Of a DNA stretch of 64,000 nt, positions 1 through 64,000 are shown in pieces. The stretch covers positions 1 through 64,000 of the IMG/VR virus record IMGVR_UViG_3300042486_001390. One strand, 5' to 3'. The first letter of the stretch is position 1, and the number at the start of each line of letters is the position of its first letter. This DNA comes from a virus. The notes under the pieces were generated by a model. The model searched no databases, was not told the DNA's origin, and saw nothing but the letters and a program-made list of their open reading frames with translations. Position numbers and translations under genes: made by a program.

Positions 1-396
1 CCGCAATCCTTTAATTTTTGGCAATCTTGGTCACTTAACCCCGGCAAATGTTCAATTAACCAGCTTTGCCTGTGGATAAGTTGCGATCGATTCATCGAAA
101 TTATTAACTATTGATAAGTAGATTATAGCAGTTAAGTAGGGAGGCACAATTATTTGTAGGATGGGTTAGCGGTAGCGTAACCCATGCGGGCTATCGATTA
201 TGAAGAATACATCAGTATTTATAATTTAGTAATTAAATTAATCAGAAATTTTAAAGATGATCTATTAAATGCCACCGTGACGGAACAGTATAAAAAAGTC
301 AAAATTATATAGGGTTTGCTGAAAAAGTCAATTGGCTGATGATGGGGTGAGTTTCCTACACTCCACCGATTATGCCTGAAAGCTTGCATTTTTTGC
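1..396. other. Left edge without a convincing gene
   Basis: No complete gene is supported here. A short plus frame (184-312, 42 residues) opens inside a palindromic repeat without a ribosome binding site and looks like a leftover fragment. A minus frame over 219-404 overlaps the next gene and has no family features. The composition and the palindrome at 161-187 resemble intergenic repeat debris of cyanobacterial genomes (memory-based impression). Confidence 0.4.
161..187. repeat. Near-perfect palindrome (cyanobacterial intergenic type)
   Basis: The arms read ATGGGTTAGCG and CGTAACCCAT around a three-base centre. Such ATGGGTTA...TAACCCAT palindromes are scattered in many cyanobacterial genomes. 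It could form a hairpin but has no T-run, so a terminator role is not supported. Confidence 0.5.
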
Positions 397-2064
397 TTAT
401 TCATTTTCGGTACCCAAGAAATACCTTAACCAAGATTGTAAAGTTTTAGCACGTCTTTCAACAGTACTTTCTGAAAGTGACGGACACACTTCTAGTAAAA
501 ATTCTCTTGCTCTTTCTGGTTTGATTTCGGAGAGATCATGAGCATTTTGCCACTTAAACCATGCCAAACCCACCTTTGAAGCAATAAATTGGTGAGCCAA
601 GAATCTTTTTTTTGATTTTTCTGACAGACGATCAAGCATGAAACAAGCAGTAGTTGGCTGCACTCGTTCGTCAGCCAGATTAAGAATTTCTGCAGCCCTT
701 CTATAGTAGGAAAACTGCCTTTCTGTAATACCATTTCTATCCAAAAACTGTTGTCGAACAGTTGGCAAAGAATGAGGATATTGAATTAACAGCGAAGATA
801 AATCAACAACTCGTTCTAACCTATCAGCTTGTGGAATATCATGAGAAAGAACCCTGATAGATCGTGATTTTAACCCTGTTAAACTAGATATATATTCATG
901 TTCTGTAGAAATTGTTTTAATGACATTAAATTCTGAAGAATTAATGGAGACAGCCATATCTACTCGCAAATCATCCTCTTTGATTTTTGTGACACAATCT
1001 TGCCAAATACTAACAACTTCTAAGTCATTTTCACTTTCATTATCAATTTTTCCTGAGGAAAGGTCAGAGATAGTTTTTGCCAGTAAATTTGCGTGATTAG
1101 GACTGAGATTGACATGAAGTATAATTGTCCAAGAACCAGGTATTGCCTGCGCTGGAGTAAAAGCGGGAAGTTTATTGATTCTCTCAAAAGTCAGATCGGC
1201 AATTTCTTGAAATAACCGCTCTAATTTATCAATTACACTAGCAACTACAGACCAAGATTTTCTATCTTTAGAATCATTGTCAATACGAACTGCAACTGAC
1301 AATCCATCACTATCAAGAACTGTTCCAATAGTGGCAAGAGACGAAGTGACTAATTGGAGTAACTTGTCTTTTGTCTCTGCCAAATTCTTATCTTCTGTAT
1401 TGCGCTGTAAACTTTGAGTATTATAAATTTTTTTAATTAATTCTTCACCAGCAGAAAAAACATTACTATCTGAATATTTGGTTGTACTGGCTTCTTCAAA
1501 AAATATATTAATTCCCTCTGACCATTCAGCTTTTAACTCTGAGTCATCTACTTGCTCTAATAGATTATTACTAAGAGATTGAAGTTCTTGAAGCTGCGTT
1601 TTGACATGAGGTGCTTTCGCATAAATTCTTCCCCAAGTGGCCAAAAAATCAAAAGTTTGTTCGGCAATTAAAGGGGTTCCGTCCGCAAGACTAACTTTAA
1701 AAAAAGCGTCGAGGGCAGGGGCAAGAAGCGCAAAAATTGGTAATTCCCAACTATTGACAGAAGCGGTAAGAACAAGTAGGCTGATTCTAGATGGACTATC
1801 AGGGGGAATACTATTGCGAGATAAAATTGACGCAATAAATAACCAAACAACCTCATTGTTAATCTCGCTGTCATTCTGTAGAAGCTTACGTCCCAATACC
1901 CCTAAGCCGATTTCTGAAGCTTCGATCGATCCCAGTGCCAACAGAGCGGCAAACTCTCTAACTTGACTATCCACCTTTTTCAGATTGCCGAAAGCTCTAT
2001 CAATTTCTTCTCTAGCTTTATCACTATCGCCAGAGTCTAAAAATTGTTGTACTCTTCTAAGCAT
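397..2064 (-). CDS. Large hypothetical protein with C-terminal helix-turn-helix-like tail
   Basis: A 555-residue soluble protein with no recognised enzymatic motif. The middle (about 230-450) is mixed alpha/beta. The C-terminal 110 residues run through a helical stretch into STVERRAKTLQSWLRYF, which resembles small winged-helix modules found at the ends of restriction-type and other DNA-associated proteins of bacteria (inference from pattern). The start follows an AGAGGT ribosome binding site, with a TATAAT-like -10 near 2095-2100. It stands alone, followed by gene-free DNA on its 3' side, and upstream lies a copy of the dispersed repeat that punctuates phage gene blocks. Function unknown; an accessory or defence-type gene is possible. 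Confidence 0.75.
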   Translation of the reverse strand: MLRRVQQFLDSGDSDKAREEIDRAFGNLKKVDSQVREFAALLALGSIEASEIGLGVLGRKLLQNDSEINNEVVWLFIASILSRNSIPPDSPSRISLLVLTASVNSWELPIFALLAPALDAFFKVSLADGTPLIAEQTFDFLATWGRIYAKAPHVKTQLQELQSLSNNLLEQVDDSELKAEWSEGINIFFEEASTTKYSDSNVFSAGEELIKKIYNTQSLQRNTEDKNLAETKDKLLQLVTSSLATIGTVLDSDGLSVAVRIDNDSKDRKSWSVVASVIDKLERLFQEIADLTFERINKLPAFTPAQAIPGSWTIILHVNLSPNHANLLAKTISDLSSGKIDNESENDLEVVSIWQDCVTKIKEDDLRVDMAVSINSSEFNVIKTISTEHEYISSLTGLKSRSIRVLSHDIPQADRLERVVDLSSLLIQYPHSLPTVRQQFLDRNGITERQFSYYRRAAEILNLADERVQPTTACFMLDRLSEKSKKRFLAHQFIASKVGLAWFKWQNAHDLSEIKPERAREFLLEVCPSLSESTVERRAKTLQSWLRYFLGTENE

Positions 2065-2118
2065 CGTTCTACCTCTTAAATATCCGATTTCAATTTATTA
2101 TATCTTCTTTTCTTTTTT

Positions 2119-2220
2119 TTCCTCTATACAGTATCAACGGTATCAACAAACCTTGAAACCCAGTCAGGGTAAAGGTTTCGATTGTTAACAACCTTATTGA
2201 CAATGAAATTACAAAAGAAC
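2119..2220 (+). repeat. Dispersed intergenic repeat, type A copy 1
   Basis: The core runs TTTCCTCTATACAGTATCAA, then a GGTTT-type half, then a TTGTTAACAACCTT-like palindrome. Related copies lie at 9647-9745, 34870-34990 (inverted), 35082-35185 (inverted), 49191-49290 and 49411-49525. All are in gene-free gaps. Confidence 0.7.
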
Positions 2221-2263
2221 AGTAGATATACTTAGCATATTTAAATTAAATACTGCTATCTGC

Positions 2264-4525
2264 TTAGAGGATCGTTGCTAGTGATTCTTTAAAAGGCACT
2301 GGATAACTTGAATTTTGAAAGACCCGTATTGTGTAAGCTGTTTGGACTGACCCCCAGTCGGCTATCTGTTGCGATTCTGTGTAAACGACGCTTCGGGCCG
2401 ACGATACTGACCATTCTCGTTTTACCGTCGCCCCGTCGTAAATTCTGACTACATAGCTGTCCAATTCTCCTGCTGCGTAAGCAATATCGATATAGTCGAT
2501 CCAACGACCATTTAACCGCGTCCGTCGATACCAAGTAATAATTAAATCGTTGTTATCTTTTTCCCCTCTTACAGCACAAGGGAAAGGCTTTAATCCTTCT
2601 AAAGTAATTGCGTGAGAGACTTCTTCCTCTATATCAGTTTCAAGTAATCCATTAGGAACTACTTTTAATAAATATTCTCGATTAATATCAGAAAGATTTA
2701 AAGGGAGTCGAACTAAATAATTAGTTAGTAGCACAAATTTTTCCCCTATTATATGCTTAGAAATGGCTGGTTCAGTTCCCTTGACTCCACGAATTGTATA
2801 TGAAATATCAAAGGTTAAAGGATTGCTGGACACAATAGCAGCATTTTTAAAAGCTATAATTTCTCCAGTAGAAAACCAACCTAATTGTTTGCCTGATAGA
2901 AATGTTTCAAGGGTAACTGGCTCTAATTGCCCTGAATTCATACTTATTCGTATCCAATTTGAATCGTCAATAAAACTAGGAGAAGCGTTGTTAAAATTTG
3001 GGGAAAAGCTCAATACAGTACCAGTTACGCTGTTGACAACATTGCCAACAGCAAAATCATAGCTTAATCCGTTGTCATCAGAATAAAATAATGCTCCTTT
3101 CCTAAAACTAGAGTTACCTTCAATTGCCACATAAATTCCTATGTCTGTATCTCGGCTATTAACTATTGGGACTTCAATAGGAATAGCGTTAGCGCGTCCG
3201 TAGGGACGAGGAGTGTTATTGTCTGGCGGAAATTCGTTATCTATAGGAATATCTGGTAAATATCCTACTCCTTGAAATCGAGTAGCTTCAATTTCAATTA
3301 AATAATTTACGCCTCTTACTTTTTTGGTGATTTGCATCAATTCCTGATGATAATTGTTATTATCATTGGTAAAAATTACATCCCCAACTTTCAGATTTTC
3401 CCATGCTGGCAATAAAAACATTTTTGAAAAAGTTTTTGATTGCGTTTTCCCTAAAAAAAGAATTTTTGAGGCGGTATTCATAAAAAACGCATCTATATCT
3501 ATTAGCTTAGTTTGAAAACTAAGCTCGTTTGTGTGAATATCTGATGGGTCTTTAGCTACTACGGTAATAGTTTCATAATTTTTTAAAACATTTAGTCCAG
3601 ATACTGTAACGGCACTAGGAGTTTCTCTAAAATGAGTCAATTTTTTCTCATTAAGGTCAATAGGATTTTCTCCAAATTTTTTAGACCCAAAAGAGCTTTT
3701 AGGGATAAAAATAGGATCAGATGATTGTTCTTGTCTTTTAAAAATTATTTTATCTTTTGGCTCCCTTGCGACAATAAAAAAAGCTCTCATAAGTTCTTCC
3801 AACTGATCAGCAAAAGATGTTCCATCAAACAATAAATCAAATCCTTGAATTCGGTAATCACTAGGAATGTCAGTCACGTCAATTTGATCGTCTGTTCTAC
3901 TAGCTAATTTACAAATAGTTTTCAAAATATCTTTTATTTTTGGATTGTCTCCACTTTCTCCAATCACTTCAACATCAATAGTAGGAAATCCAGTGCCGTC
4001 ATAATTGGCAATCGGATAATTATTAAAAAGCAAAAAAGACATTCCAGTAAAAGCAGGTACTGGGTTGGATTCTTTTGATTGAATTACTGACGATGGTGTA
4101 GTTTGATTGCCAGTATAAATAGTTGTATGCTCAATAAACTTTAGGCTTTTTTCGTCATTGGTTTCAGAATTGTAAACGAGGACGCTGTTCATCCAAACTC
4201 GCCTAACAGAGCCAATTTTTCTAGCAATTGGATAAGCGGCTGTCAGAAAATAAGTGTAAACTTCGGTAGTTTGCCCACCACCGCCACCTTTTCCCCCCTG
4301 CCTTTCGGACGTGACGACTTCCTTAAGGGGAACCCCCCACATCATAGTTAGCCCTTCTTTCCTCACCTTTCCAAAAGGATAGGATAGGCTTCTGCCGTAT
4401 TCAGCATCGGGAACACCAGTATCCTCAATTTTTCCTTTTTGTTGGGTAGGAGGTTTAGGAGCAAATAGAGATAATAATAGGTTAGCTCCGATTCCTATCG
4501 CTACGGGAATGAGAAAATTAGCCAC
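2264..4525 (-). CDS. Tail hub / baseplate protein (GTA- and gpJ-like)
   Basis: A 753-residue protein. The N-terminal 25 residues are a hydrophobic segment (IPVAIGIGANLLLSLF) followed by a glycine-rich loop near residue 75-85 and then VYTYFLTAAYPIARKIGSVR, the signature of the phage tail hub region of gene-transfer-agent and lambdoid host-specificity proteins (PF13550-type). The middle contains repeated beta-rich stretches, and the C-terminus has fibronectin-like beta sandwiches (ITWYRRTRLNGRWIDY and following). In such families the protein closes the tail tip and carries fibre attachment. It is separated from the NlpC/P60 and tape measure genes (10-26 kb) by the accessory island at 4.6-9.2 kb, which suggests that island was inserted into the tail module. 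Confidence is good for the tail role, moderate for hub versus tip assignment. Confidence 0.75.
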   Translation of the reverse strand: MANFLIPVAIGIGANLLLSLFAPKPPTQQKGKIEDTGVPDAEYGRSLSYPFGKVRKEGLTMMWGVPLKEVVTSERQGGKGGGGGQTTEVYTYFLTAAYPIARKIGSVRRVWMNSVLVYNSETNDEKSLKFIEHTTIYTGNQTTPSSVIQSKESNPVPAFTGMSFLLFNNYPIANYDGTGFPTIDVEVIGESGDNPKIKDILKTICKLASRTDDQIDVTDIPSDYRIQGFDLLFDGTSFADQLEELMRAFFIVAREPKDKIIFKRQEQSSDPIFIPKSSFGSKKFGENPIDLNEKKLTHFRETPSAVTVSGLNVLKNYETITVVAKDPSDIHTNELSFQTKLIDIDAFFMNTASKILFLGKTQSKTFSKMFLLPAWENLKVGDVIFTNDNNNYHQELMQITKKVRGVNYLIEIEATRFQGVGYLPDIPIDNEFPPDNNTPRPYGRANAIPIEVPIVNSRDTDIGIYVAIEGNSSFRKGALFYSDDNGLSYDFAVGNVVNSVTGTVLSFSPNFNNASPSFIDDSNWIRISMNSGQLEPVTLETFLSGKQLGWFSTGEIIAFKNAAIVSSNPLTFDISYTIRGVKGTEPAISKHIIGEKFVLLTNYLVRLPLNLSDINREYLLKVVPNGLLETDIEEEVSHAITLEGLKPFPCAVRGEKDNNDLIITWYRRTRLNGRWIDYIDIAYAAGELDSYVVRIYDGATVKREWSVSSARSVVYTESQQIADWGSVQTAYTIRVFQNSSYPVPFKESLATIL

Positions 4526-4556
4526 GGCTTTTTAAATAGTATTTTCTCTATTCTAA

Positions 4557-4629
4557 TAGGTTGAGCAGGGGTTGAACCTGCCTAAGACGAATTATGAGTT
4601 CGTTGCCTCAACCGCTCGGCCATCAACCC
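4557..4629 (-). tRNA. tRNA with CAU anticodon (Met or Ile2)
   Basis: The minus strand folds as a cloverleaf: acceptor GGGTTGA with TCAACCT (first pair G-U), D stem GCC/GGC, anticodon stem ACGAA/TTCGT with loop CTCATAA (anticodon CAT), a five-base variable loop, T stem GCAGG/CCTGC with loop TTCAACC, and discriminator A. CCA is not encoded. A CAU anticodon can belong to elongator or initiator tRNA-Met or to lysidine-modified tRNA-Ile2; the sequence alone does not settle this. Its 5' acceptor strand contains the stop codon of the HigA-like gene. Confidence 0.85.
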
Positions 4630-5078
4630 TTGATTTGTTTTGGGGAAAATAAAGCAGGAGATATATTTAAAAAATTGGCTAATTTTTGAATGTAGATAGG
4701 AGTTAACTCTTGTAGTCCATCAAAAATATCATCCAAGATTGACTTGCTTTCAAAAATAGATAGCAAATCTTGCTTTTGTAGGTTTCTTTCCTCTAATATG
4801 AATTTCAACAATTCAAGTCCATAAATATCAGGTATTGGCTCTTGATTTTCCTCATACTCATAAATCAAAGTTCCTAAAACACTTAAATACTCCCTTTCTT
4901 CTATTGTCAATTGAATTTTATCTAATATGATTTTATCTAAAAAAGAACTGATAACTCTTTCCGTGTTTTCTAGCTCTTCCTTGTCGTAAATAGGACGAGG
5001 AGGGTATTGTTTTAATAATTCTAAGTATTTATTTGTATCAAACATAGTGTGACTGTAATCGCTGTAACTTTTTATCAT
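4623..5078 (-). CDS. HigA-like HTH antitoxin / regulator
   Basis: A 151-residue protein. After a short N-terminal lead it reads NKYLELLKQYPPRPI, then an acidic helical region, then LLKFILEERNLQKQDLLSIF and LANFLNISPALF. This order matches the COG5499-type HigA antitoxin family, in which the C-terminal half is an XRE-like helix-turn-helix. The usual family start corresponds to the internal Met at residue 12, so translation may begin there. No HigB-type toxin gene lies beside it, so it may be an orphan regulator. The TGA stop lies inside the acceptor stem of the downstream tRNA, implying co-transcription. Confidence 0.75.
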   Translation of the reverse strand: MIKSYSDYSHTMFDTNKYLELLKQYPPRPIYDKEELENTERVISSFLDKIILDKIQLTIEEREYLSVLGTLIYEYEENQEPIPDIYGLELLKFILEERNLQKQDLLSIFESKSILDDIFDGLQELTPIYIQKLANFLNISPALFSPKQIKG

Positions 5079-5177
5079 AGGTCAAGTCTTTGATTTTGTC
5101 AATATGTTTGATTTTAAGTGGGTTGGGCTGGATTTGCACTAGCGTGGAATTAAATCTACAGATTTACTATATTAGAT

Positions 5178-5492
5178 TTATTTTCTGTAAAAATTAAGAT
5201 CACACCAAAAGGAATCTTTCCAAAAATTTATCAATTTTATATTTTTTTCAGCTATTAATTTTCGCCAAAGACGAAAATTCTCAAAAAAGTTATACCATCC
5301 AAAAGGAACATCCTCTCTAAGGGTAGTCCAAATAATAGGTAAATAGCTGTCGATAGGTTTATAAAGTTTGTTACAAACATAAATATAAAAACCAAAAGAC
5401 AAAGTGTAAAACAACCCTTTGGTGATTAACATAAATCCCCATACAGAAATTAAAAACAAATTCAAGATTAAGGTTATCGGTTTTATTTTCAT
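5178..5492 (-). CDS. Small membrane protein, unknown
   Basis: A 104-residue protein with one or two hydrophobic N-terminal helices (about residues 5-40) and an aromatic, basic C-terminal half. Its start overlaps the stop of the upstream gene by four bases (ATGA), so the two are translationally coupled. No family recognised. A role in lysis or superinfection exclusion is possible by analogy with other small phage membrane proteins but is not shown. Confidence 0.6.
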   Translation of the reverse strand: MKIKPITLILNLFLISVWGFMLITKGLFYTLSFGFYIYVCNKLYKPIDSYLPIIWTTLREDVPFGWYNFFENFRLWRKLIAEKNIKLINFWKDSFWCDLNFYRK

Positions 5493-5683
5493 TTTTGACC
5501 TTTAATAGATTTTAAAGTTATTACTATGCTAGTTACACAAAAAAGCCAAACATACCAAAATTTAAAAAGCAATTCTGTTTCTGTTAAATGTAAATGAATG
5601 AATCTAATACCGAAAATTATACAAGTATTAAAACTCATGATAGCAATCAAAAGGTAATAGTTTATTTGTTTAGTCTTTTTCAT
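5489..5683 (-). CDS. Small two-helix membrane protein, unknown
   Basis: A 64-residue protein with two predicted membrane segments (about 8-28 and 40-57) and charged ends. It forms a two-gene unit with the following membrane protein gene through an ATGA overlap. Holin-like topology, but the location far from other lysis genes gives no support for that role. Confidence 0.55.
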   Translation of the reverse strand: MKKTKQINYYLLIAIMSFNTCIIFGIRFIHLHLTETELLFKFWYVWLFCVTSIVITLKSIKGQK

Positions 5684-5737
5684 GTCTTATTAGTTTAATC
5701 TTTTTAGGTGTTCTATGTTACTTTACTACAATTAAAG

Positions 5738-5935
5738 TTATTTGTCTATAGTTTTGATAAGAAAATAAATTAAATTTACTTTTTCCGGTGTCAGTGTTTT
5801 GATTTTTATTAAGATTTTTACTAATTTATCCTTAAGTTCTTTTTTAGTGGGTTCTATGTTAGTTGGTTCATAGATGAAAGTTTTGGCACTCCCATCTTGT
5901 TCTATTTTAGTCAAAGTGTATTTTTCCATGATCAT
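5738..5935 (-). CDS. Small hypothetical protein
   Basis: A 65-residue charged protein. The N-terminal half looks like a short beta hairpin (YTLTKIEQDGSAKTFIYEP) and the C-terminal half is a lysine-rich helix. It lies in line with the neighbouring minus-strand genes. No family recognised. Confidence 0.5.
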   Translation of the reverse strand: MIMEKYTLTKIEQDGSAKTFIYEPTNIEPTKKELKDKLVKILIKIKTLTPEKVNLIYFLIKTIDK

Positions 5936-5958
5936 AGTGCCTTCTTTTATGTGTAGGT

Positions 5959-6414
5959 TTATCTTAATATATCTAGCCCTCGATTTCTGATTCTTTGAGC
6001 AAAGTCTTTATTAAATACTTTTGATTTTTTAATCACAGTAATCTGATTGCTTGGCCAGTATTCTAGCAGAAAATCAACGAGTTCTATTGAAGTTGTGTGT
6101 ATTCTAGCTTCTTTGCTGTATCCTTTTAGTAATTGGTAAAAAAGAAATAGTCCACTAAGCAGGTCTTTTTCAATTACCCAAAATACTAATCTAATTAATG
6201 TATTGCTAAGTCGCCAGTGTTTTAGAAGTTGGCATAGTTTTGTTTCCTCTAATTGCCAGTAACTGAAAAAATCCAAAACATTAGAGATTACTGGGTAGTC
6301 GCTTCTATTTACGAAGTCAGATACTAGAGCATCGATTGCTTCTAGAGATTGACACATCCCGATGGATGCAATCGATAATCCCTCTAATTTATATCCTGAG
6401 ATAATTTGTAGCAT
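5959..6414 (-). CDS. Hypothetical helical protein downstream of the CRISPR array
   Basis: A 151-residue, largely helical protein with no recognised motif. It lies 63 bases past the array on the same strand as the TnpB-like nuclease, so nuclease, array and this gene could share a transcript. Upstream of the start the minus strand is purine-rich with AAGGCAAG-like stretches, but no well-spaced ribosome binding site is visible. It could be an accessory component of the CRISPR locus; only its position suggests this. Confidence 0.6.
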   Translation of the reverse strand: MLQIISGYKLEGLSIASIGMCQSLEAIDALVSDFVNRSDYPVISNVLDFFSYWQLEETKLCQLLKHWRLSNTLIRLVFWVIEKDLLSGLFLFYQLLKGYSKEARIHTTSIELVDFLLEYWPSNQITVIKKSKVFNKDFAQRIRNRGLDILR

Positions 6415-6477
6415 GGTTTTAAAGTTTTGTTTTGTTTTCTTGCCTTAGTTTGCCTTGCCTTGTCTTGTATTTGTTTC

Positions 6478-6804
6478 CTTGCAATCTACTTAACAAGTCA
6501 AGCCGATTGTTACTATCCTTAAAGCCTCTATTGATTGCCATTAAGAAGCTCTTGCAATCTACTTAACAAGTCAAGCCGATTGTTACGGAATGACCGCAAT
6601 TATACGAAAAAGCGACTAAAGACTTCTTGCAATCTACTTAACAAGTCAAGCCGATTGTTACGTTACCGATTAGATTGTGGGGATTGTGGACGGTTCCCTT
6701 GCAATCTACTTAACAAGTCAAGCCGATTGTTACAAAACCCACCGATCCAGACACTTTAGCGGTTCTGGCTTGCAATCTACTTAACAAGTCAAGCCGATTG
6801 TTAC
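6478..6804 (-). CRISPR. CRISPR array, five identical 36-bp repeats, four spacers
   Basis: Repeats lie at 6478-6513, 6551-6586, 6626-6661, 6698-6733 and 6769-6804. All five are identical: on the minus strand they begin GTAACAATCGGC and end TAGATTGCAAG. Spacers are 37, 39, 36 and 35 bases, all different. The repeat can form a small hairpin (CTTGA with TTAAG, one G-U pair) and its ends pair through CAATC/GATTG. The array touches the 3' end of the TnpB-like nuclease gene: the last four bases of that gene region (GGG TAA) lie in the first minus-strand repeat. No cas1, cas2 or cas4 is in the window. Strand is inferred from the nuclease gene and the anti-repeat. I noticed no spacer match inside the window by eye, which is not a proper search. 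Confidence 0.95.
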
Positions 6805-8486
6805 CCAGTCTCCCAGAGTGTAAGCTGCGTATAGCCTGCGTTGACTGTTTGCGCGGGTTGCGAGTGGATCGACCTTTTCCTTGTTTTTTTCTTGGGTGTC
6901 ACTGGCTCGGAGGTCAAAACCAGTAAGGTTTCGAGGGTTTCTTCGCCGAGTAACAATCGGCTGGACTTGTCAAGTAATTCCTCCTGCGCTGATTCCTTAT
7001 CGAAATCCTTCAGAGGCTTAACTTCCCCGGTACAAGCCGGGTAGCTTCTTACGAAGTCTGCTTTCCCTAAGATGTTGATTGCGGCGGCCACATCTCTGGG
7101 TAAAGTACATCCACACTCTAAACATTTATGGGTGCGGGTTGATAAACTTTTTTTAACACGATTGCCACAGCGAGGACAATCTTGACTGGTGTAAGCTGGT
7201 TGAACTTTGATAAACTCTCGGTTGGGAGCTTTCATTTTCGTTTCAAGAAAACCAGTTAATTGTCCTAAACTAGCATCAGCAAAGGATTTATTTAATCCCC
7301 CTTTGGCTTTCGCGTTATTGCGTTCGTAGCCTTTACCGTCTTCTCTTTTTTTCGGTTTAGGTCGTCGCATTAAATTCTTTAAGTTGAGGTCTTCTACGGC
7401 TACAGCGCCATGATTTCTAGCAATATCGGTACTTAGGGCATGATTAAATCCTTTGCGTTGTCTTGCTATTTTTTCGTGAGTTTTGGCAACTTTAGCACGA
7501 GTTTTAGCGAGATTTTTGCCGTCTTTATTTTCCCCTGCTTTATACTGTCTAGCGGTTTTTCTTTGCAGTCTTGCTAGTCTTTTTTGCTGTTTTCTATAGT
7601 ATTTGGGCGGGTCAATTTGTTGCCCGTCGCTGGTACTAATTATATATTCTAGTCCTACGTCAATACCGATTGCTTTATCAGAATCAGGTAGATCATTTAC
7701 TTCAAATTCACCAAATAGACTTAGATAATATCCCGATGGGTATTTGATAATTGATACGGTAGAGGCTTTTCTGTCACCCCACCGAATGTCTAAGGTATTG
7801 TTGATAATCTTTAAATCGCCTAATGTTTTACCACAGCTACCTATAGATATTTTATCCCCTTTTCTAACAGCGCAATCGCTGATCTCAGAATAAAGAGATT
7901 TAATTTTATCTTCTTTTCTTTTAAATCTAGGAAGTTTTCTGTCTAAATTCTTTTTATCAAGTTTGGTGTAAGCTTTCCAAGAATCAGCAAGCTTTTTTAA
8001 AACCCCTTTAACAAAAGCCATAGGGATGTCTTTGCATAGTTCTGGACATTTTTCTTTTGTAATACAGCCACATAACCCAAAATAATTATCAGATTTTAAC
8101 CGCCGTTGAATAGGGATATGAACAGGATAAGAGTAACCTGCTTTTTGTCTTTTTTCTCTAGCTATCTGTATTTTAACTTTTTGCTTGCCAGTTAAATATT
8201 TAGGGGTGTAAAGGGGATTAGGAAGGGATTTACCTTTTTCGTTTTTTAGGGAGTCAATAAATTGAGGTTTTTTAGCTAAACGACGTTTAACCCGTTTAAC
8301 TGGTTTTCCTGTTATTTGCTCAAGCTCGTCGTAATACTTATTAAGCTGATATTCCATCAGTAGATCTAACCCAAAATTCCAGACAGCTTTAATCTCGTCC
8401 ATCCAGCGATCAATATAGGTTCGCTGAGTAGCATTAAGGTTAAGCTTTATGTCCGCAATAGTTTTTTTGACTAGCATGGTTTTCAT
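6801..8486 (-). CDS. TnpB/Cas12-like RuvC nuclease, candidate CRISPR effector
   Basis: A 561-residue protein of the TnpB (IS1341/IS605 OrfB) superfamily. The N-terminal helical and OB-like region spans about 1-265. RuvC-I is AIGIDVGLEY (Asp276), RuvC-II is AVAVEDLNLK (Glu365), the target-nucleic-acid zinc ribbon has Cys437, Cys440, Cys455 and Cys458, and RuvC-III is TLPRDVAAAINIL (Asp465). All three acidic catalytic residues are intact. It is longer than usual TnpB (about 400) because of an insertion at roughly 55-190 and a 90-residue C-terminal tail after the RuvC core. The tail coding region contains an anti-repeat matching the adjacent CRISPR repeat. No TnpA and no IS end structure flank the gene. 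Small Cas12 effectors (V-F, V-M and V-U types) have this size and architecture, so an RNA-guided DNA nuclease is likely; exact subtype is unknown. Confidence 0.85.
   Translation of the reverse strand: MKTMLVKKTIADIKLNLNATQRTYIDRWMDEIKAVWNFGLDLLMEYQLNKYYDELEQITGKPVKRVKRRLAKKPQFIDSLKNEKGKSLPNPLYTPKYLTGKQKVKIQIAREKRQKAGYSYPVHIPIQRRLKSDNYFGLCGCITKEKCPELCKDIPMAFVKGVLKKLADSWKAYTKLDKKNLDRKLPRFKRKEDKIKSLYSEISDCAVRKGDKISIGSCGKTLGDLKIINNTLDIRWGDRKASTVSIIKYPSGYYLSLFGEFEVNDLPDSDKAIGIDVGLEYIISTSDGQQIDPPKYYRKQQKRLARLQRKTARQYKAGENKDGKNLAKTRAKVAKTHEKIARQRKGFNHALSTDIARNHGAVAVEDLNLKNLMRRPKPKKREDGKGYERNNAKAKGGLNKSFADASLGQLTGFLETKMKAPNREFIKVQPAYTSQDCPRCGNRVKKSLSTRTHKCLECGCTLPRDVAAAINILGKADFVRSYPACTGEVKPLKDFDKESAQEELLDKSSRLLLGEETLETLLVLTSEPVTPKKKTRKRSIHSQPAQTVNAGYTQLTLWETG
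6950..6976 (-). ncRNA. Anti-repeat inside the nuclease gene (putative tracrRNA segment)
   Basis: Plus-strand 6950-6976 matches the first 27 bases of the minus-strand CRISPR repeat at 25 of 27 positions (two substitutions, at repeat positions 14 and 22). A minus-strand transcript through the nuclease gene therefore contains a segment complementary to the minus-strand crRNA repeat. This is the defining arrangement of a tracrRNA anti-repeat. It codes in frame for LLDKSSRLL of the nuclease tail. Whether a separate RNA is produced is unknown. Confidence 0.7.
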
Positions 8487-8514
8487 GGATCGACCTTCCT
8501 TTATTCTTACCTAA

Positions 8515-8543
8515 ATCTACCATAAGCTTTATAGAAATGTCAA
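8515..8543 (-). promoter_or_regulatory. Promoter of the TnpB-like nuclease gene
   Basis: On the minus strand TTGACA (8538-8543) is followed after 17 bases by GTAGAT (8515-8520), with an ATAAAGCTTAT palindrome in the spacer. Nearly the same sequence stands before the neighbouring gene at 9041-9069, so both genes probably share regulation. Confidence 0.55.
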
Positions 8544-8552
8544 GTAAGAAGT

Positions 8553-8996
8553 CTAAAGATTTTTTGGGATACCAGTTCCCACATCAGAACCTATAGCCCA
8601 ACCCTTATAAAAGCTAAAGCCAGTAGTATCAATATGAAGGGGAAAACCTAACTCTTCCCAGCAGTATAATAGTCTTAGTACATCAACAGTCTGAACCGTA
8701 TAATTTAATCCTGTTTCAGTGACGATAAATTTTTCAAAAATCTCTGGGGCAACTAAAACAGAACAATAGTTAGTGTCGTCAAATTTACCAGACTTTTTAG
8801 CTAATTCAGAAGTAATTGCGATCAAAATCTTTTTTGTAAGTAATCTTTCTTGCGATATATTGCTATCTAAGTTAGTCCAAGCAATAAATCTAACAATATA
8901 ATCAAATTTTAATTCTGTTTGATCTTTGGCAATTTTTCCAGTTACTCCATAAACAGGAGCATTAAAATTTTGTTGCACTTCTGGAGAATTAGACAT
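8553..8996 (-). CDS. Hypothetical protein upstream of the nuclease
   Basis: A 147-residue protein of mixed alpha/beta character, with a core of hydrophobic strands and a C-terminal GFSFYKGWAIGSDVGTG segment. No recognised family. It is transcribed in the same direction as the TnpB-like nuclease and has its own copy of the nuclease promoter, which suggests the two are expressed together. Confidence 0.6.
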   Translation of the reverse strand: MSNSPEVQQNFNAPVYGVTGKIAKDQTELKFDYIVRFIAWTNLDSNISQERLLTKKILIAITSELAKKSGKFDDTNYCSVLVAPEIFEKFIVTETGLNYTVQTVDVLRLLYCWEELGFPLHIDTTGFSFYKGWAIGSDVGTGIPKNL

Positions 8997-9040
8997 AACT
9001 TGTAGTAAAAAAGATGCTAAACTATATTTGACTAATTTAA

Positions 9041-9069
9041 ATCTACCATAAGCGTAATAGAAATGTCAA
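9041..9069 (-). promoter_or_regulatory. Duplicate of the nuclease promoter
   Basis: TTGACA (9064-9069) and GTAGAT (9041-9046) with a 17-base spacer on the minus strand. The surrounding 49 bases (9038-9086) match 8512-8560 at about 42 of 49 positions. The -35 overlaps the start codon of the divergent ribbon-helix-helix gene. Confidence 0.55.
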
Positions 9070-9212
9070 ACAATAAGCCTAAAAATTATTATCCTCTTAA
9101 CGTCCGTACTTCGCTACCTGAATATAAAAAACTAAAAACCTACTGTGATTCCCAGAAGCGGTCAATAACCGAGGTAGTTCGGGAATTAATTAGAAGTTTA
9201 CCCGATGACTGA
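9063..9212 (+). CDS. Small ribbon-helix-helix (CopG/Arc-like) protein
   Basis: A 49-residue frame: after a basic N-terminus it reads YPLNVRTSLPEYKKLKTYCD and then RSITEVVRELIRSLPDD, the beta strand, helix, turn, helix layout of RHH DNA-binding proteins. It is divergent from the 8553-8996 gene, and its start codon lies in the -35 of that promoter, so binding by its own product could shut off both. No clear Shine-Dalgarno is visible. A decayed copy of its first codons sits at 8537 onward next to the nuclease promoter. Role as regulator of the CRISPR-nuclease island is inferred. Confidence 0.6.
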   Translation: MSNNKPKNYYPLNVRTSLPEYKKLKTYCDSQKRSITEVVRELIRSLPDD

Positions 9213-9226
9213 TACTCAAGGATGTT

Positions 9227-9400
9227 ATTGGGATAGCTAGTGTTAAAAGTGCCAGTTCATAGACCGGCACTAAAGTTGCTTGCTCTTCATTCAGGTAGCA
9301 GTAACGCTCAGGACGACCGCCGCTAGAGCCTTCTAGGGGTTTCGACATTTGAAATGCGACAACTCCAAACTCTTGAATCTCGTTAAATAGTTGCCTGACG
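9227..9400 (-). pseudogene. Remnant of a Rha-type phage regulator
   Basis: A minus-strand frame without a start reads EFGVVAFQMSKPLEG and then RPERYCYLNEEQATL, close to the N-terminal domain of Rha family phage regulators (which have YLTEDQATLL-like cores). The similarity stops soon after, and the frame wanders on into unrelated sequence. I read it as a truncated leftover. Confidence 0.45.
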
Positions 9401-9428
9401 ATTCTAGTAAGAAGAAAGAAATAGTTAA

Positions 9429-9462
9429 AGAGAGAGGATTAAAATAATCCTCTCTCTTTTTT
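9429..9462 (+). terminator. Rho-independent terminator
   Basis: Twelve-base arms AGAGAGAGGATT and AATCCTCTCTCT with a five-base loop are followed by TTTTT. It would end plus-strand transcripts such as the RHH gene; the A-rich flank also gives partial minus-strand function. Confidence 0.8.
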
Positions 9463-9469
9463 AGTGTCC

Positions 9470-9750
9470 TATGCTGGCAGGCGTTGTTAGATTGTAATTA
9501 GATTGTAGATATTGTTATTAACAATAGAACCCTTGATATATATAGCTTCTAGACTTTGTTGATACTGTTGACACTATCCCCCGATATTATTTTTTTACGC
9601 TCTTACTGTTGAGGCTGTCTTTCCTTTTTACCCCATTTTCTTTTTTCCTCTATAAAGCATCAACGGCATCTACAAAGTCCAAAACCGTTACAGGGTAACG
9701 GTTTTGGTTGTAGATAGGGTTATTTACAATCTATCAACAATCCAACTTCC
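9470..9750 (+). repeat. Gene-free stretch with dispersed repeats types B and A
   Basis: A type B copy (AGATTGTAGATATTGTTATT, CTTGATATATATAG, GACTTTGTTGAT) at about 9480-9600 is followed by a type A copy at 9647-9745, with ACCGTTAC/GTAACGGT and TTGTAGAT/ATTTACAA palindromes. No gene is seen. Confidence 0.65.
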
Positions 9751-9764
9751 CACGGTATGGGTTC

Positions 9765-10058
9765 TTAGTTACGAGAAAAAAACTCTGGACATCTTTTTTT
9801 AGCGTTTTCAAGGATTTTCCTTATTCTTTCGTTGATAAAATAATCACGCCAAATATTAATTGGTTCGTACTGTGACCTCGAACTACTGTTCTGTTCAACG
9901 GCATATCTAATCGCTCCCATAGTTTCTCCCAGTGTCAGTCCAGACTTGAGATACTGACAAGTTCTTTTCTCAAGTATCTCTTGAGTTTGAGTATCGAGAG
10001 ACAGTGCCACGGTAGGCATCATTCCTAAAAACAATAAGCTTAAAGCAATCTTTCTCAT
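9765..10058 (-). CDS. Small secreted protein
   Basis: A 97-residue protein with a clear signal peptide (MRKIALSLLFLGMMPTVALS) and likely cleavage near residue 20, then a helical domain with two cysteines (near 34 and 90) that could pair in the periplasm. It is the last gene of the tail transcription unit, 18 bases after the NlpC/P60 gene. Function unknown; a periplasmic lysis helper is possible. Confidence 0.65.
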   Translation of the reverse strand: MRKIALSLLFLGMMPTVALSLDTQTQEILEKRTCQYLKSGLTLGETMGAIRYAVEQNSSSRSQYEPINIWRDYFINERIRKILENAKKRCPEFFSRN

Positions 10059-10076
10059 CGGGGTTATCGTAATTTT

Positions 10077-10511
10077 CTATGATTTTACCACTCCTGAAGC
10101 AGGTACTCGATAAACCAGTACAGGCGGGTATTCATGAATATAGGTCTTCATCACGCCATTTATTGAGTCAGCATGAATATACTCCCCATCTCCTAAATAG
10201 ATGCCTACATGACCATCTACCCCTGACTTATGGAACATTAGAACATCACCTTTACACAGATCACCTTCAACCCTATCTAGTAAGCGATCAAGAAATTTGA
10301 CTAAGAAGTTATTCCGGGGAATCCGTTCGTAGTTTTCAATAATGAAATCATGGGGCAAGAATCCGACTTTAATCCCCACGCCAGCGATAAATCCTACACA
10401 ATCGGTTCCAATACCTTTGAGGGATTGACCATGAAACCAGGGAGTACCGAGCCATTCAAGAGCTTCGGTAACAATTTGATTACCCAAAGAATCGTTTTTT
10501 AGTTCGTTCAT
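10077..10511 (-). CDS. NlpC/P60 tail peptidase
   Basis: A 144-residue papain-like peptidase. GTDCVGF holds the catalytic Cys38, GHVGIYLGDGEYIH holds His101, and His113 is a likely third polar residue. The motif order and length match the NlpC/P60 proteins that sit after the tape measure in gene transfer agents and siphoviruses, where they cut host peptidoglycan and join the tail tip. The start lies 32 bases inside the end of the tape measure gene in another frame, typical of tightly packed tail modules. Confidence 0.9.
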   Translation of the reverse strand: MNELKNDSLGNQIVTEALEWLGTPWFHGQSLKGIGTDCVGFIAGVGIKVGFLPHDFIIENYERIPRNNFLVKFLDRLLDRVEGDLCKGDVLMFHKSGVDGHVGIYLGDGEYIHADSINGVMKTYIHEYPPVLVYRVPASGVVKS

Positions 10512-13500
10512 TTTGTGTATTTTCCCGTTCTTTTAATTGATTCAAACTATAACCCATATCATTCCGTGATTCTACAGTCACGTTATTGGTGTTATTAATT
10601 ACCAAAGACTGATTAGAGTTATTGTTATTTGAGGTTGTGGAGTAATTAGGCTTACCCCCGACAAATCCCCCATTAGCATAGTTCTTAATAGGAGCATTAT
10701 TTCTGTAGTCTAGATAAGCTTCTGTTTCTTTAGGGGTAAGAACCAATTCGCCTTCATTAGCTACGATTAATCGAGGTTTTCGGCCTCCCGACATTGCTCG
10801 TTCGCGCTGAAAAGCTGAAATGATATTTTTCTCTATCGGAGCATTGGCATCCCCAACTTTTCCACCATCACTAAATAGGCTGAATCCTGTACCTAGAGAA
10901 AAGGCAGAAGCCGGAGCAGAAGCAAAGCTAGAGGCTCCTATACTACCAAGTGACCCAATCGAACCAAGTCCGCCTAGTCCCCCACTAAAAATCCCTGTTA
11001 TTCCACTAAGTAGCCCGTTAAATAAGCCACCTCCGCCACCTCCCCCAAAAATAGAGGAAAAGATGTTACCTACTGGTTTAAAGATACTGTTTAGGGCATT
11101 AGTAAAGAAGTTGCCTACTGGCCCGATGATTGCATTAAATACTGACTCAAATGCCTGAGTTATTGGTTTAGTAAAACCATCGATAGCAGAAGTTAGGGCA
11201 TCGATAGCAGGCTTGGTAATACCCTCGACAAATTTAGTTGCAATATTTAAGCCAAGACTACTAAAAGCTGATCCTATTCCTTTTCCTTCTCTAATATCAG
11301 AGAAAAAGCTTTCAGCTGCGCCACGATTTGGAGAAGCGTCTAACTCCGCTCGTTCTAACCTTAATTCTGCAAGCTTTTCCCATTCTGATCGGATATTGGC
11401 CACATATTCAGCGTATTGTGGTAAGTCTTTGTAAGGTTCTAAATAATCCTCTAATTCCTCTTTTTCTTTTTGTAGGCTAATACGTTCAGCAAAGATAGCA
11501 GAATCATCAAATAAAGTCGGTCGAGACTGAAATTCTAGTTGCATTCTTTGGACAGTTAAATCATTTAACCGATCACGAATGCTCCTGACTGTATCTCTGG
11601 TTTTTCTAAATGATGCTTCTAAGGTAGCTACTCCCTGATTCTTGCCTAATTGTTCAATTGCTTGATCGAGAATTCTTACCCGTTCTTTAGCTAATTCAGC
11701 GTTTTTAGCTAAAACCTCGATACTATCTGTCATCTCTTTGACAAATTCAGGGGGAAGAGCTATACCTTTTTCTTGAAATTCTCCTAAGATTTCTTTTATT
11801 GCGTCGCTGTATTTTTTTTGAGCGTCAGCATTTAAAAGTAAAGTCCGTCGCTGGTCTTGCAAGGATTCAATTTGAGAGCGATATTGACGAGAAACTTCTG
11901 TGGCAGACTTATTAATTTCCTCTTGAACCGTTAAATAGCCTTTAGAATTTATTGTTAAATCGGTAACGCTTTCAGATGCGTCACGAATAGTTCTATTTAA
12001 GTTGCGAGCTTCTTCCTCTTGCTGCTGTCTAAATTTTATTGATCTGTCAAGAGCATTGTTTAGATTTTGTTGCTCTTCTAGTCGTCTTAAAAGCTCGTCA
12101 GCGTTTTGGTTGGCTGTTTCAGCGTTGCGAATTTGATCAGCGGCCGCATCAAGATTACCCGTAGGAAGATTAGGAACGGGCGGTAAATTAGGACTCTGGA
12201 AGTTAATCGGATTGTCTTTAGGAACCGGTGGTAAATCGGCATCCCAGAAGTTATCTTGATTTTGATTAGGTAAAGTTGGTAATTGGGCTATAGGTGGGGG
12301 ACTACTAAATTCTGGACCACCTTTTCCTTCTTTTGTTTCTTCTTTTGTTAAAACACGGGGAGGTTGTAAAACAGGAACAGAAGTGGGCAAGGGGACAGGA
12401 GAAGGGTTAGGTGTGGAGTCTTTAATGGATTGGCTAATTGCATTAGTAGCATTAGTTATTATTGTTCGATTATTTAGTTGATTGCCGTTAATGTTTGCAT
12501 AAGCAGTTACAATATATTCTTTCCCATTAATGTTTACCAGTCCAACGTTACCAATAACTTTAGAGTTATTTCCAATTTTTCCGCCGATTTCATTATTGTA
12601 CTTAAAATTTCTTGTTTGTCTCAGAGATTGTTCAGCTAATTGACTTGCAGGATCTTGATTTTTAATTAAAGACTGCATAGCTAACGTTACGTCTTGTGCT
12701 GTTGAAATGTTTGGAGTTCCACTGCCTGGTATATTTAAATACCTAGAAATAGTAGTGTTTTTATAACCTTCTTTTTTGGCTAATTCTGTAGCTCTGGTTA
12801 GCCCACCTAGCTGATCAATTAAAACATTAGTTGCCGTATTATCTGACTTTTCTAGCATTAATTGTATTAACTGTTCAACTGTTCTAACTTGATTGGCTTT
12901 TAATTGTCCGTGTGGATCAACCAAAGGCAATTTTATAGCGATAGCATCTTTTAAGGAAAGTTTTCCGCTTGTTATTTCTTTGGCAATCAAATCAGCAATA
13001 ATAACTTTAATTGTACTAGCTGGCGACGCTGGGGGTGTTTGAGCATTTTTAGAATATACAGTTTTTCCGCCAACTTCTTGAACTAAAACAGATTGAATAT
13101 TTTTTGGTAATCTGTTAGTGATTTGTTGCTGAACTGATGGAGAAGGGTTAGGGGTGGAAGTTGATGGAGTGGGTGAACCACCTTGATTTCTTCTGATTTG
13201 TCGAATACGGTTTGATGCTCCGCTGTTAGCAGGATTGCCGTCATATCGCAGTGCGTCTAGTTCGGATTGAGTACGAGGGGCATTTGGTTGGTATTTTCGT
13301 AAAGACTGATCGTAAACCTTTAACAGGTCTTCCATCCGTTTCATACCTTGCCCTGGGTAATTAGCCCCTGGGAAAGATGCCCATTCTGTGCGGGTTGCGT
13401 TAATTGCCCCAGGAATATCTCCCTTAAGAAGCTCGTCCAATCCACCTCTCATTAAAATACGGCTTAATGCGACTAAATCTTGAGAGAAAGAAGAAAAATC

Positions 13501-16500
13501 TTTTAATCCTAATTTCGCTTTTTCTTCATCCCATGTAAAATCCATGATCTGGTATCTTCCAGATGCCGATGAAGTGGTTGATCCAAACGGGATTCTTCGG
13601 CGTGGATGGTCTGCAAAAGAACTAAATTGTCCATGGCCAAAAAGGGTGTTATATCCTTGATTTGGCATCTTGGCAGTACCTTCTGCGTAAGCAATAACAT
13701 CAAGAAAGGCTTTGACGCGAGGATTGTTTAAATGCTGAGATAATTCTTGACCGCGTGGTGTTAATCCTTTGGGAATTGAAGACGACTGTGGCGGTGTCGG
13801 CGGTAAAAACCCTCCCCCATTCCACACAGGAGCAGGGGTGAAATTACTGGGAGCCGGTAATATTATTCCTTCCTTAGCTTTTCTAATTGCCTCAGCAGTT
13901 TCCTCTATACTTTTTACTAAGTCTTCTCCAGAAGTCTTGATATTTGGGGGAATAGCCACTAACTCAGAATTGATTAATTTAATTGGCTCTGGAAGTGTAT
14001 TAAGATTTGTGACAATATCCTTGATTGATTGGGGAATAAAGCCTAATTCTTTATTGGTTTGTCGGATTAAATCAGCTAGAGTACGATTGAGGTTTTCTTG
14101 AGTCCGTTTAATATCCTCAATCGTTCTCAGTCTATTTCTTTCAGCGTCTTGCTGTTGCTCTTGTAGATTACGGATATTTCTTAGAGTAGAGATATAGGAA
14201 GTTTCTATTTCCTCGGTTCGGGATTGGAAGGTGCGTCCGCGACTGGCAAGGTCAGCTTGTCCCTGGACAAATTCTAGGAAAATTTCACCTAATTCTTTAC
14301 CAGCGTCGCTTGTACCGGGTATCAATAACCGATTTTTAACTTGCTGTACCCTGATTCTATCAGTCGTATCTAGTAACTGATTTTGGGCATTCAAGAGGTT
14401 CTTATCGAGTTCCCTGACTAAATCACTGTAACTTTCAGATAGGGAACGATTCTCTTTAAATGCTGACAGTTGAGCGTCTTCAATCTGTCTTCTATAATCT
14501 TCAATCTGACGATTAAAGTCGATTATCTGACGGTCAAGGTTGCGGTAATAGTCTTGTATTTGTTCTTGCTGATCTCTTAAAGATAGTTCGGTTTCAGCTA
14601 TTTGCTGTGTGATATTTGCAATAGCTGTTTTTACTGCTAAAGGATCATCTACGTTTAATACTAATTTTTCTTGCTCTAAGGCTAATTGATTATAAAGAGC
14701 CGCTAAGTTTATCTTGGTTTGTTCCAGTCCGTAGCTAATATTTTGACTGGAGGAGGTTTTATTAGCTAGATTAGTGAGTTGTTCTGCTTTAACAATTTCT
14801 CCACTAGCTTGTTTTTCTTGTATTTGTCTTTTCTTTCTTTCGACAATAATCTCCCGACTAATTTGCTGAATTTCTCTCTCAGTGTTTAAAATATCTCGTC
14901 GAGCAGTTGCGTATTCTTTAGCCTGATTTAAAATAGCTCTTAAAGCGGCGTTGTCTTTTAGGTCAGATTCATACTGATCCATTATTTGCTGAATAGCATC
15001 AGGAGAGAGTAAATTTTCAGCAATTGCTTCACCAAAACTCGCTACATTTAGCTGTTTTAAGTCTTCTTTAAAGTAAGTGCTTAAAACTTTATTGGCAGAT
15101 TCAGATAGCCTTTCGTTTAAAATATTAGAGATAGAGTTAGCTGAATTGCCTAAAGTGGCAATACGCTCTTTAGCAGTCTGTAAGCTTTCTTCTTGAACTT
15201 CAACATTAAACTGAAATTCATTAATTTTCCCTGATGCAAATTGTTGATTTAATCCAATTGAACGACTTAAACTATTTCCTTCATTAGCAAAATTAGCATT
15301 AGCTCTTGTTCTTATAGCAAGATCAAAGGCAACTTGTAATTTTCTATATTCTTTTTCTTGGTCTTTCAAGACTTGTAGATAATCTTGTTCCGCTTTTTTT
15401 AGTTGACCAATTATAGTCAAGAGGTCTATTTTACGTTGTTTGTAAGCAATATCAGTTATATCTTTATTCTTAAAGCTTTGCTCTAACGATGCTAACGCTA
15501 TCTCATATTGTTGAAGGTCAGCAGTAATTCTTGACCCAACGGGACCTAACTGTTTATTAATTAGCTCCTGTTCTTGCTTCATTAAATCCTGCTCTCGCTG
15601 GTTAAATTCAGCTACAGATCGGTCGTTTCCTTTTGCGCTTGCAATTGTTCTTTCTGCTCTGACTAAAGCTAAATTATTTCTGATTTCTTGTAATTCAGAT
15701 GAAAATTGCTTGCTACCTGAAAAATTAGATAAAGTGTCTTGATATTCTTTGAGATTTCCGACTCCAGTAGCCAGAGATTTATCAATGTTTTCTAGTCCTT
15801 GTCGTAATTCTAATAGTGACATAAGCCATTTAGAATTATAAACAAGCCCTAGTGTTAGAACATTAAAAAACTTTTCTCCTCCAGACAATTCCATGTCAGG
15901 CAAAAAGCTTGTTAAACCTTTGCGATTACTGTTATCGGTTTTGTTTTGCCAAACATCAAGAGCTTTTTTAGACTCTTCTAGGGTTCTTACAGCTTGTTTT
16001 AGTTCTTCGCTACCAGCATTTAATGCGTTATAAACAAATTGAATACCAGTTATCACCGCAGTAGGGATAGCCAATGCTTTAATTAATCCTATTCCTGCTA
16101 AAGTAGCAAGGTTTATAGATACTTTTAGTTTACCCATGGCTGTAGCTGTAGATAGAGACGCTACTCCGGCAGCTTGTAAGGATGCACTCATAGCAGCACT
16201 GGCAACGGCTCCTAACCGACCAGCTGCCGCAAATTGCATGACTGATTTTCCTAAGAATCCCATGACTGACAGTAACCCTGCGGCTCCCACTGATGCCACC
16301 GTCCCTAGATTGTCATTTAAGGTACTTAAGCCGGCATTTAATGCCTGTAAAGCAGGGTAAGCGACTACTCCAATTTTTTCCCCTAACTGCATTTGAAGCT
16401 GTTCGGTATTGTTCTGGAATCGAGAGATTTCCGATTGTAAAGTTCCGGTAGAAAGAGAAAGACCTCCAGCACTCATCCGTTTATATTCAGCCGCTAATCG

Positions 16501-19500
16501 AGGTAAAACATCTTGTGCCAAGAGATTGCCTGCTGATGCTTGTTGATAAAATTGAGCAGTGGTCAGCCCTATTGATCGGGCGGCTACATTTAAAGCGTCG
16601 TTTAACCCTCCTGACTCGCTCAATTGCTGTGTGAATTCTTCAACGGAAACAACAGCTTTAGAGGCTATTTGCCCGATAGCTCTAAAAGATTCAGCTTGTT
16701 GTTGGGCATTGGTTTGTCGCGCTGCTAATGCCTCTTGGAATCCTTCAAAAATATTATCTGCCTGCGCTTGTAGTGGAGAATCAGTAGTAATTAATTTGAA
16801 TCTGCTATAAGCAATAGCGGATTCTTTAAAGGATATTCCTAATTTGTCAGCCCTTGCCACTAAAGCGTCAAGAGATTGTTCTACGTTGCCTACACCGGCA
16901 AGATTTAAATTTAATTTAATTCTTTGTAACTCAGTAAAGGCAAGTAAAGAATCAGTAACAGCTTGTTGAATCCTAAAAGGAATATCGTCAATAGCAAAAA
17001 ATAGAGGTCGTAATAAGAATTCTGCTCCTTTGAAAAGAGCAAATCCCCCAATCACCGCCATAGCACTTTTACCAAGACTAATCATACCTCCTGTAGCAGC
17101 ATTAAGTTCTTGGTCGAGAGTTCTGAGTGCTTTGCCGCCGACCGAGAGGAAATTAATAAATCCGTCCGCTTGGGCAATAACGGCTTTTAGTCCAGTTACG
17201 ATGCCGTCTGTAAAACCACTAGAAACGCCCGCTTTTTCAATACTATCGAGAGCGTTGAAAATGTTGTCTCGTTTTTTATTCCAGTCATCAAGAATTTCTT
17301 CTCGTGTTGATTGTTTTGGAAGTGCTTCGGAAAGAAGTTTTTTGCGTTGTTCTAATATTTGTTGCTGTTTTTCTAGTAATTGACGAGCTTTTTTAATATC
17401 CTCAAGATATTCTTTCGCCATTTCGCTTGCTGATTTTACCTGTTTATTTGGTTCAGGTTCGGGATCAGGTGAAGCAACAGGTCGGTTAATAGGAGGGTTA
17501 GGAGGCTGTCCACTACTACCGATATTTTCCCACGGATCAGGTGAAGCAACAGGTCGGTTAATAGGAGGGACAGGAGGCATTCCGCCGCTTGATGTTTGTG
17601 ATTGAACAGAAGATGTAATCTTGGGAGTCTTGAATGTTTTAACTTTTTCTTCTACTTTTTGTAATTGACTTTTGATATTTAATAATATCTGATCGTCAAT
17701 TTCGACCTGCTTCCTAGCTATAGCCTCGTAACTATTAAATATTGGTTTTGGCGGAATTGGTCTGACTATTTCATGTACATCCTTCCATGGATCAGGGATA
17801 GGAGACGGTGTATAAAGAGGAAGTTTTTTTTCAATAACGCTAAACTCAACATCTATAATGCGAGATAGATTAGTATTATTTGGCTGTTTTGGCTGTGGTA
17901 TATTTTCAATAATTGGAATAGCTTCTAAGGGTTTTTGTCGTTGACTTGCTTTTTTTAGCTTAGATGCAACTTTTCCAGTTATTCCAAGCAAACTCAATAA
18001 AGAAGCAACGGTTAACCCATAATTGCCTATAAATTCTAGCAGATCGTTAGTTAATGCTTTATCAGCAGATTCAACTTTTCTAGAAATATGTTTAACTGGT
18101 AGTATTTCGTTAGCTGTTAATTGAAGACTAATAGGCAGTTCTCTATCAGCAACAGCGTCAAAAACATTGCTTGTTGAAAGATTTTTTTCTTTTTCAACAG
18201 GAGGGGTAACTACACTAGAAGATTCTGATAGCTTCGCTTGGTTGCTTTCTATTTGAGGACGTTCAAAAAATCTTAATTGGTAAGGGGTAGATTTTCCAGT
18301 TCCTCCTAAAGATTGTGGTAGAATGCGACTTAATGACTTATCTGGCACTGTTAACCTTGCCATATTTCCATGATCGGGAAGCATAACAGCAGCAAATCCC
18401 ATAGAGCGAGTATATTTCTCTAACTGTTGTGGAGTCATATCTTTTTGACTTTCCATAACAGTTAAATTACCTTCTTTTGTTTTACCGAAAAATACTCTAG
18501 GACGAGGAATTTCATAAGCTAACTGCTGTTTTAACGAGCTATGATAGCCTCCTTTGTAATTAGCTGGCTGTTGAACTTCATCATTATATAAAACATGAAG
18601 ACCGCCGATAAAAGTATCGTAATTGGTTAATTTATTTGATTTAGCTCCGCCATAACCAAATTTTAAATTACCTTGTTTGTTAATACCGATAAAACCCCTT
18701 TCTTCTGCAGCCGCACGATTACGAGATAACTGCAAAACTTGTCCTCTCTGGACAACATCGGCAATCATGTTTACTTGCTGGTTTTTGTCTTGCAAGAAAA
18801 ATTTATCAAACATCGGACCAGAGCTATAAGCAATTGCCTGTTTATCTTGAAAAGCTTTTTTATCAACATCAACTTGCTTAACAACCTCTACCCCGGTTGT
18901 GGCAGGGTTCATCGTGACCCCCTTAAAGGATTCTGTCTGGATAAACTGCTGTGCATTGACAGGCATTCCACTAGAAGCTATAGCAAGAGTAGCTAACAGT
19001 CCTTTCGCGGCAGAATTAGATAATCCTTTTTGTAACTCTTTGACGACTTTAGTGGTTAGTTCTTTTATTTTATTAGTTAATTGATTTTCTTTTTTCTTAA
19101 TACCGTTTTCTACTCCTTTTATTAGGTTTTCCCCCGCTTCTTTGCCTTTCCAAGATGGTGAAGCATTCCCCAGTCCTTTATTTGTTGCGTCGATAATTCC
19201 AATTGCAACATCTAAAGCGTATTTTTCGCTATTATTATTTTGTAATCCAATATTTAACCCCTTAATATAATTTAACCCAGACTGTTTGCCATCACTGGAA
19301 AACATCGAACTAATCGCTTCAAGGTTTTTTGCGAATACTGGAACGCCAGCACTTAAAGAAGATGCAATAACTTCAATGAGTTTGCGTCCGTAAATATTGT
19401 ACTTTTCTTCTATATCGCCTAAATTAATGCCTAAAAAATCAGACGGATCAATTTTGCCAGTAGTTTGAACCTCAAGGTATTCAAGTATCTCATTAGGTCT

Positions 19501-22500
19501 GCGATTGTATTGGTCTGGTGTAAAGCTAGACAAAGGATTTGTTATTATCTCGCTTGGATTTCTCCAAAAAGCACCAGAGTCACCTCTAGTAAATGTTGAT
19601 CGGTTGGCAATTTTTGCTATATCGAGCATTATTTCAGCATCGCCATAGTAATCATTTCCTTTGATCGGTTCGGAAAAAGAGTTAATTGCGCTATAAGCAA
19701 CAGGTTCCTTGAAAACTTGTTTTTCAAAATCAAATCTGTCTCTTCTTAAACTCCATTGATTAAAAGTAGGGTCTATTCCTTGTGTTAAAATAGCTTGGAG
19801 ATTTGCAAAAGCTGTTTTATGTCCAGCGTAAAAATTAGATAATTGCTTAAGTCTAATACTAGCAGAAGCTAACGCATTTTCCGATGGCAAGCTTGATTCA
19901 ATTAATCGTGTAGGGGTAGGATAAGAAATAATATCATTTTTTGGGGGTTCAACAGGAGTAAAAGTTTTTGATAGAGGGAATTTGCTTAATTTTTTTTCTA
20001 GTAGCCCGTCAATTGGTTTACCTTCCCACCCCATCATTTTCGCTTCAACAGCTAAATCTTTTAAGTTAGGAATATTTACATCAAAATAAGATTGAATAAT
20101 TTTTTCAATATCGCCAAGTGATAAACCTGATTCAAATCCTTTAACAACTTCATTAGCTAAACTCCGAAAATCAAAAGAAGAAATTCCTTTTTCTATTCCA
20201 ATTGCCACACCTTTAATTAGGTTTTCTCCCGCTTCTTCCCCCTTCCAAGATGGTGAAGCATTTCCCAGCCCTTTATCAATTTGATCTACTATTTTAAGAG
20301 CGTTCTGGTAGGCGATGTCGCTTGCGCTAGTATCCTTTAATCCTTTTTCTAAACCTTCATTAAGGTTCTTACCTGACTCCAAACCACCTTTAGCTAATTG
20401 AGGTACAATCTGTTTTAATTTGTCGTAAACAGCATCAGTAGCAGCTTTTGCTGTCATACCTTGCTCTTTAACTAATGTAATTGCTTCATTAATAATGCTT
20501 GAAACTGGACTAGCTGTATTTTTAAGTTGATCAAAAACCCTTAATGCTTGTTCTGCTTGATCTGCAATTGCTTTATTTTCTTCTATGTTAATTTGATTAC
20601 CCGCAGTTTGTAGTTTTGCGGCTTTTTTATCAGAAGTTAAAGAGCCAAATACCTGTTTATCGGCTACTATACGATTTCTTAATGCAGACTGTACCTCAGC
20701 GCGAGTTAAAGTATCTGTTTGCTGTGTCGTGGATAATCCAAATAAATCAAATTGTTCTACAGTATCAACTGTACTAGCGTTCAACGTATCAATTAACTCT
20801 GAAACTACTGATTCGGTTACTTTCTTTCCTTTTTTCTCGAAATTTTCAATTAATTTAACTAACTCTCTTTGCTGAAATTCCTTAAGTCCACTGCCGCCAA
20901 TCTGAACACCCCTAAGTTCAGGTATATCTCCACTGGCGACACGATCAAACAACTCCTGTGGTAATTGAGCTAACGCAAGTCCTTGAGAAGCTACTCGATC
21001 TCGCATCGGTATGCCAGCTTTTTTAAGCGATTCTTTGTCAGCTAGATTCATGTCTCGCAAAAACTTGGCTGCATCTATAGCTGTACCGCGTCCTTCTGCA
21101 ATATTAATCATTGCCCCTTTAGCCCTAGCTTCTTGGGCTGACTGAGCATTTAACAATCGGACGGTAATATCTTTGACGTTTAAATCTTTGGCTAAATTAA
21201 GTCTATTATGTCCATTAACTACATAAACTTTCCCGTCTTTAGGATCGCGCCAAACACTGACAACTCCCGCTAAATCATCATCCCATCTACCAACACCAGA
21301 TAAAGAACCAGTCGATCCAGTTTTGCCGTGTACAAGTTTATACTGGAATCGTTCTGGATCAAGATTTAAGTCTGAGATCGGAAGTTTTCCTACCCAGCCA
21401 GGGGAAGTCGGGCTATTTTCTTGAGGAACCCTTTTTAACGGATTCGGAGTTTCAGTAACGCGTAAAGGAATATTCTCAGTCTGTAGATTGCTTGTAGATG
21501 CAGGTAAAAGAATATTCTTGGATTGTATCTGACTTTTGGCATTAAGTAACAGATTGTCAATTAAGGTTACAAAGCCGATTAAAGATTTATTAATACTTGT
21601 CGTATCAAATTCAGGGTTAGCTCTTATTGATGCAATACCCGTTTTAATTTTTTCTAATTGAGAGAAAAGGGTCTTTAAAGATTGAATATCTTTATTAGTA
21701 TTAATTTGTTGGGTGATGCTTTGTATGCCACTGCCAATTGTTTTAATAAAATCAGCGGAAATTTTTCTTGTTTCAACTTGGAATCCACTAAGTTCTTTTT
21801 TCCCTAATTTTGTTCTATCACTTGCTTTTGTTGTTAGTAAAAGTCGAGTTAGTTGGTCAGGGTTAAATTTTTCAGTTAACGATTTCCATATTTCCTCTTT
21901 TCTGGCTCCTGCTCCTGATGCTGGTACGTCAATTCCTTGATCCCTGGCCAACCCTCGTAATTGTTTTACCGTGTAATATTCTGGGTTAATTGCCTTGATG
22001 TTAGCTGGAATAGGGTTGCTTGCTGGGAAGACCCTCTCATCGAAATATGGAGTTATTTCAGTGGTAATCAGAGAATCAGCTTTATTCTTTGCCGCTTTTA
22101 ATACTTTCTGGGTTTTACCCTCAATTTTTTGCTGTTCTTCTTTGCTAATTAATTTAGGGACATTACTGGTAGCCGCTCCCAAGAGCTTCTTAACACCTTC
22201 ACCGGCCATTAACGCCGATCCAGCAACTGCTCCCCCCTGCGATAGGACGCTGATAGTGCCGTTAGTTATTTCGGTTACAAGCTGCACTACTGCTTCCGTT
22301 AGCTGTTGCCCCACTCCAAACGGCAAGCCGCTAAAAGCTTGAGTCATTTGTGTGGCTACAGATTGGATCATTTCCCGACCGCCGGCACTCATCGCCCCTG
22401 CAAGAATATCTCGCATAGTATTGACAACCGTGGCATCTAGCCCCATCGGGAGAGCGTGGAGAGCGGCCGCACCCATAGCAGCCGTTCCCCCTACCTGAAT

Positions 22501-25500
22501 AGCTTTTTTACCTATTGCAGCACCAGGTAAAGCCATTACTGGACGCTCTAAAGCTTGCATTACCGCATAAACGACTTGACCAAATTTAACAACGTCAAGA
22601 GATGTGTCTCGGAAAGCTTTTGAAAGTAGAAGGCTTGCTGTTTTTAATTCTCTTACAAGAGTTAATTGTAGTAATTCTGCAAAATCTTCATTCCCGCTAA
22701 GGTACTGAATTTCTCCCGATTTATCAGGAGTACCAAGTCGTGAAGCTAAAACATCTTCTAATTTTGATTTAGCTGCTACAGCTAAATCATTAAGTTTTTG
22801 TGGTTGATTATCTAGAATTGGTTGTTCTTTTTTTTGTTCGGGAGTATCTATTTTTGCGAAAACAGTTTCTTTAGTAGGCAAAGAAAAATCACTAACGATT
22901 TGCTTTAATAAAGTTGGTGTATATGAACCTAATGGAATTGCTTCTCCTGTTACTACAGGAGAAAGAAGAGTCTCGTTAATTTCTCTTTTCTGAGGGATAA
23001 TGGCTGATTTTTGTCTGGCATTAGAATCAGAAACTTGAGTAGCAAAAGGTTTTGAGTAGCCAGATTGAATTGCGCCTATTATTTTAAGAGGATCCATCAA
23101 TCCGTAATAGTTAGAATCAATGATTGCTCGCTGAATAGTAGTAATTCTATCGTTAAATTTATCACTGCTAGTCGGATCAACTTTTGCATTTCCGAGATCA
23201 ATTGAAGTAATTCCACCTCGTGCAAAAAATACATTTGCTGCAGCTAAATCATTATGAACAACACCCATTTCCTGTAAAGATGCTCCAAGTTGTCCTACTT
23301 GTCGATATAGAATAGATGCAGCTTTATTAAAACGATTGTGTTCTTTTTTAGCAGATGATTGTAATTCTTTGGTTAATACTTTTAGCTCTTCGATTTTAGT
23401 CGCATCTTTGTTGTCTATAGCTAACTCTAATGCTTTATTAGCTTCCTGTATTTTTTGCTGAATTTCTTTGTAAGGACGTGCAATTCGATCAAGTATTTCT
23501 TTTAAAGGACGACCTTGTGTTCTTTCAGTAATTAAAGCCTGACCTGGAACTGCTTTGTACAATAAAGGAGACAAACGACCTTGTAATTTCTCATAAGCCT
23601 TAATTTCATTTTCTGACGCAATTTTTGTCGCTCCTATTGGGTCAAGATCAGTTTTATAAACAAGATTATCTGAAAGAAGAGCAACGGCTCCAAGAAATCC
23701 TGTACCAATTTTTTTGATTTCAGAAATACCAGGAAGAATTTCTTTACCTACGGCATCAAGAAGTTTGTTGTAAGCTAAAATAGCTGATTGCTTTTTTAGA
23801 AAAATTTCAGGAACAGCAACCTGTAATTGTCTTATTTCTTCTTCTTTTGGTAGTGTTGATGTGTCAAGGCGTGTATTTAGAAAACTTGTTAATTCTCCAG
23901 AAAACTCATCAACTTCAAAAGTTTTTATACTGTCTTTGGTTTTTTGCGATAGTTTTCCTCCTGTCTTAATAAATTCATCAGCAACATCAGCTATTTTTTT
24001 GTATGCTTCAACAATTTTTTTTGTGTAAGTTTGCCCAAACGTACTTTCTTCAGAAGTAAACCACGGTATTGTTTCGGTTCTAATCTTTTCTGTCCGTCTT
24101 TTAACTTCGTTAGGCTCTAAATTTCCGGCATACCAGCTAGGAATATTAGCAAGTTTTCCTGATTTAAATTCTAATAATGCGCTGTTTATACTTTTTGCTT
24201 CTTGTTGATACTTTTGATACCCAGCAAAATCTTGAGGATTTTCTGGTAAATTTGCACCCCCTTGTCTAAATTTTTCAGCTATAAATGGAACTAAAGGTTC
24301 CATTAAACTTTTTAAAGCTTGTGACACAGGCTGTAATTCTTTTGTATCAAAAGAAGATATAAGACGAAGCCCTTCGAAAAACTTTGCAATAAATCCTTCT
24401 ACGCTTACGTTAGGACTGCCACTGCTGTATCCTTGCAAGAATCTATGATAAGGTAGAGTCTTATCAAATTCCCCTGTTTCTTTAAGTGACTTTAATTGTA
24501 GAGTCGATCCCAATACTTCATATAGCTTATCGCCTGCATGAACAACTTTTGATTGTTGACCTGGGGTTATATCTGGCTGTTCAGCATTAATAGTCTTATA
24601 AAATAAATCTAGAAAAGGTTGTTTTTTAAATAAATGTTTTTGGTGGTGATTTGATAGCCCAAAAGGAGTATCACTTTCAATTGAGTGGAATTGGTTAGTA
24701 TTGACTCCAATTCCTAATAACTTGGCAAACCCGAGAGGGTCTCCACTTAGCAACGCTGCATTAAATCCTTTAGGTGTATTTTGAGTAAAATTAAGAAAGG
24801 GATAAGCCATGGCTAATGCGCGTGGCTGCATTCCCAAATATGCTGCTGTTTGACTATACTGAAGGTTATCTGCTCCTCCTAAAGAATAGCTAACAACGCT
24901 GCCTTTTTTACCCTGTTCTTCAGCTAATCTGGTATTGGCTATTGCTTGCGCTGCGGCTGTAGAATAACCAAACGGGTTAATAGCGTTTACTACCTGCCGA
25001 AAAGCGTTAATTGCTGTATCTATGGTTTCTCCAGCAGCAAAATCAGGGGCAATCTCAGCTATTTTATCCCTAATCATTTTTTCTAAAAGATTAGGGTTTT
25101 GTTTATCAGTATCAGTTTCAGGATTTTCTACAGGAATAAATCGTTTATTAGGAGCTAATAATTCAATTGATTGAGTAACTTGTCTGCCACCCTGACCTCC
25201 CTTAAATTGCGCTCCTCCAATGACACTAACTACATCTTCCCCCTCTCTTAGTAATGGAAAACCTGCTTTTCTTTCGTTGTAATATTTTTGGCTTTCTACT
25301 GATGTTCTATAAGACCTCATCCCTTGTATAAATTTTAATAAAGGAGCCATTTCTTGAATAAAAGAATTAACAAATCCTTTTAATACTTGTGTTTGTGGCT
25401 GTGCGTCAACTAAAAACTGAGCTATGGCTTTTTTCCCCGCTTCTCGCGGCTTGATACCAGGATTTTCCGATTCTATTTTTTGTAATACTTGTTGATAAAT

Positions 25501-26343
25501 TTTATTTAACTCAGAATTTTCTTTAATTAATCTCAGACGCTCCAGTGGTTTATTTGCAGGCACTAATGCGATTTCTTGTAATTTTTGAAGCCTTTCTGTA
25601 GTTTTACCTACTTCGGTGCGAGGAAAAGAAGCTTGTGTAGCTTTTTTTATACTTCCTGACCTGAAAAATTCTGATAAAAACGTTTCATATACTTGGTTTT
25701 TACCAATTAATTGTTCATCAATTTTTGTTATTGCGGATTTAATTTTTTTAGCTGTATTTTTAGCTGATGTTACGCCTATCTCTTCTGCAAAGGATTGACC
25801 TAGTTTCTCGAAATAACCAGTAACCATGTCATCAAGAACTCGTCCCGCAAGTTTAAAAGGAGACATTAAAATGCGGCCAATTGCGCCTGCAACACCTCCT
25901 TTGCTAGAGGATATCCTAATTTCTGACGATATCCGAGAAGTAGATCGATCAATCGCTTTCTCTACTCGATCTTGATACCCAGAAAACCGATGCTCAACAA
26001 CAATTTTAGAGGGTGTTCTTATCTCTACTGATATTTTTTTTAATTCACGCAACTCTTGGTTAAGAGAAACTAATGCGTCATCTTCAGCAAATACTTTAAT
26101 AGGATTTGCTTTGTAAAAATCAACTGTTTTCTTGAGGTCAACTCTTTTTAAAAGTAAATGACTATTTAGCCCATAAAGCTGACGGTCATCGACGCTAACT
26201 TTAATTTTTAGTGGAGTCGTGCCAAGTTTAGTAACACGACGCTCTAGGGAAGAAAGCTGGTCTTTAGCCGATTTAATACCGCTATCATATTGGGCTGTAT
26301 TTAGCCCTAGACCGATTTCTAAAGTACCAAGTGATAAAGGCAT
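10480..26343 (-). CDS. Giant multidomain tape measure protein
   Basis: 5,287 residues from the ATG at 26343, preceded by GGGGAGAAAAG; the TAATG junction overlaps the chaperone stop. The TMP core domain is at about 3070-3300, long coiled coils at 3480-4090 and 4730-5010, a glycine-rich stretch near 5095-5140, and NEGELVLTPKET near the C-terminus. N-terminal half, in order: lipase-like SYSLGG elbow (about 485); kinase-like domain about 870-1090 (IGTGFLGAV, VYKTD, VVHNDLAAANVFF, SIDLGNAK); SAP-like helix pair about 1455-1490; ParB/Srx-like domain about 1650-1750 (VVNGHNRLNLAK); DUF3626-like region about 2160-2335; phosphodiester-glycosidase-like domain about 2505-2670. C-terminal half: muramidase about 4195-4360 (YAEGT, SGRYQIMDFTWD) and class A serine hydrolase about 4410-4640 (STIK, SDN, KIG). 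It sets tail length and probably delivers these domains to the host. Confidence 0.95.
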   Translation of the reverse strand: MPLSLGTLEIGLGLNTAQYDSGIKSAKDQLSSLERRVTKLGTTPLKIKVSVDDRQLYGLNSHLLLKRVDLKKTVDFYKANPIKVFAEDDALVSLNQELRELKKISVEIRTPSKIVVEHRFSGYQDRVEKAIDRSTSRISSEIRISSSKGGVAGAIGRILMSPFKLAGRVLDDMVTGYFEKLGQSFAEEIGVTSAKNTAKKIKSAITKIDEQLIGKNQVYETFLSEFFRSGSIKKATQASFPRTEVGKTTERLQKLQEIALVPANKPLERLRLIKENSELNKIYQQVLQKIESENPGIKPREAGKKAIAQFLVDAQPQTQVLKGFVNSFIQEMAPLLKFIQGMRSYRTSVESQKYYNERKAGFPLLREGEDVVSVIGGAQFKGGQGGRQVTQSIELLAPNKRFIPVENPETDTDKQNPNLLEKMIRDKIAEIAPDFAAGETIDTAINAFRQVVNAINPFGYSTAAAQAIANTRLAEEQGKKGSVVSYSLGGADNLQYSQTAAYLGMQPRALAMAYPFLNFTQNTPKGFNAALLSGDPLGFAKLLGIGVNTNQFHSIESDTPFGLSNHHQKHLFKKQPFLDLFYKTINAEQPDITPGQQSKVVHAGDKLYEVLGSTLQLKSLKETGEFDKTLPYHRFLQGYSSGSPNVSVEGFIAKFFEGLRLISSFDTKELQPVSQALKSLMEPLVPFIAEKFRQGGANLPENPQDFAGYQKYQQEAKSINSALLEFKSGKLANIPSWYAGNLEPNEVKRRTEKIRTETIPWFTSEESTFGQTYTKKIVEAYKKIADVADEFIKTGGKLSQKTKDSIKTFEVDEFSGELTSFLNTRLDTSTLPKEEEIRQLQVAVPEIFLKKQSAILAYNKLLDAVGKEILPGISEIKKIGTGFLGAVALLSDNLVYKTDLDPIGATKIASENEIKAYEKLQGRLSPLLYKAVPGQALITERTQGRPLKEILDRIARPYKEIQQKIQEANKALELAIDNKDATKIEELKVLTKELQSSAKKEHNRFNKAASILYRQVGQLGASLQEMGVVHNDLAAANVFFARGGITSIDLGNAKVDPTSSDKFNDRITTIQRAIIDSNYYGLMDPLKIIGAIQSGYSKPFATQVSDSNARQKSAIIPQKREINETLLSPVVTGEAIPLGSYTPTLLKQIVSDFSLPTKETVFAKIDTPEQKKEQPILDNQPQKLNDLAVAAKSKLEDVLASRLGTPDKSGEIQYLSGNEDFAELLQLTLVRELKTASLLLSKAFRDTSLDVVKFGQVVYAVMQALERPVMALPGAAIGKKAIQVGGTAAMGAAALHALPMGLDATVVNTMRDILAGAMSAGGREMIQSVATQMTQAFSGLPFGVGQQLTEAVVQLVTEITNGTISVLSQGGAVAGSALMAGEGVKKLLGAATSNVPKLISKEEQQKIEGKTQKVLKAAKNKADSLITTEITPYFDERVFPASNPIPANIKAINPEYYTVKQLRGLARDQGIDVPASGAGARKEEIWKSLTEKFNPDQLTRLLLTTKASDRTKLGKKELSGFQVETRKISADFIKTIGSGIQSITQQINTNKDIQSLKTLFSQLEKIKTGIASIRANPEFDTTSINKSLIGFVTLIDNLLLNAKSQIQSKNILLPASTSNLQTENIPLRVTETPNPLKRVPQENSPTSPGWVGKLPISDLNLDPERFQYKLVHGKTGSTGSLSGVGRWDDDLAGVVSVWRDPKDGKVYVVNGHNRLNLAKDLNVKDITVRLLNAQSAQEARAKGAMINIAEGRGTAIDAAKFLRDMNLADKESLKKAGIPMRDRVASQGLALAQLPQELFDRVASGDIPELRGVQIGGSGLKEFQQRELVKLIENFEKKGKKVTESVVSELIDTLNASTVDTVEQFDLFGLSTTQQTDTLTRAEVQSALRNRIVADKQVFGSLTSDKKAAKLQTAGNQINIEENKAIADQAEQALRVFDQLKNTASPVSSIINEAITLVKEQGMTAKAATDAVYDKLKQIVPQLAKGGLESGKNLNEGLEKGLKDTSASDIAYQNALKIVDQIDKGLGNASPSWKGEEAGENLIKGVAIGIEKGISSFDFRSLANEVVKGFESGLSLGDIEKIIQSYFDVNIPNLKDLAVEAKMMGWEGKPIDGLLEKKLSKFPLSKTFTPVEPPKNDIISYPTPTRLIESSLPSENALASASIRLKQLSNFYAGHKTAFANLQAILTQGIDPTFNQWSLRRDRFDFEKQVFKEPVAYSAINSFSEPIKGNDYYGDAEIMLDIAKIANRSTFTRGDSGAFWRNPSEIITNPLSSFTPDQYNRRPNEILEYLEVQTTGKIDPSDFLGINLGDIEEKYNIYGRKLIEVIASSLSAGVPVFAKNLEAISSMFSSDGKQSGLNYIKGLNIGLQNNNSEKYALDVAIGIIDATNKGLGNASPSWKGKEAGENLIKGVENGIKKKENQLTNKIKELTTKVVKELQKGLSNSAAKGLLATLAIASSGMPVNAQQFIQTESFKGVTMNPATTGVEVVKQVDVDKKAFQDKQAIAYSSGPMFDKFFLQDKNQQVNMIADVVQRGQVLQLSRNRAAAEERGFIGINKQGNLKFGYGGAKSNKLTNYDTFIGGLHVLYNDEVQQPANYKGGYHSSLKQQLAYEIPRPRVFFGKTKEGNLTVMESQKDMTPQQLEKYTRSMGFAAVMLPDHGNMARLTVPDKSLSRILPQSLGGTGKSTPYQLRFFERPQIESNQAKLSESSSVVTPPVEKEKNLSTSNVFDAVADRELPISLQLTANEILPVKHISRKVESADKALTNDLLEFIGNYGLTVASLLSLLGITGKVASKLKKASQRQKPLEAIPIIENIPQPKQPNNTNLSRIIDVEFSVIEKKLPLYTPSPIPDPWKDVHEIVRPIPPKPIFNSYEAIARKQVEIDDQILLNIKSQLQKVEEKVKTFKTPKITSSVQSQTSSGGMPPVPPINRPVASPDPWENIGSSGQPPNPPINRPVASPDPEPEPNKQVKSASEMAKEYLEDIKKARQLLEKQQQILEQRKKLLSEALPKQSTREEILDDWNKKRDNIFNALDSIEKAGVSSGFTDGIVTGLKAVIAQADGFINFLSVGGKALRTLDQELNAATGGMISLGKSAMAVIGGFALFKGAEFLLRPLFFAIDDIPFRIQQAVTDSLLAFTELQRIKLNLNLAGVGNVEQSLDALVARADKLGISFKESAIAYSRFKLITTDSPLQAQADNIFEGFQEALAARQTNAQQQAESFRAIGQIASKAVVSVEEFTQQLSESGGLNDALNVAARSIGLTTAQFYQQASAGNLLAQDVLPRLAAEYKRMSAGGLSLSTGTLQSEISRFQNNTEQLQMQLGEKIGVVAYPALQALNAGLSTLNDNLGTVASVGAAGLLSVMGFLGKSVMQFAAAGRLGAVASAAMSASLQAAGVASLSTATAMGKLKVSINLATLAGIGLIKALAIPTAVITGIQFVYNALNAGSEELKQAVRTLEESKKALDVWQNKTDNSNRKGLTSFLPDMELSGGEKFFNVLTLGLVYNSKWLMSLLELRQGLENIDKSLATGVGNLKEYQDTLSNFSGSKQFSSELQEIRNNLALVRAERTIASAKGNDRSVAEFNQREQDLMKQEQELINKQLGPVGSRITADLQQYEIALASLEQSFKNKDITDIAYKQRKIDLLTIIGQLKKAEQDYLQVLKDQEKEYRKLQVAFDLAIRTRANANFANEGNSLSRSIGLNQQFASGKINEFQFNVEVQEESLQTAKERIATLGNSANSISNILNERLSESANKVLSTYFKEDLKQLNVASFGEAIAENLLSPDAIQQIMDQYESDLKDNAALRAILNQAKEYATARRDILNTEREIQQISREIIVERKKRQIQEKQASGEIVKAEQLTNLANKTSSSQNISYGLEQTKINLAALYNQLALEQEKLVLNVDDPLAVKTAIANITQQIAETELSLRDQQEQIQDYYRNLDRQIIDFNRQIEDYRRQIEDAQLSAFKENRSLSESYSDLVRELDKNLLNAQNQLLDTTDRIRVQQVKNRLLIPGTSDAGKELGEIFLEFVQGQADLASRGRTFQSRTEEIETSYISTLRNIRNLQEQQQDAERNRLRTIEDIKRTQENLNRTLADLIRQTNKELGFIPQSIKDIVTNLNTLPEPIKLINSELVAIPPNIKTSGEDLVKSIEETAEAIRKAKEGIILPAPSNFTPAPVWNGGGFLPPTPPQSSSIPKGLTPRGQELSQHLNNPRVKAFLDVIAYAEGTAKMPNQGYNTLFGHGQFSSFADHPRRRIPFGSTTSSASGRYQIMDFTWDEEKAKLGLKDFSSFSQDLVALSRILMRGGLDELLKGDIPGAINATRTEWASFPGANYPGQGMKRMEDLLKVYDQSLRKYQPNAPRTQSELDALRYDGNPANSGASNRIRQIRRNQGGSPTPSTSTPNPSPSVQQQITNRLPKNIQSVLVQEVGGKTVYSKNAQTPPASPASTIKVIIADLIAKEITSGKLSLKDAIAIKLPLVDPHGQLKANQVRTVEQLIQLMLEKSDNTATNVLIDQLGGLTRATELAKKEGYKNTTISRYLNIPGSGTPNISTAQDVTLAMQSLIKNQDPASQLAEQSLRQTRNFKYNNEIGGKIGNNSKVIGNVGLVNINGKEYIVTAYANINGNQLNNRTIITNATNAISQSIKDSTPNPSPVPLPTSVPVLQPPRVLTKEETKEGKGGPEFSSPPPIAQLPTLPNQNQDNFWDADLPPVPKDNPINFQSPNLPPVPNLPTGNLDAAADQIRNAETANQNADELLRRLEEQQNLNNALDRSIKFRQQQEEEARNLNRTIRDASESVTDLTINSKGYLTVQEEINKSATEVSRQYRSQIESLQDQRRTLLLNADAQKKYSDAIKEILGEFQEKGIALPPEFVKEMTDSIEVLAKNAELAKERVRILDQAIEQLGKNQGVATLEASFRKTRDTVRSIRDRLNDLTVQRMQLEFQSRPTLFDDSAIFAERISLQKEKEELEDYLEPYKDLPQYAEYVANIRSEWEKLAELRLERAELDASPNRGAAESFFSDIREGKGIGSAFSSLGLNIATKFVEGITKPAIDALTSAIDGFTKPITQAFESVFNAIIGPVGNFFTNALNSIFKPVGNIFSSIFGGGGGGGLFNGLLSGITGIFSGGLGGLGSIGSLGSIGASSFASAPASAFSLGTGFSLFSDGGKVGDANAPIEKNIISAFQRERAMSGGRKPRLIVANEGELVLTPKETEAYLDYRNNAPIKNYANGGFVGGKPNYSTTSNNNNSNQSLVINNTNNVTVESRNDMGYSLNQLKERENTQNERTKKRFFG

Positions 26344-26795
26344 TAGCTTTTCTCCCCTACTAATTGAATTATTTCGTCGTATAGTCCGCAATCGACTATT
26401 ATCTGAGTGGCGAAGACTGGCACTTGGCCAGCTTGCATAGCTTTTAACAGAATTTGAGCGGTTTCTTGATCAAGAAAATATTTTTTATTTTCTTTAAACC
26501 GGAAAGGAAGAAAATCACTGGGTTTTGGAGGTTGAGACTGTGATTTTTCTTTTGATTGAGCCATTAAGTAAATGTTAACCATGGCGGCAATCTGACTGAC
26601 TGTGTCTGATAGTGAATTAATCTCTTCACATTTGACTTTTTGAATCCCTGAATATTTTTTCAGGATTAACCAGTCTGGCCACTCTTCCCACTCTTCGATA
26701 GGCAATCCCCATGCACACCATTTGTAATAGATTTCTTCCCAATTAATGGGGTTAGCGATTGCCTCTAACCGCGCATTAATTGCGTTATCTATTCG
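26343..26795 (-). CDS. Tail assembly chaperone, -1 frameshift extension
   Basis: The reading frame ending at 26343 is open back to the slippery site at 26795-26801, where it joins the 261-residue upstream gene by a -1 shift. From the junction it reads RIDNAINARLEAI, then a tryptophan-rich stretch (NPINWEEIYYKWCAWGLP), then a helical tail. The only possible independent start is a TTG at 26705. Position directly before the tape measure, length and arrangement match the gpG/gpGT tail assembly chaperones of lambda and most siphoviruses. The TAA overlaps the tape measure ATG. Confidence 0.85.
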   Translation of the reverse strand, partial: RIDNAINARLEAIANPINWEEIYYKWCAWGLPIEEWEEWPDWLILKKYSGIQKVKCEEINSLSDTVSQIAAMVNIYLMAQSKEKSQSQPPKPSDFLPFRFKENKKYFLDQETAQILLKAMQAGQVPVFATQIIVDCGLYDEIIQLVGEKS

Positions 26796-27574
26796 TTTTT
26801 TTCGTCATCCTCCGTTGGCTCTGATTCTGGTTTTTCAGGCTCTGGTTTCTCAGTTTCTGGGTTTTGCCACTGGGTTATGTCTTGCCAGAGATAGTCTTGA
26901 TAGAGTCTCACTACCATAAATTGAGACAGATCATTAATGTCTTGTATGGTGAAATCAACAGAAGACTTATCCTTGAGCTTAACTACGCGGCGAGGGCTTC
27001 CAAGAAAGTTAGCTAATAAGGCTTTATTGTAAGTTTCATAGGTTGTTTCCCGATCCTTAAATAAAGCGTTTAATTCATCGAGATAAGGCTCTACAAGTTC
27101 TATAGATTCTCTTGTTAGTTCTCTTGTTTTTTTGCGATTATTTAAAATTGATTGCTGCACGATAGCGGCGGTTTCTACTTTTTGTTCTACGCTGTCAGAT
27201 TTTACGCCGTCAAGGGCATCAACCATGACCTGTTCAATTCGTTCTCGGATCGAACCGTCGTTAACTACTACTCCTTCAATTTCAGCAGTGGATAACCCTG
27301 TTTTTTGCCCGATGGCTTTAATTTTTTCAAGATAAGCTTTGTCAGCTTTTTCCCGTGCCTCTAAATATTCCTTAACCGACTCGTTTTCTCTTGGATTAAT
27401 TCCGTATCGTTTTAAAAACTTAATCCCAATTTCCCCATTTTCTTCAGTGGCAATTGTATCTATCTTTTCCAGTAAAGTATCGTTGTCTTCGATATAATAA
27501 AGCCACTCTTTTTTTAAAGGGAAAAAGAATGTTTCATTAAATTTCAATTTGCCTAATACGCTTAACTTCGCCAT
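26789..27574 (-). CDS. Tail assembly chaperone (gpG-like)
   Basis: A 261-residue acidic, helical protein ending in a proline- and glutamate-rich tail (PETEKPEPEKPESEPTED). Its last codons GAA AAA AAC GAA TAG contain an A AAA AAC slippery heptamer; a -1 shift would give a product about 410 residues long. In siphoviruses the short and long forms bind the tape measure before tail tube polymerisation. The start overlaps the upstream gene by 38 bases. The match is by position, length and slippery site rather than by sequence family. Confidence 0.85.
   Translation of the reverse strand: MAKLSVLGKLKFNETFFFPLKKEWLYYIEDNDTLLEKIDTIATEENGEIGIKFLKRYGINPRENESVKEYLEAREKADKAYLEKIKAIGQKTGLSTAEIEGVVVNDGSIRERIEQVMVDALDGVKSDSVEQKVETAAIVQQSILNNRKKTRELTRESIELVEPYLDELNALFKDRETTYETYNKALLANFLGSPRRVVKLKDKSSVDFTIQDINDLSQFMVVRLYQDYLWQDITQWQNPETEKPEPEKPESEPTEDDEKNE
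26795..26801 (-). promoter_or_regulatory. -1 ribosomal frameshift site A AAA AAC
   Basis: The minus strand reads GAC GAA AAA AAC GAA TAG in the zero frame. Slippage on A AAA AAC places the ribosome in the frame that stays open for 150 codons to 26343. The heptamer is one of the strongest known bacterial slippery sequences and the stop comes one codon later. Confidence 0.85.
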
Positions 27575-27830
27575 TTATTTTTACCTTTTGATTTCTTTTT
27601 GCACTTTGTTCAGTATTGAGCCACAGAGGATCAATGATCACAGATACCTGTATTCTTTCTTGGTTTTTTGTTCCGTCTGGTGGTTCGATTAATATCTTCT
27701 CTTGTTGACTTATTTCTCGATCAAACGTACCGAAAGAAAACCAGAGGTAATTATTGATTATTCTAGAATTGACTAACATTACCTCTTGGTTTTCATCAAC
27801 AAGGAGTTTAACTGTTTTAATTGAGATCAT
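27537..27830 (-). CDS. Small tail-module protein, unknown
   Basis: A 97-residue, strand-rich protein between the tail tube and the tail assembly chaperone genes, overlapping both neighbours (14 and 38 bases). Position suggests a tail accessory or chaperone role. No family recognised. Confidence 0.6.
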   Translation of the reverse strand: MISIKTVKLLVDENQEVMLVNSRIINNYLWFSFGTFDREISQQEKILIEPPDGTKNQERIQVSVIIDPLWLNTEQSAKRNQKVKINGEVKRIRQIEI

Positions 27831-28545
27831 CGGCTACATTAGGAGAAAATGGCGACGTTGCCATCGGTTTAATGTCAAACACATTGCCACTAATAGTTAG
27901 AGTTACGTTTGCTTGTAGGAAATTGCCTTTTTCACCACTAACATTTTGGCTAACATTTGTCTGGAATGCTAACCCCCCGCGCTGCCCCATATAGACAATT
28001 TCAAGGTAAATTCGATCACCTCTTTGCTCTGCAGCTTTTACAATTTCATATCCAGGATCACCATGTACAAGCGGACCTGATACCGATCCAGTGCTCATGA
28101 TCTCAGAGATAAATTTTTCTACCGCCATTTCACCGAAGACAGAATCAGTAACCTCGGTAGAAGAGGTATCAACGTTGAAGGTCTTGGCGCTCAAAAAAGG
28201 AACCCAGGATTTAATTGTGCATTTTTGAGCGGGAGTAGCAAGGGTAGCAGCAATTTTGGAAGGTTCGATCTGGATTTCTGTCTGGGTTGCTGTCGTCGCT
28301 GTTCGGACGATCACGTAATTACCGGCAGTCCCCACATAAATTAAAGTGCCAGCATATAAAATTCGGCCAAAACCCCCAGTCGCTACGGTAAGAGTGGTAT
28401 CACCTAAGACGATCGCGGCAGCTAAATCAGCTACTCGTGTGGGAGGTTCCTCTCCAAATCCGTAAACACCAGAGATAAAAAATTGCGTATCACGGCTAGG
28501 GGTGAGGTTGTCACTCCGGTTCAACTCTAAAATCTGATTGGACAT
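27817..28545 (-). CDS. Major tail tube protein
   Basis: About 242 residues from the ATG at 28545 (a GTG three codons earlier is possible). The protein is beta-rich, with a central region (TEVTDSVFGEMAVEKFISEI) and a C-terminal strand pattern ending VTLTISGNVFDIKPM typical of siphovirus tail tube subunits, and a threonine/alanine-rich inserted loop at about 55-90. Placement directly before the tail assembly chaperones and tape measure supports the call. Such proteins stack as hexameric rings around the tape measure. Confidence 0.7.
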   Translation of the reverse strand: MSNQILELNRSDNLTPSRDTQFFISGVYGFGEEPPTRVADLAAAIVLGDTTLTVATGGFGRILYAGTLIYVGTAGNYVIVRTATTATQTEIQIEPSKIAATLATPAQKCTIKSWVPFLSAKTFNVDTSSTEVTDSVFGEMAVEKFISEIMSTGSVSGPLVHGDPGYEIVKAAEQRGDRIYLEIVYMGQRGGLAFQTNVSQNVSGEKGNFLQANVTLTISGNVFDIKPMATSPFSPNVADDLN

Positions 28546-28607
28546 TCTAATCACTGACTAAACTTTTCTAGTTATATTGTACTATAAAAGATTAGTAAAT
28601 GTGTACT

Positions 28608-29057
28608 CTAGAAGCCTAAAAGTCTAGCAGTGGTAATTTTAAAGGTCGCTTTTGGTCTGATAATCCCTTCGGGGGTTTTGGTATAAGGAGTTAAGTGAGG
28701 CTGATCTAGAAAATTCCAGTAGCGAGAAGATTTAAGCCTTTCAATCACTGGTGTTAGGGATTTCTCTAGATTGTACTGTTTTAGGGTAATGCAATAGTTA
28801 TTTATACCTACGGTATATCCTAGTAAATTTTCGTGATAAGGATTAGGCTCTCTTTGAATAATTGCTTCGATGCCGCTATTAGGTTTTACTTTATAGTTAG
28901 GGGGTAATTCAGGAGGCTCCACCCAAATAGCGTCTATTTCATTTAATTTTTGCCCTGTAGGGCTTGTTATTTCGTACTTGCCTAAGTCAATACCGATAAG
29001 TATCTTTAAATTGTTTCTAATACCTAATAAAATATCTCTTAATTCTGATTCACTCAT
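28608..29057 (-). CDS. Tail terminator or neck-type protein
   Basis: A 149-residue alpha/beta protein beginning with a long helix (SESELRDILLGIRNNLKILI) and ending in strands (GIIRPKATFKITTARLLGF). This size, order and place between the gp10-like neck gene and the tail tube gene fit the tail terminator or head-tail joining family. The start overlaps the upstream gene by eight bases. Sequence alone does not identify the family. Confidence 0.5.
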   Translation of the reverse strand: MSESELRDILLGIRNNLKILIGIDLGKYEITSPTGQKLNEIDAIWVEPPELPPNYKVKPNSGIEAIIQREPNPYHENLLGYTVGINNYCITLKQYNLEKSLTPVIERLKSSRYWNFLDQPHLTPYTKTPEGIIRPKATFKITTARLLGF

Positions 29058-29448
29058 TTAATTTTTCCTTTAAGATTTCACTATAAGCCTCAATTGGATT
29101 ATAGTCTTCTATAGCCGTGTCGATAAATGGGCGGGCAGGAACATCTGTCACCGTCCCATCGTTACGCTCTATTTGATACCCTTCATGGACAAGAGCGGCA
29201 TGATCAGCCGTGTAACCGATTACTTTATAAACATCGGATACATCTTCAATAAATTGGCTATTTTTTAGCTCACCTGTGTCCACAATGTCCCGGGGTGAGC
29301 CAACTACACTACCGTTTTGACGCACGGTTTCCCGTGGCCAGTTCCATTTACTATCTTCTATCTGAAAGTTAATTTCTTGGGCAAACTCGGACACCATTTC
29401 CCCAAAAGCTTCAGTAGCTAAGTCTTTTCCTAGATTCCAGTTAATCAT
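29050..29448 (-). CDS. HK97 gp10-like neck / minor tail protein
   Basis: A 132-residue protein with the layout of the HK97 gp10 family: an N-terminal helix, then DIVDTGELKNS, a strand pair ending YTADHAALVHEGYQ, and VPARPFIDTAI near the C-terminus. Those motifs (DTGxLxxS, HxxxVHxG, PARPF) are the family hallmark. Members join head and tail or cap the tail. It is the first gene of the tail unit and carries a structured 5' leader. Confidence 0.8.
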   Translation of the reverse strand: MINWNLGKDLATEAFGEMVSEFAQEINFQIEDSKWNWPRETVRQNGSVVGSPRDIVDTGELKNSQFIEDVSDVYKVIGYTADHAALVHEGYQIERNDGTVTDVPARPFIDTAIEDYNPIEAYSEILKEKLNE

Positions 29449-29454
29449 TAAAAA

Positions 29455-29513
29455 ATAGCTGCAAGTTATCCTTACAGCTATTATAACAACTTTAGACTAT
29501 CCGTAATTGGATA
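29455..29513 (-). promoter_or_regulatory. Promoter and terminator-like leader of the tail module
   Basis: On the minus strand an inverted repeat GACTATCC/GGATAGTC (29493-29514 region) precedes a TATAAT -10 (29480-29485). The next bases form ATAGCTG/CAGCTAT arms (29455-29461 and 29475-29481) followed by TTTTTT and then the ATG at 29448. Transcripts arriving from upstream would form the full terminator-like hairpin, while transcripts started at this promoter would lack its first arm. Confidence 0.5.
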
Positions 29514-29552
29514 GTCGACTCTTATGTCTCGTGGTGAGATATTAATTTATCA

Positions 29553-29909
29553 TTAAAGACTCAAACAATCCTTTAAATTTAACGTTTCTCCATCCTTTTT
29601 GAATTTTGAGAAAAGTTGTAACTCACCGTTAATACGTTTTGTGGTTTGTTTATCAATAGTTCCTATGCCTTGAGTTAAGGAATCCGAAAAAGTCTTACAG
29701 TCTTGCGTGTAAGTTTTTTGAATAAACCACTGCCCGCAATTGCAGTCTTTCTCGTCTATTATGTATTTTATCTGAAAAAATACCCATTCTACGCCATGAT
29801 AATTAATATTTGCCGAGAAATCTGAGTAACTCTTCCAAAACTTACACTCTCTTTCACTTGGACTAAAAACGTTTAGAACTTGTTCTTGAAACTCTTGAAA
29901 TGATAGCAT
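29553..29909 (-). CDS. Hypothetical protein
   Basis: A 118-residue alpha/beta protein with paired cysteines (DCNCGQWF near residue 54-60). A proper ribosome binding site (CGGGAGTAATT) precedes the start. No family recognised. It is the last gene of the small-gene block before the tail module. Confidence 0.55.
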   Translation of the reverse strand: MLSFQEFQEQVLNVFSPSERECKFWKSYSDFSANINYHGVEWVFFQIKYIIDEKDCNCGQWFIQKTYTQDCKTFSDSLTQGIGTIDKQTTKRINGELQLFSKFKKDGETLNLKDCLSL

Positions 29910-29928
29910 AATTACTCCCGTTGATTCA

Positions 29929-30159
29929 CTACTTTAGTTTAATAACTTGACCAGTCTCCAAACACATAGCTTCAAAATACAATAACTTGTCTCGTTGATT
30001 GTAATACTCAAAAATTTTGGTAACATCTTCTTCTGTATTTATATTGGAAAAATACTGTTGAGGTATTCCTTCTTTGTTGTATATAATGGCCCCGGTAGTA
30101 AAAGTTTGGTTTTTAGGATTGCCATCTTTATCTTCTTCTGCAAAGATTAATTGAAACAT
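29929..30159 (-). CDS. Small hypothetical protein
   Basis: A 76-residue strand-rich protein preceded by AGAGGTAATT. The leader is nearly the same as that of the next gene downstream, suggesting the small genes share a recently copied leader sequence. Function unknown. Confidence 0.5.
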   Translation of the reverse strand: MFQLIFAEEDKDGNPKNQTFTTGAIIYNKEGIPQQYFSNINTEEDVTKIFEYYNQRDKLLYFEAMCLETGQVIKLK

Positions 30160-30216
30160 AATTACCTCTGTTGATTTGTGGTTAATAACTGATAACTGAT
30201 AACTAAAATTACTCGG

Positions 30217-30987
30217 CTAATTGTCGCAGACTACCCGAAAACCATTATCGTAGTAGCGGTAGTCGCGACGGTCTTCGTAGCAGCGGTAAGCGGAACGGCA
30301 GTAAATCGGATAGTTGTACCAGGAACCACCCCGCAGACAACTATCTTTGCACCACTCCCAAACATTACCATTCATGTCATATAGTCCCCAACCATTGGGC
30401 TTTTTCTGTCCTACGGGATGAGTTGTGTTATTAGAATTTCCGTCATACCAAGCATAATCTCCTAACTGATTGACATCATCACCAAAATAATAGCGAGTGG
30501 TTGTCCCCGCACGACAAGCATATTCCCATTCCGCTTCTGTGGGTAGGCGATAGGTTTTCCCGGTTATTTGACTCAATTTCTGACAAAAGGCTTGAGCATC
30601 GTCCCAACTAACCTTTTCTACGGGATTTTGGGGATTATTTTTGAAGTAAGAAGGATTGGTTTCCATTACCGCTTCATATTGTGCCTGAGTAATGGGATAT
30701 TTTCCAATCTTAAAACTGTTGACTTTAACTTGGTGTTGAGGATTTTCATCATCACTAGCATCGGGATCACTATCAGGAGATCCCATGAGAAACTCACCTG
30801 CTGGTAAGCTTACCATTTCTAATGCGATTTGATTGGGTAGTTTTTCGGTCATCGTGAACTCCTTACTCCTAAATGTTTTGTGTTCTAAACCCGCAAGTTT
30901 AGCTAACTCAACCAGATCATCTGTATCTGCATTAGCAAGACGCAGGTATAGTTCTTCAACTTCTCGAATAAAATCTGCATCACTCAT
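30217..30987 (-). CDS. FGE-sulfatase/CLec-fold protein with DGR-type variable region
   Basis: A 256-residue protein. Residues 1-52 form a helical module (EELYLRLANADTDDLVELAK) of unknown role. Residues 53-256 are a formylglycine-generating-enzyme-like domain: MVSLPAGEFLMGS, PITQAQYEAVM, NPVEKVSWDDAQAFC, YRLPTEAEWEYACRAGT, WGLYDMNGNVWEWC. The C-terminus RGGSWYNYPIYCRSAYR and the following tyrosine-rich run end in GFRVVCDN. The pattern of variable codons at positions where cyanobacterial retroelement templates carry AAC/AAT marks it as a diversity-generating retroelement target. It would be a C-type-lectin-fold ligand binder rather than an enzyme. No reverse transcriptase is in the window. A related protein is encoded at 44205-44732. 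Confidence 0.85.
   Translation of the reverse strand: MSDADFIREVEELYLRLANADTDDLVELAKLAGLEHKTFRSKEFTMTEKLPNQIALEMVSLPAGEFLMGSPDSDPDASDDENPQHQVKVNSFKIGKYPITQAQYEAVMETNPSYFKNNPQNPVEKVSWDDAQAFCQKLSQITGKTYRLPTEAEWEYACRAGTTTRYYFGDDVNQLGDYAWYDGNSNNTTHPVGQKKPNGWGLYDMNGNVWEWCKDSCLRGGSWYNYPIYCRSAYRCYEDRRDYRYYDNGFRVVCDN
30231..30333 (-). other. Candidate DGR variable region 1
   Basis: Within the C-terminus, fixed codons (CGT, TCC, GCT, CGC, CCG) lack adenine, whereas almost every other codon is of the form NNC or NNT (TAC, TAT, ATT, TGC, GAC, GAT, AAC, AAT). This is what adenine-specific mutagenesis of AAC/AAT template codons produces. The fixed GGTTTTCGGGTAGT stretch at its end fits an IMH-like boundary. 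Confidence 0.7.
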
Positions 30988-31048
30988 TTTGTTAGTCCTA
31001 AATAGTTGATGATGATAATCAATAACTGATAACTAAACTATCACTTTA

Positions 31049-31243
31049 TTAACTGTTAACAAACTGTTTATCTAGAAACTGTTTATCTAGATCGGCAAGC
31101 TGTTTATCTAGCTTTGCCCGCTTGTCGAGCAAATACTCATAGACTAATGAACATTCTTCGATATGTCCCGCTTTTCTTAAGTCAATTAGCTGGCACTGGA
31201 CGCAAAATAGCTCATGGTATGCGATTCGCTCTTGGTCGGTCAT
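31049..31243 (-). CDS. Small hypothetical protein
   Basis: A 64-residue charged helical protein with a FCVQCQ cysteine pair near residue 13 and a repeated C-terminal DKQ(L/F)LDKQF pattern encoded by a short tandem DNA repeat. It is driven by operator-promoter type 2 at 31271-31307. Function unknown. Confidence 0.5.
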   Translation of the reverse strand: MTDQERIAYHELFCVQCQLIDLRKAGHIEECSLVYEYLLDKRAKLDKQLADLDKQFLDKQFVNS

Positions 31244-31270
31244 CGTAGTAACCTCTTTGTGTGTTTTGGT

Positions 31271-31307
31271 ATATACCCAATATAACAGGTATATGTTTTC
31301 GTGTCAA
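31271..31307 (-). promoter_or_regulatory. Operator-promoter type 2, copy a
   Basis: TTGACA (31302-31307), 17 bases, TATATT (31279-31284) on the minus strand. The -10 lies inside a palindrome with arms ATATACC/GGTATAT (31271-31294), a likely repressor site. The sequence is essentially identical to 32537-32573. Confidence 0.75.
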
Positions 31308-31504
31308 GGGGTTTTTGTTTTTTTCAACCGATAACGACGACATCTTTCGGCGTTAGTCATTGAATCAGGGTGGGAGGGTTTTCCTGCTGGATTACCAGTA
31401 AAGTGGTAATTGCAGTCTTTACAGCGATAACGCTGCTTTCCTGACACAGAGAACCCTTTTTTAGAGATTCTCTGTGATTGACATTTAGGACATTGCATTG
31501 TCAT
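31304..31504 (-). CDS. Zinc-ribbon protein (InsA-like)
   Basis: A 66-residue protein with CPKC (Cys5, Cys8) and CKDC (Cys28, Cys31) spaced as in the zinc ribbon at the start of IS1 InsA and related transposase-associated DNA binders (QCPKCQSQRISKKGFSVSGK). The C-terminal third is arginine- and lysine-rich. It shares an ATGA overlap with the gene upstream, so it belongs to that phage operon rather than to an insertion element. Likely a small DNA- or RNA-binding regulator. Confidence 0.65.
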   Translation of the reverse strand: MTMQCPKCQSQRISKKGFSVSGKQRYRCKDCNYHFTGNPAGKPSHPDSMTNAERCRRYRLKKTKTP

Positions 31505-31755
31505 TTAATGATAAATGATAGATGAGAATACTGTAACAGTAGATCAATCCATTGATCTTTGGTGTAACTTAACGGCTTCTCGTTAATGGTTGAAGTAGTT
31601 AGTCCTATAGCACTTGCAAGTGCTACTAATTCAGTAGATTTTAGCTTTTTAAGACTTTTTTCTGCTTTAACATATAGTTGTTCGTGTTCGTGAGAACCAA
31701 TAGTGACATTTTTGAATTTTTGAGCAAATTCCTTTAATGTGTTTAACCCGTTCAT
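31501..31755 (-). CDS. Small hypothetical protein
   Basis: An 84-residue helical protein; the C-terminal half (STELVALASAIGLTTSTINE) resembles a SAP- or HeH-like helical hairpin, a weak hint of nucleic-acid binding. First gene of a two-gene operon with the zinc-ribbon gene (four-base overlap), under operator-promoter type 2 copy b. Confidence 0.5.
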   Translation of the reverse strand: MNGLNTLKEFAQKFKNVTIGSHEHEQLYVKAEKSLKKLKSTELVALASAIGLTTSTINEKPLSYTKDQWIDLLLQYSHLSFIIK

Positions 31756-31784
31756 CTGTTTAACTCTTTTGTGTTTGTTTTTCT

Positions 31785-31821
31785 ATATCCCCATTGTAGG
31801 GGATATGTTTTATGTCGTCAA
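31785..31821 (-). promoter_or_regulatory. Operator-promoter type 2, copy b (variant)
   Basis: TTGACG (31816-31821), 17 bases, TACAAT (31793-31798). The -10 is the centre of a perfect palindrome ATATCCCC/GGGGATAT (31785-31806). The geometry equals copies a and c but the arm sequence differs, so specificity may differ. Confidence 0.7.
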
Positions 31822-31840
31822 GGGGTTTGGAAAATATTTT

Positions 31841-32509
31841 TCAAATAACCCCGTAGTCTGACAATGCAAATACTGACTCCATGTCTCCTTTTTTTGCTTT
31901 TGCTTTTGCTTCTTTGACAACTTTCAAATCAGCTAAGTTTCTTTCTCTCATTTTGTCATCCATTTTGCGATAAGCTTTTTCGGCTTCTTTGAAACTTTTA
32001 AAGACCGAAATGCTACCCCATACTTCGGTCTGATAGCAATCTTGGAATAAACCAGATTGTAAATCTTTTTTAATTTTAAAGATAATTCTCTCGAAAATGG
32101 TGTCGGTAACAGCACCTTCAAAACCGACTACATAAAAAGATTTTCCATTAACAGATAAATGTGCTATACAAGCGGCGCGTCCAGTATTGACACAGCCTAA
32201 CGATTCCACTCCTACCACATAACTTAGGTGGCGAGATAACTTGTGTTGTAAAGACTGTTCTTTACTGGTCGTCGCTTGTTTTTTGACAGTCTTAACTTGA
32301 TTGACATTGACTGTGACTTTATATGTCTGTAGTTTTTCCATATATTTTTCTGACCAAGCCTTAGCCGCTTCATAGCTACGGCGGTAAGATACTTTATCAT
32401 CAGGAAAATAACAGAACCACTTATCTTGATCAATTCCCACACCTTTTTTAATTTCAACTTTTTCTGCTGTTGCAACGTAGTGACCAGGTGCTTGTCTGTT
32501 AAATTTCAT
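31841..32509 (-). CDS. Hypothetical protein
   Basis: A 222-residue basic protein. The middle (HLSYVVGVESLGCVNTGRAA and following) is strand-rich, the C-terminal 60 residues are a charged helix. The first 60 residues read like a nucleic-acid-binding beta sheet (YFPDDKVSYRRSYEAAKAW). No family recognised. Expressed from operator-promoter type 2 copy c. Confidence 0.6.
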   Translation of the reverse strand: MKFNRQAPGHYVATAEKVEIKKGVGIDQDKWFCYFPDDKVSYRRSYEAAKAWSEKYMEKLQTYKVTVNVNQVKTVKKQATTSKEQSLQHKLSRHLSYVVGVESLGCVNTGRAACIAHLSVNGKSFYVVGFEGAVTDTIFERIIFKIKKDLQSGLFQDCYQTEVWGSISVFKSFKEAEKAYRKMDDKMRERNLADLKVVKEAKAKAKKGDMESVFALSDYGVI

Positions 32510-32536
32510 CGTAGTAACCTCTTTGTGTGTTTTGGT

Positions 32537-32573
32537 ATATACCCAATATAACAGGTATATGTTTTCGTGTCAA
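32537..32573 (-). promoter_or_regulatory. Operator-promoter type 2, copy c
   Basis: TTGACA (32568-32573), 17 bases, TATATT (32545-32550) with the ATATACC/GGTATAT palindrome at 32537-32560. The leader GTGTGTTTTGG and the 60 bases around it are almost identical to copy a. Confidence 0.75.
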
Positions 32574-32709
32574 GGGGTTTAAGAAATATTTCTTAAACCC
32601 TGATGAGACTAGCTAAGATACATATTCACCAAATTAAAGATAGGTGGGATTAATAGCCTGAGTGGACAAATAACACCGTTATTTGTCCACTCAATAACGT
32701 TACCACTCC

Positions 32710-32952
32710 TCATCCACTCAACATGACAGAACGTACACATTGCAAAGTGAATAATGGTGCAGAATTTACTTGGCTTTTTGCATACAAACACAGGAAGCTG
32801 TCAGCATAACTACCACAAGTGTAGTTAGGATCAGTAGTGATCCAGTTCCAGTGGTGTTCAATACCTGCAACAGCTGCAGGCAGTGTATTGTACTGCCCAA
32901 TTTCTAGAGATTGGTTGGTAGCGTCATTTTGCCATTCTATGTAAAAAGCCAT
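32710..32952 (-). CDS. Small hypothetical protein
   Basis: An 80-residue protein starting MAFYIEWQNDATNQSLEIG and containing GIEHHWNWITTDPNYTCGSY, rich in aromatic residues and likely a small beta-alpha fold. A GAGGACAAAGTT ribosome binding site precedes the ATG; operator-promoter type 1 lies just upstream. Function unknown. Confidence 0.55.
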   Translation of the reverse strand: MAFYIEWQNDATNQSLEIGQYNTLPAAVAGIEHHWNWITTDPNYTCGSYADSFLCLYAKSQVNSAPLFTLQCVRSVMLSG

Positions 32953-32987
32953 AACTTTGTCCTCTTGTGTTTTGTTTGCTTGATTCT

Positions 32988-33030
32988 ATCTTATGATATT
33001 CTCCCATAAATGTCAACTATCTGGGAGAAT
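32988..33030 (-). promoter_or_regulatory. Operator-promoter type 1, copy a
   Basis: TTGACA (33011-33016), 17 bases, TAAGAT (32988-32993). A nine-base inverted repeat ATTCTCCCA/TGGGAGAAT (32998-33006 and 33022-33030) brackets the -35 with a 15-base centre, as expected for a repressor site. Confidence 0.8.
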
Positions 33031-33072
33031 CTTTCTTGAACAAGTGTACTACTGACAACTGATAACTAGAAG

Positions 33073-34005
33073 CTAACTAATCTCTAAGTCGTTAGCGTCA
33101 GCAAAGTCATAGATGTCCATGTACCAGTCTGACCATTCATCAGGGTCAGACAAATTGACTTTATCGACTGACCACCGTGCAGTCTGTAAATATAAGCCTG
33201 CTTTCCACTTATCAGGATATGGTTGCTTTGCTTTCTCAGCATCGGTAGGGGTGAGGATAAACTGGAGAATATTTCCGTTCCATTTACCTTTTTTGATATT
33301 GTAAAAGCAAAACAAGGCATCAATTAAGTCGTCGCACTCTTGCTGGTAATCAGCAAAGTTTTCTGGCAGTTTAAACTTAGATTTTTTAGCCGTCGGTTTT
33401 TTATCTGATTTAGGTTCTGGTTTGTCTTCTAATTGACTGCTTTTTAATTGCTTATTTTCCTGTTCCAGTTGATAAATACGAGCCGTCAAGTGGTTAATAA
33501 TCTCAGATCCTTCTTTATTCTCACGCTGTCTGAAATTGTGCATCTCTTCAAGAGATTGAGTCAATTCAAGATTTTCCCATTTCAGTCTTTGAGCTAAATT
33601 AGTTAATTGCCGATTTTTTTCCCATAATTCCTCATTTGAAATAGAGTCCTTGGTAATTACAGGTTCACCTAACAACCAATCAACGAGAGCAACCTGTCTT
33701 TTTTCAGAGACTGATAACTCGTTATCAGTCTTTAACTCATTTTCTGGAAGGGTGTATTTGCAATGATCTAAATAGTCCCACAAATTATCAAAGCCATCAC
33801 AGTCACCCTGATCATAGTTTTCTAGTTTGTCCCAAAGCTTTTGGGTGTCATAGTAACCAACAAATAGCCCTTGCGTGTGGACCGTAACACAATCACCGTT
33901 ATCAGTGACTGACAATTTTTCTCCGAAACACTCTTGGCTAATTTGATTGAGGGTGCTTTGGAGAAGCCTGATAACTGTATCTCTTTTGTGCCATTCGATA
34001 GACAT
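33073..34005 (-). CDS. Hypothetical coiled-coil protein
   Basis: A 310-residue acidic protein. Residues 1-110 include a strand-rich part (VTDNGDCVTVHTQGLFVGYY); a coiled coil spans about 125-190; a lysine-rich linker follows; residues 215-310 form a separate alpha/beta domain (ADYQQECDDLIDALFCFYNI) with many tryptophans. No family recognised. Its own operator-promoter type 1 (copy b) stands in front. Confidence 0.6.
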   Translation of the reverse strand: MSIEWHKRDTVIRLLQSTLNQISQECFGEKLSVTDNGDCVTVHTQGLFVGYYDTQKLWDKLENYDQGDCDGFDNLWDYLDHCKYTLPENELKTDNELSVSEKRQVALVDWLLGEPVITKDSISNEELWEKNRQLTNLAQRLKWENLELTQSLEEMHNFRQRENKEGSEIINHLTARIYQLEQENKQLKSSQLEDKPEPKSDKKPTAKKSKFKLPENFADYQQECDDLIDALFCFYNIKKGKWNGNILQFILTPTDAEKAKQPYPDKWKAGLYLQTARWSVDKVNLSDPDEWSDWYMDIYDFADANDLEIS

Positions 34006-34041
34006 GACTTAGTACCTTGTGTGTTTTGTTTGCCTAGATTT

Positions 34042-34084
34042 ATCTTACAATATTCTCCCAATAATATCAAGTATGTGGGAGAAT
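34042..34084 (-). promoter_or_regulatory. Operator-promoter type 1, copy b
   Basis: TTGATA (34065-34070), 17 bases, TAAGAT (34042-34047). Arms ATTCTCCCA/TGGGAGAAT at 34052-34060 and 34076-34084 with a 15-base centre. It overlaps the last codon of the upstream gene. Confidence 0.8.
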
Positions 34085-34455
34085 TATTTCTGAGCAGATG
34101 TACTACGTCTTTTTTTGTAGCGTTGGTGTTGATCCTGTTTTCGTTTAGGATCAAGTTCTCGATGTTCTAAACAATACCCAGAATTGTTTCTGGTATTAAG
34201 TGCCGTAAATTTACCCAAAACTAGGCAAGCAACGCAGTATTTGGTTTTAGGGATACTTATCTCTACAGAGAAATTAATCCCTTTTATTTCAGGCTGTTTA
34301 TCACAGATTAAAGCTACTCTTGTTAGGGCTATGCCCGACAAAGAGTAGTCTTGTAGCTTAACAAGATTTAAGTTAGTGTCGATATTGTCAATTTTTTGAA
34401 TAGAAGATTTTAAAATTTTAAAATCTTCTGATTTAAGGGACAAGATTAGAATCAT
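34084..34455 (-). CDS. Hypothetical protein with possible zinc site
   Basis: A 123-residue protein: N-terminal alpha/beta half, then YCVACLVLGKF, a gap, YCLEH and a strongly basic tail (DPKRKQDQHQRYKKRRS). The CxxC...CxxH spacing could bind zinc as in small HNH-like or zinc-finger proteins, but no HNH catalytic pattern is complete. Function unknown. Confidence 0.5.
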   Translation of the reverse strand: MILILSLKSEDFKILKSSIQKIDNIDTNLNLVKLQDYSLSGIALTRVALICDKQPEIKGINFSVEISIPKTKYCVACLVLGKFTALNTRNNSGYCLEHRELDPKRKQDQHQRYKKRRSTSAQK

Positions 34456-34565
34456 GGCAAATACGCTGTCAATAGATTAAATTAAGCAGTTTAGTGACTT
34501 GCTTAGGTCACTGAATTTTAGATAATATAAACAAGCCTTCGGACTTGCTTGGTTCACCTTCTCTA

Positions 34566-34766
34566 TTAAAAATAGATATGGTCTGTCAGTGCATTTAGGG
34601 ACTTTTGTTGTTCCCATGTTAGGGTAATTTCTTTTTTGAGCTTTAACTGCTCAATAGCTGATTCTACTTTTAGAATTTCTATAACAATTTTAGCTTTGGC
34701 ACGATTGCCTTTAGTAATCTTAAGTTGAGCTTCCAATCGAGCCAGTTTAGTTTGCAATGTGTTCAT
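34566..34766 (-). CDS. Small coiled-coil protein, paralogue of the 36909-37370 gene
   Basis: A 66-residue helical protein. Its N-terminus MNTLQTKLARLEAQLKITKG is closely similar to MNNLQSKLARLNAQLAITRG of the larger protein at 36909-37370, so the two are paralogues sharing a coiled-coil head. Expressed from operator-promoter type 1 copy c. Confidence 0.6.
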   Translation of the reverse strand: MNTLQTKLARLEAQLKITKGNRAKAKIVIEILKVESAIEQLKLKKEITLTWEQQKSLNALTDHIYF

Positions 34767-34798
34767 GCCGTCGTTCTGTCTCTTGTTTGCCTAGTCTT

Positions 34799-34841
34799 AT
34801 CTTACAAAATTCTCCCAATAAAGTCAAGTATGTGGGTCAAT
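34799..34841 (-). promoter_or_regulatory. Operator-promoter type 1, copy c (one decayed arm)
   Basis: TTGACT (34822-34827), 17 bases, TAAGAT (34799-34804). The left arm ATTCTCCCA (34809-34817) is intact; the right arm (34833-34841) reads TGGGTCAAT, two changes from the other copies. Confidence 0.7.
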
Positions 34842-35349
34842 CTTTTTTCTGAACGTTTGTACTAAGTATATTTACTTGTTATCATTGTAGATACATTGTA
34901 GATAGGGTGATCTACAACCGAAACCGTTACCCTGTAAAGGTTCTAGACTTTGTTGATAATGTCGATGTCTTATAAAGGAAAAAGATAAAAGAATAAACCA
35001 GACTGGACAATAAAAAGACTGCGAGAGATAACTAAGTTCAGCAGTAGAAAGAAAAAACCAAAGTCAGCAATAAATCTGTTAGTTTGTAGATAGATTGTAG
35101 ATAAGGTTATTTACAATCGAAAGCCTTATAGGGTATAGATTTCAAGGTTTGTTTATCTTGTCGACACTCTATACAGAGAGAGAAAAGATAGGGAGAAATA
35201 AACGAACTGGACAATAAGAGAAGGATAAAAAATCCTGACACAGGGAAATAGAGTAACAATATAAACAAAGTCTAGAACCTATATATATCAATGCTTTTTG
35301 TTGTTGATCACCTTATCTACAATCTATTTACAAACTAACAAACTATAGC

Positions 35350-35379
35350 CCCCCTATGGGTCCATAGGGGGTTTATCTT
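35350..35379 (+). terminator. Strong hairpin, plus-strand terminator-like
   Basis: Arms CCCCCTATGG and CCATAGGGGG with a two-base loop, followed by TTTATCTT. It would stop plus-strand transcription out of the repeat block; no plus gene lies before it. Confidence 0.5.
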
Positions 35380-35425
35380 GAATGTCGGGGTGAAGACCCT
35401 CGCTTTTAGCGATGGGAGTGTCAAA
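35378..35425. mobile_element. Solo IS200/IS605-type end
   Basis: GAAGACCCTCGCTTTTAGCG and the following ATGGGAGTGTCAAA resemble the hairpin-bearing right ends of IS200/IS605 elements in cyanobacteria, where a short stem is followed by GTCAA. No transposase gene is attached, so it is a remnant. Assignment by memory of end structures. Confidence 0.35.
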
Positions 35426-35440
35426 TGGGTTTAGGTATTT

Positions 35441-35641
35441 TTACCGTTTTTTGTCGTTTCTCATAAGCATTCGACCGCCTCGCCATCCCCGTGCTTTTTC
35501 TCGTTCGGTTTCGAGTAGGTTAAATTTAGCTATATCGCGCTCTTTTTCGGCGTGTAATTCTTCGATCACTAGCCGCTTATAGTCAAGCATCGAGTTTTTG
35601 CTGCTAAAGTCAGCGATCATAGTCTTTTGAGTTTTGATCAA
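35441..35641 (-). CDS. Small coiled-coil protein
   Basis: A 66-residue protein, mostly one charged helix (LHAEKERDIAKFNLLETERE) with an arginine- and glycine-rich tail. Forty-seven bases after the regulator-like gene upstream, on the same strand. Function unknown. Confidence 0.45.
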   Translation of the reverse strand: MIKTQKTMIADFSSKNSMLDYKRLVIEELHAEKERDIAKFNLLETEREKARGWRGGRMLMRNDKKR

Positions 35642-35687
35642 CTCCTCTAGTATTTGCTTCTCTTCGCTTAGTTTGACGATTTGGCTC

Positions 35688-36146
35688 TCAAGTTTGCCTT
35701 ACCTCTGTAATTGCCTCGCTCTTGACGCGAAAACCAGCTAATGCGTGAAGGAATAATCGGACTCCTAGCTTAAGCACTTGAGAGGCTAACTCAGGATTAT
35801 CCTTTGGCAACCACTTACAGATTAGGTCTTCTGGGATTAGATAAACCCCTTGCAACCCGCCCTCTGTTTGAATTTGAGCCTGTTTTAGCAATCCTAATCC
35901 TAACCCCATTGTGTTACCCCCTTGTAACCCGCTCCCTGTTTGAATTTGAGGGCGATTTGGAGATTCAGAAGTTACCCCCTTGCTATCTTCTTTAAATAGC
36001 CGGTTTAACCGCATAGTGATAGCGTTGTGGCTTTTCCCGGACATACGAGCATATCCTTTGATTGAGGCAAAGCTTTCACCGGTCTGAGTGTCGATAATTA
36101 ATTCAATACCGTCGTGATCAAAACGTTGTAAAATTAGATCAGCCAT
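35688..36146 (-). CDS. Phage antirepressor-like regulatory protein
   Basis: A 152-residue protein. The N-terminus GIELIIDTQTGESFASIKGY followed by ARMSGKSHNAITMRLNR looks like the DNA-binding head of cyanobacterial phage antirepressor-type proteins. The middle contains two copies of a QIQT(G/E)(S/G)GLQG unit, encoded by a tandem DNA duplication at about 35850-35895 and 35910-35955. The C-terminal part (YLIPEDLICKWLPKDNPELA) is helical. Family assignment is from pattern only. Confidence 0.5.
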   Translation of the reverse strand: MADLILQRFDHDGIELIIDTQTGESFASIKGYARMSGKSHNAITMRLNRLFKEDSKGVTSESPNRPQIQTGSGLQGGNTMGLGLGLLKQAQIQTEGGLQGVYLIPEDLICKWLPKDNPELASQVLKLGVRLFLHALAGFRVKSEAITEVRQT

Positions 36147-36230
36147 GTTAGCCTCTACAGTAGGTTGACTTAGTTAGTCCCTCGCGTCAACGAGGGCATA
36201 TTAATATTGTACTACATTAAATAATCAATT

Positions 36231-36264
36231 ATTCCCCAATATAGAAAATTCTATATTGGGGAAT
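36231..36264. promoter_or_regulatory. Perfect 16-bp-arm palindrome
   Basis: ATTCCCCAATATAGAA and its exact reverse complement are separated by two bases, upstream of the antirepressor-like gene. There is no T-run on either side, so an operator or RNA-processing hairpin is more likely than a terminator. Confidence 0.6.
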
Positions 36265-36284
36265 CTGGACACAGAAAAAACGAA

Positions 36285-36385
36285 AATCAGGGAACCTGCT
36301 AACAAAAACAACAAACTAATAAAACCTATATACATCAATACTTTTCACTGTTAATACACTGCTAACAATCTGTTAACAGTGTATT
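36285..36385 (-). repeat. Dispersed repeat, type B copy
   Basis: Minus-orientation relative of 9480-9600: AACCTATATACATCAATAC, CACTGTTAATACACTG and a TGCTAACAATCTGTTAACA palindrome. No gene. Confidence 0.5.
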
Positions 36386-36391
36386 AACTAA

Positions 36392-36420
36392 AAACCCGTC
36401 AATCAATTGACGGGTTTTGA
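36392..36420 (-). terminator. Bidirectional rho-independent terminator
   Basis: Thirteen-base arms AAAACCCGTCAAT/ATTGACGGGTTTT with a two-base loop, flanked by A and T runs on either strand. It directly follows the stop of the 36421-36741 gene. Confidence 0.85.
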
Positions 36421-36741
36421 TTAATTAAATTTTTTGTACTCTTGTAGTATTAGGTCGGTTGCCTCCTCAATTCGGTTTCCTTTTGATAGTAGTTTAAGAA
36501 TTTTAGCCAAAACTTGTCTGACTCGTTCTTTACCTATTCCTAATTCTGCTGTAGTTGATGCCACTCTAAAGCGATAGTTCCGATGCCGGGAAGTAACAGG
36601 CACTGGGTCAAGATTGTTGTTTTTTGCCCACACCAGATAGATGTAGGCTTGTCTGGAAGTTATCACTTTTGTTTTTCTAGTCTTAATTTTTGAAAACATT
36701 TGGCGGATCGTGCCATCAAGATCAAGTAATAAAGCTTTCAT
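36421..36741 (-). CDS. Small wHTH-like protein with a HAD-type first motif
   Basis: A 106-residue protein. It opens with MKALLLDLDGTIRQ, the DxDGT motif I of HAD phosphatases, but no later HAD motif follows. The rest (RVASTTAELGIGKERVRQVL) looks like a winged-helix or sigma-region-4-like helix-turn-helix. Either a chimera of a HAD start and a DNA-binding domain, or a coincidental motif. A terminator follows. Confidence 0.55.
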   Translation of the reverse strand: MKALLLDLDGTIRQMFSKIKTRKTKVITSRQAYIYLVWAKNNNLDPVPVTSRHRNYRFRVASTTAELGIGKERVRQVLAKILKLLSKGNRIEEATDLILQEYKKFN

Positions 36742-36908
36742 TTTTTCAAATTTTCCCCTACTTAAGCTTCAGGACATCCCTAGTAGGGATTAGATAAAGC
36801 GCACGCGACTACGACTATAGTACATAGTTTCAATTCCTAATAGGAGTTCTTTGTGCAGCTACCTTAAGTAAATCACTTAATTCTTGATAAGTGTTTTGCC
36901 GTGCCACT

Positions 36909-37370
36909 TTAGGCACTGGCACGCTGAGAAAAGCGGTAACATACCTCTTGATAGGAGATGCTTTGGATTTCTCCTTTGACATTTTCAAATACCCAGTAAT
37001 CGCCGTCGCTGTCTTGGTAGATAGCATTTAAATTAATAGGAATTTCAAAAGTTGCTGCCACCTCTCCTTTTTTGCCTTCAAATTTTCGGCTTACAGGCTC
37101 GATAAACTTCTTAGTGAATCCACCGTGCTTAATATCTTTTTCGGGTGAGATTTTCGCTACCCATGCTCTCCAAGCGCGGCGAGGAGTTTCTAGGGTAAGA
37201 GTGCGAGTTTTAGGCAATCTTTTAAAGCTTACGATAGTATTTTTCTCGATTGCTTCGATAGCGGCTTCTACCGCTAAGATTTTTTCAATTAGTTTACGCT
37301 GGTTTCTCCGTCCTCTAGTAATCGCTAGTTGAGCGTTTAGTCGAGCCAGTTTAGATTGTAGGTTATTCAT
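36909..37370 (-). CDS. Hypothetical protein with coiled-coil head
   Basis: A 153-residue protein: coiled coil at 1-42 (shared with the 34566-34766 protein), basic linker, then a beta-rich domain (EVAATFEIPINLNAIYQDSD) with DYWVFENVKGEIQ. Ribosome binding site GAGGACAAATC. An inverted repeat GTGACA/TGTCAC lies at 37441-37462 upstream and may be an operator. Confidence 0.6.
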   Translation of the reverse strand: MNNLQSKLARLNAQLAITRGRRNQRKLIEKILAVEAAIEAIEKNTIVSFKRLPKTRTLTLETPRRAWRAWVAKISPEKDIKHGGFTKKFIEPVSRKFEGKKGEVAATFEIPINLNAIYQDSDGDYWVFENVKGEIQSISYQEVCYRFSQRASA

Positions 37371-37705
37371 TTGATTTGTCCTCTTTGTTTTGCTTACATT
37401 CCTAATATAGATCGATCCTCTTGATGAGTGTTGGCAAAGTGTGACAGTTTATCAAGTGTCACTGTGGATACTTTTGTACTGGACTGATTGAATATCCGAT
37501 TTATTGCCGATTTTCAGTATATTTGGTTGTTATACGTCCATTTTTATTGATTATTACCGTTGAGAATATCACTAAGCATTTTTAACTACTATAGAAGTTC
37601 CTTCCTTTAGATCAACTTAATTTTATCGGTTTATTTTTTGGTTACACGGCACAAAATTTGTTAATTTGGCATAATATTGATTAATCGAGATTACATTTTA
37701 ATTTA
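37371..37705. other. Divergent intergenic region before the terminase genes
   Basis: Holds the GTGACA/TGTCAC palindrome (37441-37462), a TATATT-like -10 for the leftward gene (37404-37409) and a GCATAATATTG-like -10 for the rightward terminase genes near 37670. No reading frame. A cos or pac site could lie here, since such sites are often next to the terminase genes, but nothing specific identifies it. Confidence 0.4.
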
Positions 37706-38395
37706 ATGCCAAGACGAAAAAAAGTACCACCAAATAACTCAACCCCAACCCCTAAAAGCCCTGTATCAGGTAAGGCTAGTCGGTTTGATAATCTAATACC
37801 AAATGTACCTATCGAGTTTGGTCATTATCCAATTTGGGAAAGACAACCCTACGAAATGTCTCAATGGTTTGAAAAATTTCAAGCTTTTTATATCCATCTT
37901 CCTGCGGGGTACAGGACATTAAATCGTGCTTTTAATGATTGCGCTATGTCGGCAGGTGAGGAAATTCCAAAGACTGAAAGTAAACGCAGTATCACCGTTC
38001 CAGAACAATGGCAATTAGCCTATAAAATTTATCGCTGGGAAGATCGAGCTAAAGCATATTGGCTTAAAAAAATACAAGATCAAGAGGCTTATAGAGATGG
38101 AATTTTAAGCCAAATAATAGATAAAAGCATAAAGAATGCTTTTAAAACACTCGAAAAAAGCGAAGAGATAAACAATCGTTCGCTAGACGATCCTAACGGT
38201 AATTGGAGTCACAAAGACGCTGTGATCATGACTAAAGCTGTCACGGAAATAGTAGAAAAAGCATTAGGGCTTGACACTGTAGAATATGCTATTAGTATTT
38301 TACAAAAAAATGGGTTGGCCGCAATCGACCCCGACGGGAACCTAATAGGACAGCCAACAGATAAAGGTAATTTAGAAGATGAAACTATCTTATAG
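37706..38395 (+). CDS. Terminase small subunit-like protein
   Basis: A 229-residue protein. After a basic, proline-rich head it has IEFGHYPIWERQPYEMSQWF, then QWQLAYKIYRWEDRAKAYWL, a helical pattern typical of small terminase subunits and phage DNA-packaging HTH proteins, then long helices. It overlaps the large terminase start by 17 bases. The protein would recognise packaging DNA and load the large subunit. Homology is suggested by position and helix pattern. Confidence 0.65.
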   Translation: MPRRKKVPPNNSTPTPKSPVSGKASRFDNLIPNVPIEFGHYPIWERQPYEMSQWFEKFQAFYIHLPAGYRTLNRAFNDCAMSAGEEIPKTESKRSITVPEQWQLAYKIYRWEDRAKAYWLKKIQDQEAYRDGILSQIIDKSIKNAFKTLEKSEEINNRSLDDPNGNWSHKDAVIMTKAVTEIVEKALGLDTVEYAISILQKNGLAAIDPDGNLIGQPTDKGNLEDETIL

Positions 38396-40016
38396 AAATC
38401 TATCTAAGATAAAAGCAGCGACCGAAAAATATAAACTTGTTAATACCAAAGAAGAAATTGTTTTCCCTCAATTACAAGAGGGAAAACAAGCTTTATTTGG
38501 GGAAATTGATGCTGATGTAATCTTCTATGGCGGAGGCGCAGGAAGTGGCAAGAGTGCCGGGCTATTAATTGATTTTGCCCGTCAAGAATTTATTAGCAAT
38601 CCTGACTATCGGGCTGTTATATTTCGTCGGACGTATCCTGAATTTACTCAAGCAGGTGGACTAATAGATGAAAGCCAAAAAATCTATCAAGCAGTGAAAG
38701 GTAATTTTATTGAAAAGCCTCCAGGGTGGCGATTTCCATTTGGATCAAAAATATCTTTTAGACATTTGCAATACGAAAAAACTGTCTATGTTTATCAAGG
38801 GGGACAAATTGCAAGGATAGGTTTTGACGAATTAACCCATTTTACAGAAGAACAGTTTTTCTATCTTCTCTCTAGAAACCGTTCAGTATCGGGAATTAAA
38901 CCCGCAGTTAGGGCAACTTGTAACCCCGATGCTGACTCTTGGGTAGCTAGTTTTATCTCTTGGTGGATCGACCCTAAGACTGGGTATGCTATTGAAGAAA
39001 GAGGGGGAATAGTTAAATATTTTATTAGACGAGAAAACATAATCCACTGGGCTGATACTAAAGAAGAACTAATCGATAAATTTAGTCTTAAAGATGAACT
39101 TTTTGACCTTATTCCTAAAGATAAAAGAGAAAAGTTTTTATCAAATACAGATACTAATATTACACCAGATAATCTGATTAAGAGTTTTACTTTTATTCCA
39201 GCTACGATTTTTGATAATCCAGCTTTAATTAGGGTTAATCCTACTTATTTGGCTAACCTTTACGCTTTACATCCTATTGAGCGGGAAAGACTTCTCAGAG
39301 GTAACTGGAAAGTTAAATATGAAGCTGGTACGGTATTTGATCGGACTTGGTTTGAGATTCTCGATAAAATCCCCGATAGTTGGAAATTAATAGGTAAAGT
39401 GAGATTCTGGGATTTAGCGGCAACTGCTAAAGAGAATGCTGAGAATTATCATTGCTATACCAGTGGCACTCTTGTCTATAAATACCAAAGAATTAAGAAT
39501 ACACTACCAGATTCAACCGAGATTAAGGAATTTACTTATGTGATTGCGGACAATATCTGTGAGCAGAAAAAGGTAGGGGAAGTTGAATTAATGCTTAAAA
39601 ATACTGCTGAATTGGATGGGAAAACTGTAGCTGTAAGATGGGAACAAGAAGGGGGATCGAGCGGTAAATTTGTTGAAAATACCATTACTAATGTAATTAG
39701 AGAAAATCATCCGAACCATGACGTTAAAGCGATCGTACCTCAAGGGGATAAGCTAACGCGAGCTTTACCAGTAGCCACGGCAGCTAGTCGGGGACAAATC
39801 TTTATCTTAAGAGATGGGACGTGGAACACTCGGTTTTTAAATGCCTGCCAGGGTTTTGATGGTAGCAAAAAAACACCCCCGACTAACGACATCGTAGATA
39901 GCCTATCGGGAGCATTTTATTCCCTTGAAAATGAGTTTCAAGAACATGAGAGAATTATTAGCACGATTGTTACTTCTGCTCCTGTTAATCGGTTTAGAAG
40001 CGGTTTTAGGGGTTAG
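38379..40016 (+). CDS. terL: Terminase large subunit
   Basis: A 545-residue packaging motor. Walker A is FYGGGAGSGKSAGL (Lys58), Walker B is IGFDELTHF (Asp150-Glu151), the coupling motif is ATCNPDADSW (about 179-188), and the nuclease domain starts with VRFWDLAAT near residue 345 with further acidic residues downstream (AVRWEQEGGS, NDIVDSLSG). All expected motor and nuclease motifs are present. It is encoded on the plus strand whereas the tail and probable capsid genes are on the minus strand, an unusual split. Confidence 0.95.
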   Translation: MKLSYRNLSKIKAATEKYKLVNTKEEIVFPQLQEGKQALFGEIDADVIFYGGGAGSGKSAGLLIDFARQEFISNPDYRAVIFRRTYPEFTQAGGLIDESQKIYQAVKGNFIEKPPGWRFPFGSKISFRHLQYEKTVYVYQGGQIARIGFDELTHFTEEQFFYLLSRNRSVSGIKPAVRATCNPDADSWVASFISWWIDPKTGYAIEERGGIVKYFIRRENIIHWADTKEELIDKFSLKDELFDLIPKDKREKFLSNTDTNITPDNLIKSFTFIPATIFDNPALIRVNPTYLANLYALHPIERERLLRGNWKVKYEAGTVFDRTWFEILDKIPDSWKLIGKVRFWDLAATAKENAENYHCYTSGTLVYKYQRIKNTLPDSTEIKEFTYVIADNICEQKKVGEVELMLKNTAELDGKTVAVRWEQEGGSSGKFVENTITNVIRENHPNHDVKAIVPQGDKLTRALPVATAASRGQIFILRDGTWNTRFLNACQGFDGSKKTPPTNDIVDSLSGAFYSLENEFQEHERIISTIVTSAPVNRFRSGFRG

Positions 40017-40200
40017 TGGTAGTCCATCCACATTTCCAAACGATACCAGAGGTGTTAATGTTAATACGCTCTATTTCAATTGGATTGTCGTTATTGCTAT
40101 CAAAATAATTACACCAATGCCAGATAGCTTCTGTTTTTGATTCCGATACAATAAGAAGACTAAATGATGTAACTGAATCTTTAACTAGGTACAAATTCAT
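40006..40200 (-). CDS. Small phage protein
   Basis: A 64-residue protein starting MNLYLVKDSVTSFSLLIVSE followed by ESKTEAIWHW, a pattern common in small conserved phage and cyanobacterial proteins of unknown function. It converges on and overlaps the end of the terminase gene by 11 bases. Confidence 0.5.
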   Translation of the reverse strand: MNLYLVKDSVTSFSLLIVSESKTEAIWHWCNYFDSNNDNPIEIERININTSGIVWKCGWTTTNP

Positions 40201-40218
40201 AATAGTTGTAAAAATATT

Positions 40219-40509
40219 CTAATTAATTTGATTTACTAGAGACTCTCGATAAAGTCTTTCGCGTTCTATCCAGAAACGAGCAGAAGGTACGCCTAAAGCT
40301 AATTCCATTTTATAAGCAATACAAACAGTAATTTCTTCTTTACCTTTTATGAGTTGATTAATAGTCTTTTTCGGCAACCCCATGCGACTAGCAAATTCAG
40401 TTCTAGTTATTTTTCTTTCTTTTAGGATTTCACTAAGGGTTTCTCCTGGTGGAGAAACAAAATCTGATGTATATTTATTTTCAATAGTATTAGTCATAGA
40501 TTTGATCAA
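40219..40509 (-). CDS. HigA/VapI-type XRE antitoxin
   Basis: A 96-residue protein with SPPGETLSEILKERKITRTE, then EFASRMGLPKKTINQLIKGK and a family-typical C-terminus (ALGVPSARFWIERERLYRE). This is the classic HigA/VapI layout. The neighbouring gene upstream is not a HigB-type toxin (177 residues, different fold), so it may be an orphan regulator or protect against a host toxin. Confidence 0.85.
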   Translation of the reverse strand: MIKSMTNTIENKYTSDFVSPPGETLSEILKERKITRTEFASRMGLPKKTINQLIKGKEEITVCIAYKMELALGVPSARFWIERERLYRESLVNQIN

Positions 40510-40512
40510 TAG

Positions 40513-41046
40513 TTATAAATAATCATAAACAAAATAATTAACAACTTTAATAGCTTCCTTGACTCTTGGAATAAAGTCAATATCTAAGCTGATAAACATA
40601 AAAGGGTCTTCTGTTTTTTTTGTGTTTTTTAGTTTATGATAGCACGAAATATCTAGTAATAAAATATCTCCTGCTTTTAAAACCAATCTTTGTGTATCTT
40701 TTCTTTGGACTAATAAAGAGTTTATTTGATCATCCATACTTTTAAAGGGAGTATAATTTTTTAAGAGTTTTTCTAAAGTATTATTGTTTACTGTAGAAGA
40801 GTAGAGTTCATAGTTGTCACTCTGAACAACTAAAATAATTGAATATTTTCTACCCTTATAAATGTCGTCAGTGTGCCAATTTACTCCTATCGTTCCCCAT
40901 GAAGCATAAGAGTCTTCGCACGTATCATAAAGAGGGTGTATATTGTTATGTGTTACGAAACACTTAGTGGTATAACAAGAATCAGTTGCTATTTTGTTTA
41001 ACCTGTCTAAATTGTGATATTCGCCTAATTTATACAGAGGTTTCAT
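40513..41046 (-). CDS. Possible 2-oxoglutarate/Fe(II) oxygenase-like protein
   Basis: A 177-residue protein. NWHTDDIYKGRKYSIILVV and, 70 residues later, LKAGDILLLDISCYHKLKN give the HxD...H metal-binding spacing and the GDxLLxD strand of double-stranded beta-helix oxygenases. The usual arginine that binds 2-oxoglutarate is not obvious. Three bases separate it from the HigA-type gene, so the two are co-transcribed. Moderate confidence in fold, low in activity. Confidence 0.5.
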   Translation of the reverse strand: MKPLYKLGEYHNLDRLNKIATDSCYTTKCFVTHNNIHPLYDTCEDSYASWGTIGVNWHTDDIYKGRKYSIILVVQSDNYELYSSTVNNNTLEKLLKNYTPFKSMDDQINSLLVQRKDTQRLVLKAGDILLLDISCYHKLKNTKKTEDPFMFISLDIDFIPRVKEAIKVVNYFVYDYL

Positions 41047-41095
41047 TTTTTATTTGGTTGATGATTGTTGACTGATAGCTGATAACTGATCGAAA

Positions 41096-41587
41096 CTAAG
41101 TAAATAATCTTGATGCAATACTAAGTAAATACACCCATTCTTCTTCAAGCATTAACATCATTCCAGAAGGATCGGGATTGGTAAGTAAGCAAAAGCTTAC
41201 TTCGTCTATGCGATCACTGTCGTAGAATAACTCAATATCAGTATTTGGAAATACTGTCATAAAGCCAAATTTAAACTTGGCATTTTGACGATTTTCGCAG
41301 GTTAGTGTAGCTGAATGACTTGGATTCTCCCACGGAATACGATCTCTAAAGCTTTGATAAGTTATTTTTAGTTTCCAGTCAATAACTGAGGGAAAGTCTT
41401 CTTTAAAATGTTCTTCCTTTACCCATTTAGCAATTTCGTCGATTATCCATTCTTGATCTTTTTGGATGAAGTAGTGAACGCCTTCTGAATATCGAAACGG
41501 GAATAACTTTGTTTCGTACCAGTTTAACTTGAACCCTTGCGGGTCTGAGTCAATTTTAGGGAATTGCCCTATATCCATCATTGTCAT
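41096..41587 (-). CDS. DUF6876-like protein
   Basis: A 163-residue protein from the ATG at 41587, which follows TTTAGGAGTAAAAACC; the longer reading frame is a leader artefact. FRYSEGVHYFIQKDQEWIID and later SATLTCENR resemble the paralogue at 44783-45118 (FEYTDGVKYVA, SAVLTCEQD). Both look like the conserved small-protein family DUF6876 of phages and mobile elements. Function unknown. Confidence 0.6.
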   Translation of the reverse strand: MTMMDIGQFPKIDSDPQGFKLNWYETKLFPFRYSEGVHYFIQKDQEWIIDEIAKWVKEEHFKEDFPSVIDWKLKITYQSFRDRIPWENPSHSATLTCENRQNAKFKFGFMTVFPNTDIELFYDSDRIDEVSFCLLTNPDPSGMMLMLEEEWVYLLSIASRLFT

Positions 41588-41623
41588 GGTTTTTACTCCT
41601 AAATAAATTGTTTTTACTGACAA

Positions 41624-41845
41624 CTAATGATTGAGCAGATAATTTTCTAGTTCTTCTTCCGTGTAATTACATACAGGACGGTAATTTAATTCTTTATGGC
41701 AAAGATCGTAAAATTCAGCTTTACTGCCTGCTTTTTCCCATATCCAATGAATCATCTCACCGTCAATTCCTTGATTAATTGCCCACATATCCGCTTCAAT
41801 TTTCTCAGATTCATCTTTCCAGTTAGAATTTTGTTGCTGTGTCAT
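41624..41845 (-). CDS. Small acidic protein
   Basis: A 73-residue helical, acidic protein (KAGSKAEFYDLCHKELNYRP). In the same run of genes separated by TGATAACTG-type spacers. Function unknown. Confidence 0.5.
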   Translation of the reverse strand: MTQQQNSNWKDESEKIEADMWAINQGIDGEMIHWIWEKAGSKAEFYDLCHKELNYRPVCNYTEEELENYLLNH

Positions 41846-41897
41846 GATACTTAACTCTTAGTGGTTTTTACTGACAACTGATAACTGACAACTGATA

Positions 41898-43214
41898 CTA
41901 TTTTTTGAGAATGAGTTTAGGCTTTTTGCTAAACTCAACTGGTAGGTTTTTTTGCTGGCAGACAGTCCGGCAATCTGTCCATCTTTTACCGACCTTAGCA
42001 AGATAGGAGTCTTGGTTCCACTCCACCTTGTACCCTGCTTTTTCGCAGGCTGTCTTATAAGGAAATTGAGATTCCTTCTGTCGAGCAGTAATCTGCTCTT
42101 CTCTAGCCTTTTCTAAGGCTTCTAGCTCGTTTTTGCGAACCTTAAAGGCTATGGCTTCGATTACTGCTCGATGCAGTTCGGTAGCATCTTTCGGAAAGGA
42201 TTCATAGCCATTTCTTAAATCGCGGCTACGGACTACTACCCGTCTTTCTTCGCCACTCGTAAGCCTTATTTGAATCCCTAGAGATAGGGATTCTTCGACA
42301 AGTTGGGGGAATTTAGCCCCAAAATCTTCAATCAATTTTTGATTTTCCGAAACTTCCGAAACTTTAGGAGCAGGTTCGGGTTCGGAAGCCGCTTCTACTT
42401 CTACTACTTTAGGATTTTCTATATCCCATTTTTTTCTGGTCCAATAACCAGAATAATGGTTTAATAATACCCACTCTTTTTCTGATCTGGGTTTTGGAGG
42501 ATCGGTTAACTGTTTGGCTTCCCCGCTGGGAAGCTGGTAGTTTACGACCCGAACGGTCACATAACCGCCATGGGATCTCGATCCCATTCCGTCAGATGAA
42601 GGGGTATCTGACCCCTCGGAATAGAACCTTTCGGTTCTTTCATTGATTATTATGCCGTGTGTCACGGCATAATAATCGCTATTTTCATAACGGTCGTATT
42701 TTTTTAACCTGTCTTTGATTGACAGGTAGTTGCCCCACTCTTTTTCCCGCGCTTCTTCCCGCGCTTCTACGGCTCTTTTTTCCGCTTTTTCTCTTTCGGC
42801 TTGGCCGGCAATCCAAGCCTCTTTCGCTTTCTTAGAAGCCTCTTTAGAAGCCTCTAAAGAGTCCAGATAATTAATGATTATCTGGTTGATTTCATCTTCT
42901 TCGAAACCTACTGAGTAAGTTAGGGAATTGAGATCAATTCCCCAAGCACCTGCCCACAGACTTCCGTCTGTAGTCATTTCCTCCTCGCTCGGTAAATATA
43001 AACCAGCGTAATCGCCGGTTAGTTGAGCCATTTCTGCCGTAACAGGAATCTCTGCCCAACTGGCAGTAGGCAAAGGGACGAGGCGGTCTTCAAACCCGTC
43101 ATTGTACCAGAAGCACTCCCCTTCTCCTTGTACCGCGATCACTTTGCTTTCAAACAACAGACCTCCGTCCTCAGTGTCAAAGGGGATGTATGCGACGGTG
43201 ATTTGAGATTTCAT
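41898..43214 (-). CDS. Large charged hypothetical protein
   Basis: A 438-residue protein with three parts: an N-terminal beta-rich domain (1-125), a highly charged coiled coil (130-190), and a C-terminal region (300-438) with a second coiled coil and KVGKRWTDCRTVCQQKN. No recognised family. Its ATG follows GAGGACAAAGTT and is driven by operator-promoter type 1 copy d, so it belongs to the same regulon as the 32-35 kb genes. Confidence 0.65.
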   Translation of the reverse strand: MKSQITVAYIPFDTEDGGLLFESKVIAVQGEGECFWYNDGFEDRLVPLPTASWAEIPVTAEMAQLTGDYAGLYLPSEEEMTTDGSLWAGAWGIDLNSLTYSVGFEEDEINQIIINYLDSLEASKEASKKAKEAWIAGQAEREKAEKRAVEAREEAREKEWGNYLSIKDRLKKYDRYENSDYYAVTHGIIINERTERFYSEGSDTPSSDGMGSRSHGGYVTVRVVNYQLPSGEAKQLTDPPKPRSEKEWVLLNHYSGYWTRKKWDIENPKVVEVEAASEPEPAPKVSEVSENQKLIEDFGAKFPQLVEESLSLGIQIRLTSGEERRVVVRSRDLRNGYESFPKDATELHRAVIEAIAFKVRKNELEALEKAREEQITARQKESQFPYKTACEKAGYKVEWNQDSYLAKVGKRWTDCRTVCQQKNLPVEFSKKPKLILKK

Positions 43215-43247
43215 AACTTTGTCCTCTTGTGTTTTGCTTACTCTCTT

Positions 43248-43290
43248 ATCTTATGACATTCTCCCAATAAAGTCAAGTGGGTGGGAGAAT
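43248..43290 (-). promoter_or_regulatory. Operator-promoter type 1, copy d
   Basis: TTGACT (43271-43276), 17 bases, TAAGAT (43248-43253), arms ATTCTCCCA/TGGGAGAAT at 43258-43266 and 43282-43290. The flanking GAGCAGATGTACTAC upstream is shared with copy b, so the conserved module is about 75 bases. Confidence 0.8.
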
Positions 43291-43429
43291 CTTTTTTGAG
43301 CAGATGTACTACTTATTAATCCCAAATAGTTGATAATGATAACTGATAACCTTAATCTTCTATGCGCCAATCTGCATTTGCTACAGCATCATCTTATTAG
43401 GTTTCACCGTTGAGTACTGATTGGACAAC

Positions 43430-43696
43430 CTACCCCTTTATCTGTTTTACACACAAATATCCTCTATTTCCGTCAGAACGACGGAAATTCAATTCGGTAA
43501 ATGTTCCACACCTCCAAGATGGAAGCAATAATACTTTTGGGTTTTCGTGTCCTTGTGATGTAAGGTAGTGATTAGCTTTGTGGAGTGTTTGACCTACTCC
43601 AAACACTGCCATTCCGATTAAGGTAGCAATCAAAAGATACGATGCGTTCTCTAGCCTTGCAATTGTTCCTAGTATTTTTCTGGATTCCTCGTTCAT
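43430..43696 (-). CDS. Small membrane protein
   Basis: An 88-residue protein from the ATG at 43696 (after GATGAGGATAGC). One hydrophobic helix at about 18-38 (SYLLIATLIGMAVFGVG), then a basic domain with CGTFTELNFRRSDGNRG. Function unknown. Confidence 0.5.
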   Translation of the reverse strand: MNEESRKILGTIARLENASYLLIATLIGMAVFGVGQTLHKANHYLTSQGHENPKVLLLPSWRCGTFTELNFRRSDGNRGYLCVKQIKG

Positions 43697-43762
43697 GCTA
43701 TCCTCATCAGTGCCTAGAATTGAGCCGCTAGGCATACGGGAAAGGTTCCCGTTTCGGATCGG

Positions 43763-44149
43763 CTAGGGCTTTTGTAAAAACAAACAGCCTAAAACATTTG
43801 AGGGGTTAGACTCATCCCGGACGATTGCACCGGGGGCAAGGCAGTCCGTCCGTCCTTGTTTACTAGCGGCCGCCGCCACTAGCCCAGAGACAATGTAGAA
43901 AGTTTCCCCGTCTGCATCTGGTAGCCCCTCAATATCCCCGTAAATAACGGTTTCTACTGGGATACCGTCAATGGGTTCTGCGGGTTCGTTGGACATTTTA
44001 ACTCGCGGGAGAATCCCCGATGCGGGAATTTCCTTAAGAATCACAATCTTCTCTTTGTTTCCCAGAAACTGTTTCTTTGCATCTTGGGTGATGCCAGCTT
44101 CTTTGTTTAATATGGTGATAGTGTGAGGGGTTGCGTTGACAATAGCCAT
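43763..44149 (-). CDS. Conserved phage/cyanobacterial hypothetical protein
   Basis: A 128-residue protein from the ATG at 44149, which follows TTTAGGAGTAAAAACC; the extended frame is an artefact of the shared leader. It starts MAIVNATPHTITILNKEAG, a motif seen in small conserved hypothetical proteins of phages and cyanobacteria, and contains GDIEGLPDADGETFYIVSGL. Function unknown. Confidence 0.65.
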   Translation of the reverse strand: MAIVNATPHTITILNKEAGITQDAKKQFLGNKEKIVILKEIPASGILPRVKMSNEPAEPIDGIPVETVIYGDIEGLPDADGETFYIVSGLVAAAASKQGRTDCLAPGAIVRDESNPSNVLGCLFLQKP

Positions 44150-44204
44150 GGTTTTTACTCCTAAATAATTGTTAGCTGACAACTGATAACTGATAACTAA
44201 TTTA

Positions 44205-44732
44205 TTAATCACAAACTACCCGAAAACCAATATTACGCCAGCGACATTTTTCAAAATAGTAACTGAGTTGTGCCGCACAACATTCATAGGAGCAGGTATC
44301 GAATCCGCCCCCACGGGGAACGTTTTGACACCATTCCCAGACGTTGCCGTGCATATCGTACAATCCCCAATTGTTAGGTAATTTCTGACCCACAGGATGA
44401 GTTATTAATCCAGAATTATCTTCGTACCAAGCGTAATCTTTTAGCTGATCGAAATCATTACCAAAGCTAAATAGGGTTTCTGTACCAGCGCGACAAGCAT
44501 ATTCCCATTCTGAATTTGTAGGTAGGCGATAGTTTTTCCCTGTTATTCGTCTCAATTTCTGGTAAAAAGCTATAGCGTCGTCATAACTAACTTGTTCTAC
44601 TGGATTTTGGGGTTTGTGCATAAAATAAGAGGGGTTGTTTCCCATTACCTCTTGATATTGTTCTTGAGTTATTGGATATTTCCCAATTTTAAAGGTTACG
44701 TTCGGAATCTCTATCATTTCAATCTCAATCAT
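44205..44732 (-). CDS. FGE-sulfatase/CLec-fold protein with DGR-type variable region 2
   Basis: A 175-residue protein with the FGE-like core (KIGKYPITQEQYQEVMGNNP, NPVEQVSYDDAIAFYQKL, YRLPTNSEWEYACRAGT, WGLYDMHGNVWEWCQNVP) and a hypervariable end PRGGGFDTCSYECCAAQLSY leading to NIGFRVVCD. It lacks the N-terminal helical module of the 30217-30987 protein. Variable codons cluster in the same place as in that protein while the flanks are conserved, pointing to diversification by a retroelement acting in trans. Probable surface or virion ligand binder; no catalytic role is proposed. Confidence 0.85.
   Translation of the reverse strand: MIEIEMIEIPNVTFKIGKYPITQEQYQEVMGNNPSYFMHKPQNPVEQVSYDDAIAFYQKLRRITGKNYRLPTNSEWEYACRAGTETLFSFGNDFDQLKDYAWYEDNSGLITHPVGQKLPNNWGLYDMHGNVWEWCQNVPRGGGFDTCSYECCAAQLSYYFEKCRWRNIGFRVVCD
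44214..44320 (-). other. Candidate DGR variable region 2
   Basis: Between the conserved RGG and GFRVV segments nearly all residues differ from region 1, while sequences immediately outside (WEWC, GGTTTTCGGGTAGT) are kept. The codon pattern is less pure than in region 1, so some positions may have drifted by ordinary mutation. Confidence 0.55.
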
Positions 44733-44782
44733 TTTTTTGGCTCCTAAATAATTTGTTTTTACTGATAACTGACAACTGATAA

Positions 44783-45118
44783 CTAATACTCGGAGGATAG
44801 CAATAGAATACCGTCACACAACCAAAGCGTGACCTCCGAAAAAGGAAACTCGGTAAATGGGATCTGCTGAGTTATGACAGATTCATTGTCTTGTTCGCAG
44901 GTAAGGACTGCGGATTTATCGGAGTTAACTATTAACATCCAGAACTGAATCTGGCTTGAATCAAGTTTTTTTTGCCATGACGCAATTGCATCAAGTAACC
45001 AATAGGCTTTACCATTTTCGGCCACATATTTTACACCATCGGTGTACTCAAACGGGTAATTTTTATTACTGTAGTAATTTTCCGTGCCATGAAAATTACT
45101 AAGATTTTCTTTGTTCAT
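44783..45118 (-). CDS. DUF6876-like protein, paralogue
   Basis: A 111-residue protein from the ATG at 45118. YPFEYTDGVKYVAENGKAYW, LLDAIASWQKKLDSSQIQFW and SAVLTCEQD are the strongest match in the window to DUF6876. Paralogue of the 41096-41587 gene. Function unknown. Confidence 0.7.
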   Translation of the reverse strand: MNKENLSNFHGTENYYSNKNYPFEYTDGVKYVAENGKAYWLLDAIASWQKKLDSSQIQFWMLIVNSDKSAVLTCEQDNESVITQQIPFTEFPFSEVTLWLCDGILLLSSEY

Positions 45119-45174
45119 GATTTTGACTCCTAATAGGTTGCTAATAACTGATAGCTGATAACTGATAACTGGTA

Positions 45175-45612
45175 TTAAAACTCTTGCCATGTCGTCGGAT
45201 CGGACATTGGCTCACTGTACCGACTTAAATCCGATGGTTCGTTATCATCGTAAATAAAATCGTCGTTCGGTTCGTTACTAGGAATCTCATAGTAGCGTCC
45301 GCCGCAATCCACAAAGCCCATCGTAGGGGACAATGCAAAAGCTTTTTTGACGGGTTGAAATTCGATTGCGGGTAATTCCTGGTTGGGAAGTTTTCCGTCG
45401 GGGCTGAAACCCCGACTTAACTTGCCATTAAAGGCATCAAACCACCACTCCTTCCCAGTTTGCTGGCAAGTGACTCGGAGGGTCGTTATTTGTCCCTCTC
45501 CCCATACTTCAAGAGCGACACGGTGTTTTTGTCCTTTGGCGACCATGACAAAATTACCAGACATAACGGGGACGGAGTTAGATTTGACGGATACGCGATT
45601 GGATGCTAACAT
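45175..45612 (-). CDS. Hypothetical protein
   Basis: A 145-residue protein from the ATG at 45612. Strand-rich N-terminal part (ITTLRVTCQQTGKEWWFDAF), acidic C-terminal tail. First gene of the leftward accessory run; its promoter faces the XRE gene. Function unknown. Confidence 0.55.
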   Translation of the reverse strand: MLASNRVSVKSNSVPVMSGNFVMVAKGQKHRVALEVWGEGQITTLRVTCQQTGKEWWFDAFNGKLSRGFSPDGKLPNQELPAIEFQPVKKAFALSPTMGFVDCGGRYYEIPSNEPNDDFIYDDNEPSDLSRYSEPMSDPTTWQEF

Positions 45613-45693
45613 GACTTTTGACCTAATAAGGGTTGACGGAAAGGCGATCACACTAATTTGTGGTTGGGAGTGGTCGTCTTTCTCTATATCTGT

Positions 45694-45723
45694 ATATTAC
45701 CGCGAAGTCAGTAATATTGTCAA
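45694..45723 (-). promoter_or_regulatory. Leftward promoter with palindromic operator
   Basis: TTGACA (45718-45723), 18 bases, TAATAT (45694-45699) on the minus strand. The spacer and -10 form ATATTAC/GTAATAT arms (45694-45700 and 45711-45717). A TATAAT at 45743-45748 faces the divergent XRE gene. A lysogeny-type switch arrangement is possible. Confidence 0.6.
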
Positions 45724-45775
45724 GCATTATTCCAAAAAAAGTTATAATAAATTGTAGAGACACAAAACTAATACA

Positions 45776-45979
45776 ATGGTACTAAAAAACAGAGTCAAAG
45801 AATTTACACAGTCTAGAGGTATCACAATCTATAAATTCATTCAACAAACAGGGATTGCGATGTCCACGGGATACAAACTATCTCAGAATCCTAATCACTT
45901 ACCGTCTATCACAGTCTTACAGGCAATCTGTAACAGATACGAGATACAGCCTAACGAAATTGTCTATTGGATTGATTGA
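45776..45979 (+). CDS. XRE-family repressor-like protein
   Basis: A 67-residue Cro/CI-type helix-turn-helix protein: RGITIYKFIQQTGIAMSTGY then LPSITVLQAICNRYEIQPNE. It is the only plus-strand gene between 40.0 and 47.1 kb and is divergent from the leftward accessory run, with the ATATTAC palindrome between them, the usual position of a repressor acting on its neighbour's promoter. Confidence 0.75.
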   Translation: MVLKNRVKEFTQSRGITIYKFIQQTGIAMSTGYKLSQNPNHLPSITVLQAICNRYEIQPNEIVYWID

Positions 45980-45998
45980 AAGTGTGATATACTGGCAA

Positions 45999-46071
45999 GC
46001 GGGGTGAGTGAAATGGTTTCCACATAGGCCTCATAAGCCTAAAACACTAGGTTCGACTCCTAGACCCCACA
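45999..46071 (+). tRNA. tRNA with CAU anticodon (Met or Ile2)
   Basis: Acceptor GCGGGGT/ACCCCAC (one C-A mismatch), D stem GTG/CAC, anticodon stem TAGGC/GCCTA with loop CTCATAA, five-base variable loop, T stem CTAGG/CCTAG with loop TTCGACT, discriminator A, no encoded CCA. The second CAU tRNA in the window. A direct repeat starts five bases after its 3' end. Confidence 0.8.
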
Positions 46072-46075
46072 TTAA

Positions 46076-46132
46076 TCAAGTAAAATTCCAATTAAGAGAA
46101 TTATCAAATCCTTGAATGTCAGTAAGGAATTT
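46076..46132. repeat. Direct repeat copy 1 (partner 47809-47865)
   Basis: Fifty-seven bases match 47809-47865 at 54 positions, the first 42 without a mismatch. The partner is the 3' end of the PadR-type gene, so this copy is a gene fragment left next to the tRNA. The repeats bracket about 1.7 kb. Confidence 0.85.
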
Positions 46133-46229
46133 TTAACTGACAGGGGGACAAGAGGACTGAATCTATATATCATAAGCTTTTCATGGTTTTAGCTCGAAAA
46201 AATTCGCCGCACCATATCTCGCTTATTAA

Positions 46230-46415
46230 TAATAATTCCCAGTAAGCTTGCTCCTGTCCCTAATTCTTTCGTTGGCTTTTTGCCTAGAATCGCTAGTTCT
46301 TTAAATCAGGCGCAGAACCCCGCAGGGGAAAGAAGCAGAAACCTAAATCGTGAGGCTTGGGAATCGCCGTCCGTTTACGGCGGTGAGAGTGAAACTTCCG
46401 GGGTCACGGTTTCGA
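46230..46415 (+). mobile_element. IS200/IS605 tnpB 3'-end remnant
   Basis: AACCCCGCAGGGGAAAGAAG and TGAGGCTTGGGAATCGCCGT, with a CGCCGT/ACGGCG hairpin, resemble the 3' coding end, guide-RNA region and right end of cyanobacterial tnpB elements. The reading frame is broken. No transposase core remains. Identification rests on remembered element ends. Confidence 0.45.
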
Positions 46416-46422
46416 TCAACGG

Positions 46423-46923
46423 TCAGGACGGAGGGGGAAGGGGGCAAGGTTCCCCAGTGGGAATTGGGGAAGCGATCGAAGCCGATTGCTGTAACCTTAG
46501 CAGTCTTTCCATATTGTCTAGCCGTGATTTAATTGCCGCTATCTGATGATCGACTTGAAGCGACCTATCTCTGATTTTTTGATTAATATCCTTGATGTCG
46601 CCGTCAACAGCCAGAACCCAGTTGTCAAGCCGATCCTTTACAACCTCTATACTCGGTACATTATCGGGTAAGTGATTAGATAGCTTTTTTTCTATCGCAT
46701 CCTCACTAAATTTACTAGGTACGGTATCGAGTAACGGACTACCTACTAACTCAGGGTTATAGGCTAAAAGCTTCAATAATTCGATGATGCCAGTGCCAAG
46801 AGAAGGGAGCGTTTCCCCTTCCTTATCCTTACGGGTGATACCGTACTGGTTGCAGTACCCAGTAATAAAATCTTCTATGTCCTTTGGCAAATAGCAGGTT
46901 ACAGCCTTGTTGTTTGTGGTCAT
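46423..46923 (-). CDS. RHH-type DNA-binding protein with coiled coil
   Basis: A 166-residue protein. The head KAVTCYLPKDIEDFITGYCN followed by a short turn and GTGIIELLKLLAYNP is a ribbon-helix-helix pattern; residues 95-145 are a coiled coil (DNWVLAVDGDIKDINQKIRD); the tail is serine- and proline-rich. Such proteins in cyanobacterial plasmids and phages act as small partition or copy-control regulators. Repeated TTACCTAG/GGTAAGTGAC sites lie directly upstream and may be its binding sites. Confidence 0.6.
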   Translation of the reverse strand: MTTNNKAVTCYLPKDIEDFITGYCNQYGITRKDKEGETLPSLGTGIIELLKLLAYNPELVGSPLLDTVPSKFSEDAIEKKLSNHLPDNVPSIEVVKDRLDNWVLAVDGDIKDINQKIRDRSLQVDHQIAAIKSRLDNMERLLRLQQSASIASPIPTGEPCPLPPPS

Positions 46924-46934
46924 GGTAAGTTACC

Positions 46935-47072
46935 TAGCCGATTACTTTTTTAGTCTAACACCTTACCTTACTAGGGTAAGTGACCTATAAGATATAGTAA
47001 TGTTTTGTAGTCAATTACCTAGTAAAGTCTGATTAATGGGTAGTTGACTTAGGTAAGTGACTAGGGTATTAT
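46935..47072 (+). promoter_or_regulatory. Divergent promoter with repeated GGTAAGTGAC sites
   Basis: TTGACT (47044-47049), 17 bases, TATTAT (47067-47072) drives the rightward gene. The motifs GGTAAGTGAC, GTTACCTAG and TTACCTAGTAAAG occur at least five times in both orientations over 46925-47065, two inside the promoter spacer or at its edge. Suggests cooperative binding by a dimer-of-dimers regulator such as the RHH protein. Confidence 0.65.
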
Positions 47073-47141
47073 AGATACATAAGGGGTTGAGACACCACAG
47101 AAAACCCCGCAGAACCTAGAAAACTAAAGAGGATTAAAGAT

Positions 47142-47696
47142 ATGTTGTTCGCTAACAAGATTAACGAAGTTAATGCGTCTATTGCTGGCATTTCTCAAGA
47201 AATCGAAGATTTACAGTCCCGGATTGAAGCCTTACGGATCGAAAAGCTTGAGTTAGAACAGTATCAACAGCAACTCGGATCGGCGGAAAATGCCTCCGAG
47301 AGTGCGATCGAGCAGGTCAAAACTGCATTGGCTATGATTAAAGCCATTAGCCCAGCAGAACGAGAAACCTTCAAGGATGCCCTAATTAGCCTTTTTGATG
47401 AGGGTGACATTCCCTTACTGGCAAGCGCCGAACCCGAACCCGAACCGGAACCGTCGGATAATGAAAATAACCCCCCCAATGGGAACGGTCACAATGGCAA
47501 TGGTCACGGGCATATTGATGTGGAGTCTTTTGAGATAGGGGTCAGTGACCTCACAGCTTCCCTAAACAAAATGGGGATTAACGACCTACGAAAACTAGCC
47601 AAAAAACACCGACTAGATAGTAAGGGTGCAAAATTCATCCTGATTCACCGATTAATCGAGTCTGGCATCTCAGAAGCTGATCTAGTGGCAAGTTAA
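47142..47696 (+). CDS. Coiled-coil protein with C-terminal SAP-like domain
   Basis: A 184-residue protein. Coiled coil at 5-50 (EIEDLQSRIEALRIEKLELE), acidic repeat EPEPEPEPS with an asparagine/glycine-histidine linker around 95-125, and a SAP-like helical hairpin at 145-182 (INDLRKLAKKHRLDSKGAKF). SAP modules bind DNA. An AGAGGATTAAAGAT ribosome binding site precedes the start. Possibly a nucleoid- or replication-associated phage protein. Confidence 0.65.
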   Translation: MLFANKINEVNASIAGISQEIEDLQSRIEALRIEKLELEQYQQQLGSAENASESAIEQVKTALAMIKAISPAERETFKDALISLFDEGDIPLLASAEPEPEPEPSDNENNPPNGNGHNGNGHGHIDVESFEIGVSDLTASLNKMGINDLRKLAKKHRLDSKGAKFILIHRLIESGISEADLVAS

Positions 47697-47808
47697 AGCG
47701 ATAATCACCCCGACCGATCGCGACGGTCGGGTGCAATCCTCTAAACTAAACTATCTAAAATTCGGTTTGAAGGCTCTCAGTTTTACCGATGAGATGAAAA
47801 CCGACATT

Positions 47809-48102
47809 TCAAGTAAAATTCCAATTAAGAGAATTATCAAATCCTTGAATATCAGCAAGGGATTTTTCTCCTGATTGGGTAAGTCGATAGTATCTTTTTC
47901 TAGCACCGGCTCTATCGTTAGATCGCTCGGTTCCCCATCGAGATTTAATGAGTCCTTTTTCCTCTAATTTCTGAAATACAGGGTAAAACGAGCCAATATC
48001 AAGGCTTCTACCTTTAGTATTGGCTATAGATTCAATTATCTGTAATCCCGACAATTCTTTATTGTAGAGAGAGCGTAAAACAAGGATTTCTTTGTTTGTC
48101 AT
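47809..48102 (-). CDS. PadR-family transcriptional regulator
   Basis: A 97-residue winged-helix protein: ILVLRSLYNKELSGLQIIES, SLDIGSFYPVFQKLEEKGLI, RAGARKRYYRLTQSGEKSL. This is the full N-terminal PadR domain; the C-terminal dimer helix is short. The last 57 bases are duplicated at 46076-46132. A leftward operon with the two small genes upstream is likely. Confidence 0.85.
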   Translation of the reverse strand: MTNKEILVLRSLYNKELSGLQIIESIANTKGRSLDIGSFYPVFQKLEEKGLIKSRWGTERSNDRAGARKRYYRLTQSGEKSLADIQGFDNSLNWNFT

Positions 48103-48106
48103 TGCT

Positions 48107-48241
48107 TTAAAGTTTTCTAATCGGTCTTTTTCTGGGTGATTGTCGATCTTGAATTAAATCTTGGTTTTCCTCAAGGAAAGACTCTAGCTGATCATCGGGA
48201 ATTTCTCGGAACTCGCCAGTTTTCAATAAAACAGTAGCCAT
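48107..48241 (-). CDS. Small conserved protein
   Basis: A 44-residue protein from the ATG at 48241 (after AGGAGTTCGATTTACC): ATVLLKTGEFREIPDDQLES followed by an acidic helix and a basic tail. The longer frame upstream runs through the promoter and is not believed. A TATAAT inside a GCTATAATAGC palindrome lies about 40 bases upstream. Four bases before the PadR gene. Confidence 0.55.
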   Translation of the reverse strand: MATVLLKTGEFREIPDDQLESFLEENQDLIQDRQSPRKRPIRKL

Positions 48242-48269
48242 GGTAAATCGAACTCCTGAATATTCGTCT

Positions 48270-48355
48270 CGATCGCTATTATAGCAGTGACTTGACATTG
48301 GCTCATAAAGGCTCATAACTTGGCTCATAAAGGCTCATAACGGCTTTATGAGCCT
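48270..48355 (-). promoter_or_regulatory. Promoter with five TTATGAGCC sites
   Basis: Minus-strand TTATGAGCC occurs five times between about 48298 and 48355, including two tandem 22-base units and one inverted pair. Directly downstream is a TATAAT -10. The array sits where an activator or repressor would act, between the 48346-48600 gene and the 48241 gene. Confidence 0.7.
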
Positions 48356-48600
48356 TTTGTATAAAAGGTTGCACGGCGCATACCATGCTGGTTTAAGCGA
48401 CCTTGTTGTTTGAGCTTCTGTAACAGTTTAGAGGCTTGATCTTTGGTTAGACGACAGAGATACATCACATCCGATCGCTTGATTTGCCCATGTTGAGCGG
48501 CGTAGTTAAGGACGAACTGCTCATTTTGGAGATTTGAAAAGCCTATTTGTCGAGCGTACTCAGTTTTTTGTCCTGCGGATTGATAGACGATTGAGAGCAA
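48346..48600 (-). CDS. Winged-helix DNA-binding protein
   Basis: An 84-residue protein, probably started at a TTG (48600). NEQFVLNYAAQHGQIKRSDV then LCRLTKDQASKLLQKLKQQG and a C-terminal wing (LNQHGMRRATFYTKG) make a complete winged helix. Its end borders the TTATGAGCC site array, so autoregulation and control of the PadR operon are plausible. Confidence 0.65.
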   Translation of the reverse strand: MLSIVYQSAGQKTEYARQIGFSNLQNEQFVLNYAAQHGQIKRSDVMYLCRLTKDQASKLLQKLKQQGRLNQHGMRRATFYTKGS

Positions 48601-48647
48601 AAACTCTACTCTAGAGGAACAAATCGAGTTAATGGGGGGATATTAAG

Positions 48648-48679
48648 TAAAAAGCAGTAAACAACCTTGTTTACTGCTA
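48648..48679 (-). terminator. Rho-independent terminator
   Basis: Twelve-base arms AGCAGTAAACAA/TTGTTTACTGCT with a two-base loop, followed on the minus strand by TTTTTACTT. It stops leftward transcription coming out of the gene-free region. Confidence 0.8.
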
Positions 48680-48699
48680 AAATAAAAAACAATTGAAAT

Positions 48700-48761
48700 T
48701 GACACCATAAATGGTACATAACTGATAAAGCTAACCCCTGTAGTCTCTACAGGGGTTTTTT
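48700..48761 (+). promoter_or_regulatory. Promoter immediately followed by a terminator
   Basis: TTGACA (48700-48705), 17 bases, TGATAA (48723-48728), with an ACCATAAATGGT palindrome in the spacer. At the expected transcription start (about 48735) begins a perfect hairpin CCCCTGTAG/CTACAGGGG with TTTTTT. Any transcript would be about 27 bases. Confidence 0.6.
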
Positions 48762-48843
48762 GTTGTCTAATGTTCGGAGCTTGTTGTCTAATGTTCGGAG
48801 CTTGGTGGGTAATGTTCGGAGCTTGTTGTCTAATGTTCGGAGC
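48760..48843 (+). repeat. Four 21-bp iterons
   Basis: Four head-to-tail units of 21 bases (48760-48780, 48781-48801, 48802-48822, 48823-48843). Each ends AATGTTCGGAGC; units 1, 2 and 4 are identical and unit 3 differs in the first half (TTGGTGGGT). Directly repeated, helically phased sites of about 21 bp are typical of initiator-binding iterons. Confidence 0.9.
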
Positions 48844-48850
48844 TTGGCTG

Positions 48851-49530
48851 ATTGTTAGATTGTTAATAGATTGTAGATAAGGATATCTACAATGGAAGTC
48901 TTGATATATATAGGGTTCAGACTTTGTTGATGTTGTTAACGCTATCCCCCAATATTATTTTTTGTGTTCTTATTGCTGACCTCGATTAATTAGATTGTTA
49001 GTTTGTAAATAGGTTGTAAATACCCTTATTAACAAAGATAAAAAGGATAAAAGTATTGATATATATAGCTTTCATTATTTCTTTACCTCTTTGTTGATAT
49101 TGTTGATGATTACCCCGTGTGTATTTTTTGCCTTATTGTTGAGCCTGTTTCTTTTTATTGTTGACCTTGTTTGTTTTCTTTATCTTTTTCTCCTCCTATA
49201 AGGCATCGACAATATCTACAAAGTCTCAAACCTAGTCAAGGTAAAGGTTTCGATTGTTAATAACCTTATTAACAATCGAATTACAAAAGAACAAATTAGC
49301 GATAAAACACTTCTCGACACTAAAATTCTCTGATTAGCCAAAAATACGGCATTTTGTCAATAGAGTCGGTTTTGCATTTAATGACTTTTTATTGCTGACT
49401 TTGCTGTATATCTTCTTTTCTCTCTTTTCCTCTATAAGGCATCGACAATATCTACAAAGTCTCAAACCTATACCCTGTAAAGCTTTCGATTGTAGATAAG
49501 GTTATCTACAATCTATTTACAATCTAACAA
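48851..49530 (+). repeat. Gene-free stretch with four dispersed repeats
   Basis: Type B copies at about 48851-48990 and 48990-49150, type A copies at 49191-49290 and 49411-49525. All are AT-rich with TTGTAGATAAGG/ATCTACAA palindromes. No reading frame is convincing. Together with the iterons this is the best candidate origin or control region. Confidence 0.65.
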
Positions 49531-49577
49531 TCGCTCTGTAGTATTTGTAGTATATGTAATACGGATAGATAAAAAAA

Positions 49578-49698
49578 TACCGCTCCCTCGTAGGGCGGTA
49601 ATCCAAGTCAATCTTTAAAAAAATTTTCTCATAGTCTTAATAGAATTGTCAAGACAAAAAATAGCCGCGCTCCCGGGTGCGGTATAAAAGAGCGCGGC
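49578..49698. terminator. Two hairpins before the tail fibre operon
   Basis: The first (49581-49603 region, arms TACCGC...AGGGCGGTA) is followed on the minus strand by ATTTTTTT and works as a leftward terminator. The second has GC-rich arms GCCGCGCTC/GAGCGCGGC (49663-49671 and 49690-49698) and no T-run; it may structure the leader of the rightward genes. A TATAAT lies at 49751-49756. Confidence 0.6.
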
Positions 49699-49781
49699 GG
49701 TATAAATTATGTTTTCCTTTTAAGTATATCTCAAAAAAGAAAATTTAATATATAATACAATAAACAGTACAGAACTTATTG

Positions 49782-50240
49782 ATGCCCCAAAAAGTCCTCA
49801 CAGGCAATCTCTATTTAATAGGGCAGTCGTATCCTACGATTGCCAGTGAAACTGTTATTGAGATTAAGCAGGGAACGACTTGGGATGAGGAGTTTTATGT
49901 TCAAGGAGATATTACGGCATGGAACATTAACTTCTATATTGCCAAACAATCAGGCGAGACTAGAATAGCTACTGGTCGGATCGAGGGGTTGCAATTTGGA
50001 GATTTTACGGTAGAGGGAACTGAATATGAAAATTACACTTATTTTAAGTTGATTGTCGATAGTAATATTACGGCTGAAATGGATATTACTCCAATTGCAA
50101 TCAAAGAAATACTCCAACCGAAAGCAGGAAGAGACTACTGGCAAGCTGACTTAGAGGCTTCTAGAACAATTGCTAGTAAATTGATAGTCCAACCTTTAGC
50201 TTTTGATTTAACTCCTGTAGTGGTGAGGGGGCAAGTCTGA
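49782..50240 (+). CDS. Probable tail/baseplate protein
   Basis: A 152-residue beta-rich protein from the ATG at 49782. TVIEIKQGTTWDEEFYVQGD and the later EILQPKAGRDYWQADLEA pattern resemble the small upper-baseplate or fibre-attachment proteins that open tail fibre operons. It overlaps the next gene by one base. Confidence 0.55.
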   Translation: MPQKVLTGNLYLIGQSYPTIASETVIEIKQGTTWDEEFYVQGDITAWNINFYIAKQSGETRIATGRIEGLQFGDFTVEGTEYENYTYFKLIVDSNITAEMDITPIAIKEILQPKAGRDYWQADLEASRTIASKLIVQPLAFDLTPVVVRGQV

Positions 50241-50710
50241 TGGCGGTAATTATTCAGTCCTCTGGTGCGATAGCGGAAATAACAGGCATCTCTCAAAAGG
50301 TAATTCTTTCAGCTACTTTAGGGAATGCCGGCTGGTCTCCTATTCTTTCTTTAATTTCTGACGGCAATCGTCGGGTACTGCAAGTATCTGATTGGGTAGG
50401 CGGTTCTGGTTCGCCACCGGCTATTGGTGGGTATATTGGGAATAATGGCATAGTTCTATCGATTACCGATGCGATTAATATTCGTGGCGAAAAAGGTGAG
50501 CAGGGAGAGCCAAGTCCTTCCTATCTACACACTCAATCCACTAATTCAGATAGTTGGCTAATTAACCATAATTTAAATGCCTATCCTCAAATTCAATTAT
50601 TTAGTTTAGGTTGGGTTAAAATTTATGCCGATGAACAGCATTTATCTTTGAATACTACCCAAGTTTCTTTTTCGTATCCTGCTGTAGGATACGCGATTCT
50701 TTCTTTATAG
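50240..50710 (+). CDS. Fibre-type protein with a short collagen-like stretch
   Basis: A 156-residue protein. The middle carries RGEKGEQGEPSPSY, a short collagen-like run, followed by DSWLINHNLNAYPQIQLFSL and a beta-rich end (VSFSYPAVGYAILSL) similar to C-terminal domains of phage fibres. Part of a plus-strand structural operon. Confidence 0.65.
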   Translation: MAVIIQSSGAIAEITGISQKVILSATLGNAGWSPILSLISDGNRRVLQVSDWVGGSGSPPAIGGYIGNNGIVLSITDAINIRGEKGEQGEPSPSYLHTQSTNSDSWLINHNLNAYPQIQLFSLGWVKIYADEQHLSLNTTQVSFSYPAVGYAILSL

Positions 50711-50719
50711 AGGTAAATT

Positions 50720-51514
50720 ATGCCCCGATTTGATAACAACCTTACGTTTGCTCCTAATTCGACGGCAAAAGTCCCTAATCCACAGAGTGCAAACGACGCT
50801 GTAAATCTTGGATTTATAGAAGATTATTTTACTGGATTAAATGAGAAGGCGGCGGTTTTAGCTTCATCCTCTGGTAATATCAATTTAGATGCTCCAGGAT
50901 CGACTATTGGGGGAGTAACGATGTCCCTTAATGGCCGTTTTTTAGCACCTAGTCAAACAAATAACACTCAAAACGGGATTTATATTTGGAACGGGGCTTC
51001 TGTACCAGCAACGCGAAGTTCTGATGCAAATACTTCTACTGAGTTAAATAATGCCACTGTTTATGTTCCCGATTCTACGGGAACAACTATCGGTGCGACT
51101 TATCGACAAATTACCCGAAATCCAATAATAGGAACCGATCCGATTATCTGGACTATTTACGGAAATTCTGTCCCTGATGCAACGACAACTACTCCGGGAA
51201 GAGTAACTTTAGCATCCTCGACAAATATTAATAACAATACCGATGTAGGTAAAGTTGTTACTGTGGAAGCTTTGCTAGGTTCAAATGTAATTAAACGACA
51301 AGCTAAAGCCACAATTGGCAATGGCACTGACAGCACTTTCCCTATCAGCCACACGTTTAATACTTTTGATGTTGATGTAAAAGTCCGCAGAACTGCTGGC
51401 GATCGAGCCGATGTATATCCAGATATTACAAGGCCAACTACTGGATCAATTACGGTTACTTTTAGCTATGTTCCGACTGCTGGAGAGTTTACTGTATTGC
51501 TAGAGGCTTATTGA
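50720..51514 (+). CDS. Tail fibre / spike protein
   Basis: A 264-residue protein with a conserved phage-fibre beginning: PRFDNNLTFAPNSTAKVPNP and LNEKAAVLASSSGNINLDAP, then GRFLAPSQTNNTQNGIYIWN and a threonine-rich beta region ending SITVTFSYVPTAGEFTVLLE. An AGAGGTAAATT ribosome binding site precedes it. Likely exposed at the tail tip. Confidence 0.75.
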   Translation: MPRFDNNLTFAPNSTAKVPNPQSANDAVNLGFIEDYFTGLNEKAAVLASSSGNINLDAPGSTIGGVTMSLNGRFLAPSQTNNTQNGIYIWNGASVPATRSSDANTSTELNNATVYVPDSTGTTIGATYRQITRNPIIGTDPIIWTIYGNSVPDATTTTPGRVTLASSTNINNNTDVGKVVTVEALLGSNVIKRQAKATIGNGTDSTFPISHTFNTFDVDVKVRRTAGDRADVYPDITRPTTGSITVTFSYVPTAGEFTVLLEAY

Positions 51515-51515
51515 T

Positions 51516-51926
51516 GTGGCAGAAAACGCAGGGATAATTACTAAACTCCAGGATTTTGTTGACGTTAATTGGGTTGCTAGTCGGTTGCAAAGCGAGATAG
51601 TAACTATTACGAACATTTCTGCTGCACAGCAAATTCCTGTTGCTTCTTTTCTAAGAGAAATTACTCTTTTAGAAGTGCGAAATTTGCGTACAACCGTGGG
51701 AAGTGCTACAATGACTTTTAGCTTTGGTAGTGGTGCTTCTTTTGGGGCAATACCAGGACTATCTAACCTATCTCTTACTACTGCCCGGGCTAATTTTACA
51801 GTATCTGGACAAGGACAAATTATTACTACTGCTCAAGAAATTCGATTCGATATTACCAGTGTTACTGGCGGACCATTGAGTATCCCCTTTTTGTTAATTT
51901 TTCGCGAAACACCGTCGCTAACTTAA
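51516..51926 (+). CDS. Small structural protein
   Basis: A 136-residue beta-rich protein, probably started with GTG one base after the previous stop. Strands rich in threonine and serine (TMTFSFGSGASFGAIPGLSN) suggest a virion beta sandwich. No recognised family. Confidence 0.55.
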   Translation: MAENAGIITKLQDFVDVNWVASRLQSEIVTITNISAAQQIPVASFLREITLLEVRNLRTTVGSATMTFSFGSGASFGAIPGLSNLSLTTARANFTVSGQGQIITTAQEIRFDITSVTGGPLSIPFLLIFRETPSLT

Positions 51927-52358
51927 ATGCCTAATAGTTTAACTGCCCAAAGTTTATTCCTAAATAGTCCCGAATATATTGAAAGATACCAAATTGCATT
52001 AACAAATGTTTCTGGGTCTTTCAATGGAATGTCAACTGATCCAGCTTTTTTCGGTAATCAAATCAAGCCTAGTTTAATCGATGATGAATCTGTCCGATTT
52101 TATGTTTACAAAAGGATTTTATCAGAAATGATCGTTTTTAATCCTTATGTTAAATTAAATGTGGCTAAATTGGGAATGACGGCATCAGTCTTTGGAGAAA
52201 CTCCAAGACTTACTATTTCTGTTAATAGCGAAGGGAAATTAAATCCGATTTCTGAATCGGATATTTTGCAAGCAGTAATAGAACAATTCAACGACGAGAA
52301 TCTGTTAGCTCAATTGCTAAATCAAAATATTCTCAAAGTGTCTGCGGTTTTTAATTAA
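51927..52358 (+). CDS. Structural operon protein
   Basis: A 143-residue protein starting directly after the previous stop and overlapping the next start by one base. The N-terminal half is helical, the C-terminal half has an acidic tail (EQFNDENLLAQLLNQNILKV). Function unknown; position suggests a fibre chaperone or minor virion protein. Confidence 0.55.
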   Translation: MPNSLTAQSLFLNSPEYIERYQIALTNVSGSFNGMSTDPAFFGNQIKPSLIDDESVRFYVYKRILSEMIVFNPYVKLNVAKLGMTASVFGETPRLTISVNSEGKLNPISESDILQAVIEQFNDENLLAQLLNQNILKVSAVFN

Positions 52359-53095
52359 TGCTAATAATTGACGCTAGTCCCCCATTGTGGACACCCGCAA
52401 ATCTACCTGGGCTTTCGGTGTGGTTTGATGCAGCGGACCTGGCCACCATCACGGCGAGCAGTGGCGGCGGTGTGACCGAGTGGCGCGACAAAAGCGGGTT
52501 TCAACGTAATGTGTCCGTGCCATCCGTGTCCAATAGCCCGACCCTGCGACAGAATGTCCAAAACGGCTTGCCGGCCATCGACTGGGGGGCAGCGATAAAT
52601 AACAGAGGGCTGCGGCGCATCTCTGGGCTGTCCGGTTTCAATCCGACCCGATATTTGATTGTCGCCCATTACGAAGGGCCGAACCCGTTCAGTGAGTATG
52701 GCGGTTTGGTTTGCCACCAATTCAACGCAACGACCGATGCTATTCTCACGCAAAACTTCGGCGCCGGATGGTACGCTGGCTCATTTTTCCATAACGGCAA
52801 CCCCACGGCGACCAGCGCGGCTCTTCCGACGATCAGCCAGCCTTTCGTTGTAGCGTCAAATTTCGCGCATAGTGCCAACAGAACCAGTCTCTTTATCGGC
52901 AATGATCGGTTTTTACCGGGGCTTTCGCGCGGCTGGCGCGGCAAGATTTTCGAGGTCGTGGGGATAGATTTCGTCTGGTCGGGCGCAGAGCGCGCCCGAG
53001 CGGAAGGATACGCATCATGGAAATGGGGCCTCGTCGCTAACCTGCCCGCCACGCACCCGTTCAAAAACCGTCCGCCTCTTGTGTCTGATATTTAA
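52358..53095 (+). CDS. GC-rich adhesin / lectin-like tail protein
   Basis: A 245-residue protein whose fold looks like a LamG/concanavalin-type sandwich: LPGLSVWFDAADLATITASS, VTEWRDKSGFQRNVSVPSV and a C-terminal ARAEGYASWKWGLVANLPAT. This family is common in proteobacterial phages as receptor-binding modules. From about 52380 the DNA is clearly GC-rich while neighbours are AT-rich, and many codons end in G or C. A fragment of an AT-rich relative follows at 53133. Recent import from a high-GC donor is likely. Confidence 0.75.
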   Translation: MLIIDASPPLWTPANLPGLSVWFDAADLATITASSGGGVTEWRDKSGFQRNVSVPSVSNSPTLRQNVQNGLPAIDWGAAINNRGLRRISGLSGFNPTRYLIVAHYEGPNPFSEYGGLVCHQFNATTDAILTQNFGAGWYAGSFFHNGNPTATSAALPTISQPFVVASNFAHSANRTSLFIGNDRFLPGLSRGWRGKIFEVVGIDFVWSGAERARAEGYASWKWGLVANLPATHPFKNRPPLVSDI

Positions 53096-53132
53096 GGTAA
53101 AATAAAATCAGAAAATATTTGGAGAATTTAAA

Positions 53133-53303
53133 TTGAATTACAGAAAATATTTAGCTGGAATTAGTATTCCACCAGCAGAAGTTATCACATGGCAAGATAA
53201 GAGTGGCAATAATAACCACCTTTTACCACAACCGAAAAAAGGTGGCATCAACGGCTTTCTGTCTTATCGAGCGATGCTGTTAAATATCATCCCATCCCGT
53301 TAA
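53133..53303 (+). pseudogene. Remnant of an AT-rich LamG-like adhesin
   Basis: A 56-residue frame from a TTG with a GGAG ribosome binding site reads IPPAEVITWQDKSGNNNHLL. WQDKSGNNNH matches WRDKSGFQRN of the complete adhesin just upstream. It then runs into the 3' end of nrdB and stops. Interpreted as what is left of the gene that the GC-rich one replaced. Confidence 0.65.
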
Positions 53304-54341
53304 TCCAGAAGACATAACATAACTGGTAACAGTAGCTTCAAAAAAGTTCGACTTAGTGTGACCTTCTCCTTGAGTATCAGAGAATTTCTCTAAATGGGAA
53401 TAGGGAGATTTTTTGTATTTATCTTCAGTAAAAATTGGATTTAAACCAATAGCTTTTAGTCGAATATTGGCAAGGTATTTGGTATATTGATCAGTGCTAT
53501 CTTCTGTAATTCCTAATATTTGATTGCCGACAATATGATTAGTCCATTTGATTTCCTGCTCAACTGCACAATAAAATAAATTTTCTATTTCTTGTTTGCT
53601 ATAAGAGAAAACATTCATCGCTTCAACAATTAACTTTTGATATAATCGGACGTGGCTTAATTCGTCTCGATTAATCATCCTAAAAATATCGGCAGAACCA
53701 GGCATTAATTGTCGAGAAGCAAGATTGTAAAAGAATACAAATCCATTATAAAAATACAAACTTTCTAGCAGATAATCAGCGAGAAGGGCGATAAAATAGC
53801 TTTCAGTAGTTTGTTTATTGATATATTGCTGATAAAGATTAGCAATAAATTCACAGCGATCCTTAAGAACTTTATCGGTGCGCCATAAATCATAAATTTC
53901 AGCCCTTTTGTTTGAGGGAATAATAGTCTCAATCAAGTATTGATAACTTTGATTGTGCATAGCCTCTTGAGAGATTTGTTCTGCCATACAAAGGCTAATC
54001 TCTGGGGCTGTGACACAAGATTTTAAGTGAGGAATGTTACAGGTTTGTACAGAATCAAGAAAAGTTAGATAAGACAAAATACCATCATAGGCACGTCTTT
54101 CGTCAAGGGTTAAATTATTATAATCAGTTATATCTTGAGTAATATCTATTTTTTGCGGGATCCAAAAATTTTCACGCATCTGTTGATATAAACCTACAGC
54201 CCAAGCGTAGCGGACATCATTTAATTGCATTAGGTTGGTAGTGTTACCAAACCAGATAGATCGAGTTTCAGTCGCATCATCTCCTGATGGATTAAAGATC
54301 GGGGAAATGGGCATTTTATTGTTAAGACTGATCAATGACAT
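53280..54341 (-). CDS. nrdB: Ribonucleotide reductase, class Ia beta subunit
   Basis: A 353-residue protein. Diiron ligands Asp96, Glu126, His129 and later EL(S)H residues, with the radical tyrosine at Tyr133 in SQEAMHNQSYQYL. MINRDELSHVRLY gives the second iron ligand pair. The C-terminus (SSGLTGWDDI) is the tail that docks on NrdA. It makes deoxynucleotides for phage replication. Separated from nrdA by two small membrane protein genes. Confidence 0.95.
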   Translation of the reverse strand: MSLISLNNKMPISPIFNPSGDDATETRSIWFGNTTNLMQLNDVRYAWAVGLYQQMRENFWIPQKIDITQDITDYNNLTLDERRAYDGILSYLTFLDSVQTCNIPHLKSCVTAPEISLCMAEQISQEAMHNQSYQYLIETIIPSNKRAEIYDLWRTDKVLKDRCEFIANLYQQYINKQTTESYFIALLADYLLESLYFYNGFVFFYNLASRQLMPGSADIFRMINRDELSHVRLYQKLIVEAMNVFSYSKQEIENLFYCAVEQEIKWTNHIVGNQILGITEDSTDQYTKYLANIRLKAIGLNPIFTEDKYKKSPYSHLEKFSDTQGEGHTKSNFFEATVTSYVMSSGLTGWDDI

Positions 54342-54350
54342 AGTTTTACT

Positions 54351-54632
54351 TTACTTTGGCTCCCAGTCTTTACATTGTACACAAGAAATAGAGGGATTTA
54401 CACTACATTTCAGATTAAAATCTTTATGGGTTTCAGGATTATAATATTTACAAGAACTAATCCGATTATATTCAGCTATTGAATAGCATTTAAATTGTTT
54501 AACCGTGTAGATTAAATTGGTCTTAAATCTAAAAAACACTCTACACACGACAACAGCAAAAATTAAAGCAGTATAAAGTAAAAATATACTTAATACAATA
54601 GTTGCTAGAAAGTTAATAATTATTATTGCCAT
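54351..54632 (-). CDS. Small membrane protein with cysteine-rich tail
   Basis: A 93-residue protein with two hydrophobic segments (about 2-20 and 22-38) and a C-terminal region with paired cysteines (CYSIAEYNRISSCKY, CSVNPSISCVQC). It lies inside the ribonucleotide reductase operon. Function unknown. Confidence 0.55.
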   Translation of the reverse strand: MAIIIINFLATIVLSIFLLYTALIFAVVVCRVFFRFKTNLIYTVKQFKCYSIAEYNRISSCKYYNPETHKDFNLKCSVNPSISCVQCKDWEPK

Positions 54633-54637
54633 GATGA

Positions 54638-54823
54638 TTATTTATTTTTTCGAGTATTGATAAAATCTTCAAGAATTTCAATAAAACATTCAACAAAACC
54701 TTTAAGCCAGCCAATTGTATAAAACGAAATTGAAAAAACAGTTAGGGCAAATATTGTGCTAACTACAAGACCTACAGTACATAAAATTACATTAGAGATA
54801 ATATTCATGATTAATTGGCGCAA
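54638..54823 (-). CDS. Small membrane protein
   Basis: A 61-residue protein with one long hydrophobic helix (IISNVILCTVGLVVSTIFAL) and a basic end. Its start overlaps the stop of nrdA by 13 bases. Function unknown. Confidence 0.5.
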   Translation of the reverse strand: MRQLIMNIISNVILCTVGLVVSTIFALTVFSISFYTIGWLKGFVECFIEILEDFINTRKNK

Positions 54824-57069
54824 CTAGAACAACTATTGTCAGACTCTTTAAAGTTATCCTTTTGAACAGTTCGTACATAATAGACTGCTTTACATCCTGA
54901 TTCCCACGCTAAAACTAGGGTTTCATAAATGTCTTTAGCTGTTAATGCGCGGTTAGGTTCATCAGGAAAATAAACCCCTTGATTAAGGTTGAACAGCAAT
55001 TCCATAGAAATCCCTGTATCAATCCATTTTTGCATTTCAGCAATCGCTTGGACGACAATCTTTTGATCAAGATTTTGATTCTCTTGGTAATACCAAAAGA
55101 AATCCTTAATAAAAGGAGGGCAATTAGGGATAGCACCCTTTGAGTTCTTTTCTGTAAATACCCGCTTAAAAACGGGCAAAACACTGGCAGTGCAACCTTG
55201 AATTAAGGAAGAAGTAGTGTTGGGAGCTACAGCAGCAATATGGGAATTTCTAATGCCAAATTGTTGAATACTTTTGGCTAATTGATGCCATCTCTCTGGT
55301 TGACTAGCATTACTTGAAAAATATTCTACTGGTTTAGCCCCTAATAATTTGCCTTGACTCCATTCACTGTTAGAGAAGGCTTGATAATGTCCACGTTGTT
55401 TAGCTAATTCCATCGAAGCGTAAGTACAAAAATAGCTAATATTTTCAAATAAATCACTGATCCTTGTAAAGTCTTTGTAGGATAATTTCCGTTTAGCTAA
55501 CCAGTCAGCCAATCCGGTGACACCAACTCCAATCGTTCGATATTTATCATTATGTTCTTTAGCCTCGCCAATTGGGGGACAAGTGAGGTCGATAGTATTG
55601 TCAAGCATCCTGACAGCAAGATGACACATTTCTGATAAATTAGTAGGAGTGTCAATGTTAGCAAGATTAAGACTAACTAAATTACAGCAATGGGCTGTTT
55701 TACCCGGTGTGACATTAGAAAAGCTCTCACAGCACAAATTAACTTGAGGGATGTACCCATCATGTTTATTAGGATTAGCGCGATTGATAGTATCTTTGAA
55801 GGCAAGATAGGGCATACCTGTCTCAATTTGAGGGCGCATAACATCTTTAAATAACTCCCTAGCATTAACCTTTTTGTAGAGAGTAATTTTTGTTCCTAGA
55901 CTATCTTCAATTAATTCATAAGCCTCTTCAAATTTGTCCCCCCATAGCTCTGCTAATTCTATCCCTAGTTTTATCCGAACTTCATAAGGATCAACTAATG
56001 TCCACTCGGCTTTATTTATTACCCGACGCATAAATTCATCGGTGATAACTAATTGGGGAAAAATATCATAAGCTTTGCGTCTTTGATCACCGTTTTCTGT
56101 TTGCATTTCCAGAAATTCTGGCACATCTAAATGCCAGATGTCAACACCGATAGTTACTGCCCCGGCGCGTTTTCCCCCCTGATTTACTGCAATAGCTGTA
56201 TCGTTGAGTAATTTAATCCAAGGAATAATCCCACCAGAAGCGTTAGCTTTCCCCATAACCGAGCTACCAGTGGCACGGATTCTACTCACATTCACCCCGA
56301 CACCGCCACCATTCTTGGAGATGCGAGCAGTATTAGTAATCTCGCTAAAAATACTCTCTAGATTGTCTTCCATTGCTACGATGAAGCAACTACTTAAAGA
56401 ACCATTAGGGGTTCTTAAATTGCCTAAAATTGGGGTAGCTAGAGAAATTTTTCTTTGGGCTATGGCTAGGTAGATTTGATAAGCAAAACGTAATCTATTT
56501 TCTGGTTTTTCTACACTTGCAAGTAATAAAGCGCAAGCTAAGAAAGCTTCTTGAGGTAATTCACAATCAAGTAAATACCTTTTTGACAGCATGATCGCAC
56601 CAGCATAGTCAAAATCTTTATCGTATTCTGGGTATATCCACTCTCCCGCAATTTCTAAATCTTTTTCATCATAGATTTCTGTGATTTTTGGATCATAAAC
56701 ACCCCTTTTTACCTGCCACTGGACATATTTAGCGTAGTCGGTTCCTTCTAATCTTCTGAAAACCGTGCGAGATAAATAGCCGCCAAATTCTCTTTTAATC
56801 CTTGTATCTTTCCATAATCCCCAGATGTGAAGTCTTCCGGCTACATACTTCCAATCGGTTTCTTCTACACAAAACAATTGTGTGGCAACATTAATTAAAT
56901 TTTCTTGAATTTCCCTAGTGGTAATCCCATCTCGTAATCGAGAAGTTAATCCTGATTCTAAAGCGAGGGGATTGACATCTAACCCTTCACACGCCCATTC
57001 AACTACTCGCCGAATTTTGGTAATGTCTAAGGGACGAGTTTCTCCACTTCTTTGAATTACGTTAATCAT
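54811..57069 (-). CDS. nrdA: Ribonucleotide reductase, class Ia alpha subunit
   Basis: About 752 residues from the ATG at 57069, which follows CAGGAGTAACCAA; the longer frame is an upstream extension. An ATP-cone is at the N-terminus (VIQRSGETRPLDITKIRRVV). NGSLSSCFIVAMEDN, NLCCESFSNV (active-site Asn-Cys-Glu) and AAVAPNTTSSLIQG are standard NrdA motifs, and the C-terminus ends SCSSCAN, the thiol pair that re-reduces the enzyme. With NrdB it supplies dNTPs during infection. Confidence 0.95.
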   Translation of the reverse strand: MINVIQRSGETRPLDITKIRRVVEWACEGLDVNPLALESGLTSRLRDGITTREIQENLINVATQLFCVEETDWKYVAGRLHIWGLWKDTRIKREFGGYLSRTVFRRLEGTDYAKYVQWQVKRGVYDPKITEIYDEKDLEIAGEWIYPEYDKDFDYAGAIMLSKRYLLDCELPQEAFLACALLLASVEKPENRLRFAYQIYLAIAQRKISLATPILGNLRTPNGSLSSCFIVAMEDNLESIFSEITNTARISKNGGGVGVNVSRIRATGSSVMGKANASGGIIPWIKLLNDTAIAVNQGGKRAGAVTIGVDIWHLDVPEFLEMQTENGDQRRKAYDIFPQLVITDEFMRRVINKAEWTLVDPYEVRIKLGIELAELWGDKFEEAYELIEDSLGTKITLYKKVNARELFKDVMRPQIETGMPYLAFKDTINRANPNKHDGYIPQVNLCCESFSNVTPGKTAHCCNLVSLNLANIDTPTNLSEMCHLAVRMLDNTIDLTCPPIGEAKEHNDKYRTIGVGVTGLADWLAKRKLSYKDFTRISDLFENISYFCTYASMELAKQRGHYQAFSNSEWSQGKLLGAKPVEYFSSNASQPERWHQLAKSIQQFGIRNSHIAAVAPNTTSSLIQGCTASVLPVFKRVFTEKNSKGAIPNCPPFIKDFFWYYQENQNLDQKIVVQAIAEMQKWIDTGISMELLFNLNQGVYFPDEPNRALTAKDIYETLVLAWESGCKAVYYVRTVQKDNFKESDNSCSSCAN

Positions 57070-57113
57070 TTGGTTACTCCTGATTTTTAATTTTACTTTA
57101 ATAATCCTAGCGT

Positions 57114-57341
57114 TCATTCGATATTAGGACGGTCATTTTCTTCTGATTTTTCGTAAGTCGCTTCTATAGCTTTATCAATCCAAGCATTGATTTGATCATG
57201 CCTAATTTCTCCATAATCGGTTTCATCGTAAACTTCATTTTCACTTTTAATTCCTATATTTGAATAAAGTAATAAGAAATTGTATAAATCAATTTCGTTG
57301 ACCGATTGTATTAACTCTGTAAGAACTTGTTTAGCGTCCAT
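57114..57341 (-). CDS. Small hypothetical protein
   Basis: A 75-residue acidic helical protein directly upstream of nrdA in the same operon, 45 bases from the nrdA ATG. Function unknown. Confidence 0.5.
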   Translation of the reverse strand: MDAKQVLTELIQSVNEIDLYNFLLLYSNIGIKSENEVYDETDYGEIRHDQINAWIDKAIEATYEKSEENDRPNIE

Positions 57342-57377
57342 TGTTATTTATCTTGAGTGTAATTTAATTTGAAGTAA

Positions 57378-57776
57378 TTACATCTTTGTCGGTTGCCAAT
57401 TGATTGATATTCTCAGTCTATCATAAGTTCCAGCTTTTATAAAGCCACACTCTTCTAAATATTCTATTAAAGGTTTAATTCGTGTTCTAGGAAACCCTAG
57501 AGTGTCAGCTAATTCTGTAATATTAATCATTGTAAATTTGCCGTTATTTTTTTCTTTTATTGACTTTGCAGTAGATATAATGATCTGTCCTTTTATAGCC
57601 AAATAAGCTTTTAAGTTGCCATAATATTGTTGTCCTCTTGCTGTCTTTAAAGAGTTAATTATAGCAGTCTCATTGCCGTTAAAACACAGGTTGCAAGGAT
57701 TAACATAGCAAGGGCATTTATACAGATAAGTGCCGTCGGGAAAGGATTGTCCTTTTGGGATGATTTGTGTTGGCAT
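57378..57776 (-). CDS. Winged-helix protein with cysteine-rich head
   Basis: A 132-residue protein. YKCPCYVNPCNLCF near residue 18-31 could hold a metal. FTMINITELADTLGFPRTRI and PLIEYLEECGFIKAG form a winged helix. It starts at the last base of the thymidylate-synthase-like gene. Possible regulator of the nucleotide metabolism operon. Confidence 0.6.
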   Translation of the reverse strand: MPTQIIPKGQSFPDGTYLYKCPCYVNPCNLCFNGNETAIINSLKTARGQQYYGNLKAYLAIKGQIIISTAKSIKEKNNGKFTMINITELADTLGFPRTRIKPLIEYLEECGFIKAGTYDRLRISINWQPTKM

Positions 57777-59375
57777 TTATTTATCCTGAATGTAATTTGT
57801 TTTTAGTTGAGATGCCCGTTCAATTTCTCTAGCTAGGTAGCCGATATGAAAAGATTGAATACTGGGACAATCGGCAATTATTTGACGGATTAGCTTCAAA
57901 GGATTCTTACCTTCCCATTTTCCCACAAATTCACCGTTAGGGTTTAGCTGACTGACTGTGATATTATTACTATCTGTTTCCACTAAAAAGTTACCAGCAG
58001 GATCACTGTAGCCTCGAAACTCTTGACTAATAATTGATTGGTATTGATTGTTAATTAACTGTTCTACATTTTCCCAACAGTCATCGTAAATATGGGCTGA
58101 TTGACTAATGGTAATCAGTGGACCCATTGATAAATCGTAGTCAGACTGCCTAGCAATTTCATCTCTGATATGACGCTGTAAAGCCCGTAATCCCATTGCA
58201 TTAGCTGGCCAAGCGGAAAACATATCATTACTTCTAAAGGTAGCTGTTAAAGACAGTTCATTATCTACTACTCTTACCCAGATATGATTGAGACAGGGAG
58301 ATCCGCTGTGATTATGATCTGAATCGCCTACCGAGCGGCCTCCTCGGTCAATAGAATTTGGTACTATTTCCCACCCGTCAGAATCGAAAAAAAACTCGTT
58401 TGATCGGGAAAACTCACTTTTTAAAGCCAAGCTGTAACATCCACTGGTAAGACTTTGGGGGTTGCCACTCCCGCTATCCCAAAGGGACATAACGGCACTA
58501 GCTGAGTCATTTTCTTCAATCAATTTGTTGATAACTGCTTTAATCTGGTCTTGACCAAACCAAGAGCGTAATCTTTGACCATAGGTATATTTAACCCCCT
58601 CCCTATAATCAGCATCATCAAGTATTTGTGGGATATAGTTCTTTAGATATTCTCTATCTAAAGGTAAGTAATTAGGTTCTGGAAAATAAAAATCTTCTGG
58701 TTCATCGGTAACTATCGCCATTAGGTCGATTAACTCTTGCCATTTACCATCATACCCAGTAGGTCTGATAGTGCCAATAGTTTTGATTCTTTGCAGTATT
58801 TTTATCCAAGTTTCAGCAATGGTTTTACCTTCAATCCGATGACCATATCGTGAACCGGGTTTTACTTCTGATGTAGGTTCATTGTAGGGAAAAACCATCG
58901 GTTCTGCCCACAAACCAAAGTTTCCTACTTCTACTATTGATTTTATATCTATATCCCGTTCAAGATTTGGTATTAAAATCACAGAATATCGTAATTGATT
59001 TAAAACTTCTAAAGGAATATTTATATCAATATATCCTTTCACTAAAGAATCAATTACCCAACACTCTTTCCCTACATAATTCTTCCCTCTATAAACCCCA
59101 TTTTTAAAGAAGTCTTTTAGACATTGAACGCTACCAGAATTTTTGTCTTCTTGGGTTGAATCCATTACAACAAGATAACGAACGTGGGGATTAGCTAACA
59201 AATTGCGAACCAGAAAGTTAATTCCCCTTGATGCGCTATAGAGGTTCCCGATCACAGCATAATCAGAAGGATCAAGTTTTGCGGCTACCGACTTAGCAGG
59301 AGTCCATCCTGTACAGATAGCAATATAGCCACTGCCTAAAATCAACTGATTGGGCTTGTAGATTGCATTAAACAT
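57777..59375 (-). CDS. Thymidylate-synthase-like protein with extra N-terminal domain
   Basis: A 532-residue protein. Residues 1-160 (SGYIAICTGWTPAKSVAAKL, YAVIGNLYSASRGINFLVRN) resemble the DUF4346/MtrA-like domain found in cyanobacterial and archaeal proteins linked to thymidylate synthase. Residues 260-450 carry YTYGQRLRSWFGQDQ, SGSPCLNHIWVRV (candidate catalytic Cys near 358) and SLTATFRSNDMFSAWPANAM, the RSxD...N pattern of thymidylate synthase and dCMP hydroxymethylase. It may make dTMP or a modified pyrimidine nucleotide for phage DNA. The exact product cannot be read from the sequence. Confidence 0.75.
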   Translation of the reverse strand: MFNAIYKPNQLILGSGYIAICTGWTPAKSVAAKLDPSDYAVIGNLYSASRGINFLVRNLLANPHVRYLVVMDSTQEDKNSGSVQCLKDFFKNGVYRGKNYVGKECWVIDSLVKGYIDINIPLEVLNQLRYSVILIPNLERDIDIKSIVEVGNFGLWAEPMVFPYNEPTSEVKPGSRYGHRIEGKTIAETWIKILQRIKTIGTIRPTGYDGKWQELIDLMAIVTDEPEDFYFPEPNYLPLDREYLKNYIPQILDDADYREGVKYTYGQRLRSWFGQDQIKAVINKLIEENDSASAVMSLWDSGSGNPQSLTSGCYSLALKSEFSRSNEFFFDSDGWEIVPNSIDRGGRSVGDSDHNHSGSPCLNHIWVRVVDNELSLTATFRSNDMFSAWPANAMGLRALQRHIRDEIARQSDYDLSMGPLITISQSAHIYDDCWENVEQLINNQYQSIISQEFRGYSDPAGNFLVETDSNNITVSQLNPNGEFVGKWEGKNPLKLIRQIIADCPSIQSFHIGYLAREIERASQLKTNYIQDK

Positions 59376-59511
59376 TGGCTTTTCCTTTTTCTTTAATATT
59401 GGGTTGCTTCCAAGTTTCTATTTCTTTCAGAAATAAATCAGATTTAGGTTTCCAATTTTCTATTTCTTCTAGAAGCAAGTCCAGTTTTGCGTTGATTTCT
59501 TCAAGAGTCAT
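59368..59511 (-). CDS. Short coiled-coil peptide coupled to the TS-like gene
   Basis: A 47-residue frame (ATG at 59511 after a GAGGT box): TLEEINAKLDLLLEEIENWK then a near-repeat FLKEIETWKQPNIKE. Its stop overlaps the TS-like start by eight bases, a translational-coupling geometry. A helical repeat encoded in duplicate DNA. Function unknown. Confidence 0.5.
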   Translation of the reverse strand: MTLEEINAKLDLLLEEIENWKPKSDLFLKEIETWKQPNIKEKGKANV

Positions 59512-59534
59512 AATTGATTTTACCTCTACTTTGT

Positions 59535-59720
59535 TCAAGAGATTTTATTTCTGCTAATGTTTTTTTTGATTGATTCTTTTTCATTGGCAAGCAATTCTCT
59601 TACTTTTTGAAAAAGAATCAATATTCTTTTGTCAATTTCTGTGATAGTTATAAGTCCCTCTTTATTTGAGAATTTTTTACGAAAAGCAAATATTAGGGAT
59701 GCTATCAGAAACTTTAACAA
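59535..59720 (-). CDS. Small membrane-anchored coiled coil
   Basis: A 61-residue protein with an N-terminal hydrophobic segment (LKFLIASLIFAF) and a charged helix (IDKRILILFQKVRELLANEK). The start overlaps the upstream gene by seven bases. Function unknown. Confidence 0.45.
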   Translation of the reverse strand: MLKFLIASLIFAFRKKFSNKEGLITITEIDKRILILFQKVRELLANEKESIKKNISRNKIS

Positions 59721-60010
59721 ATATACGAAAGGTTTAGAGGAGGAGATGCGGGATGAGGTCTAACAAATACATGATGTACCAATCCAGCTAGTTGATAAGT
59801 TCCAATGTATTGTCCTTTTTTATCTATCAAATCGTCATCAGTACAGTAAGTCAAAATATCAAAAATCCTCTTAGGTTCTTCTGTTTCTACTAATGCCCAA
59901 AGTGTAGGAATATTATTCTGCAACTGAACGCATAATATCTTTGCGTTTAAAGGCATTTCGATCTCGTGACAAGAAGTTGTATCTATAGGGTACTTCCAGA
60001 TGGTTCTCAT
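59714..60010 (-). CDS. DUF7352-like small protein
   Basis: A 98-residue protein: MRTIWKYPIDTTSCHEIEMP then NAKILCVQLQNNIPTLWALV and a HHVFVRP motif near the C-terminus. This order matches small conserved phage proteins (DUF7352 type, memory-based) of unknown function, often close to replication or nucleotide genes. Confidence 0.6.
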   Translation of the reverse strand: MRTIWKYPIDTTSCHEIEMPLNAKILCVQLQNNIPTLWALVETEEPKRIFDILTYCTDDDLIDKKGQYIGTYQLAGLVHHVFVRPHPASPPLNLSYIC

Positions 60011-60065
60011 TGGTTTTTTGGGTTAGTGTACATTGATCCGATAACCGATAACTGGCACTGTAGTA

Positions 60066-60269
60066 TTACTCTGGTTTTTGCCACGGATTATCACCTAATC
60101 CCCATTGATGTTTAAGAAAAGCTTTGTACATATTTTCTCTGACCATCATTTGTTCGTAAAGCTTGATCAGGAAATCCTGCGCTTGCTCCTGACTCATTTT
60201 TTCTACCTGAGTCTGAAAAGAACGAATATTGAACTGCTGTTCTAAAGAAAGTTTGATAGGTTGAGACAT
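60066..60269 (-). CDS. nblA: NblA phycobilisome degradation protein
   Basis: A 67-residue protein, MSQPIKLSLEQQFNIRSFQT, then VEKMSQEQAQDFLIKLYEQM and MVRENMYKAFLKHQWGLG. This is the complete helical NblA signature (QQF...R, SQEQAQ, LYEQMMVRE). NblA bridges phycobilisomes to the Clp protease and triggers their breakdown during nutrient stress. Phage-borne nblA is known in cyanophages such as Ma-LMM01 and is taken to keep photosynthetic energy balanced or free amino acids in infected cells. An AGGAGTAATGC ribosome binding site precedes the start. Confidence 0.95.
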   Translation of the reverse strand: MSQPIKLSLEQQFNIRSFQTQVEKMSQEQAQDFLIKLYEQMMVRENMYKAFLKHQWGLGDNPWQKPE

Positions 60270-60284
60270 AGCATTACTCCTAAA

Positions 60285-60479
60285 TTAAAATTCAGACTCT
60301 TCTTTTTGAGGTTCAAATCTATTATCAAAGTCTTCCAACGTTTGTTTTAGACAATGATAAAAGCCATTAAATTCGTCAAAAGGTTCCCAGTCTTTTTCGT
60401 GATGTTTGAGTAGCTTTCTTGCCATTTCTGGTTCAATGGGAACATAGATGTAATCTTCTAGCGTGAATTTATCTTCCAC
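60285..60479 (-). CDS. Small acidic protein
   Basis: A 64-residue acidic protein (YVPIEPEMARKLLKHHEKDW). It overlaps the upstream gene by 11 bases and precedes nblA by 15 bases, so it is in the nblA operon. Function unknown. Confidence 0.5.
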   Translation of the reverse strand: MEDKFTLEDYIYVPIEPEMARKLLKHHEKDWEPFDEFNGFYHCLKQTLEDFDNRFEPQKEESEF

Positions 60480-60747
60480 CGCCTAACTCCTCCCAAAAAT
60501 TGTCAAAACAAGTGATTTTCATCTCTAATCTTCTGTCAAATAAATCTTGAAAATTAGGATTATCAATTTCTTTTTTTATTCTATCAGAGTATTCATGTAC
60601 AAAAGAAATAATGTTTTCAAGGCTGATAGCATTGTTAGCTTCATCTTGATAATATTGTTCTTTTTGAGCATCCGACATTTTATCCCAAATTTGACTTCTT
60701 AATTCTATTAAGTCTTTTTTAAGGTTTTTTATTAGATTCGCATCCAT
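60469..60747 (-). CDS. Hypothetical helical protein
   Basis: A 92-residue acidic helical protein (LIELRSQIWDKMSDAQKEQY). In the nblA operon; ribosome binding site AGAGGTGTTATGG. Function unknown. Confidence 0.5.
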   Translation of the reverse strand: MDANLIKNLKKDLIELRSQIWDKMSDAQKEQYYQDEANNAISLENIISFVHEYSDRIKKEIDNPNFQDLFDRRLEMKITCFDNFWEELGGGR

Positions 60748-60770
60748 ACCATAACACCTCTTTTAGATAA

Positions 60771-60956
60771 TTATCTCTTTTTGATCGCCATTTTTTCGAG
60801 TATTAACCGAGTATCTTTTTCTGCCTGAGATTTAGCGTATAAAGCTATAAACTTTAATCCTTTGCGAATAATTTCAGCCCTCGGTAAATTCAACTGCTGA
60901 GATATTTCTTCGAGACATTCTGAGCTTTTCCCACTAATTGAAATTTTGATAATCAT
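60771..60956 (-). CDS. CopG/RHH-like small regulator
   Basis: A 61-residue protein beginning IIKISISGKSSECLEEISQQ then LPRAEIIRKGLKFIALYAKS, a ribbon-helix-helix pattern. Second gene of the leftward operon that continues to nblA and the nucleotide genes, so it may regulate them. Confidence 0.65.
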   Translation of the reverse strand: MIIKISISGKSSECLEEISQQLNLPRAEIIRKGLKFIALYAKSQAEKDTRLILEKMAIKKR

Positions 60957-60966
60957 GTTTTAGCTC

Positions 60967-61170
60967 TTACCGATACTTCTCCACTAAATAATCAATATAC
61001 GATTCTTTGGGGTCTTCTGAGCCTAAATCAACAACCCCCACTAAGTTTCTTGTCCAAGAATCAAGATCGCTTATGTTAGGGAATGAGAGTAGGTGATTTT
61101 TTGCTTTGTCTTTTACTATCGCAATATTTAACATGAAAAATGTTAAATCTATCAGTAATTGTTTTGACAT
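60967..61170 (-). CDS. Small hypothetical protein
   Basis: A 67-residue protein, first gene of the leftward operon, preceded by a good promoter (61207-61235). Helical with a central DLDSWTRNLVGVVDLGS. Function unknown. Confidence 0.5.
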   Translation of the reverse strand: MSKQLLIDLTFFMLNIAIVKDKAKNHLLSFPNISDLDSWTRNLVGVVDLGSEDPKESYIDYLVEKYR

Positions 61171-61206
61171 AATTTTATCTTGTTTCTACAAATTTACCAT
61201 AATTAA

Positions 61207-61235
61207 ACTATATGCCTTCTTACTTGAATTGTCAA
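61207..61235 (-). promoter_or_regulatory. Promoter of the nblA/nucleotide metabolism operon
   Basis: TTGACA (61230-61235), 17 bases, TATAGT (61207-61212) on the minus strand. It overlaps the 5' end of the divergent gene at 61212, so the two transcripts are likely to interfere. Confidence 0.65.
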
Positions 61236-61715
61236 GATAATTTTGATACACTAAGATTAGAAAAATTTATATTAATACAAATGTTCGACAGTGCTATTGG
61301 AGTTGCGGGAAAGTTTCTAGAAAATCCCACAATTAAGGCTAATGCCTCTCTATCCTTTTCCGTGGCTACAGGCTCGACTATAACTACAGATAGCGTAGGC
61401 AATCCGATCATAAGCCCTGCAGCGATGGAATCCGTAGTAATTACCTGTTGGTTGCAACAGTCAAAACCGCCTGTGGCAGAATTACAAGAGGGTAGTTATC
61501 TCGATTGTGAATATTTTGAGGGAAGATTGGTAAAGCCTAAAGATTACCCGCTCCCAGTCAGGACTACAGGGGAACTACAAGTAACAATTAATGGCAGAAT
61601 CGGTCTTGTCAGGCAGTTAAATGTGTTTGAGTCTCCAACAAGTCAACAGTTAGGAATTGCCGCAAAACTAGGACGGAGAATTAAACTTTATGTAAGGTTT
61701 GATCAGGGTAGTTAA
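61212..61715 (+). CDS. Hypothetical protein, possibly structural
   Basis: A 167-residue beta-rich protein; no ribosome binding site precedes the first ATG, and an ATG at 61281 may be the true start. GSTITTDSVGNPIISPAAME and TTGELQVTINGRIGLVRQLN are typical of small virion or connector proteins. The only plus-strand gene among the right-hand minus genes. Confidence 0.55.
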   Translation: MPSYLNCQDNFDTLRLEKFILIQMFDSAIGVAGKFLENPTIKANASLSFSVATGSTITTDSVGNPIISPAAMESVVITCWLQQSKPPVAELQEGSYLDCEYFEGRLVKPKDYPLPVRTTGELQVTINGRIGLVRQLNVFESPTSQQLGIAAKLGRRIKLYVRFDQGS

Positions 61716-61873
61716 GCACCGGAACCTTTTAAGTAGCCGAGGTATCCTGAAACAATTGCCACGATAACATTGCCGTAGGTGTCAGTAGTTTCAGGAGTTA
61801 GAGTGGAATGAATCAGGCAAGCGAAAACAATTAAAACACAGACAATAGACGGGTCTAACTTAAGATATGACAT
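61712..61873 (-). CDS. Holin-like two-helix membrane protein
   Basis: A 53-residue frame: a hydrophobic helix PSIVCVLIVFACLI, a short turn with TLTPETTD, a second helix GNVIVAIVSGYLGYL and a charged end. Size and topology suit a small holin, but no endolysin gene is adjacent. It overlaps the end of rusA by 14 bases and ends four bases from the convergent plus gene. Confidence 0.5.
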   Translation of the reverse strand: MSYLKLDPSIVCVLIVFACLIHSTLTPETTDTYGNVIVAIVSGYLGYLKGSGA

Positions 61874-62270
61874 TGCTGTTATCATCTTTTATAAAAATTT
61901 TCCTTAGAATTGGTTTATCACTAATTGTTAACTTTAATTCGTCTTGGTTCCATTTCGTGAATATTGAATCGTATCCATAAATATATTTTAAACTGTCATC
62001 GACAATAACCCCCGCTTTTTTTAGCCCATCATTGACATACTTTGCGCTACCACAAACATTATCAGGGTCACGCCCAAAGTTTTTAATTCGCCATTCGTAA
62101 AGCATCCATACTTTGTCAGGAAAACATGGAACTTCTTGTTCTATAATAAGTTTTTGTATATTAAAATCCCATTCTTTTTTAGTAGTTGCGCTTTTAAATT
62201 TATTTGCGCGAGCTAATCTTATTTGATCATTAAGAGTCGGCGGAAGTGGACAGATAAAAATCGCTTTCAT
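61860..62270 (-). CDS. rusA: RusA-type Holliday junction resolvase
   Basis: A 136-residue nuclease. FGRDPDNVCGSAKYVNDGLK with Asp68 and Asp70, and AGVIVDDSLKYIYG with Asp91, reproduce the catalytic acid triad of RusA, with a nearby lysine (Lys77). RusA resolves Holliday and Y junctions in phage replication and packaging. It overlaps the upstream gene by four bases (ATGA). Confidence 0.9.
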   Translation of the reverse strand: MKAIFICPLPPTLNDQIRLARANKFKSATTKKEWDFNIQKLIIEQEVPCFPDKVWMLYEWRIKNFGRDPDNVCGSAKYVNDGLKKAGVIVDDSLKYIYGYDSIFTKWNQDELKLTISDKPILRKIFIKDDNSNVIS

Positions 62271-62938
62271 AATCTTGTTGGGCGATACTTTTTAAATATC
62301 ATTAACAAATCATCAGGAATTGTACCAAGTTGACCAGTCCCATAATTGATTTTTGCCTCTTCAAAAGGTAATTCAACTGACGAAACACCCTTAAAAGAAC
62401 CCGTATTGCATACCCAATCTAAAACACGGCCAAAAGCCGCTTTTATCTCTCTTGTTTGTCGGGTATCTTGAGAGAAATTAATGCCACTGGAATACTCCAC
62501 GTCAGCCTCGGAAAACTCAGGATATGGTTCCCGACTGTAGCCATGATAGCCGCCATATCCCCACGATCTACCAATTGCTGTAGATAGGTGAATTTGCCCG
62601 TCTATATCGATTATGTAGTCGTTAGAACCTAAAATTTGCCAACTATCAGGAGCGATAGCCCGATTAAATCCATCGGTAATATTGCCTAGTCTGGCTTTAA
62701 TTATCGGAGCAGGATTGCTGATAATTGGAGTATTTATACTGACATAAGTTAATCTAAAATTTTGGAATTTCAGGTTAACTCTTAGTCTTTCCCGGTGACG
62801 GGTAATTTCTAGGGGTCGATCTGCCCCTCTATCGCCTTCAATGATTGATTGAACAAAGTAAATCGCACCAGTGACGGCATCTTCTGATAAAGATACCGAT
62901 GGTGCGAAAATAGAGAGGTCATCAACGCTAAAAATCAT
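62267..62938 (-). CDS. Probable head-tail connector protein
   Basis: A 223-residue protein in the head block. The middle (SRSWGYGGYHGYSREPYPEF) is glycine- and tyrosine-rich and the C-terminal part is helical. One-base TAATG overlap with the upstream gene. Position between the probable capsid gene and rusA suggests an adaptor, but no family motif is certain. Confidence 0.45.
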   Translation of the reverse strand: MIFSVDDLSIFAPSVSLSEDAVTGAIYFVQSIIEGDRGADRPLEITRHRERLRVNLKFQNFRLTYVSINTPIISNPAPIIKARLGNITDGFNRAIAPDSWQILGSNDYIIDIDGQIHLSTAIGRSWGYGGYHGYSREPYPEFSEADVEYSSGINFSQDTRQTREIKAAFGRVLDWVCNTGSFKGVSSVELPFEEAKINYGTGQLGTIPDDLLMIFKKYRPTRL

Positions 62939-63162
62939 TAGGAAACCTTACTCAACAAAGGACAACTTGTGTCATGAACCGGGCAAAATGGACGATGTTC
63001 GAGGTCGGTTCTAAGTTGACCCTTACACCGGTTACAGACTGGATAACCCAGTGCTTTTAGGTTGTCATAAGTAACTTTATTGGTTCCATTTGTCGGGGGA
63101 AGGTTTTTAGTTCCACCTGTCACAGTGGGTAAAGTTTCTTCGAGGGTTTCTTTGCTTGCCAT
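62938..63162 (-). CDS. Small zinc-binding-like protein after the capsid gene
   Basis: A 74-residue protein from the ATG at 63162; the longer frame overlaps the capsid gene and is not believed. CNRCKGQLRTDLEHRPFC with a following H and C gives a CxxC...CxxH-type cluster. It lies 20 bases after the capsid stop. A head decoration or connector role is possible. Confidence 0.5.
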   Translation of the reverse strand: MASKETLEETLPTVTGGTKNLPPTNGTNKVTYDNLKALGYPVCNRCKGQLRTDLEHRPFCPVHDTSCPLLSKVS

Positions 63163-63182
63163 AATTGTTAGAAAGATAGGGT

Positions 63183-64000
63183 TTATACAGCTACATCTAG
63201 GGTGCGTAATTCGGCTACTCGTAACTGCTGAGAGGCTTCCCCAGTACCTACGGGATCGACATCTAAGGTCTTGTAGCCGAGCCACGCTAACCAAGTTGCG
63301 CGAATCCGACGATCAAATTGAGTGACATTATCAAAAGTGATTTGAAACGGCATCCCTACACCAACACCTAACGCACCGGCTCCAATTAAATAACCAGTAC
63401 GGGTAGTTTTAGCACCTAAAGAACCGCCCAATGTTTCACTTTGAACACCGGGTTGACCAGCCGCTCCGACACCGACACTATTGCCAGTTTCAAAAATATG
63501 AAATTTTTCTACTAACCCTAAATACGAGCTAACCCTTCCAGTATCTCCAGGGGGAATATAAGACGGATTGAGAATATTTAGTAAAGCGTCAAGATCGCGA
63601 GTTGTATTTGCTTGCCAATCGTCATCATAACTCTCTTTTAATTGCAGAATTTGAGTCGAATTTAGGAATAACAAATACGTCTGGTCGGGATACATCTGGA
63701 ACCTGTTATCGTGGGCATATTGATATAATCGCCGCAAGAATCCTTTGGTAAAAGTTCCATCATCTCCTGTTGCCGATAGCCCAGCAGGAGAAGTAACAAG
63801 ACTGCCTTTTTTGTTATACAAATGCAGTGACGTGCTATCAAGCATAGTTTTGATCATGGTATTATCAAAACTTGCATAGTCGTAATACAGCGTATTCTGC
63901 ATCCAATCAATCATTCCCATCGCACTAAAATATTCAGTGAAAGTTGGGATAGAAACAGGTCGGATTGCAGTAGAAGCACCTACTTTACCGCGCCCATATT
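63183..64000 (-). CDS. Probable major capsid protein (C-terminal part)
   Basis: A minus-strand frame open to the right edge, so the N-terminus is missing. About 272 residues are visible, starting GKVGASTAIRPVSIPTFTEY. YLLFLNSTQILQLKESYDDD, a glycine-rich loop and FQITFDNVTQFDRRIRATWL with a KTLDVDPVG end look like the C-terminal domain of a phage coat protein. Family (HK97-like or N4 gp56-like) is undecided. Confidence 0.55.
   Translation of the reverse strand, partial: YGRGKVGASTAIRPVSIPTFTEYFSAMGMIDWMQNTLYYDYASFDNTMIKTMLDSTSLHLYNKKGSLVTSPAGLSATGDDGTFTKGFLRRLYQYAHDNRFQMYPDQTYLLFLNSTQILQLKESYDDDWQANTTRDLDALLNILNPSYIPPGDTGRVSSYLGLVEKFHIFETGNSVGVGAAGQPGVQSETLGGSLGAKTTRTGYLIGAGALGVGVGMPFQITFDNVTQFDRRIRATWLAWLGYKTLDVDPVGTGEASQQLRVAELRTLDVAV

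What the first reader, a model, noticed from the sequence alone, without database searches (positions are those of the whole stretch)
8512..9212. Duplicated promoter and split RHH gene control the nuclease island
Positions 8512-8560 and 9038-9086 match at about 42 of 49 bases, each holding the same TTGACA-17-GTAGAT leftward promoter and the start of a small RHH gene. The 9063-9212 copy encodes the intact 49-residue regulator; the 8537 copy is decayed. The nuclease gene appears to have been placed under a copy of a pre-existing autoregulated switch.
Basis: partly seen in the sequence, partly recalled or inferred. Interest (0 to 1): 0.6.

Follow-up and report, generated by a model that had tools for sequence, protein, structure and literature searches.

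The report
Duplicated phage switch controlling CRISPR nuclease
A family of viruses that probably infect cyanobacteria carries two near-identical copies of a small genetic switch, one at the switch-protein gene and a second in front of a CRISPR nuclease, so one tiny regulator probably controls both; the second copy recurs, in the same place and orientation, even in relatives where the nuclease has been exchanged for a different one.

Summary
The repeat is real: 8512-8564 and 9038-9090 match at 85% over 53 bp, with no chance matches in shuffles. The right copy starts an intact 49-aa Arc-like RHH gene; the left copy keeps only its first ~9 codons. The left copy is not decay. In 53 related viral contigs, 45 carry 2-3 copies, all in one orientation and all in this island. 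All 43 C2c8 starts located there lie ~25 bp from a copy, although two C2c8 types (~29% identical) alternate behind it, and a 224-aa protein can replace them. The 31-bp core stays 94% identical across five unrelated downstream genes, while sequence 30-60 bp away is random. The nuclease is C2c8 (type V-U2) with a CRISPR array. Best reading: one RHH repressor binds both sites, controlling its own gene, ORF147 and the exchangeable CRISPR effector. Binding is untested. Phage V-U2 and RHH repressors beside type V effectors are known separately; the duplicated-operator arrangement in phages appears to be a new variant. RHH genes divergent from C2c8 or TnpB on plasmids suggest the nuclease may once have had its own switch.

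The parts
9038..9090 (.). Proximal copy of the repeat: putative RHH operator, leftward promoter of ORF147 (-35 TTGACA 9069-9064, TGn, -10 TAGATT 9045-9040 on - strand) and start of the RHH gene
8512..8564 (.). Distal copy: same core, leftward promoter of the C2c8 gene (-35 8543-8538, -10 8519-8514 on - strand) plus a stub of the RHH 5' coding region
9063..9212 (+). Intact 49-aa ribbon-helix-helix (Arc-like) regulator gene
   Evidence: ORF; PHROG Arc-like repressor E=1e-3; beta-alpha-alpha model, nearest PDB folds mostly RHH proteins (each E>0.3); pN/pS 0.45 over 14 relatives
8537..8596 (+). Truncated RHH reading frame in the distal copy (about 9 homologous codons, 19 in all)
   Evidence: sequence; homology
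8553..8996 (-). ORF147, unknown function, first gene behind the proximal promoter
   Evidence: conserved in relatives, pN/pS 0.59; no family hit above cut-off
8487..8511 (-). 25-bp leader between distal copy and nuclease start; Shine-Dalgarno-like GGAAGG at 8499-8494
   Evidence: sequence; spacing fixed in 43 C2c8 genes; leader shared by two nuclease types
6801..8486 (-). C2c8 (type V-U2 Cas12) gene, 561 aa, behind the distal promoter
   Evidence: NCBIfam NF038192 366.9 bits, cut-off 350; PADLOC Cas12u2 E=1e-125
6478..6804 (.). CRISPR array, five 36-nt repeats, directly downstream of C2c8
9015..9023 (+). Possible extended -10 (TGCTAAACT) of a rightward RHH promoter, upstream of the operator; weak
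   Evidence: largely conserved in relatives; no -35 identified

Best explanation
A single Arc-like RHH protein, probably a repressor, binds two copies of one operator. Each operator lies between the -35 and -10 of an identical leftward promoter. The proximal copy controls ORF147 and overlaps the start of the RHH gene (autoregulation); the distal copy controls the C2c8 CRISPR effector and, by read-through, its array. The distal copy arose by duplication from an RHH-adjacent switch (it keeps a stub of the RHH gene) and now serves as a promoter slot behind which phages exchange CRISPR effectors. Likely logic: both promoters fire on infection before RHH accumulates, then are shut down. Shown: duplication, conservation, fixed position, alternative downstream genes, intact RHH gene. 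Inferred: RHH binding, repression, timing.
For: Two copies, none expected by chance. 45 of 53 contigs have 2-3 copies, all in one orientation; all 43 C2c8 genes located there (28 type A, 15 type B) start at a fixed ~25 bp from a copy. In 14 related records searched, every copy lies in one stretch and the reversed-pattern control finds none. The core is 94% identical across five unrelated downstream genes versus 22% 30-60 bp further on. TTGACA and the -10 are conserved in distal copies, where they no longer encode RHH. RHH gene intact under purifying selection with RHH-like fold. Four of eight distal core haplotypes occur with both C2c8 types; two contigs have both types, each behind its own copy. 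Arc-like RHH genes upstream of and reverse to cas12k are known in cyanobacteria (PMC9938897).
Against: No binding or expression data. RHH half-sites could not be defined; the core has no clear symmetry, and much of its conservation could be promoter alone. An RHH gene divergent from C2c8 on a Microcystis plasmid lacks this core (best match 11 mismatches), so the core is not universal to RHH-C2c8 pairs. The RHH structure model is modest (pLDDT 76) and the fold matches are individually weak. Many contigs are closely related, so counts are not independent events.
Confidence: 0.7

Rival explanations
1. The repeat is a plain promoter duplication used by host or phage RNA polymerase; the RHH protein does not bind it or regulates something else.
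For: Most conserved columns coincide with -35, extended -10 and -10; no RHH half-site symmetry found.
Against: Spacer segments TTTCTA and TTATGG are also conserved although a promoter does not need them; copies occur only in this island beside the RHH gene, not across the phage genomes.
Confidence: 0.17
2. The repeat is mainly a recombination arm or scar that lets nuclease cassettes be exchanged, with no regulatory role.
For: Distal haplotypes are shared between C2c8-A and C2c8-B; tandem modules in two contigs and deletion derivatives.
Against: Fixed 25-bp distance and one orientation in 43 C2c8 genes; exact promoter elements kept behind unrelated genes with no other shared sequence.
Confidence: 0.08
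3. The nuclease brought its own divergent RHH switch; after the island was assembled that RHH gene was truncated to a stub and the remaining RHH took over. (Differs from the best explanation in history, not in present function.)
For: Microcystis NIES-2481 plasmid p1 has an RHH gene divergent from a C2c8 89% identical to phage type B; a Chondrocystis plasmid has an unannotated RHH ORF divergent from TnpB; the distal stub lies exactly where such an RHH would start.
Against: The stub is 85% identical to the phage RHH gene start and unlike the plasmid RHH; plasmid and phage homology stops just before the nuclease start codon and the core is absent from the plasmid; the same distal core precedes non-nuclease genes.
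Confidence: 0.3

Closest known systems
Arc_1/Arc_2 (and CvkR) repressors of type V-K CRISPR-associated transposons (PMC9938897)
   Same: Small Arc-like RHH genes next to and divergent from a type V effector of cyanobacterial mobile elements, proposed as repressors
   Different: Effector there is Cas12k in Tn7-like transposons; one regulator-effector pair, no duplicated operator reported in the passages read; here C2c8 in phages with another gene between, controlled by two copies
Type V-U2 CRISPR of Aphanizomenon phage vB_AphaS-CL131 (PMC6293099)
   Same: Phage-borne C2c8-like effector with a 36-nt repeat array, no adaptation genes
   Different: No RHH gene or operator core next to the effector; effector 38% identical
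Phage P22 immI region (Arc/Mnt RHH repressors and Ant antirepressor; from general knowledge)
   Same: Arc-like RHH gene near a Rha/Ant-type antirepressor gene in intact relatives (L044, L093)
   Different: Here the antirepressor is convergent with the RHH gene or reduced to a remnant (52 aa in the window), and the regulated cargo is CRISPR
acr-aca loci: autorepressors of anti-CRISPR genes (PMC9410906 abstract, HTH Aca families)
   Same: Small phage regulator proposed to shut down a strong promoter of a counter-defence cargo
   Different: RHH not HTH; divergent not operonic; cargo is a CRISPR effector; two operators

Membership tests
Type V-U2 (C2c8) CRISPR | C2c8 effector above curated score | tested here: met
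   NF038192 366.9 vs 350 bits; type B 459 bits
Type V-U2 (C2c8) CRISPR | Adjacent CRISPR array | tested here: met
   window 6478-6804 and nearly all complete relatives
Type V-U2 (C2c8) CRISPR | RNA-guided DNA targeting activity | not testable with these tools
   needs experiment
RHH (Arc-like) DNA-binding proteins | beta-alpha-alpha fold and family match | tested here: met
   weak but consistent: PHROG Arc-like E=1e-3, model, most of the listed Foldseek hits are RHH proteins, E>0.3 each; no Pfam or NCBIfam hit
RHH (Arc-like) DNA-binding proteins | Binds the repeated site | not testable with these tools
   needs EMSA or footprinting
Arc_1/Arc_2 regulators of Cas12k CASTs | Gene divergent and adjacent to cas12k in a Tn7-like transposon | tested here: not met
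   effector is C2c8, not Cas12k; ORF147 lies between
P22-type arc/ant immunity | RHH gene next to antirepressor | tested here: inconclusive
   intact Rha in L044, remnant in window, divergent Rha in L093; no operator core before Rha
acr-aca operon | HTH regulator in one operon with anti-CRISPR | tested here: not met
   regulator is RHH-like and divergent

The most novel reading that the evidence does not exclude
A phage regulatory island in which one RHH repressor, through operator duplication, provides a standard promoter slot behind which different CRISPR effectors (two C2c8 types, sometimes both) and other genes are exchanged.
Probability: 0.5. Interest if true: 0.62.

Novelty: new variant of a known kind. 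Interest (0 to 1): 0.5.

Why it matters
How phages control the CRISPR systems they carry is little studied. This locus makes the question directly testable with two short DNA fragments and one 49-aa protein, and many natural variants are at hand. It also suggests that RHH control of TnpB-derived nucleases recurs across cyanobacterial mobile elements (CASTs, plasmids, phages).

Tried and rejected
Chance repeat: rejected. Dispersed genome-wide phage promoter: rejected, copies confined to one stretch. Decayed local pseudogene: rejected by conservation in 45 of 53 contigs. Host-encoded copies of the core: none in genome contigs; no close C2c8-A relative there by the scan. ORF147 function: model of low confidence (pLDDT 47), no family; left open. 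Operator half-sites: compared by eye for inverted and direct symmetry, no convincing assignment. Cyanobacterial genome-wide survey of RHH-C2c8 pairs: not possible. Rha gene as part of the regulon: no core in front of it in L044.

Full report
Observation. The repeat 8512-8564 / 9038-9090 is the strongest direct repeat of the region: 53 bp, 85% identity, 526 bp apart. Its 31-bp core is found nowhere else in the window and never in shuffles, and only these two full copies exist in the 90.6-kb virus record. The right copy begins the intact 49-aa RHH gene 9063-9212. The left copy retains the ATG and about nine codons and then enters the 3' end of ORF147.

What the genes are. The leftward gene behind the left copy, 6801-8486, is C2c8, the effector of type V-U2 CRISPR (NCBIfam 366.9 bits over a cut-off of 350; PADLOC Cas12u2), with a five-repeat array at 6478-6804. 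The small protein is Arc-like by PHROGs (E=1e-3), has a beta-alpha-alpha model (pLDDT 76) whose nearest PDB folds are mostly RHH proteins such as ParG, CopASO and Arc, each individually weak, and evolves under purifying selection (pN/pS 0.45 over 14 sequences). ORF147 (8553-8996) is conserved but of unknown function.

Relatives. Three protein scans and one DNA-pattern scan of viral contigs gave dozens of related loci. In 53 contigs, 41 carry two copies, 4 carry three and 8 carry one (some cut by contig ends), all in the same orientation. All 43 C2c8 genes located behind a copy (28 of type A like the window, 15 of type B, about 29% identical to A) start 25 bp from it (22 in three type-B alignments). 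In L043 and L044 the slot holds a 224-aa protein of unknown function (phrog_4652); L166 has a third copy before a 175-aa gene; L042 has two ORF147-like genes in tandem with three copies. Across five unrelated downstream genes the core stays 94% identical, against 22% for sequence 30-60 bp away. The promoter elements are conserved in distal copies, where they no longer encode RHH residues, so they are kept for their own sake. In 14 related records searched, all copies lie in one stretch and the reversed-pattern control finds none.

Recombination. Four of eight distal core haplotypes occur with both C2c8 types, and two contigs contain both types in tandem, each behind its own copy. Exchange has therefore happened at or near the operator. 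In L140/L032 the distal copy and most of the nuclease are gone but its 3' end and array remain; in L134, L161 and L065 a bare type-B array lies behind the proximal promoter.

Origin. Because distal copies carry an RHH stub, they derive from an RHH-adjacent switch. Two histories fit. In one, the phage switch was duplicated and the nuclease placed behind the copy. In the other, the nuclease came with its own divergent RHH, as on Microcystis aeruginosa NIES-2481 plasmid p1, where a 49-aa RHH gene is divergent from a C2c8 89% identical to phage type B. That plasmid lacks the core and its homology with the phages ends just before the nuclease start codon, which favours promoter replacement in the phage. 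A Chondrocystis plasmid also has an unannotated RHH ORF divergent from TnpB. C2c8 of phage CL131 and of two Chroococcidiopsis plasmids has no such neighbour. L041/L142 has RHH, ORF147-like and one copy without nuclease, but a remnant resembling the distal copy suggests loss, not the ancestral state.

Mechanism. The core lies between -35 and -10 of the leftward promoter and, at the proximal site, over the start of the RHH gene. The simplest model is repression: RHH shuts both leftward promoters and limits itself, giving an early pulse of ORF147 and C2c8. Shown: duplication, conservation, fixed geometry, alternative downstream genes. Inferred: binding, sign of regulation, timing. The host is not established; cyanobacteria (perhaps Microcystis) are inferred from the C2c8 relatives and from the Rha relatives in Aphanizomenon and Planktothrix phages.

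Known and new. Phage-borne V-U2 is described (CL131, PMC6293099), and Arc-like RHH genes divergent from cas12k are described as regulators of cyanobacterial CASTs (PMC9938897). I found no report of an RHH-controlled C2c8 in phages or of a duplicated operator serving an exchangeable CRISPR effector; searches were limited to open papers. I rate it a new variant of a known kind. The confidences of the rivals do not sum with the best explanation to one, because the third rival concerns history and is compatible with the same present-day mechanism.

Noticed in passing
window 6950-6985: Inside the 3' end of the C2c8 gene, 26 of 36 bases match the reverse complement of the array repeat, so a same-direction transcript could carry a tracr-like anti-repeat. 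The CL131 paper reports no tracrRNA around that phage's V-U2 locus. No such match in the type-B nuclease gene tested.
   Followed up: partly
L134, L161, L065: Type-B CRISPR mini-array directly behind the proximal RHH promoter with ORF147, the distal copy and the nuclease deleted.
   Followed up: partly
L140/L032 (and contigs ending at L033-L035): Same deletion allele: ORF147 joined to C2c8 residues 451-561 plus array, keeping the anti-repeat but not the nuclease.
   Followed up: no
window 9190-9348; L044 4202-4945: Rha/Ant-type antirepressor gene downstream of RHH is intact in L044 but only a 52-aa remnant in the window.
   Followed up: partly
window 6478-6804 and relatives: Arrays of different phages share some spacers in different combinations although no cas1/cas2 was seen beside them.
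   Followed up: no
L045, L049: The N-terminal tag QQNFNAPVYGVTG of ORF147 is duplicated or triplicated in some relatives.
   Followed up: no
L180 2974-3141 and 1732-2954: Unannotated RHH ORF divergent from an IS605-type TnpB on a Chondrocystis plasmid.
   Followed up: partly
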